From the IMG/VR virus record IMGVR_UViG_3300033143_008306, positions 1 to 20,431 of that record: a DNA stretch of 20,431 nt; one strand, written 5' to 3'. Made by a program: the position numbers and the translations under genes. The DNA comes from a virus. A model generated the notes under the pieces. It did not search any database and was not told where the DNA came from. It saw only the letters and a list, made by a program, of their open reading frames with translations. This document shows, in pieces, positions 1 to 20,431 of this stretch. Each line of letters starts with the position of its first letter. Positions within the stretch are counted from its first letter, which is position 1.

Positions 1-18
1 GGAACTGTTTTAAAAACC

Positions 19-32
19 TTGGGAGGTCCCAA
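19..32 (+). promoter_or_regulatory. Hairpin holding the ribosome binding site of the first gene
   Basis: TTGGG (19-23) pairs with CCCAA (28-32), leaving AGGT in the loop. The Shine-Dalgarno GGGAGG (21-26) and the A of the start codon therefore lie inside the hairpin. This could limit or gate initiation. The stem is only 5 bp, so its stability is modest. Confidence 0.4.
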
Positions 33-280
33 TGAAATTCGGAACTGAATTGAAATTTGAGTGTCCTGATGAGTGCCCGGCTGATTGTGCTTTGAAAAAA
101 CAATCTTTCGGGCAAGGCGATCTTTGCTGTCGGTGCCCGGTATTCCTATGCCAGGAACCGGTTACTGAAGAAGACCGTATGTACTTGCCTGTCCTTGAAC
201 CCACAGAGTTCAGGGATGACTGGGCAGCTCAGTGGGAAACATTTTTTAAAACCGAACGTAAACCCGTTCTTTATTTATAG
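32..280 (+). CDS. Small cysteine-rich protein, unknown function
   Basis: 82 residues. Seven cysteines fall in the first half (C11, C15, C19, C32, C33, C35, C40), with CxxxCxxxC and CCxC spacing. This suggests a metal-binding (zinc or iron-sulfur) fold, but no named family was recognised. The C-terminal half is acidic and rich in tryptophan and phenylalanine, without cysteines. The start is supported by GGGAGG six bases upstream. It is the first complete gene of the left-hand operon, and a hairpin separates it from the next gene. Metal binding is inference from the cysteine spacing only. Confidence 0.75.
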   Translation: MKFGTELKFECPDECPADCALKKQSFGQGDLCCRCPVFLCQEPVTEEDRMYLPVLEPTEFRDDWAAQWETFFKTERKPVLYL

Positions 281-287
281 TAACCCC

Positions 288-310
288 GGGAGCTGGATTT
301 CCCAGCTCCC
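288..310 (+). promoter_or_regulatory. Intergenic hairpin ahead of the 334 gene
   Basis: GGGAGCTGG (288-296) pairs perfectly with CCAGCTCCC (302-310) around a 5-nt loop. No T run follows, so it is not an intrinsic terminator. The Shine-Dalgarno AAAGGAG starts 11 nt further on. The 3' arm ends in CTCCC and could alternatively pair with the GGAG of that site. Confidence 0.6.
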
Positions 311-333
311 ACAACAAACGAAAGGAGTACCAA

Positions 334-906
334 ATGACTAATGCAAAAGCAACTACTGCAAAGACCGTTAAACCCGTAAGAGAGAGAAAAGACGGATCCC
401 TCGTATTCTCCACCAATTCAAAAGCCGTAGAACGTATTGTCCGTCCTGATGGATCGGTCGTTTTTTCGGTCATCGGCATCGTATTCGGTAGGCCGGTTGG
501 GTTCCCGCCAGATAAACCTACTGGGTTAAACCTTAAACTGCGCTCGAAAGATAAGTCGGATTACACATGGTGGGAAGTTAAAGGTTGGAAGGAAGCTGCG
601 ATCGCCATTCGTGGCTGGGGAGAATGGAACGGTGTCAAGTTCCCCAAACGTGACGAAATAGGCCCCGGAGATAAAATCAAGGTTACGTCTCCCCTCGATG
701 AGAAGTCCCCACAGAAGATCGATCTCGGGAGCGGGAAATTCAAAATGGGCCCGGACGGCAAGACACCTATAACCAGAATTTCATGGGTCTGTAATCACGC
801 AACTCAGATCGAAATCCTCTCCCGTGCCAAGGAGTTGGATCTCAGTGATTACGCTTACGGAAACAGTGGTACTAAAACGAAGGTTGTTACGGTACCGACA
901 TTCTAA
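334..906 (+). CDS. Hypothetical phage protein, 190 aa
   Basis: 190 residues, soluble, with no membrane segment or signal peptide. The N-terminus is lysine- and arginine-rich with low complexity (about residues 1-25). A beta-rich middle with many glycines, tryptophans and prolines follows, including the segment WWEVKGWKEAA. The composition resembles compact beta-barrel proteins, but no motif identifies a family. AAAGGAG at 321-327 precedes ATG 334 at good spacing. It is the largest gene of the left operon, flanked on both sides by intergenic hairpins that sit directly before ribosome binding sites. A nucleic-acid-binding role is possible from the basic tail but is not shown. Confidence 0.85.
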   Translation: MTNAKATTAKTVKPVRERKDGSLVFSTNSKAVERIVRPDGSVVFSVIGIVFGRPVGFPPDKPTGLNLKLRSKDKSDYTWWEVKGWKEAAIAIRGWGEWNGVKFPKRDEIGPGDKIKVTSPLDEKSPQKIDLGSGKFKMGPDGKTPITRISWVCNHATQIEILSRAKELDLSDYAYGNSGTKTKVVTVPTF

Positions 907-919
907 CAAACTATCTACA

Positions 920-944
920 GGAGAGGTCGGTTATCGGCCTCTCC
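920..944 (+). promoter_or_regulatory. Intergenic hairpin, copy 1 of a repeated stem
   Basis: GGAGAGGTCG (920-929) pairs with CGGCCTCTCC (935-944), including one G-U pair, around loop GTTAT. AAAGGAG follows at 951-957 and ATG at 963. The same stem with a different loop occurs at 1159-1184. There is no T tract. Confidence 0.65.
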
Positions 945-962
945 AACCATAAAGGAGTTCAA

Positions 963-1025
963 ATGAGCAACCTGTTACCGATGTTTGACAATCGTACATA
1001 TGAACCCAATGGCCATTCTGAATGA
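963..1025 (+). CDS. Very short ORF (20 aa) with a strong ribosome binding site
   Basis: The ORF encodes 20 residues beginning MSNLLPMFDNRTYE and stops with TGA at 1023-1025. It has the best start signal nearby: AAAGGAG (951-957) five bases before ATG 963. The longer ORF in the next frame (1009-1152) has no ribosome binding site of its own and overlaps this one by 17 nt. This ORF may be a leader peptide coupled to 1009-1152, or the N-terminal part of a single 62-residue protein split by a +1 shift. Translation is likely given the site; an independent function is doubtful. Confidence 0.45.
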   Translation: MSNLLPMFDNRTYEPNGHSE

Positions 1026-1152
1026 TGAGAACTGGACAGCCGGTCTTTTGGGGCCACTGTTGATCTTTCTCAGTCCCACCATAAAGACAGTAGCTGAGGC
1101 AGGTAAGTATCTTGATGATATCATGGTGCAGTTCGATGATCTTAACGTATAG
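1009..1152 (+). CDS. Small hypothetical protein (47 aa), +1 frame of the preceding ORF
   Basis: 47 residues, with a hydrophobic stretch at about residues 11-22 (AGLLGPLLIFLS) and an acidic C-terminus. No Shine-Dalgarno lies before ATG 1009, so translation would depend on reinitiation from the overlapping 963-1025 ORF or on a +1 frameshift near the CCC AAT codons at about 1005-1010. Stop TAG is at 1150-1152, directly before the next hairpin, which fits the one-gene-per-hairpin spacing of this operon. Function unknown. A sequencing or assembly indel is an alternative explanation for the split. Confidence 0.5.
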   Translation: MAILNDENWTAGLLGPLLIFLSPTIKTVAEAGKYLDDIMVQFDDLNV

Positions 1153-1158
1153 CTAACA

Positions 1159-1184
1159 GGAGAGGTCGGATCGTCGGCCTCTCC
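1159..1184 (+). promoter_or_regulatory. Intergenic hairpin, copy 2 of the repeated stem
   Basis: GGAGAGGTCG (1159-1168) pairs with CGGCCTCTCC (1175-1184), with loop GATCGT. The stem is identical to 920-944 while the loop differs. AAAGGAG follows at 1191-1197 and ATG at 1205. Confidence 0.65.
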
Positions 1185-1204
1185 ACCCCGAAAGGAGAAC
1201 CATC

Positions 1205-1441
1205 ATGAAGAAAAGATTCCCGAGTTTAGACGCAATTGAATTCAGTGCGAGAACGGTACGTGCAATCAACAAGTTTGAGGCTGCTATTATCGTTCGCTCC
1301 GACAAAGGCATGTATGACCCGGACATTTGGGCCGATATAGAAAATAATTACGATGATGCTAGAGTGGGTTTTGAATACGCAATTAAAACGCAGATAGTCG
1401 AATGCGTAAGGCTGTCGCATAAGGAGGCTCCCGATGGCTGA
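1205..1441 (+). CDS. Hypothetical protein, 78 aa
   Basis: 78 residues, soluble and mixed-charge, probably mostly helical. No family recognised. AAAGGAG (1191-1197) before ATG 1205 supports the start. The 3' end overlaps the next gene by 8 nt, and AAGGAGG (1421-1427) inside this ORF serves as that gene's ribosome binding site. The two products are therefore likely made in a coupled way. Confidence 0.7.
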   Translation: MKKRFPSLDAIEFSARTVRAINKFEAAIIVRSDKGMYDPDIWADIENNYDDARVGFEYAIKTQIVECVRLSHKEAPDG

Positions 1442-1559
1442 GCTACCGAAATTCAATCTATCCCGTTGGATCGATGAGGCAATCTACTTCATCGTTGAGG
1501 TCATCGTCTGCTGCTGCATAGTGACATGCGGCATTCTGTTTACACTGCTACTCGTATAA
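1434..1559 (+). CDS. Small single-pass membrane protein, 41 aa
   Basis: The ORF encodes 41 residues. A polar N-terminus (MAELPKFNLSRWIDEA) is followed by a hydrophobic helix at about residues 16-41, containing the run CCC at 26-28 and another cysteine at 32. It has an excellent AAGGAGG (1421-1427) six bases before ATG 1434. The stop at 1557-1559 is five bases before the operon terminator. It is too short for many gene finders. Four cysteines within a membrane helix are unusual. Role unknown; a small membrane effector is possible. Confidence 0.65.
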   Translation: MAELPKFNLSRWIDEAIYFIVEVIVCCCIVTCGILFTLLLV

Positions 1560-1564
1560 CATAT

Positions 1565-1603
1565 GCTCCGGCCCGGGTTCGCCTGGGCCGGAGCTTTTTT
1601 TTT
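1565..1603 (+). terminator. Strong intrinsic terminator of the left operon
   Basis: GCTCCGGCCC (1565-1574) pairs with GGGCCGGAGC (1585-1594). The stem continues through GGG/CCT (one G-U) to a TTCG tetraloop at 1578-1581. Nine T residues follow (1595-1603). Confidence 0.92.
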
Positions 1604-1800
1604 GCTCTTTTCAAGAAACTTATTTTTAGGGCTCCCGACGATCCGAATTCGGCGTCGGTGAGTAAAGGGCACTCACTTCAAGCAGCGGAGGGCACGCTGC
1701 TCGACCTGGCAAAGAACGCCAGGCGACGTCGAATTCGGATCGTCGGGTTATTCCGGCTGGAGCCGGCCGGGACAACGCCCCGGTGGCGTAAGGAAAAGGG

Positions 1801-1831
1801 CTAACAGAATAAGTTCGGCGCTAGGGCGCCG
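1801..1831 (+). repeat. 31-nt direct repeat, copy 1 (motif plus hairpin)
   Basis: CTAACAGAATAAGTT is followed by CGGCGC-TAGG-GCGCCG. An identical copy lies at 1961-1991. A partial relative at 1932-1960 keeps AACAGAATAAGT but has a hairpin of different sequence (GTGC-TAATT-GCAC). Confidence 0.85.
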
Positions 1832-1960
1832 CCAACGACGGCGTTGGATCCCGCAACCTGCTGCCAGGTTGATCACCAATTATCGTGCGGAAGTCAGAAG
1901 ATCGGCCACAAGTGACTTCCGCCCGATAATAAACAGAATAAGTCTTGTGCTAATTGCACG

Positions 1961-1991
1961 CTAACAGAATAAGTTCGGCGCTAGGGCGCCG
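1961..1991 (+). repeat. 31-nt direct repeat, copy 2 (motif plus hairpin)
   Basis: Identical to 1801-1831 and exactly 160 nt downstream of it. Both copies are internal parts of the structured RNA region. Confidence 0.85.
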
Positions 1992-2060
1992 GGCACTCTG
2001 TAGGGAAGGGCACCTGCGGCAAATCCAGGGGGCCTACAAATCGAAGGCAGCCAGGGCCCG

Positions 2061-2180
2061 ACTTCTTCCTCATTACATCACTCATCCCTTCCTAGTCCCT
2101 ACATTTTCAAGTATAATGCCACTTCATCACATCCCGTTTTCACAGCCATCATTAACCGACTGCCTCACTCCTCCCAATAC
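2061..2180 (+). other. G-poor, pyrimidine-rich unstructured stretch
   Basis: About 120 nt with very few G residues on the plus strand, rich in C, T and A (for example CTTCTTCCTCATTACATCAC). There is no stem and no supported ORF. C-rich, G-poor, unfolded RNA is the usual character of a Rho loading region, which could end transcription of the structured RNA. That role is inference. TATAAT at 2112-2117 has no matching -35 box. Confidence 0.35.
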
Positions 2181-2225
2181 GAGGGAGATATGCATCATTA
2201 CATAGGGTGGCACTGCAGCAGTCTG

Positions 2226-2250
2226 ACACTCGGCTGAAAGAACGCCGTGT
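2226..2250 (+). other. Hairpin sharing a loop motif with the structured RNA
   Basis: CGGC (2231-2234) pairs with GCCG (2244-2247), and ACA (2226-2228) with TGT (2248-2250) around a two-base bulge. The 10-mer AAAGAACGCC (2237-2246), part loop and part 3' arm, is identical to 1711-1720 in the cloverleaf. The structured RNA may therefore extend to about 2260. Confidence 0.35.
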
Positions 2251-2325
2251 GGGCTAATAATAATAAAGAAGTCTGTATTCACCCCGCTCCTATATTAGAG
2301 CAACTTGTCGACTTTTTGACAGAAC

Positions 2326-2520
2326 AACCCAAGGCACCCAAAAACCCGAAGCTACAAGGCACCAAAAAACCCAAAACTTCAAGGAACCCAAGGCACCCAA
2401 AAACCCAAAGCTTCAAGGAACCCAAGGCACCCAAAAATCCAAAGCTTCAAGGAACCCAACGCGCCCAAAAACCCGAAGCTTCAAGGAACCCAAGGCACCC
2501 AAAAACCCGAAGCTTCTATA
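2326..2520 (+). repeat. 34-bp tandem repeat, six copies
   Basis: The unit is AACCCAAGGCACCCAAAAAC followed by CCRAAGCTTCAAGG. Copies lie at 2326-2359, 2360-2384 (lacks the first 9 nt), 2385-2418, 2419-2452, 2453-2486 and 2487-2520 (last bases diverged). 34 is not a multiple of 3, so successive units change reading frame. The ORF running through here therefore has cycling frames and is probably not translated. The plus strand is rich in A and C with few G residues. The function could be a protein-binding iteron array or a Rho loading region, neither shown. Confidence 0.85.
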
Positions 2521-2589
2521 AACTCAAAATCCTACGAACCCAACCCCCAAAAAATTTTCCACCAAATTTCGTCAGGGTTTGTAAACTCC

Positions 2590-2638
2590 GGTTATATTTT
2601 TTTGAATTTTGTTTTAAGGACCCGAACCCAAGGAGCAA
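2590..2638 (+). repeat. Duplicated 49-bp gene leader, copy 1
   Basis: It matches 2984-3032 at 43 of 49 positions. Both copies are AT-rich at the 5' side, continue into TTTAAGGAC and AACCCAAGGA, and lie 20-30 nt upstream of the start of a small gene. This suggests duplication of gene plus leader. Confidence 0.7.
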
Positions 2639-2657
2639 AACCCCCCTAAGGACCCTC

Positions 2658-2921
2658 ATGCCATCAAATCCATTTAAAGTCATATGCATCAACCAGGACA
2701 TCGAAGACGACGACAATTTTTCTTATCAGAACATGTTCCACAAGCTCAGGGTTTATACTTTTGTGTTAGAGCCCGACAATCAAGACAGATTTAATGGCAC
2801 GGTCTATATCCTTACCGAAGGCAGACTAAAAGGCAAATGGAAGGACATCCTTGTCTGGATCAGCGAGCCAGCTCTCAGGGACAACTTCAGGATCCTGTCC
2901 GACGTGCCCAAGGAGCCTTAG
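2658..2921 (+). CDS. Small beta-barrel-like protein, paralog A
   Basis: 87 residues from ATG 2658, with TAAGGA five bases before it. The open frame extends upstream to 2247 but crosses the 34-bp repeats, which change frame, so the short start is preferred. The pattern is MPSNPFKVICIN, a central KLRVYTFVLE, a G-containing turn, and a C-terminal IxxxxxxxNFRIL. This matches 3062, 3328, 5479, 6411 and 6718 in order and spacing of hydrophobic strands. It is like the many short phage proteins expected to fold as SH3-type barrels. It ends in PKEP, encoded by the recurring CCCAAGGAGCC motif. Function unknown. Confidence 0.65.
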   Translation: MPSNPFKVICINQDIEDDDNFSYQNMFHKLRVYTFVLEPDNQDRFNGTVYILTEGRLKGKWKDILVWISEPALRDNFRILSDVPKEP

Positions 2922-2983
2922 GTTCCAGCGCAGCCTCAGGCCCTCCGCAACCTCGGGGCAAAGCATACGGCCCACTATTTTCT

Positions 2984-3032
2984 GGTTATATTTTTACGAA
3001 TTTTGATTTAAGGACTCAAACCCAAGGACCAA
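2984..3032 (+). repeat. Duplicated 49-bp gene leader, copy 2
   Basis: Counterpart of 2590-2638 with six differences. It lies upstream of the second small beta-barrel-like gene. Confidence 0.7.
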
Positions 3033-3061
3033 CAAAGCCCAAGGAGCCCTATGAGCACCAC

Positions 3062-3322
3062 ATGCCAGTAAACCATCTACCCATAGGCCAGGCAATATGT
3101 GTAAAAAACATACCCAGGGCAGGCTCGACCATCAAGCCCGGCGATTATACGGTTTGCAAGGTCTATAATTTATACGAACTATCTCCCAGCTTCAGGCACC
3201 ACGCAGGATCTGACGCTGTCTATACATACAGGATCCCGGGCAACACCGGCAAAAGAATGCACATAGCAGACTTTCACTTTAAGGATATGTTCAGAATTCT
3301 ATGGCTATCAAAATCGACATAA
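3062..3322 (+). CDS. Small beta-barrel-like protein, paralog B
   Basis: 86 residues from ATG 3062. Strand pattern: QAICVKNIP, then KPGDYTVCKVYNLYEL, then VYTYRIPGNTGK, then IADFHFKDMFRIL. It aligns well by eye with the 5479 gene (AICKKIP, GKFTLCRIYEYNL, NTGQTIFINHFNKWF), so the two are paralogs. AAGGAG at 3041-3046 is 15 nt from this ATG but only four from ATG 3051, which opens a six-residue ORF (MSTTCQ) ending at 3071 and overlapping this start. Translation may therefore be coupled through that mini-ORF. Function unknown. Confidence 0.7.
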   Translation: MPVNHLPIGQAICVKNIPRAGSTIKPGDYTVCKVYNLYELSPSFRHHAGSDAVYTYRIPGNTGKRMHIADFHFKDMFRILWLSKST

Positions 3323-3327
3323 AAACC

Positions 3328-3612
3328 ATGCCTCCCTCCGGGCACCTGGTATGCAGAACCAACACATATATCCCCGACGTTCACCTAAACCGGAACCCGT
3401 CGGATTCTTCACACCAGCGCATATTCGCCAAGCCTATCCGCGTGTACCCGTATAAAAAGAACAAAAACGGGATTGTCATGATAATGAGGAAGAGTCTTGA
3501 TCCTGATATCGAGGATTACCAGGTCCCGGTCACGGAAGAGATCCTGACAAAATGCTTTGGGCTCCTGGATCCCGAGGCGCCCGAGGACCCCGAGGACCCC
3601 AAGGCCCTATGA
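3328..3612 (+). CDS. Small beta-barrel-like protein, paralog C
   Basis: 94 residues from ATG 3328; the frame also offers ATG 3301. The shorter start is preferred because it gives MPPSGHLVCRTN, parallel to MPSNPFKVICIN and MPVNHLPIGQAIC in the two genes before it. It also lies five bases after the upstream stop, which fits reinitiation. The later pattern is PIRVYPYKKNKNGIVMIM, then a C-terminal ILTKCFGLL. The tail PEAPEDPEDPK is low-complexity, made by CCCAAGGA-like repeats that also form the next gene's ribosome binding site. The stop overlaps the next start (ATGA). Confidence 0.65.
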   Translation: MPPSGHLVCRTNTYIPDVHLNRNPSDSSHQRIFAKPIRVYPYKKNKNGIVMIMRKSLDPDIEDYQVPVTEEILTKCFGLLDPEAPEDPEDPKAL

Positions 3613-4181
3613 TCAACAAATTCCGCACCACTCTCATGCTGATCATGGCTATAATCACGATCATGGGGATTGTGACATTCTCGCTCTTTATCCTGGAAGA
3701 GGCCATGCAGACGGTAATGTTCGGCACCTGGCCGGCCCAGGACGCCAACGATTGGGGACTGGTCCTCAAGGGTGTCGACACGAACCGTAAGATCAACCGA
3801 ACTCTTAGGGTGATGACCTACACCTGCGGCTGGATACAGCCGTTTGCTTTTGTGGCTTATCGGCAGTATGCGATCTCCATGGACTATTATATCGAAGCCC
3901 TCGAAGCCAAGATCCTGACCAAGGCCCCCGAGGTTATGATGGGCCGGAAGCTTTCGATAAACTTCGCCCCTCGGAGTTCGACGCAGCTCAAGCCCGACGA
4001 CTCAACGCAGCCTCAGGCCCTAAGCCCGACGCATCCTCGGGCCCCTCGGTTCCTGCTCCGCATGGGCCGGCTGCATCTAATTTCGAACAGCGCCAACCTG
4101 GCGCCCAGACAGATTGAAGGCGAGCTTCATATGATCGGCAAAAAGATCTACCTGATGCCCAACGAACCGAAAGGACCCTAA
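3609..4181 (+). CDS. Membrane-anchored hypothetical protein, 190 aa
   Basis: 190 residues. The N-terminal membrane helix at about 9-30 (LMLIMAIITIMGIVTF) is followed by a conserved-looking soluble part with FGTWPAQDANDWGLVL and a second fairly hydrophobic stretch at about 75-90. A low-complexity proline-rich segment (about residues 120-145) is encoded by GC-rich short repeats, part of which is shared with 2929-2944. The start at 3609 is supported by AAGG five bases upstream and ATGA overlap with the previous stop. Topology is probably N-in with a cytoplasmic or periplasmic domain. Function unknown. Confidence 0.8.
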   Translation: MINKFRTTLMLIMAIITIMGIVTFSLFILEEAMQTVMFGTWPAQDANDWGLVLKGVDTNRKINRTLRVMTYTCGWIQPFAFVAYRQYAISMDYYIEALEAKILTKAPEVMMGRKLSINFAPRSSTQLKPDDSTQPQALSPTHPRAPRFLLRMGRLHLISNSANLAPRQIEGELHMIGKKIYLMPNEPKGP

Positions 4182-4182
4182 A

Positions 4183-4758
4183 ATGCTCTACGAATTCAAA
4201 AATGCGAAAAATCACTACGACCAGGACTTTGAAGGCATAGAATTCTGCATTCGGGCGCTCTCAAAGAACAAGGAAGAGCCCCGTGTTCAAATGATACATC
4301 TCCATATTGCTAAAAACATTATGACAGGCACGGACGGATCGAGAATTCATGTCTACGATCTCAAGGACAAATTCCCCAAGGGCTGGTACCGTGTAATCAA
4401 AAAGAGTCGGTATTACATTGCACTCTACAAAGATCCCAAGATCAAGGATGTCAGGGTACCCTACGCCCACCTGTTCCCCAAACCCCAAAAGCCCTACGAC
4501 CCCAAGGATCCTAAGAACCCCGAACCCATAAAGACAATCGACGTCGAAACAGAGCACAGCCTGGCGAATGCGGTCTATCAGATCAACACCAAAACAAACA
4601 CCCTGGTAAACATAAAGTTTGTCAAGGATCTCAAGGGTTATTATGAGCTGACGATCCCTGAATCCGACGACCCCGAAAACCCCACAGGCAACGAGCCGCT
4701 CTATTTCAAGGCGAGCCGGAAGCAGGCGGTAATAATGCCGTGCAGGAAATCATCATGA
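4183..4758 (+). CDS. Hypothetical protein with a barrel-like segment and Pro-Lys linker, 191 aa
   Basis: 191 residues. The central part FPKGWYRVIKKSRYYIALYK, ending VRVPYAHLF, has the GxYxV...YxI...F strand pattern of the neighbouring small family, so one barrel-like unit may be embedded here. It is followed by a PKPQKPYDPKDPKNPEP linker and a C-terminal domain with another GYYEL strand. AAAGGA at 4170-4175 precedes ATG 4183. The stop overlaps the next gene (ATGA). The linker is encoded by CCCAAGGA-type repeats. Function unknown. Confidence 0.8.
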   Translation: MLYEFKNAKNHYDQDFEGIEFCIRALSKNKEEPRVQMIHLHIAKNIMTGTDGSRIHVYDLKDKFPKGWYRVIKKSRYYIALYKDPKIKDVRVPYAHLFPKPQKPYDPKDPKNPEPIKTIDVETEHSLANAVYQINTKTNTLVNIKFVKDLKGYYELTIPESDDPENPTGNEPLYFKASRKQAVIMPCRKSS

Positions 4759-4970
4759 ACAAGTTGCTCCAGGCCTTCGCAAGGAAGAGTCTAAAAAACA
4801 GTCTGGGGATCTGCACTGAAAAAGAGCGGGCGAGATTTAAGCAGATGTATGCCATGGCAGGGCATGCCCAGACGGCGACGATCGACGAGGTTGTTGACAA
4901 AATATACTTCGGAAGGTTAAATCAGGCTATGAACCAGGTCCAACGGACCATCGAAAAGAAAGGAAAATAA
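4755..4970 (+). CDS. Small helical phage protein, 71 aa
   Basis: 71 residues from ATG 4755. A basic amphipathic N-terminus (about 1-15) is followed by ERARFKQMYAMAG and TIDEVVDKI, then a helix ending in QVQRTIEKK. The middle and end resemble a common small phage family of unknown role. An in-frame ATG at 4740 exists, but the 4755 start has the usual ATGA overlap with the preceding stop and AGGAA upstream. It is predicted to be a soluble helical protein. Function unknown. Confidence 0.75.
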   Translation: MNKLLQAFARKSLKNSLGICTEKERARFKQMYAMAGHAQTATIDEVVDKIYFGRLNQAMNQVQRTIEKKGK

Positions 4971-4971
4971 G

Positions 4972-5208
4972 ATGTCAGAAAAATTTTACGTTAGAGTATG
5001 GACAATGATTACCATTGGAGTAGTCTTGGTAATTGGCGGCGTCACATCCTGTAATATGCACATTGACTATAGGATCGCAAAGGCCATCGAAGGCGGCACC
5101 CCGGCCCTCGAAGCCAAGGCGGCCTTTGGGACTCAAGTAGGATCAAGCTTGTACATTACATCCCAGCTCGATAAGCTCATCAATCGTGATGACAAGGAAA
5201 TCCAATGA
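4972..5208 (+). CDS. Small membrane protein or lipoprotein, 78 aa
   Basis: 78 residues. The N-terminus has K4 and R8, then a hydrophobic core (about 11-24), then V24-T25-S26-C27, which fits a lipobox with C27 as the lipidated residue. The rest is polar and alanine-rich. If processed, it would be a lipoprotein of about 52 residues; otherwise it is a single-pass membrane protein. The position next to another single-helix protein is reminiscent of spanin pairs, but the next protein is not clearly an inner-membrane spanin, so that is not claimed. Start supported by AAAGGA upstream. Confidence 0.75.
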   Translation: MSEKFYVRVWTMITIGVVLVIGGVTSCNMHIDYRIAKAIEGGTPALEAKAAFGTQVGSSLYITSQLDKLINRDDKEIQ

Positions 5209-5477
5209 ACCATATAACAAACCCACTGATAGCCCTCGTATCCGCGCTTATAATTATCTTCGGGCTCACGATCACGATCCAGCTGAAGCAGATCGGCATC
5301 CAGGGGCTGGAGAAGCTCGAAATCTTTGAGGACCTCCGCCAGGAGCTTGCCACCCTGAACGCTAAATTTGTGACCATAGAAAACGACGGCATGGTGTTCG
5401 ACGGGGCCTGGAACAAGAACCACAAAAACAGCATGAAAAAAATTACCAAAAAGCCCGAAGGTTTGCTGGCCGAATAA
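5205..5477 (+). CDS. Single-pass membrane protein, 90 aa
   Basis: 90 residues. The N-terminal membrane helix is at about 7-27 (PLIALVSALIIIFGLTITI). It is followed by a charged, probably coiled-coil region (about 32-55, GLEKLEIFEDLRQELATLNAKF) and a lysine-rich C-terminus. ATGA overlaps the stop of the previous small membrane protein, and AAGGA precedes it, so the two are translated together. Function unknown. Confidence 0.75.
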   Translation: MNHITNPLIALVSALIIIFGLTITIQLKQIGIQGLEKLEIFEDLRQELATLNAKFVTIENDGMVFDGAWNKNHKNSMKKITKKPEGLLAE

Positions 5478-5478
5478 A

Positions 5479-5694
5479 ATGCTCGCAATCTGCAAAAAAA
5501 TTCCGGTCAAAGCTAAGCAAAAAAATAAAACCCGAAATGGATTGCCGCATGGAAAATTCACTCTATGCAGGATATATGAGTATAATTTAAATAAATCTAA
5601 TTATGGCGAAAGGGTTGATTATTTTTTTACAGATAACACGGGCCAAACAATATTCATCAATCACTTCAACAAATGGTTCGCGGCGATAGTGTAA
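5479..5694 (+). CDS. Small beta-barrel-like protein, paralog D, overlapping a tRNA
   Basis: 71 residues. It matches paralog B: AICKKIP; GKFTLCRIYEYNL; VDYFFTDNTGQTIFINHFNKWF. The gene is clearly more AT-rich than its upstream neighbours, which suggests a different origin or drift. No strong ribosome binding site is visible; ATG 5479 lies two bases after the previous stop, so reinitiation is likely. Its last 15 nt, including the stop, are also the first 15 nt of the tRNA at 5680-5753. Function unknown. Confidence 0.65.
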   Translation: MLAICKKIPVKAKQKNKTRNGLPHGKFTLCRIYEYNLNKSNYGERVDYFFTDNTGQTIFINHFNKWFAAIV

Positions 5695-5753
5695 CGGAAG
5701 CACACCGACCTCCCCGGTCGAAAGTCCTGGTTCGATTCCAGGGAGCCGCTCCA
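5680..5753 (+). tRNA. tRNA-Gly (anticodon CCC)
   Basis: D stem GTGT/GCAC, D loop AACGGAA with the GG pair, anticodon loop 5710-5716 with CCC at 5712-5714, T arm CCTGG-TTCGATT-CCAGG, and encoded CCA. GCGG at the 5' end and U73 before CCA are glycine identity features. Odd points: acceptor positions 6-67 and 7-66 are tandem G-A mismatches, 27-43 is C-A, and base 37 is C instead of a purine. The 5' end lies in the coding end of the 5479 gene. Confidence 0.85.
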
Positions 5754-5762
5754 AGGACCCTC

Positions 5763-5822
5763 ATGTCCCAAGGCTGGCGAGCAAGGCTCCAAATATTTAC
5801 CTTGACATTTAGATACTTTTGA
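5763..5822 (+). pseudogene. Possible truncated start of a small gene
   Basis: AAGGACCCTCATG (5753-5765) repeats the start-site sequence of the 2658 gene, but the frame closes after 19 codons inside the AT-rich promoter region. A gene may have been cut here when the AT-rich segment arrived. It could also be chance. Confidence 0.3.
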
Positions 5823-5830
5823 TATAAAAT
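5802..5830 (+). promoter_or_regulatory. Sigma70-type promoter for the HNH gene
   Basis: TTGACA (5802-5807), a 17-nt spacer and TAAAAT (5825-5830). An overlapping TATAAA starts at 5823. It lies 36 nt upstream of the HNH start and just after the tRNA. Confidence 0.75.
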
Positions 5831-5865
5831 ATTTTTAACATAAAATATTAAAAAGGAGTATTTAT

Positions 5866-6222
5866 ATGCCAAGTAAAAATCCAGCAGTTAACAAACGGGC
5901 AAGAGATAAATGGTATAGACTTAACAAAGACAAACAAATAAAAAGACAGATAGAACGAAGAAAAGAATTAATGGAATGGTTTTGGGATTTTAAAAGAACC
6001 TTGTCATGCTCAAGATGCGGGTTTGGATTTAAAGATCACCCTGAATGTTGCGACTTACATCATAAGGACAAAACTAAAAAAAAAGGCAGAGTAAGCGATT
6101 TGGCATTAAGTAGTAAAAACGCAATGTTTAAAGAACTAAAAAAATGCGAACCATTATGTGCAAATTGTCATAGAACAGAACATAAAGACATGTATAACTT
6201 TTCTAGATTAAGAAAAAACTAA
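5866..6222 (+). CDS. HNH endonuclease, free-standing homing type
   Basis: 118 residues. A basic helical N-terminus (1-45) is followed by an HNH/zinc-ribbon domain: C48xxC51, the catalytic-type DLHHKD (H65, H66), and C94...C98xxC101-H102...H106. The size and layout fit the small HNH endonucleases that move between phage genomes. AAGGAG precedes ATG 5866 and a good sigma70-type promoter lies upstream, so it is expressed independently. It is much more AT-rich than the packaging genes, which supports recent transfer. No intron flanks it. It could nick DNA to spread itself or assist another process; HNH proteins beside terminase genes aid packaging, but this one is distant from them. Confidence 0.88.
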   Translation: MPSKNPAVNKRARDKWYRLNKDKQIKRQIERRKELMEWFWDFKRTLSCSRCGFGFKDHPECCDLHHKDKTKKKGRVSDLALSSKNAMFKELKKCEPLCANCHRTEHKDMYNFSRLRKN

Positions 6223-6228
6223 CAAAAA

Positions 6229-6414
6229 ATGAAACTTAAAATACAAGCCCTCATAGAAACAGTTAAATTTGCTGCAATTCTTATGTGGAAAGCAAGGTTC
6301 AATGTAGAAACATTCGTCAGGCTAATAAAGATAGAACGCATAAAAATAAAAACCCAAAATTATCAGACAATAATGGAAATAAAAAAGAAACTCGAAAGAT
6401 TGCAGGAACCATGA
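6229..6414 (+). CDS. Small basic helical protein, 61 aa
   Basis: 61 residues, rich in lysine and isoleucine. A moderately hydrophobic helix (about 7-20, ALIETVKFAAILMW) is followed by a basic amphipathic C-terminus with KIERIKIKT and KKKLERL. There is no convincing ribosome binding site, only an A-rich leader six bases after the HNH stop. Translation would be coupled to the HNH gene. It overlaps the next gene by ATGA. Function unknown, and the coding status is moderately supported. Confidence 0.5.
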   Translation: MKLKIQALIETVKFAAILMWKARFNVETFVRLIKIERIKIKTQNYQTIMEIKKKLERLQEP

Positions 6415-6746
6415 CCTTCTCACCATATACGCCATTGGCTGATTCGAATGTATCGTTATTCCATGAAACACAAGCAGAAAGAATCGTTGAAATCAGAACG
6501 ATTAAAAGAGGGCGGGTATTATGCATAAAAGAATTCTCGGGATTCATTCCAATGGGTAGGTATAATTTCAACGAAGAAGTTAGAATCATTAAACGAGAAC
6601 GCCAGACGGAATCAACCAATATTTTTTATGCAGTATCATTAAGCGATGAAAATCCATATAATTCAATTATGACAAAATATGAATTCAAGGAGAACTTCAT
6701 AATCCTGAAAGAAGAATATGTCGGAAAATTTCAAAGCGTTGTGTAA
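6411..6746 (+). CDS. Small beta-barrel-like protein, paralog E
   Basis: 111 residues from ATG 6411, with CAGGAA upstream and ATGA overlap with the 6229 gene. The frame is open upstream to 6285, but no signal supports that. After a polar N-terminus, the family pattern appears: GRVLCIKEFSGFIPMGRYNF, then IFYAVSLSDEN, then KYEFKENFIIL. It lies in the AT-rich patch. Function unknown. Confidence 0.65.
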   Translation: MTFSPYTPLADSNVSLFHETQAERIVEIRTIKRGRVLCIKEFSGFIPMGRYNFNEEVRIIKRERQTESTNIFYAVSLSDENPYNSIMTKYEFKENFIILKEEYVGKFQSVV

Positions 6747-6942
6747 AAAAGGCGTAAATCATAAGCATCGATCAAGAAAAGGTAGGATTCTGACAAGGTT
6801 CAAGCTTTATGATATAGAAAAATTAGAATACGACATATTCAACAAAGAAAACGAACTGATCATGTACCTAACTTTTGATAATTTCAACGAGATATATATA
6901 ATGACGCAAAAAGAATACAACAAACGATTCAGGAGATTCTAA
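6718..6942 (+). CDS. Small beta-barrel-like protein, paralog F
   Basis: 74 residues. Pattern: FKALCKKGVNHKH, then KGRILTRFKLYDIEKL, then ELIMYLTFDNFNEIYIM, similar in order to paralogs D and E. It overlaps the previous gene by 29 nt, and GAAAGAAG upstream is a weak ribosome binding site. It is the last gene of the AT-rich patch. Function unknown. Confidence 0.65.
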   Translation: MSENFKALCKKGVNHKHRSRKGRILTRFKLYDIEKLEYDIFNKENELIMYLTFDNFNEIYIMTQKEYNKRFRRF

Positions 6943-6972
6943 ACCCCCCATGGACACAAAAAGGAGAAGTAC

Positions 6973-7992
6973 ATGAAGCCAAGCGAAGTGTCGACTGTTT
7001 TACGATATGCGATCAAAGACAAACTGAACGTGCTCATCAAGGGCAAACCCGGGATCGGCAAAACAGACCTGGTGAAACAGGCTGCAAAAGCCGCCGAGGC
7101 CGAGCTGATCATAAGCCACCCGGTTGTGTCGGACCCGGTCGATTACAAAGGCATGCCGGCTATCATCGAGACAAAAACAGGAGAGAAAATAGCCGTCTTT
7201 CTGCCGTTTGGCGACCTGAAGAAGATCGTGGATGCCGACGGGCTGACGATATTCTTCATGGATGATCTTGGCCAGGCGCCCCCGGCTGTCCAGGCGGCTG
7301 CAATGCAACTATTGCTTGCTCGACGAATCAACGAGCACAAGGTGTCCGACCATGTCTGTTTCATGGCTGCGACAAACAACAAAACAGACAAAGCCGGTGT
7401 CTCCGGTATTCTCGAGCCCGTGAAATCAAGGTTTGCGTCAATCATCGCCCTCGAGGTAGATCTCGAGGATTGGATTACCTGGGCCATCAATTCCAAAAGA
7501 ATTCCGACTGAATTGATTGCCTTCATGAGATTCCGGCCGAACCTGCTCGATGATTTTCATCCCACGGCGGATCTCACAAATTCGTCATGTCCAAGAACGG
7601 TAGAACATGTAGCAAGATGGATGAATGCTGGAATCCCAAAGTCGTATGAATTCGAAGTATTCTCGGGAGCGGCCGGCGAAGGGTTTGCTGCTGAAATCAT
7701 ATCGTTCCTGCAGATCTTCAGGAGTTTGCCGAATCCGGTGACCATCTTGATGGATCCAGAGGGGGCTGCGGCAATTATTCCTGAAGAACCCAGCGCAAAA
7801 TACGCGATATGCGGCGCCATCGCAGCCAGGGCGTCGGAACAAAACATGAAGAACGTCGTTAAATATGCCAACCGCATGCCTGAGGAGTTCTCGGTCTTGA
7901 TGCTGAGGGACTGTATCAACAACAACCCGGACACGGCAAACACGGATGCCTTCATTGAATGGGCGTCATTGCATAAAGACGTCCTGATATAA
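6973..7992 (+). CDS. MoxR-family AAA+ ATPase
   Basis: 339 residues. Walker A is GKPGIGKT (24-31). The Walker B-type FFMDDLGQAPP region (94-104) has D97-D98, sensor 1 is around N135-N136 in MAATNN, and an arginine-finger candidate R153 lies in VKSRF. The gap between Walker motifs and the GQAPPAVQAA segment are MoxR-like. MoxR ATPases usually act with a VWA-domain protein to remodel or load cofactors into target complexes. Such a VWA protein is encoded five genes downstream (10006), so a working pair is likely. Strong AAGGAG before ATG 6973. It starts a new, more GC-rich gene block after the AT-rich patch. Target unknown. Confidence 0.9.
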   Translation: MKPSEVSTVLRYAIKDKLNVLIKGKPGIGKTDLVKQAAKAAEAELIISHPVVSDPVDYKGMPAIIETKTGEKIAVFLPFGDLKKIVDADGLTIFFMDDLGQAPPAVQAAAMQLLLARRINEHKVSDHVCFMAATNNKTDKAGVSGILEPVKSRFASIIALEVDLEDWITWAINSKRIPTELIAFMRFRPNLLDDFHPTADLTNSSCPRTVEHVARWMNAGIPKSYEFEVFSGAAGEGFAAEIISFLQIFRSLPNPVTILMDPEGAAAIIPEEPSAKYAICGAIAARASEQNMKNVVKYANRMPEEFSVLMLRDCINNNPDTANTDAFIEWASLHKDVLI

Positions 7993-8011
7993 CCCAAGGA
8001 GCCAAAATCCC

Positions 8012-8395
8012 ATGGAACGAGACTTCCTCGAACATAGATTCGGTATTTACATCCATCCGATCAACAACAATTGCCTTGGCGTTGAAATAGGCGATCTAAC
8101 GGTATATTTCTCGTACAGAACCCCGATTGCCTTCAAGATAAAACCTAAAAAAAAATACATTTGCGAAAACATATGGGGAAAGACTACCGAAAAACACATG
8201 GCTTATATCAAAGCCGGGCAAACAAATACAATAGAGTTGAAACGAGATGACTTCAAAGAAAAGCTCAAAACGTCGTTCCGGCAGAATTTTATCGTCTGCG
8301 CTCGGGACCTGCTTAAAGAAAGGTTCGGGCTCAAGACGGAAACGATTGAATCTTCCGACGGTGTCAGACAAAACCTGGAAAAAAGTGAGGAATAG
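8012..8395 (+). CDS. Hypothetical protein, 127 aa
   Basis: 127 residues. The first half is beta-rich (LGVEIGDLTVYFSYRTPIAF) with WGKTTEKHMAYI near residue 60. This resembles short phage proteins of the DUF8033 kind, but that comparison is from memory and weak. The C-terminus is helical and acidic. AAGGAG at 7996-8001, inside the recurring CCCAAGGAGCC motif, lies ten bases before ATG 8012. It lies inside the MoxR-VWA cassette, two bases ahead of the next gene's start. Confidence 0.75.
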   Translation: MERDFLEHRFGIYIHPINNNCLGVEIGDLTVYFSYRTPIAFKIKPKKKYICENIWGKTTEKHMAYIKAGQTNTIELKRDDFKEKLKTSFRQNFIVCARDLLKERFGLKTETIESSDGVRQNLEKSEE

Positions 8396-8396
8396 C

Positions 8397-8750
8397 ATGC
8401 CAATAGACAATCCATTTGACGAAAACGATCCAGTATCAATTCATTCGTATAAAACACTGGCGACGGCAACAGACAGGAACGGCAAAGAATACACATACGA
8501 ACGCCTTGACTGGCGCAAGCTTGAAATGCATTGCGGATCAAACGTTCTTGTCGTCGAACATAATAAAAACATAAACAAACAAATGAAACTCAAAACAGAC
8601 ATGGGCTGGTATTATCCTATGTATCTGGAATTAAACTTTAATTCCGTGACCATACAAACCTTAACACCCCGCCAAATACACCAAGAAGCCCTGAAGCTTA
8701 TCGACGAATACAGAGAATTCAAAAAACTCATGGAGGAGGTTGCAGAATGA
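8397..8750 (+). CDS. Hypothetical protein, 117 aa
   Basis: 117 residues from ATG 8397, with GTGAGGAA upstream; an open frame further upstream lies in the previous gene and is ignored. It is acidic at the N-terminus, has a beta-rich middle (GWYYPMYLELNF), and ends in a helix (PRQIHQEALKLIDEYREFKK). Its 3' end contains GGAGGAGG, which is the ribosome binding site of the next gene, and the stop overlaps that start. Function unknown; conserved position in the MoxR-VWA cassette suggests a shared role. Confidence 0.75.
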   Translation: MPIDNPFDENDPVSIHSYKTLATATDRNGKEYTYERLDWRKLEMHCGSNVLVVEHNKNINKQMKLKTDMGWYYPMYLELNFNSVTIQTLTPRQIHQEALKLIDEYREFKKLMEEVAE

Positions 8751-9652
8751 ACATCAGCAAAAAGGCAATGATTGTGAAATTACACATTTCATCCTGGAAA
8801 GCGAGGATAGCCGACAAGAACGTAACTGAAAAAACGAACAGAGATCACCTGGCTACGGACGACGCCGGTATCTACAATAAATTCCTGGTCGCCAAAAAGC
8901 ATTTGTCCGACATTCAGAAATCGGAATCGGACGCAAGGTCGTATCACATGAAAAACACGCTGCCATGGAAAGACGGTGGCGACCGGCTGCTTCCGGCAAA
9001 GAATTTTCAAACGTACAGCCAGGGCATGCGCGAGCGAAAACAGAAATTTGAAGCAGCCGTGCACCAATTCATAAATCAATATCCGGTATTGGTGACAGGA
9101 GCAATAAATACACTGGGCAATATGTATGATAAGGCAGAATACCCAACACCGGGCTCCATCGAGGAATTGTTCAGGTTTCATACAGACGTTCACCCGGTAC
9201 CGGTCGCGGATGATTTCCGTGTAAATCTCAGCGAGCATGAAGTTAATAAAATCAAAAAAGACCTGAATGAATCGAATGCGAAAAGCAATACCGATGCAAT
9301 GAAGAATTTATGGAACCAATTGCATGCCGTCGTTAAAACCATGGCCAATGGAATGAAAGATGTAATAGACCCAACGACCAAAAAGATCCTGAAGAAAGGG
9401 CGGGTCTTTGACTCGTACATCGAAAACATCAACGATCTTGTAGAAATCTTGCCGAACCTGAACATCGACGATGATCAGAAACTTAACGACATGGCCGATG
9501 AAATCAAGCTCGCTCTGACAACAAACACGCCCGGACAACTCAGAAAAGATCCTCAGCTTAAAAACGACATAGCTGAAGAAGCGCAAAAAGTCGTAGATAA
9601 AATGTCTGGATTTATGGGAGCCGGGGGAGGGCAGGGTGCCATAAATCAATAA
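8747..9652 (+). CDS. Hypothetical helical protein of the MoxR-VWA cassette, 301 aa
   Basis: 301 residues, mostly charged helices with a basic N-terminus and a C-terminal tail rich in glycine (GFMGAGGGQG). No catalytic motif or membrane segment was recognised. ATG 8747 has a strong GGAGGAGG upstream and overlaps the previous stop. It lies between the ATPase and the VWA gene. A scaffold, adaptor or substrate of that pair is possible, but this rests only on position. Confidence 0.8.
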   Translation: MNISKKAMIVKLHISSWKARIADKNVTEKTNRDHLATDDAGIYNKFLVAKKHLSDIQKSESDARSYHMKNTLPWKDGGDRLLPAKNFQTYSQGMRERKQKFEAAVHQFINQYPVLVTGAINTLGNMYDKAEYPTPGSIEELFRFHTDVHPVPVADDFRVNLSEHEVNKIKKDLNESNAKSNTDAMKNLWNQLHAVVKTMANGMKDVIDPTTKKILKKGRVFDSYIENINDLVEILPNLNIDDDQKLNDMADEIKLALTTNTPGQLRKDPQLKNDIAEEAQKVVDKMSGFMGAGGGQGAINQ

Positions 9653-9692
9653 TTCAAAAAATGTCTGGAATCTGACAACAAAAGAAGAATTG

Positions 9693-10019
9693 ATGACGCT
9701 GCTCTGGGCTATCCTGGCTGTATTACTGATAACCTCCGATGTTAAGATTTTTTTATGGCTGGGATATTGCGCCGGTGGACTGGCGGGGATAAGCTTCATA
9801 AAAATCTTCAAGTCTGTGTGGCCGGCTAAACGATCGAACAAGATATCGGACAATGAATTCAAAGCCATCTATGAATATCTTATAGACTCGTTCGAGAAAA
9901 GCAGCTACCTCGGTGACGACGATAATGCCAGGCTAAAACAAATAGGCGAAGTTACCATAATAATAGCAAAAATGCTTGAAAATGAATACAAAAAAGGAGT
10001 CAGGCATGACAGAGGCTGA
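9693..10019 (+). CDS. Small membrane protein, 108 aa
   Basis: 108 residues. Two hydrophobic helices lie near the N-terminus (about 3-16 and 18-36, the latter FLWLGYCAGGLAGISFI), with a soluble, acidic C-terminal helix region. A TTG at 9690 directly before ATG 9693 could also start. The ribosome binding site is weak (AAAGAAG). The 3' end overlaps the VWA gene by 14 nt, and its coding sequence carries that gene's AAAAAAGGAG. Membrane anchoring of the MoxR-VWA machinery is a possible role, not shown. Confidence 0.7.
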   Translation: MTLLWAILAVLLITSDVKIFLWLGYCAGGLAGISFIKIFKSVWPAKRSNKISDNEFKAIYEYLIDSFEKSSYLGDDDNARLKQIGEVTIIIAKMLENEYKKGVRHDRG

Positions 10020-11235
10020 TAAGAAAATTACAAAAGCAAGGGCTGGGCTGGTTCTGGATGAGCCGTTCTTTGGGGCCTTGGCGTTAAAACTCAAACCGGT
10101 AGAAAGTGAGCTGAACGAAAGCGGCTGGACCGACGGTGTCCACCTTGGCTACAACCCCAAATGGATCGAAGATATGCCACTCGATAAAGTCAAAGGCTTT
10201 ATTGCGCATGAAGTCATGCACCTGGCCTTTGGGCACCAAGCCAGAAGACAAAGCAGAGATCCTAAAAAATGGAACGAGAGCGCGGACTTCAGCGTAAACA
10301 ATATACTCACCGAGGCTGGGTTTAATCTTCCGGACAATGGACTTGTGCACTCAGGCTTTGCAGACAAATCAACGGAAGAAATCTATACGCTGCTCCCGGA
10401 TGCGCAAGACAACGGTGACGGCCAGGGCGGCGGACAGTCGATTACATTGCCGGACGGCAGCCAGGTTCAGGTAGGATCGGGTAAAGACCCGGGTGGCTGC
10501 GGAGAAATTCTCGATGCCCCGGGATCTGGACCAAAAGAACAACCGGCCAGTGCAAATGAACTCAAAAAATCGGAAACGGACTGGAAGGTGGCAGCCACGC
10601 AGGCGGCTCAAGCGGCTAAAACCATGGGAAATTTACCGGGCGCTATCAAAAAAGCCATCATAGAATTGCTTGAACCCAAATTAAACTGGAGGGAACTGCT
10701 GCGTGACTTTATTGAAAGATCGGCCAAAAACGACTATACATGGAAACATCCAAACAGAAGATATATCTCCCAGGGAATCATACTCCCGTCGCTCAATTCT
10801 AAAGAAATCGGTACGGCTTGTGTGGCTATTGATACTTCCGGTTCAGTCTCTGAAGGCGAACTCAAACAGTTTGCCTCGGAAGTTAATTCGATACTTGAAG
10901 AATATCAGGACATAACAGTCGACGTAATCTACTGCGACACCCGGGTTGCCCACGTCGATCGGTTTCATTCAACCGACATGCCGATAGAAATGACAATGCA
11001 CGGCGGCGGAGGTACAGATTTCAGGCCGCCATTTAAATGGGTTGAAGATAATGTCGCAGACAAACCAACCTGCTTGATATATTTCACGGACATGGAATGT
11101 AACAGCTTTCCGGACGATCCAGGTTATCCGGTTATATGGGTCCAGACAGAAACCATGTATTCAGGCAGCCATTGGGGAGACGTACCATTTGGTGAAATCG
11201 TAACCATGAATATGAAGGGTGAAGCTAAAAACTAA
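10006..11235 (+). CDS. Metallopeptidase-like plus VWA-domain protein (DUF2201 type)
   Basis: 409 residues from ATG 10006, with AAAAAAGGAG before it. The N-terminal domain carries HEVMH (68-72) with a further H77 and the ESAD segment (91-94), as in the putative metallopeptidase domain of DUF2201-type proteins. A low-complexity linker rich in G, D and Q (about 135-190) follows. The C-terminal VWA-like domain has the metal-site motif DTSGS (D276, S278, S280), GGGGTDF (333-339) and YFTDME (359-364). Such proteins are commonly encoded with MoxR ATPases, as here. Both metal sites look intact. Whether the peptidase domain cuts proteins is not established for the family. Confidence 0.88.
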   Translation: MTEADKKITKARAGLVLDEPFFGALALKLKPVESELNESGWTDGVHLGYNPKWIEDMPLDKVKGFIAHEVMHLAFGHQARRQSRDPKKWNESADFSVNNILTEAGFNLPDNGLVHSGFADKSTEEIYTLLPDAQDNGDGQGGGQSITLPDGSQVQVGSGKDPGGCGEILDAPGSGPKEQPASANELKKSETDWKVAATQAAQAAKTMGNLPGAIKKAIIELLEPKLNWRELLRDFIERSAKNDYTWKHPNRRYISQGIILPSLNSKEIGTACVAIDTSGSVSEGELKQFASEVNSILEEYQDITVDVIYCDTRVAHVDRFHSTDMPIEMTMHGGGGTDFRPPFKWVEDNVADKPTCLIYFTDMECNSFPDDPGYPVIWVQTETMYSGSHWGDVPFGEIVTMNMKGEAKN

Positions 11236-11245
11236 GGAGAAAAAA

Positions 11246-12157
11246 ATGGAAAGGTTAACGACGATGAGGGCCGTAATTGAATCTCTGGGCAAAGGCATGA
11301 TCAAAGTAACCAAAACCTTTACGCTTGATATGGTCGAAAAAGACGTAATACTCAGGCTTCCCAAAGCCAAAAGAAAAGTAATCGGCAATTGTATCAACAA
11401 ATTAAAAAAGGCCGGGTTTGTACAGGCCGGGATAAGACAAGGCAAATACTGTATCCTTGCAGGCACTGATTTCAGCAAATTTCATTCAGGAACAAACCCG
11501 ACAAAAAGTATGCAAGTACGAACAGTCATGAGCGCATTGGTTGAATATTTTGAAGCAGGCACAATCGCAACCCCTGATTTCAGAGACGTAGTAGCCGGCA
11601 TCAATAAAATTCTTCCCGAAGCTACTAAAGGCAGTATTTCAACAAATCTTTTCCAATTGAAAAAGATGGGATTCATTGTTAACGCAGGCAAAAGAGATAA
11701 CTATCGAAGGAAAGACGGAGTTGGCGTTGACAAACTTATATACAACGAATTCAAAACAGTTATAAGATCAACCGAACCCCAGGAGCCCCCAGAACTCCCA
11801 AAGCCCCAGGAGCCCTCAGAACCCCAGGAGTCTACAGAAGACATCGTATCAGCCATGGAATTCGGCGATAAGATGATCACCTACATCGAGGCATTAAAGC
11901 AGCAGCTTATGGATACTATTGACCGACTTGGTTTAGTTCAGACTAAAAATAAAACATTGGAAATAGAAATTCTTGATGCAATCATTAACAAGGATAATAT
12001 GAAAAAAGATTGTAATACCTTGATCAAAGAGAAGGATGCTGCTATAGAAAAACTGAACAAAAAAGTGGGCGACATAAACTTAAGATATCCGGCTTCGTCA
12101 AAAACATTTAAAATGAGCGAAGTTGCAAAAGTCATAAGAGCAGACCAGAAAAGATAA
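11246..12157 (+). CDS. Protein with two winged-helix-like domains and a coiled coil, 303 aa
   Basis: 303 residues from ATG 11246, with TAAGGAG upstream. Two similar segments, about 1-75 and 88-160, each end in a helix-rich stretch with KLKKAGFV and QLKKMGFIV, suggesting tandem winged-helix DNA-binding domains from a duplication. A low-complexity linker of repeated E-P-Q (about 172-195), encoded by CCCCAGGAG repeats, leads to a coiled coil (about 205-285). It may bind DNA and multimerise, for example as a regulator of the late genes; this is inference. It directly follows the VWA gene. Confidence 0.75.
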   Translation: MERLTTMRAVIESLGKGMIKVTKTFTLDMVEKDVILRLPKAKRKVIGNCINKLKKAGFVQAGIRQGKYCILAGTDFSKFHSGTNPTKSMQVRTVMSALVEYFEAGTIATPDFRDVVAGINKILPEATKGSISTNLFQLKKMGFIVNAGKRDNYRRKDGVGVDKLIYNEFKTVIRSTEPQEPPELPKPQEPSEPQESTEDIVSAMEFGDKMITYIEALKQQLMDTIDRLGLVQTKNKTLEIEILDAIINKDNMKKDCNTLIKEKDAAIEKLNKKVGDINLRYPASSKTFKMSEVAKVIRADQKR

Positions 12158-12438
12158 TGATTGAATTCCTGACCCCAAAACAAAAAACCGAAATGACCCG
12201 GTTCATGTGGAGCATGCTGGCGATGTCAACAGACCCGACAATCATAACTGGCACAACCAGCGTAAACGGGAAATGTTATATCGGGGAAATTGGAAAAACG
12301 AAAATCTTTGAATGCATGGCCATAGCATTCAGTCAAGACGGACTGAATGCCTATGGCATAACTTTTGAGGGGGAATTTATATTTTTTAATAACAAGAATT
12401 TCATTAAAGGATTTCCGATTGTTATGACAAGGGATTAA
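12157..12438 (+). CDS. Hypothetical protein, 93 aa
   Basis: 93 residues. The start overlaps the previous stop (TAATG). It has a helical N-terminus (about 6-24), then beta strands (GKCYIGEIGKTKIF and GITFEGEFIFF). Its coding sequence contains a 16-bp imperfect inverted repeat at 12319-12357. Its stop overlaps the stop of the portal gene on the other strand (12435-12438), so two gene blocks meet tail to tail with no intergenic space. Function unknown. Confidence 0.7.
   Translation: MIEFLTPKQKTEMTRFMWSMLAMSTDPTIITGTTSVNGKCYIGEIGKTKIFECMAIAFSQDGLNAYGITFEGEFIFFNNKNFIKGFPIVMTRD
12319..12357. repeat. Long hairpin inside the 12157 gene
   Basis: GCCATAGCATTCAGTC (12319-12334) pairs with 12341-12357 around loop AAGACG, with one bulged C at 12351. 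The 16-bp stem has no T tract. It lies about 80 nt before the convergent gene ends. Confidence 0.75.
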
Positions 12439-13934
12439 TCTTTTCCAGACGATGAATCATTTTCCTCATTCTCTTCGTCATCCCCACTCCCAGACTCTTC
12501 AGCCTTTGCAGTTTCAATCTCTTTCTCTATAAGCTTGGTATCCGTATCAGACAAATCAGGTAAGGCTATCTTGGCCAACTGTTTTTGAGCACGACGTGCA
12601 AAGGTGTCACTCTGGACGGTATTCATGGTGCTGATAATATTCTCAAGGTTTATAGACAGATCGTCTATCGAGAAATGCAAAGACCTGGTAATTTCCATCT
12701 CTTTAAACAATTCTTCTTTCCCCTGCCACTTCAGCCACAGCCTGATTACGTTAAGCTCGGACTCCAGCATATTGCTGCTTTTCTGAAGCAAGACACTGTT
12801 TAACTGCTGAAATTCATACCTCAAAGCCAACCCCGAAGATACTTCGTTATTACTCTTCCGTTGCCCGTGAACCCCAGAAAGATGAGCAATCCGATACGTC
12901 TCATCGACTTTACGGTCGATCCATCTCAGCACGGCATCAATCGGTTCTGATATGGCAGCCTCCATCCAATCGGGCTTTGAATGCGGCAGATCCGGATAAA
13001 ATTCTTTGACGGCCCGCTGGCCGACCTTCTCTTCAGGGGCACTGTCATCTCCTTCTTTACGCATTGGTACTCGCAACATCGGAAAACCGGCGAACTTGAT
13101 GACCTCTTCGCCATGCGATAGGTTCCTGATAATGCTGCCTGTAATATACGAAATTTCACGAATATCAGAAATGCCGATATAGGCATTATAGATATTCTTG
13201 ATATTCGGCATCCAGACAAACGGAATTTCATTCAACGGGTTTGGCCCGGAATCAACAAGCGTTGCCTTTTCTTTTGCATTCTTTGCCTTCCCAGCTATCA
13301 ACCCACCAGTTAAAGGCTCGGTTAATGAGTCTCCATCCGGCAATTCCCATACTTCCCACTTCGTTTTTTCCCAGATGGTAAATCGACCAGATTCTGCTTC
13401 TTTTAGTTTCAAATACACAAGTACCGGCCTATTGTTTATTTTATCCCGCTCAAACCGCCAGTCATAAATATTAGAAAGGGTGTATGTGCTGCAATACGGA
13501 TATATGCCGTTGTCTATTTCCTGCTGAACATTCTGCGTTTTTAAATTTGCCTTGCTAATAAGCACCCCGACGGATCCATAAACAGACGAAACCTTTTGGG
13601 TATTGTTCAAATAAGTGTCAAAATCAGTACCGACCAGATCGGCATCTTTTTCAAACATTTTCCACTGAGCATCGTCTTCAAGACCCTTCAGATGCCGTTG
13701 CGGAGAACGCTCTGTCAGATAAAAACTGAACAGGTCGACAATAGCAGATGAATAATTAAAACAGATACCTTCTGTTATTCTCAACGCATGATTTTTTTCA
13801 GATTCAAGATTGTGTCTCGTCAAAGAATTTCCTACAAAATCTCGCCCGCCATCGTATGCCATCCTGTAAAATTCCCACGATCCATAACTTTCGGTATGTA
13901 TTGTATGCTTTTTTTCAAGCTCTTCTCTGTTCAT
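12435..13934 (-). CDS. Phage portal protein
   Basis: 499 residues. Identified mainly from position directly after the terminase and from size and layout: an N-terminal helical region, a central domain with RYEFQQLNSVLLQKSSNMLE (a typical portal stem and crown region, about residues 390-410), and a very acidic, probably disordered C-terminus (GDDEENEEND). The portal forms the ring through which DNA enters the head and docks the terminase. The ribosome binding site GAGGAT lies before ATG 13934. It ends convergent with, and overlapping, the 12157 gene. No direct family motif was confirmed. Confidence 0.8.
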   Translation of the reverse strand: MNREELEKKHTIHTESYGSWEFYRMAYDGGRDFVGNSLTRHNLESEKNHALRITEGICFNYSSAIVDLFSFYLTERSPQRHLKGLEDDAQWKMFEKDADLVGTDFDTYLNNTQKVSSVYGSVGVLISKANLKTQNVQQEIDNGIYPYCSTYTLSNIYDWRFERDKINNRPVLVYLKLKEAESGRFTIWEKTKWEVWELPDGDSLTEPLTGGLIAGKAKNAKEKATLVDSGPNPLNEIPFVWMPNIKNIYNAYIGISDIREISYITGSIIRNLSHGEEVIKFAGFPMLRVPMRKEGDDSAPEEKVGQRAVKEFYPDLPHSKPDWMEAAISEPIDAVLRWIDRKVDETYRIAHLSGVHGQRKSNNEVSSGLALRYEFQQLNSVLLQKSSNMLESELNVIRLWLKWQGKEELFKEMEITRSLHFSIDDLSINLENIISTMNTVQSDTFARRAQKQLAKIALPDLSDTDTKLIEKEIETAKAEESGSGDDEENEENDSSSGKD

Positions 13935-13952
13935 AATATCCTCGCATCGTTT

Positions 13953-16900
13953 TTATTTCCAGAATTTTGTTGATTTTCTCCGGACATATTTTGGCCTGGT
14001 GACCCACCGCAAGAATTGTGACGTCGAATCAACCATATCATCAAACTTACCAAATGGAAACTGAGCTATCTGGGTTTCATACGGAACCACCCAGTCACCA
14101 CGCTCAGGAATATACACTTTCCCGGCTTCAATGATCGGCGAAACCTCGCTCAACCTTACCTGCTTGTTCGCATCGGACTTAATGGCAATAACAGGAATTC
14201 TCGTATAACGCTGCAATTCTTGTATTAAACTCTGGCCACTGGCTTTGTCTTCAATAAGGACGACGACCTGGCCGGCATTAAATTTCATGCAGCGCTCGTA
14301 TTCGGCTATAACAGCTCGTTTAAGCTTTGGAAAAATCAGGCGTTTGTTTATGACATTCATGAGATAATATCGATCTTTAGCGACACCCCAGGTTGTACAG
14401 GCCGACGGATCGTTAATGTCCTGCTCTTTAAAGGCCGTATCCCATGAATTAACAATTTGATTTACCTTAGTGATTTTGCCATTATCGACGCTTGGTTTCA
14501 GGAACCTGCGATATTTTTCACCGGCAAATTTATTTTTGGGCGAGGTCATGTCAGGCATGATTGCATACTGCCAACTTTGATACGGATATTTTTTAAACCA
14601 TTCGATGTCGACAATCCCGCCACCTTCCGGCAGAGGTTGCTGCTGATACAATGCATTCCATTCCCGGGTGCCGATTGTCTTACGGATTCTGTCGAGGCGT
14701 TTGCGGCCGTATTTTGTTGGCCAGAGGGCATCGCCAATCTCACGGCCGATAACATCCCCGTCATCGTCAGCGATGGCCGGAAGGTCTAACACAGTCCAAT
14801 TTTCATGCTCGGCTTCATCAAGCAAAAACCCGGCAAGGTCATAAAAACTCCACCGGGTCATAATAACAATAATTGAATTATTATCCATAAGCCGGGTATA
14901 GGCTACGGCTTTGAACCAGTCTCGCAACTTGCGCTGGGCAACATCACTCTCGGCATCCTCGCGGCCTTTTGTGGGGTCGTCGATGATCAAGCAGTTATGG
15001 ACGAGTATTTCGTTTGCAAAGAAATTGTTTGTTCCTTCCACCTGGATGTCATAGACCGGGACTTCTCCACAGCGTATCTTTCGAACCGCCACATACCCTG
15101 TTCCAACCACAAAAAATGGATGGTCCCCGGTTGATTTGATTTTTTTACCGGATTTTGTACTAACTTCATAGATATCATCTTTTGATGAAACCATTGTGGC
15201 GACTATTTTCCTGAATTCCTGGGTTTTTAGATTTTCGTTCCACGATAATACTTCAATCTTTTCACCACTTCGCATCAATTCAACAAGCTTTTTAATTTCA
15301 AGAAAGCCACGGTCTGTTTCAATTTTTGTCAATGATGTCAGACAGTTAGCACCCCTCCCTGTGATTGCGCCACCAACACCAACCGAATAATACATGCCAT
15401 CCTGTTCGGTCGAGAATTTGTTGGCGCCTTTGCTGTCCTTGGATATTCGGCAGCCGCTGAAAACTTGCTGATGAAAAGCTGAAGTCAGCTGGTTTCTGAC
15501 CTTACGGCCGATATCATTTGCACGGTCGAATGAATAGGTTGTACCGATAATATGACGACTTGGATTACGCCCAAGGTACCAGGCTGGAAAGTATTCTGAA
15601 GCGATGAGGGTATTATGTGACACGAAACCATTTACAATAAAATTCTGGGTTCCTGACACTTGAATATGGACGAGTTTTTTTATCCCAGCATCTTCAATTT
15701 TAATAACTCGATCATATATGAAATCCATTTCAAGATATTTTTGAAGTTCGGGATAGACTTTTGCCAAACGCTGCATTCTGCTTTGCGATATATTTTTGCT
15801 ATTGTCACACCTGAATCCGTTCTTTCTGGCACGACGCAACGTTTTACCTATTGCATTCGGAAACACATCAGTCAAACTACAGGATGCCTTCTTTAACAGT
15901 TCCTTGCAGAATTTCTTTTTATTACCAAGATCACATCTATTATAAATTTTTTGAAGCTGGCTTCTGCCGATATTTAATACCCATGCATTCGAACAATCAT
16001 TAGGTTTAAAAGTCTTAGATGCCACAATGCCACTCATAGATAACAACGTTTGAATATCCTCTATAAGCTCCTTGTTTGCCAAGGTTACTCCAGCTGATCC
16101 TGCTTTCATACAAAAATATCCATCGGTTTGGAACATGATCCCGATGAATATAAATTTTTGTCTTAACGACATCTTAAAAAATTCTTGAGGCAGGCGTTTG
16201 GAAGTAGCCTTATGGCCAAGAATTCCATATTTTTCAAGGATTGGTCGAGCTTCAAAGCTTACATTATAATCACAACTGTTTTTTGAAGGAGGTTGTCTAA
16301 CTGAAATACCAAGGGCATTCGATGCTTTTACGAAATTATTGATAACATATTTATCGCCATTGGAAAAACCCAACGAACTCGTTGAACAAGCTCCTTCAAA
16401 AATCATGTTAGCGATAAAAATAAGTTCATTATCATCTATTTCATAATCAAAATCCATTTCTTTATGAATGGTTAATAAAAAATCACCTATCTTAAATTCT
16501 TCAGCTTTTTTATAGGCATTTTGATAATCGGCGTAGGCAAGCATAGGATGGTCATGGCTGACGGTTACGGTTCGCCCGGTTCTGGATGTAAGACTAAGGC
16601 TTTGTTTCCGTGTAAACTCTTTTCCTAAAACTTCTTGAGTAACAAGCTTACCGTTGTCATAGGATAAAAGCTTGTCTCCGACCTTTATGTCGCCCATTTT
16701 AACGACAGATCCATCGGCCATATGAGCTAAGTCATTGATATCGCAGCACTTCCCATGCCGCGGCGGCATGAAGATCATAAGCCGACTTATATCTCCACGC
16801 TCCACTGCTTCGAGATGATTGGCTATAAGCTGATGATGCTTCGAAATTTCATACCCATCCCACTGCAATCTGACATAAGAAAGCAAACAACTGTGGGCGG

Positions 16901-16964
16901 CGTCTTCAACCGACAAATCTTTACCCTGAGATTCATTGGTCGCAACCATCTTGGTTCTGGCCAT
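13953..16964 (-). CDS. terL: Terminase large subunit with two inteins
   Basis: 1003 residues as encoded, about 507 after removal of two inteins. The exteins carry a Walker A-type PPRHGK-T (67-72 joined to 452), the Walker B region LIIDDPTKG (659-667), a coupling-motif-like MTRW (702-705), and the nuclease acids D842 (SWDTA), D906 (IEDKASG) and D975/D979 (FDDMVDS). This is the ATPase-plus-nuclease motor that cuts and pumps DNA into the head. Intein 1 covers residues 73-451 and intein 2 residues 541-657. Activity should require both splicing events. The start follows AAAGGA, a few bases after the small subunit stop. Confidence 0.95.
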   Translation of the reverse strand: MARTKMVATNESQGKDLSVEDAAHSCLLSYVRLQWDGYEISKHHQLIANHLEAVERGDISRLMIFMPPRHGKCCDINDLAHMADGSVVKMGDIKVGDKLLSYDNGKLVTQEVLGKEFTRKQSLSLTSRTGRTVTVSHDHPMLAYADYQNAYKKAEEFKIGDFLLTIHKEMDFDYEIDDNELIFIANMIFEGACSTSSLGFSNGDKYVINNFVKASNALGISVRQPPSKNSCDYNVSFEARPILEKYGILGHKATSKRLPQEFFKMSLRQKFIFIGIMFQTDGYFCMKAGSAGVTLANKELIEDIQTLLSMSGIVASKTFKPNDCSNAWVLNIGRSQLQKIYNRCDLGNKKKFCKELLKKASCSLTDVFPNAIGKTLRRARKNGFRCDNSKNISQSRMQRLAKVYPELQKYLEMDFIYDRVIKIEDAGIKKLVHIQVSGTQNFIVNGFVSHNTLIASEYFPAWYLGRNPSRHIIGTTYSFDRANDIGRKVRNQLTSAFHQQVFSGCRISKDSKGANKFSTEQDGMYYSVGVGGAITGRGANCLTSLTKIETDRGFLEIKKLVELMRSGEKIEVLSWNENLKTQEFRKIVATMVSSKDDIYEVSTKSGKKIKSTGDHPFFVVGTGYVAVRKIRCGEVPVYDIQVEGTNNFFANEILVHNCLIIDDPTKGREDAESDVAQRKLRDWFKAVAYTRLMDNNSIIVIMTRWSFYDLAGFLLDEAEHENWTVLDLPAIADDDGDVIGREIGDALWPTKYGRKRLDRIRKTIGTREWNALYQQQPLPEGGGIVDIEWFKKYPYQSWQYAIMPDMTSPKNKFAGEKYRRFLKPSVDNGKITKVNQIVNSWDTAFKEQDINDPSACTTWGVAKDRYYLMNVINKRLIFPKLKRAVIAEYERCMKFNAGQVVVLIEDKASGQSLIQELQRYTRIPVIAIKSDANKQVRLSEVSPIIEAGKVYIPERGDWVVPYETQIAQFPFGKFDDMVDSTSQFLRWVTRPKYVRRKSTKFWK
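14994..15344 (-). other. Intein 2 of terminase: mini-intein before Walker B
   Basis: Residues C541-N657 of the terminase (117 aa). It starts with C541, has the block B motif T612-G-D-H615, and ends with VEGTNNFFANEILVHN; the next residue is C658. Joining N540 to C658 restores GRGAN-CLIIDDP, a continuous Walker B region. At this length there is no room for a homing endonuclease domain, and no LAGLIDADG or HNH motif is seen. Confidence 0.93.
15612..16748 (-). other. Intein 1 of terminase: full-length, in Walker A
   Basis: Residues C73-N451 of the terminase (379 aa). It begins CCDINDLAHMADGS and has block B T134-V-S-H137. The LAGLIDADG-type endonuclease has two motifs (about 183-191 with E190, and 273-282 with D281 in FQTDG), and it ends VSGTQNFIVNGFVSHN before T452. 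Joining K72 to T452 restores the P-loop GKT. Key splicing residues (C1, TxxH, HN, +1 Thr) are present, so it should be active in splicing. Confidence 0.93.
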
Positions 16965-16970
16965 CTGTTT

Positions 16971-17534
16971 TTAATCCTTTGTGCCATTTTTCGGGAATGG
17001 AAGTAACTTAGGATCGGACGATACGGTATTAAAGGCTGCCTCAAGGACACCATCGCGCTTTTTCTTGCTGATTTTCTCTACGGTATGGCTAATATTGACA
17101 TTCTTATCAGCATCAAGACCGTAAAGATCTATAACCTGCTTATATCCTTTGCGAATTTCCTCCCCCCACTTGGCCCCGGCAGACGGATTCTTTATTTCTT
17201 TCAAACGCATCCAGCAAAAATTTACATAATGCTGCAGGTTCATAGCCATACGCTCACGCTTTTCATCAACGCTATCGAGCGATTCTTTCCTGAGTAAGGC
17301 CATCAAGACTCTGATGTCATTATAAATAACGACATAGTTTACCTTAAGCATCTTAGCCATTTTATGAACAGCATACCCCTCAAGCATTAACTGGGATACC
17401 TGATAACGACGAACACGTATTTCGTACGCACGCCCTTTGTTCTTCGTGCTTCCGCCACCCGGTAAATCATACGGTCGATACCGGCTATAATCTTTCGGAT
17501 TCTCAATTTCGTTTCTACCATCATGAATTCCCAT
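16971..17534 (-). CDS. terS: Terminase small subunit
   Basis: 187 residues, directly upstream of the large subunit on the same strand. A basic N-terminus is followed by a helix-turn-helix of the terminase small subunit type (about 42-77: YQVSQLMLEGYAVHKMAKML, then YNDIRVLM). A helical oligomerisation region comes next, then a basic C-terminus with SKKKRDG. It recognises phage DNA and starts packaging with the large subunit. ATG 17534 has AGGATT upstream. It is the first gene of the leftward packaging operon, transcribed from the 17577-17612 region. Confidence 0.85.
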   Translation of the reverse strand: MGIHDGRNEIENPKDYSRYRPYDLPGGGSTKNKGRAYEIRVRRYQVSQLMLEGYAVHKMAKMLKVNYVVIYNDIRVLMALLRKESLDSVDEKRERMAMNLQHYVNFCWMRLKEIKNPSAGAKWGEEIRKGYKQVIDLYGLDADKNVNISHTVEKISKKKRDGVLEAAFNTVSSDPKLLPFPKNGTKD

Positions 17535-17576
17535 AATGAATCCTATCCAAAAATATAAAAAGATTTAAAAAACTTA

Positions 17577-17612
17577 TTGACATTCATTAAATAATTATTT
17601 AATCATTGTCAA
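17577..17612. promoter_or_regulatory. Overlapping divergent promoters on a 36-bp near-palindrome
   Basis: The arms 17577-17594 and 17595-17612 are inverted repeats matching at 16 of 18 positions. TTGACA occurs at 17577-17582 on the plus strand and again at 17612-17607 on the minus strand. Each has a TTTAAT 15 nt, or TAATCA/TAATGA 17 nt, downstream as a -10. Transcription could go right to the scaffold gene and left to the terminase genes. The symmetry also fits a dimeric regulator site. Confidence 0.6.
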
Positions 17613-17639
17613 GAGTTATATACTTTGGGTACCATGTCG

Positions 17640-17805
17640 GTATCAGTGAAAATGAAACACGGGGGTTCGCAAAGGCGGGCGGAACATGCGGTTGTTACAT
17701 GTGCGATGCATTAACATACTGCGGCGAGATGCCGGAAACCTGCTGAAAACTCGATGTCTCATGGCATTATAAAAACGGCGCGAGGCCGTATTGACGGGAG
17801 GTCAA
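17640..17805 (+). promoter_or_regulatory. Structured 5' leader of the scaffold-capsid operon
   Basis: About 200 nt of non-coding leader with pairing potential: ACATG/CATGT near 17690-17705, ATGCC/GGCAT near 17730-17767, GAGA/TCTC inside that, ACGGC-GCGAG-GCCGT at about 17775-17789, and TTGAC-GGGAG-GTCAA at 17791-17805. The last one displays the ribosome binding site GGGAGG in its loop. No known riboswitch class was recognised. Confidence 0.4.
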
Positions 17806-17809
17806 AACC

Positions 17810-18646
17810 ATGAAGCTCAAACTTGATGATGCAGGAAGCGTAGTTGTTAAGGACGGATTGCCGATTTATATCATGGACGATGGAAAGGAGCAGGCGTTCG
17901 ATGCCCCCGGAACATTGTTCAAGGTTAAAAGTTTAACCGAAGAGAAAGATCGGCACTTTGAAAAAGCATCAAAACTTCAGGTAAAGATCGACGACAGTGC
18001 CAAAGCGCTCAAAGTGTTTGAAGGCATTGATCCGGTAACCGCGAAAGCGGCACTGGAAACAGTCGAAAAGCTTGACGGCAAGAAGATGATCGATGCCGGA
18101 GAGTTCGATAAGCTGAAGGAACAGATGCAGGGTATCCAGGATACCAAACTTGCGGAGCAGGCCTCCGATTATGATAAAAAAATTGGAGACTTCGAAGTTC
18201 AGGTTGGTGCCCAGAAAAATACAATCGATAATTTGATGATAACATCCAACTTTGCCAAAAGTCCGCTCTTCTCGGGTGATAAGCCCAAGACGATTTTGAC
18301 CCCGGACATGGCGGTAAGCGCATTCGGCGGGAACTTCAAGGTCGAAGGCGATGGACTTACACCGAAATTGATTGGATACCTTAACGGAGAAAAAATTCCG
18401 TCCACCTCAAATGTCGGTGAACCAGCCGATTTCGAGGAAGCAATAGCCGTAATCATCGAAAAGCACCCCGGGAAAGAGCGGTTCCTGACTTCCCCGGACG
18501 GCGGAGGCCCCGGTGCCGGTAGCAATTTTAGCAGAGACGGTCGGGCCGTTGTGATTTCGGAAGAAGATGCACACAATGTAGTCAAATACAGAGAAGCACA
18601 AGCAAAAGCCGAAAAAGCAGGGGTTCCGATTCAAGTTGGTAATTAA
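17810..18646 (+). CDS. Capsid scaffold-like protein
   Basis: 278 residues. A small beta N-terminus with VVKDGLPIYIMDDGKEQAFD is followed by a long charged coiled-coil region (about 40-140) and a C-terminus with a glycine-rich GGGPGAGSNF segment and a terminal helix. The N-terminus resembles DUF6651-type phage proteins found just before coat genes; the coiled coil and position directly before the coat protein point to an assembly scaffold. GGGAGG ten bases before ATG supports the start. A 23-nt gap separates it from the coat gene. Confidence 0.75.
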   Translation: MKLKLDDAGSVVVKDGLPIYIMDDGKEQAFDAPGTLFKVKSLTEEKDRHFEKASKLQVKIDDSAKALKVFEGIDPVTAKAALETVEKLDGKKMIDAGEFDKLKEQMQGIQDTKLAEQASDYDKKIGDFEVQVGAQKNTIDNLMITSNFAKSPLFSGDKPKTILTPDMAVSAFGGNFKVEGDGLTPKLIGYLNGEKIPSTSNVGEPADFEEAIAVIIEKHPGKERFLTSPDGGGPGAGSNFSRDGRAVVISEEDAHNVVKYREAQAKAEKAGVPIQVGN

Positions 18647-18669
18647 TAACTTGTAAAGGAGACTTTAAA

Positions 18670-19869
18670 ATGGCGAATACAATCAGTCCTTATAACCCAA
18701 TTTTTTACGCTCAGGAAGGACTTAAGGTCCTCGAGAATGCGCTTGGCATGGCCAGTCGTGTTTACATGGGCTACGATTCCGAACGTAAATCGGCTAACAA
18801 AGGCGATACAATTCAGATCCGTAAGCCTGGAACTTTCAGTACCTCAACCGGTGGAACCTCCACCACGGCAAATGTTGTTCCGTCCAGCCTCGACCTGACA
18901 GTCGATACCTGGAAACAGGTAAAATTCGGCCTCACGGACAAAGAGCTGGCCTTCACAACCGAGAAAATCATTGCTGATCATATCAGCCCGGCGGTCTACG
19001 CGCTGGCAGTTGATATTGAGACCGCACTGACCAATCTTTATAAAGACGTTCCCTGGTCCTACGATATCGGTGCAACACCCGGATCGGCAGACATTATCGG
19101 CGGCAGGAAGATTCTGCGCGACAATGCCGGCGGACTCGTTGATTCCGATCTGATCCACTTCGGAATTGATTCCACCCTCGAAGCATCGTTCCTGAATGCC
19201 GAGATTTTCCATGCAGCCAGGATTGCAGGCGACGGTGAAAATAAAGACGCCCTTAAAAACGGCGGACTTGGCCAGCGTTTCGGGTGTGAACATTTCGTAC
19301 AGCAAACACTCACGAATCATACCTCAGGTACAGCGATTTCGGTAAAGACCGATCTCCTGGGTGCGGCCTCCGGAGTGCATGCACTCGGTGCAGAGAGTCT
19401 GACAGTCACGGCTCTTGGCGCATCGTCTTCAGCAATCGCCGAAACTCTGGTAGCTGGAGATAGTTTTTCCATTGCCGGCGATACCCAGCGCTACGCCGTA
19501 ACAGCAGGTGTAACTCTGACCGGTGGTTTGGGTACCATTTCCTTTACACCGCCCCTCAAGGTAGCCCTGACCGGAAGTGAAGTTGTTACACTGGAAACAG
19601 TTGATTCAACAAACTTCGCTGACAGGTTTTACGTAAACCTAATGTTTCACCGCAACGCATTTGCCATAGCCATGGCGCCACTGCCTGACCTTGGCAACAA
19701 TGCAGGAGCCCAGATGGCGGTTATCACCGATCCTCGAACCGGACTCTCCATGCGCTCAAGACTGGCGTACTACGATGAATCCGCAACGGTGAAAATCACT
19801 CTCGACGTTCTGTTCGGTGTGAAAACACTTGATCCGAACCTGGCTGTTGTATTACGACGGAATTATTAA
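18670..19869 (+). CDS. Major capsid protein, P22 coat type
   Basis: 399 residues. The N-terminus MANTISPYNPIFYAQEGLKV, the GDTIQIRKPGTF strand, the TWKQVKFGLTDKELAF segment and the end with YYDESATVKITLDVLFGVKTL are typical of P22 coat-type proteins (HK97 fold). A beta-rich region at about 225-310 (alanine-, glycine- and threonine-rich) fits an insertion domain. AAAGGAG precedes ATG 18670. It builds the icosahedral head with the preceding scaffold and is followed by two terminators, which fits high expression. No tail genes are visible in this window. Confidence 0.9.
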   Translation: MANTISPYNPIFYAQEGLKVLENALGMASRVYMGYDSERKSANKGDTIQIRKPGTFSTSTGGTSTTANVVPSSLDLTVDTWKQVKFGLTDKELAFTTEKIIADHISPAVYALAVDIETALTNLYKDVPWSYDIGATPGSADIIGGRKILRDNAGGLVDSDLIHFGIDSTLEASFLNAEIFHAARIAGDGENKDALKNGGLGQRFGCEHFVQQTLTNHTSGTAISVKTDLLGAASGVHALGAESLTVTALGASSSAIAETLVAGDSFSIAGDTQRYAVTAGVTLTGGLGTISFTPPLKVALTGSEVVTLETVDSTNFADRFYVNLMFHRNAFAIAMAPLPDLGNNAGAQMAVITDPRTGLSMRSRLAYYDESATVKITLDVLFGVKTLDPNLAVVLRRNY

Positions 19870-19876
19870 TCCCGAT

Positions 19877-19920
19877 CCTTAGGGCCTTGATCTATAAACC
19901 CTTGGCCCTAAGGAATCTTT
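19877..19920 (+). terminator. Terminator-like hairpin after the coat gene
   Basis: CCTTAGGGCC (19877-19886) pairs perfectly with GGCCCTAAGG (19904-19913), with a 17-nt loop. AATCTTTT follows, a short T run. The large loop and weak T tract make it a partial terminator or a processing site. Confidence 0.55.
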
Positions 19921-19946
19921 TATTCAAAACCATTCTTCAACCTGAA

Positions 19947-19977
19947 GGCGGGTGAATTTATTCGCTCGCCTTTTTTT
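19947..19977 (+). terminator. Intrinsic terminator downstream of the coat gene
   Basis: GGCGGGTGAA (19947-19956) pairs with TTCGCTCGCC (19961-19970) with two G-U pairs and loop TTTA. Seven T residues follow (19971-19977). Confidence 0.85.
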
Positions 19978-20020
19978 ACATGCTTCCACGACATAAATCA
20001 GTTAGACAGGGGGACTCCAA

Positions 20021-20398
20021 ATGAAAATCGAAACAATCGAAGTCTTAAGTATTGCCGGAGACGGCAAGAAAATGATTATCAACAAATTCGTCTATGACGA
20101 AAATCCCAGGTATTACACAACCTGGGAACAGCATCAGAAAGACAGGGAAAAGGCCGACGAGAAACTCGAAGCTAAAAAGGCCGAAGTTAAAAAGACTCTG
20201 GAGCCTGGTGAGGCTATGCCGGAAACCATAAAGTCCGACGAGCTCGATGAGACAAAGATCGATGAACCTTTGATCGACGAGCCCCCGGAATCGAAGTTCG
20301 ACGAGCCCAAGGAGCCAGAACCCGAAAAATCCCAAAAACCGAAGTTCGATATTCCCAAGCCTTACAAAAAACGCGGTCGGCCGGCTAAGAAAAAATAA
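20021..20398 (+). CDS. Hypothetical protein with basic AT-hook-like tail, 125 aa
   Basis: 125 residues. A short beta-like N-terminus (about 1-30) is followed by a highly charged region and repeats of D-E-P and E-P (about 75-105), then a basic tail KKRGRPAKKK. GRP flanked by basic residues is the AT-hook pattern, which binds the minor groove of AT-rich DNA. Acidic and basic halves separated by prolines suggest a disordered linker. The ribosome binding site is AGGGGGA, about ten bases before ATG 20021. It lies after the coat terminators, so it may have its own promoter or rely on read-through. DNA binding is inferred from the tail only. Confidence 0.75.
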   Translation: MKIETIEVLSIAGDGKKMIINKFVYDENPRYYTTWEQHQKDREKADEKLEAKKAEVKKTLEPGEAMPETIKSDELDETKIDEPLIDEPPESKFDEPKEPEPEKSQKPKFDIPKPYKKRGRPAKKK

Positions 20399-20409
20399 GG
20401 AGCTTTAAG

Positions 20410-20431
20410 ATGAAAAAATTATTCATAGCCA
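20410..20431 (+). CDS. Start of a gene cut by the window edge
   Basis: ATG 20410 follows AAGGAG (20397-20402) and encodes MKKLFIA before the window ends. The lysines followed by hydrophobic residues would fit a signal peptide or membrane anchor, but seven codons are too few to say. Confidence 0.55.

Follow-up and report, generated by a model that had tools for sequence, protein, structure and literature searches.

A hairpin-dense, gene-free locus upstream of an ATPase gene in a tailed phage, possibly built by fold-back template switching

Introduction

The large RNAs GOLLD and ROOL have extensive secondary structure, known from covariation, and are often found near tRNA islands (PMC12286853). 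Another large phage RNA, of ~800 nt, is expressed in ICP1 (PMC7567579). Rows of hairpins are also known from other systems: TIGR systems include stem-loop arrays (PMC12045711), and template switching is able to create and maintain hairpins (PMC8794818).

Here we describe a locus packed with hairpins in the IMG/VR record IMGVR_UViG_3300033143_008306, a fragment of a tailed-phage genome. The whole stretch that was analysed, 20,431 bp, is referred to as the window. The locus is like GOLLD and ROOL in its size class, its gene-free phage surroundings and its many stems, but it has no Rfam match, conserved core or tRNA island, and it is strand-symmetric. It shares with the ICP1 transcript a large ORF-less space in a phage genome; the ICP1 RNA differs from it as an established transcript with unremarkable folding z-scores (−1.6 to −2.8 against shuffles). 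The stem-loop arrays of TIGR-Tas systems are likewise rows of palindromes, and Tas is encoded in several relatives of this phage, whereas the window has no Tas, no edge or loop motifs and no spacer-sized loops. Inverted repeats made by template switching (quasi-palindromes) resemble the locus in their near-perfect arms, strand symmetry, short loops and nested copies, and resemble its counterpart in the related lineage G002 in the capture of neighbouring sequence; they differ from it in that the hairpins described here are concentrated at one place per genome across several related phages and have loop lengths which cluster at 4 and 7 nt.

Results

The window was assigned to a tailed phage by its portal, terminase and P22-type coat genes, and also carries genes for a MoxR-like ATPase (6973) and for a VWA-type protein (9976). 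Downstream of the hairpin locus, a series of small genes leads to the ATPase, which is 5.4 kb from the locus. A sequence-only reading had described dense hairpins in a region with no ribosome binding site and no credible ORF, directly after a strong terminator and with no adjoining nuclease partner, and all of this was borne out. The terminator is real (Table 1), and the ORFs which cross the locus (1526-1804, 1954-2205 and 1484-1672 on the minus strand) have no Pfam match and, as read from the sequence, no Shine-Dalgarno sequence; the region holds no credible gene and is non-coding. No nuclease gene lies closer than 3.8 kb, where there is an HNH-like ORF (at 5866; PHROGs match; the Pfam HNH match is below cut-off only), and the sole tRNA of the window, a tRNA-Gly at 5680, is 3.6 kb away.

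Other features of the window were also recorded. Perfect hairpins at 288-310, 918-942 and 1157-1184 stand right before the ribosome binding sites of successive small genes, and two of the three are near-identical. An OB-fold/SSB identity for the gene at 334-906 was rejected, as its similarity to an ORF of G002 reached only E 0.1-0.2 and both AlphaFold models were too poor. Two inteins apparently split the large terminase (13953-16964, minus strand): Intein_splicing (in three stretches), Hint and LAGLIDADG_3 scored above their cut-offs, and one more Hint-like stretch, at 561-634, scored below. Cumulative GC skew, used in a search for an origin, gave local signals only, with a local switch in the window.

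Both strands of the locus fold far more strongly than expected. The minimum free energy of 1628-2064 was −212.6 kcal/mol on the plus strand, where dinucleotide shuffles gave −160 (z = −7.6 from 100 shuffles and −8.2 from 25), and −209.0 kcal/mol on the minus strand (z = −9.1 and −12.3 in two runs). At least twelve successive stems had been proposed, with almost no unpaired sequence between them. The fold has 18 helices of at least 4 bp; the remark on unpaired sequence was too strong a statement, because 66% of bases are paired, about one third are unpaired, and alternative folds compete in parts of 1768-1853 (p 0.4-0.9). Pair probabilities were 0.97-1.0 for the domain at 1634-1747 and the hairpin at 1879-1930. 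Counting only compact perfect hairpins (arm of at least 6, loop of 3-8), we found 7 in the locus, against a mean of 0.56 and a maximum of 4 in 500 shuffles; this corresponds to 16 per kb, compared to 1.65 per kb in the rest of the window. The hairpins of the locus are therefore real and far above chance. Loop lengths in the hairpin loci cluster at 4 and 7 nt. The motif GGGCAC occurs four times on the plus strand within 1667-2013, out of seven plus-strand occurrences in the window.

Table 1 Features of the hairpin locus and its flanks in the window, and Tas genes of related phages
Feature	Position	Strand	Remarks
Intrinsic terminator	1565-1601	+	13-bp stem and T9; ends the upstream transcript; directly 5' of the locus
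Whole hairpin locus	1629-2059		Termini can pair (GGGC 1629-1632 / GCCC 2056-2059)
Four-way (cloverleaf) domain	1634-1747		Symmetric on both strands
Closing stem of cloverleaf	1634-1657/1724-1747		24 bp, one G-T pair
Three hairpins enclosed by the 24-bp stem	1658-1676, 1681-1701, 1705-1723		Each with a 7-nt loop
Small hairpin CCGGC-TGGA-GCCGG	1753-1766		p 0.64; competing folds
Exact 32-nt repeat GCTAACAGAATAAGTTCGGCGCTAGGGCGCCG, copy 1	1800-1831		Holds a 6-bp hairpin with a 4-nt loop
Hairpin CCAACG-ACGG-CGTTGG	1832-1847		
Hairpin CAACCTG-CTGC-CAGGTTG	1854-1871		Alternative pairing with 2046-2055
18-bp hairpin	1879-1930		One mismatch; 16-nt loop
Diverged third copy of the 32-nt repeat	1932-1952		81%; small hairpin at 1946-1960
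Exact 32-nt repeat, copy 2	1960-1991		With the hairpin of copy 1
C/A-rich, G-poor tandem repeats	2326-2516		About 5 copies of a 34-bp unit; separate the locus from the operon 3' of it
TIGR-Tas endonucleases (relatives)	L105:7697-8970; L134:11131-13345, 18533-18912; L104:14471-15262		

The 34-bp tandem repeat is probably associated with the hairpin locus. Its minus strand is G-rich, with GGG runs.

The flanks of the locus bear on how it might be transcribed. No clear promoter was found in the 33 bp between the terminator and the locus and no terminator was found 3' of it, while an AT-rich repeat, possibly promoter-like, occurs 3' of the locus at 2587 and 2981. The position between a terminator and an operon is what would be expected of a cis-acting leader or spacer (for antitermination, insulation or RNase III processing) in the transcript entering the small-gene operon, and the other intergenic hairpins before ribosome binding sites are consistent with this, as is TGCTCTTTTC after the terminator, a putative boxA-like site. 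We consider a leader improbable, as the AT-rich repeat, if it is a promoter, means that the operon may not read through the locus, and no sequence is conserved among the relatives.

We compared the locus to catalogued RNAs and to phage and prokaryotic sequences. No Rfam family reached its gathering score over the locus, with matches at E ≤ 10 lying far below it, in agreement with the earlier statement that no known RNA could be matched; no ROOL, GOLLD or other model named the region. The GOLLD, ROOL and OLE models gave no match at E ≤ 1 over the window or at E ≤ 10 over 1550-2330, and when Rfam was run on the window and seven related loci only tRNAs were above threshold. Group I and II introns, ribozymes and retrons were rejected, since Rfam gave no match and none of the genes was recognised as a reverse transcriptase. 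A blastn search of 50,697 phage records gave one weak match, judged to be chance. Exact-pattern searches found only short matches of chance length in 2.9 million viral contigs (the repeat in 42 contigs) and two short chance-level matches, in 2 contigs, among 84,980 prokaryotic genomes. A covariance model built from the single cloverleaf sequence and run on 56 sources (0.95 Mb, mostly related loci) matched only itself, on both strands.

We gathered relatives through the coat and ATPase proteins and scanned them for folding outliers. In four related lineages (G002, G005, G007 and L163/L164) the strongest hairpin cluster also lies upstream of the same ATPase gene, and G002 and G005 have no strong folding outliers other than these. 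L163 (2 kb) and G007 (2.4 kb) have the clusters nearest to the ATPase, the window (5.4 kb) and G002 (6-8.6 kb) come next, and G005 (13.5 kb) has the most distant one. No sequence is shared among the clusters of the window and its relatives, and about 65 other ATPase relatives have no such outlier within the flanks examined. The shared position relative to the ATPase is suggestive but loose. One further folding outlier, at L113:19601, was dropped because it falls in a coding region. Direct repeats adjoin the hairpin locus in the window, G007 and G002, and are C/A-rich in all three. Replication-type genes are found nearby in two lineages: SSB in G005, and a helicase and a DNA polymerase exonuclease subunit in G002. 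Immediately after the hairpin locus of G005, DUF4326 and NADAR-domain genes are found (L105:4168-4937).

At the G002 locus (L104:10444-11908), a palindrome of 421 bp abuts another of about 1044 bp. The larger palindrome has an intact 141-aa ORF as one arm and a decayed inverted copy of this ORF as its right arm; mismatches in this long arm are mostly transversions or gaps. Over all arms of G002 and G005, G-T and A-C mismatches are about equally frequent, with no preference for G-U. The G002 pattern is characteristic of an inverted duplication that has decayed, and not of stems maintained so that one RNA strand can pair. The copied neighbour from which an arm derives can be traced clearly in G002; the window shows short matches only (e.g. 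1166-1177 / 1635-1646). The G002 stems also contain recurring internal motifs, read from the sequence as AGC|GAT opposite YCT|GCT.

Such inverted arms could in principle be inverted chimeras produced during assembly or amplification, and strand-displacement amplification is known to yield chimeric byproducts (PMC9484634). The window locus has many short, differing hairpins and exact repeats 160 bp apart, the arms in relatives have diverged by several percent, and the G005 locus is identical in three contigs and the L163 locus in two, all of which makes an artefact very improbable.

We next consider whether the locus is RNA or DNA in its action. The sequence-only reading had likened it to GOLLD and ROOL. 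One alternative, somewhat unlikely in our judgement, is that it is transcribed into a large, structured non-coding RNA, belonging to a new phage family that evolves very fast and folding as a closed unit with a 5' cloverleaf. This would fit a gene-free, GC-rich region directly 3' of a terminator, whose ends pair together and whose folding stability is extreme. However, G-U pairs make up only 6.2% of pairs on the plus strand and 4.9% on the minus strand of the window, compared to 11-12% in shuffles. The same holds more widely: in the window, the first palindrome of G002, G005, G007 and L163 the two strands fold about equally and G-U content is 1-8%, compared to 7-15% in shuffles. The second G002 palindrome, the only part of a locus for which ordinary G-U content was reported, has about 10% on both strands and no strand preference. 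The RNA reading is weakened by this strand symmetry, by the scarcity of G-U pairs and by the mismatch pattern in relatives, and also by the missing Rfam match, the self-match only of the cloverleaf model and the lack of a clear promoter or a 3' terminator. The likeness to GOLLD and ROOL is not supported, given in addition that the tRNA is distant and that what corresponds to it in G002 is an inverted duplication in decay.

A distant ATPase relative, L134 (IMGVR_UViG_3300005253_000193, a contig of about 106 kb), has a strand-specific structured non-coding region at a comparable position, which can be counted in favour of an RNA in the window. This gene-free region of ~840 nt (L134:5860-6700) lies 3.4-4.1 kb upstream of an ATPase homolog and has no Rfam match and no phage match. 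One strand folds to −337 (z = −5.3, 20% G-U) and the other to −265 (z = −1.9, 7% G-U). A real structured RNA is expected to show just this difference, and L134:5860-6700 is a better candidate for a large RNA than the window locus; the strand comparison can thus tell the two cases apart. It should be noted that strand symmetry alone cannot exclude RNA, because the expressed ICP1 RNA shows no clear strand difference, and a young or GC-rich RNA could also appear strand-symmetric. The argument for the DNA level is based on symmetry, scarce G-U pairs, near-perfect arms and the G002 decay in combination.

Tas endonucleases are encoded in the relatives G002, G005 and L134 (Table 1), and G002 has Tas and hairpins but no dual-repeat array, which raises the possibility that the hairpins are a stem-loop guide-RNA array serving a Tas encoded elsewhere in the phage. 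The arrays of G005 and L134 have the edge motif AGCGAG[TC]CA, the loop motif AGAAA[CT]CCA and a 36-nt period, and the G005 array lies apart from the hairpins of that phage. Most of 80 Tas loci have arrays of 36-nt period, usually beside the gene, and hardly any have a hairpin outlier. The window, a genome fragment of 20 kb, has no Tas (Nop-domain) gene, no 36-nt period and no paired edge/loop array, and the unit of its 34-bp tandem repeat is conserved over the whole length; two spacers of 8-12 nt do not fit into loops of 4 and 7 nt, and the single loop of 16 nt has no room for two spacers and boxes. A TIGR-Tas array in the window is rejected as far as a fragment allows, and we give a guide array serving a distant Tas hardly any credence. 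The G002 hairpin locus remains odd, having Tas without a dual-repeat array and recurring motifs in its stems.

Discussion

We tentatively favour, with a little under even confidence, the reading that this is a hairpin-dense inverted-repeat locus built by fold-back template switching and probably acting at the DNA level near replication genes. The arms of the relatives and the window are strand-symmetric, near-perfect and without G-U bias, the pattern expected of a template-switch locus. A replicating strand would fold back and copy itself, so that stems are both made and held near-perfect, and in G002 this copying may have captured an inverted copy of the neighbouring gene. More speculatively, the locus might act as DNA, perhaps as an element associated with replication or recombination, with hairpins which would extrude while the DNA is single-stranded, aided in some phages by the adjoining C/A-rich direct repeats.

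Several observations speak against this reading. The clustering of loops at 4 and 7 nt is not predicted by simple template switching, and GC-rich packed hairpins and multiway junctions are also RNA-like. The variable distance to the ATPase and the ~65 relatives without an outlier in the flanks examined indicate that the position is loosely conserved, and the cumulative GC skew shows only a local switch in the window. The locus could instead be a tolerated mutational hot spot without function.

It is also conceivable, and in our opinion unlikely, that these loci represent phage elements of a new class: large structures made of hairpins, in DNA or RNA, whose genomic position stays roughly constant in several lineages and whose sequence and exact structure are replaced completely as template switching rebuilds them.

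That a phage region without genes folds with extreme energy should not in itself be taken as evidence for a large RNA. Here it was the comparison of the two strands, by fold energy and G-U content, which set this locus apart from the better RNA candidate in L134. If the position of such loci is kept and their sequence is not, then structure density itself may be selected, and selection of this kind, if true, would be invisible to homology and covariation searches.

Follow-up and report, generated by a model that had tools for sequence, protein, structure and literature searches.

ColE1 RNA I is a molecule of about 110 nt with three hairpins and loops of about 7 nt, and it has no 24-bp closing stem. 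At the level of DNA, long palindromes are usually unstable in bacteria. Among the structured RNAs encoded by phages, GOLLD and ROOL have Rfam profiles and are of unknown function, as described by Kretsch et al. (2025, PMC12286853). The locus reported here has likenesses to these systems and also departs from each of them. It lies in a stretch of 20,431 nt, hereafter the window, which corresponds to positions 1 to 20,431 of virus record IMGVR_UViG_3300033143_008306. The contig is a phage fragment, as judged from its portal (phrog_145), major head protein (phrog_283; 42–44% identical to those of Pseudanabaena phage Pan1 and of Dinoroseobacter phages), AAA ATPase (phrog_1297), DUF2201 protein and a terminase with an RNaseH-like domain and intein domains. 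The large subunit of this terminase (13953–16964) carries intein splicing and LAGLIDADG domains, plus a second Hint-like stretch. The element of interest is a noncoding cluster of hairpins of 457 nt on the coding strand, which opens with a four-arm junction and is directly preceded by a strong intrinsic terminator. Its features and those of its immediate surroundings are the following:

1565–1603, + strand: intrinsic terminator, 13-bp stem by scan, TTCG loop, 9 T (terminator scan)
1606–2062, + strand: whole hairpin cluster (hairpin count, GC content, fold of 1550–2300)
1634–1747, + strand: four-way junction, or cloverleaf (folding, z −8.7)
1634–1657, + strand: closing stem, 5' arm (fold and inverted repeat)
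1658–1676, + strand: hairpin 1, 6 bp, loop AAAGGGC (fold)
1681–1701, + strand: hairpin 2, 7 bp with 2 further bp beyond an A-C mismatch, loop GAGGGCA (fold)
1705–1723, + strand: hairpin 3, 6 bp, loop AAAGAAC (fold)
1724–1747, + strand: closing stem, 3' arm (fold and inverted repeat)
1751–1772, + strand: hairpin, 9 bp, 4-nt loop (fold)
1775–1789, + strand: hairpin, 5 bp, 5-nt loop (fold)
1800–1831, + strand: repeat copy 1, linker CTAACAGAATAAGT and hairpin 1816–1831 (direct repeat, fold)
1832–1847, + strand: hairpin, 6 bp, 4-nt loop (perfect-hairpin scan)
1854–1871, + strand: hairpin, 7 bp, 4-nt loop (perfect-hairpin scan)
1879–1930, + strand: hairpin, 7 and 10 bp flanking one mismatch, 16-nt loop (inverted repeat, fold)
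1932–1960, + strand: repeat copy 2, linker AACAGAATAAGT and a hairpin of differing sequence, 1946–1960 (repeat, fold)
1960–1991, + strand: repeat copy 3, 32 nt identical to copy 1, hairpin 1976–1991 (direct repeat, fold)
2330–2516, + strand: C/A-rich tandem repeats, 34-nt unit, in the gap between cluster and genes; membership in the element uncertain

The four-arm cloverleaf folding at 1634–1747 is real. The original prediction had placed here a four-way junction closed by a stem of 24 bp, and folding returns the same ends, with 1634–1657 paired with 1724–1747 through 24 pairs and zero unpaired bases. The two arms are 96% complementary at the DNA level and, since the sole exception is a G-U on the + strand, the stem is fully paired as RNA. 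Folded as RNA within 1624–1757, the junction attains −80.2 kcal/mol (z −8.7), and as none of 200 shuffles was equally stable, the claim that such a fold exceeds chance is substantiated. The closing stem also remains favoured over alternative folds in larger contexts, with a mean pair probability of 0.98 when 1606–2062 is folded and of 0.97 for 1540–2700. The three loops are indeed of 7 nt and of the sequences originally read; the attribution of 6 bp to every hairpin holds for hairpins 1 and 3, but hairpin 2 has 7 bp. The spacers between the elements of the junction measure 0, 4, 3 and 0 nt. Perfect hairpins with a 7-nt loop account for 3 of 3 in the junction versus 2 of 61 elsewhere in the window, a difference noticed post hoc. 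In a scan for long closing stems that enclose several branches the element is the clear extreme (24 bp with 3 branches), the runner-up place having 16 bp with 2 branches.

The remainder of the cluster is likewise rich in pairing. It contains 8 perfect hairpins with stems of 6 bp or more, compared with 1.1 on average and never more than 4 in 200 shuffles of the region and with a density of 3.1 per kb in the rest of the window, and its GC content is 0.57 versus 0.45 for the window. The fold of 1550–2300, which includes the terminator hairpin, has a z of −8.8, with 0 of 20 shuffles as stable. The linker AACAGAATAAGT occurs in three copies (1803, 1932 and 1963) that are identical at 12 of 12 bases, each with a hairpin after it; the hairpin of copy 2 differs in sequence from those of copies 1 and 3, yet is paired. 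A further element of the original prediction, the recurrence of GGGCAC, is correct as to positions 1991 and 2008, but the enrichment is not significant: the window holds 11 copies against 7.0 expected, a number reached by 7 of 100 shuffles, and the longer RAGGGCAC has 3 copies, all within the hairpin cluster region, against 0.83 expected, again reached by 7 of 100 shuffles. The motif part is therefore weak.

What is observed, then, is the fold, the crowding of hairpins, the repeated sequences and a location outside genes; that the element is transcribed and works as RNA is a further step, which we infer. Our tentative preference is to regard 1634 to about 2013 as an orphan structured noncoding RNA of the phage, of which the cloverleaf would be the 5' domain. 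In such an RNA, the cluster would be transcribed from the + strand after the terminator at 1565–1603, and the stems would provide a rigid framework that displays single-stranded sequence, namely the purine-rich 7-nt loops of the cloverleaf and the AACAGAAUAAGU linkers, three in number and each with a hairpin behind it. These loops and linkers are candidate binding sites, possibly for a protein, for other RNA or for the RNA itself. The interpretation is supported by the strand and terminator setting, by conserved linkers whose hairpins have changed and are still paired, by the regular loop size, by the density of perfect hairpins, by a closing stem whose one deviation is a + strand G-U and by the fact that the folds of both the junction and 1550–2300 far exceed their shuffles. 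A similar setting in a related locus (L027, see below), where a stretch that folds stably comes after a terminator-like hairpin, also argues for it.

Several results count against an RNA. There is a lone G-U among the 45 pairs of the junction, versus 11.5% in shuffled folds (across the cluster, 11 of 150 pairs are G-U); the scan listed no promoter-like site between the terminator and the closing stem and no + strand terminator-like site between 1603 and 3826; no convincing Rfam match was obtained; GGGCAC is not significantly enriched; and the minus strand folds as stably. In fact, the junction forms the same fold on the minus strand, at −77.0 versus −77.3 on the plus strand. Strand asymmetry in energy was dropped as a test for RNA, since tRNA controls, with minus/plus energy ratios of 1.04, 1.07 and 0.75, show no reliable strand difference.

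The scarcity of G-U suits at least as well an island of palindromes acting at the DNA level, which would either form cruciforms or single-strand folds with a role in replication, in recombination or in packaging, or simply persist because templates switch between its inverted repeats. We consider this possible, although somewhat doubtful: Watson-Crick pairs make up 44 of the 45 in the junction, the two strands fold equally and a covariance model of the junction matches both, the cluster has direct repeats of 34 nt beside it, and a related phage has nested near-perfect DNA palindromes at the matching place, with a long hairpin devoid of signs of selection at the RNA level. A cruciform, however, needs neither hairpins with 7-nt loops nor repeated unpaired linkers, and no initiator or recombinase was recognised among the nearby proteins that were tested. 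Nor is a replication origin indicated: A+T reaches only 62% at 2534–2640, and the inflection in GC skew is local, the change near 2000 reflecting a C-rich stretch in a window that is itself a fragment and the matching stretch of the related phage (39–43 kb in G005) being a drop confined to that part of a curve that rises elsewhere. With pairing almost all Watson-Crick and no homolog that would permit a covariation test, the DNA reading is nearly as good as the RNA reading, and because the evidence splits between the two the RNA is placed only slightly ahead.

Downstream of the cluster there is a C/T-rich stretch, then the C/A-rich tandem repeats and then a run of small genes. This arrangement bears on an explanation that we regard as unlikely, in which the cluster is part of a long structured 5' leader controlling the small-protein operon that starts at 2658. 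Such a leader would be on the same strand as the operon, with no + strand terminator-like site listed at 1603–3826 and about 650 nt separating the last clear hairpin from the start codon. That start codon is nonetheless far away, no leader or riboswitch of Rfam scored credibly, and the intervening long pyrimidine-rich and repeat stretch would be left unexplained. Family searches gave no assignment for the genes adjacent to the cluster, and a search for viral relatives of the protein encoded at 334–906 gave none. We also observed that short CCCAAGGA-like pieces are repeated ahead of start codons and within genes downstream of 2330–2516, and that many small neighbouring proteins in 2658–3612 of the window and in 14054–18982 of the related locus L015 are alike at their starts and ends, seemingly a paralogous set. 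In the intergenic gaps upstream of the cluster, hairpins at 288–310, 917–945 and 1156–1184 stand just ahead of a ribosome-binding-site-like AAAGGAG.

Sequence relatives of the element were found in none of the phages, plasmids or viral contigs searched. Loci for comparison were gathered through the AAA protein (L008–L011), the portal (L012–L013) and the protein encoded at 3612–4181, downstream of the cluster, which led to 11 loci on 10 contigs, 3 of them already known; by blastn the cluster is present in none of the relative loci compared. The covariance model of the junction, run on 22 sources (296,765 bases), retrieved only the copy of the window itself, hit on both strands, the next match being in L032 at E 3.3. 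A closing-stem 18-mer had 0 matches, and the 48 loci returned by a search for the linker-plus-CTA pattern showed no resemblance to the cluster other than the word searched for or another copy of the linker. The element was not found in print in a literature search that was not exhaustive.

These negative results bear also on the view that the junction is a miniature transposon, with terminal inverted repeats of 24 bp that pair as the closing stem. A unit of 114 bp with long inverted ends has the appearance of one, yet it is not flanked by a direct repeat (target-site duplication) of 2–9 nt, there is no second copy in the window and no match in the relatives, and we disfavour this view as highly improbable.

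The tandem 11-mer AACAGAATAAG, taken as two nearby copies, returned 35 bacterial and archaeal loci in a genome scan, several being coding repeats and others arrays that lie between genes at regular spacing, in Bacteroidetes and in further phyla. No relation to them is claimed, because the 11-mer alone is common to both and the scan selected for it. We estimate, there being no control genome scan, that an arbitrary tandem 11-mer would yield a similar number of loci from ordinary repeats. In viral contigs the true 11-mer had 4 loci versus 1 for a reversed control 11-mer, and none of the 4 was, by reading, in a comparable structured setting. An IS21-like or other transposon end, which the genome loci had suggested, was rejected; among the genes listed beside 17 of the 35, no transposase was evident by eye. 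Six loci (L084, L088, L091, L098, L109 and L113) are regular 32–33-nt arrays of TGTAACAGAATAAGG in Bacteroidetes, and the three proteins tested, near L084, L091 and L113, belong to AAA_14/DUF4143 or DUF4143.

A rather different scenario results from the comparison of the matching place in related phages. In two of them it holds long noncoding or palindromic islands of sequence unrelated to the cluster. The first, in G005 (L015, 12443–13908, contig IMGVR_UViG_3300017527_001400), consists of two adjacent hairpins of 422 nt (−274.6 kcal/mol) and 1,044 nt (−932.2 kcal/mol), built as nested near-perfect inverted repeats whose arms reach 182 nt; an open reading frame at 12826–13251 is partly overlapped by them. 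Given the usual instability of long palindromes, these giant hairpins from inverted duplication are remarkable. The 1,044-nt hairpin has 9 G-U pairs, 6 A-C and 11 other single mismatches, and no G-U bias was found in it as a sign of RNA selection; this is the pattern of a DNA duplication in decay, not that of an RNA under selection. The second, in L010 (1830–2640), is a long noncoding stretch with irregular repeats whose + strand is markedly poor in C; its fold has no unusual stability (z −1.7), which counts against a conserved fold at the site.

Other relatives are variable as well. L027, identical to L028 and L029 across their common length, has at 6800–7400, behind a terminator-like hairpin and just downstream of the shared protein, a stably folding noncoding stretch with a robust z of −6.6 on the minus and −5.5 on the plus strand; its Rfam matches are weak, mostly to microRNA families, and all far below gathering scores. 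The more distant L031 has no noncoding island upstream of the shared gene, and L008, whose AAA protein is 75% identical, is uninformative, as its contig ends about 475 nt before the shared protein. The cluster has in common with the islands 9 words of 9 nt in L015 (4.9 expected), 2 in L027 (2.2 expected) and 0 in L010 (1.7 expected), and no 11-mer with any of the three, so that shared words are at most modestly above chance. The matching site is thus unusual in several, not all, relatives, and the sequences are unrelated.

A rather unlikely reading of this variability is that the phages of this group carry, at one fixed position of the genome, a hairpin island that changes quickly and in which the fold, and not the sequence, is selected. 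Each phage would then keep an extreme, unrelated fold, perhaps including the L027 stretch, and several of these folds would carry 7-nt loops starting with AAA, such as AAAGGGC and AAAGAAC here and the apical loops AAACAGA (twice) and AAAAGCA in G005. The fold might serve, for example, as a decoy or scaffold in a contest with the host.

Returning to the preferred reading of an orphan structured RNA, comparison with the known kinds starts from tRNA, to which the junction had been likened. It resembles tRNA in having a closing stem and three arms with 7-nt loops, and differs in its 24-bp closing stem, versus an acceptor stem of about 7 bp, and its arms of 6, 7 and 6 bp. The tRNA-like reading is not supported and was rejected: neither ARAGORN nor Rfam RF00005 calls the junction, and the only tRNA that either finds in the whole window is a tRNA-Gly at 5680, 3.6 kb from the cluster, which is also the only Rfam match of the window at the gathering threshold. 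Extending the Rfam search of 1540–2700 up to E 5 added 3 poor matches (E at least 0.58), all far below gathering scores; none is convincing as a known RNA family, and the GOLLD and ROOL covariance models are not among them.

With GOLLD and ROOL, large ornate phage RNAs, the cluster shares being noncoding, several hundred nt long, rich in helices and phage-encoded. These RNAs are often near tRNA islands, and the cluster is on a phage contig with a single tRNA gene, 3.6 kb away; it differs from them in that distance, in its long perfect stems and in that no homologs were found. To ColE1 RNA I the junction is similar in size, in its three hairpins and in its loops of about 7 nt, and dissimilar in its closing stem; neither an antisense partner nor a replication primer is evident here. 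Long palindromes, cruciforms and interrupted inverted repeats share with the junction their long, nearly perfect inverted repeats, whereas the centre of the junction is formed by three perfect hairpins, with more hairpins after it. Under either reading the site is small and directly testable, given a host or a metatranscriptome. If it acts as DNA, it shows a group of phages retaining long palindromes at a single site; if it acts as RNA, it would join GOLLD and ROOL as one more large structured RNA of phages, belonging to none of the catalogued families.
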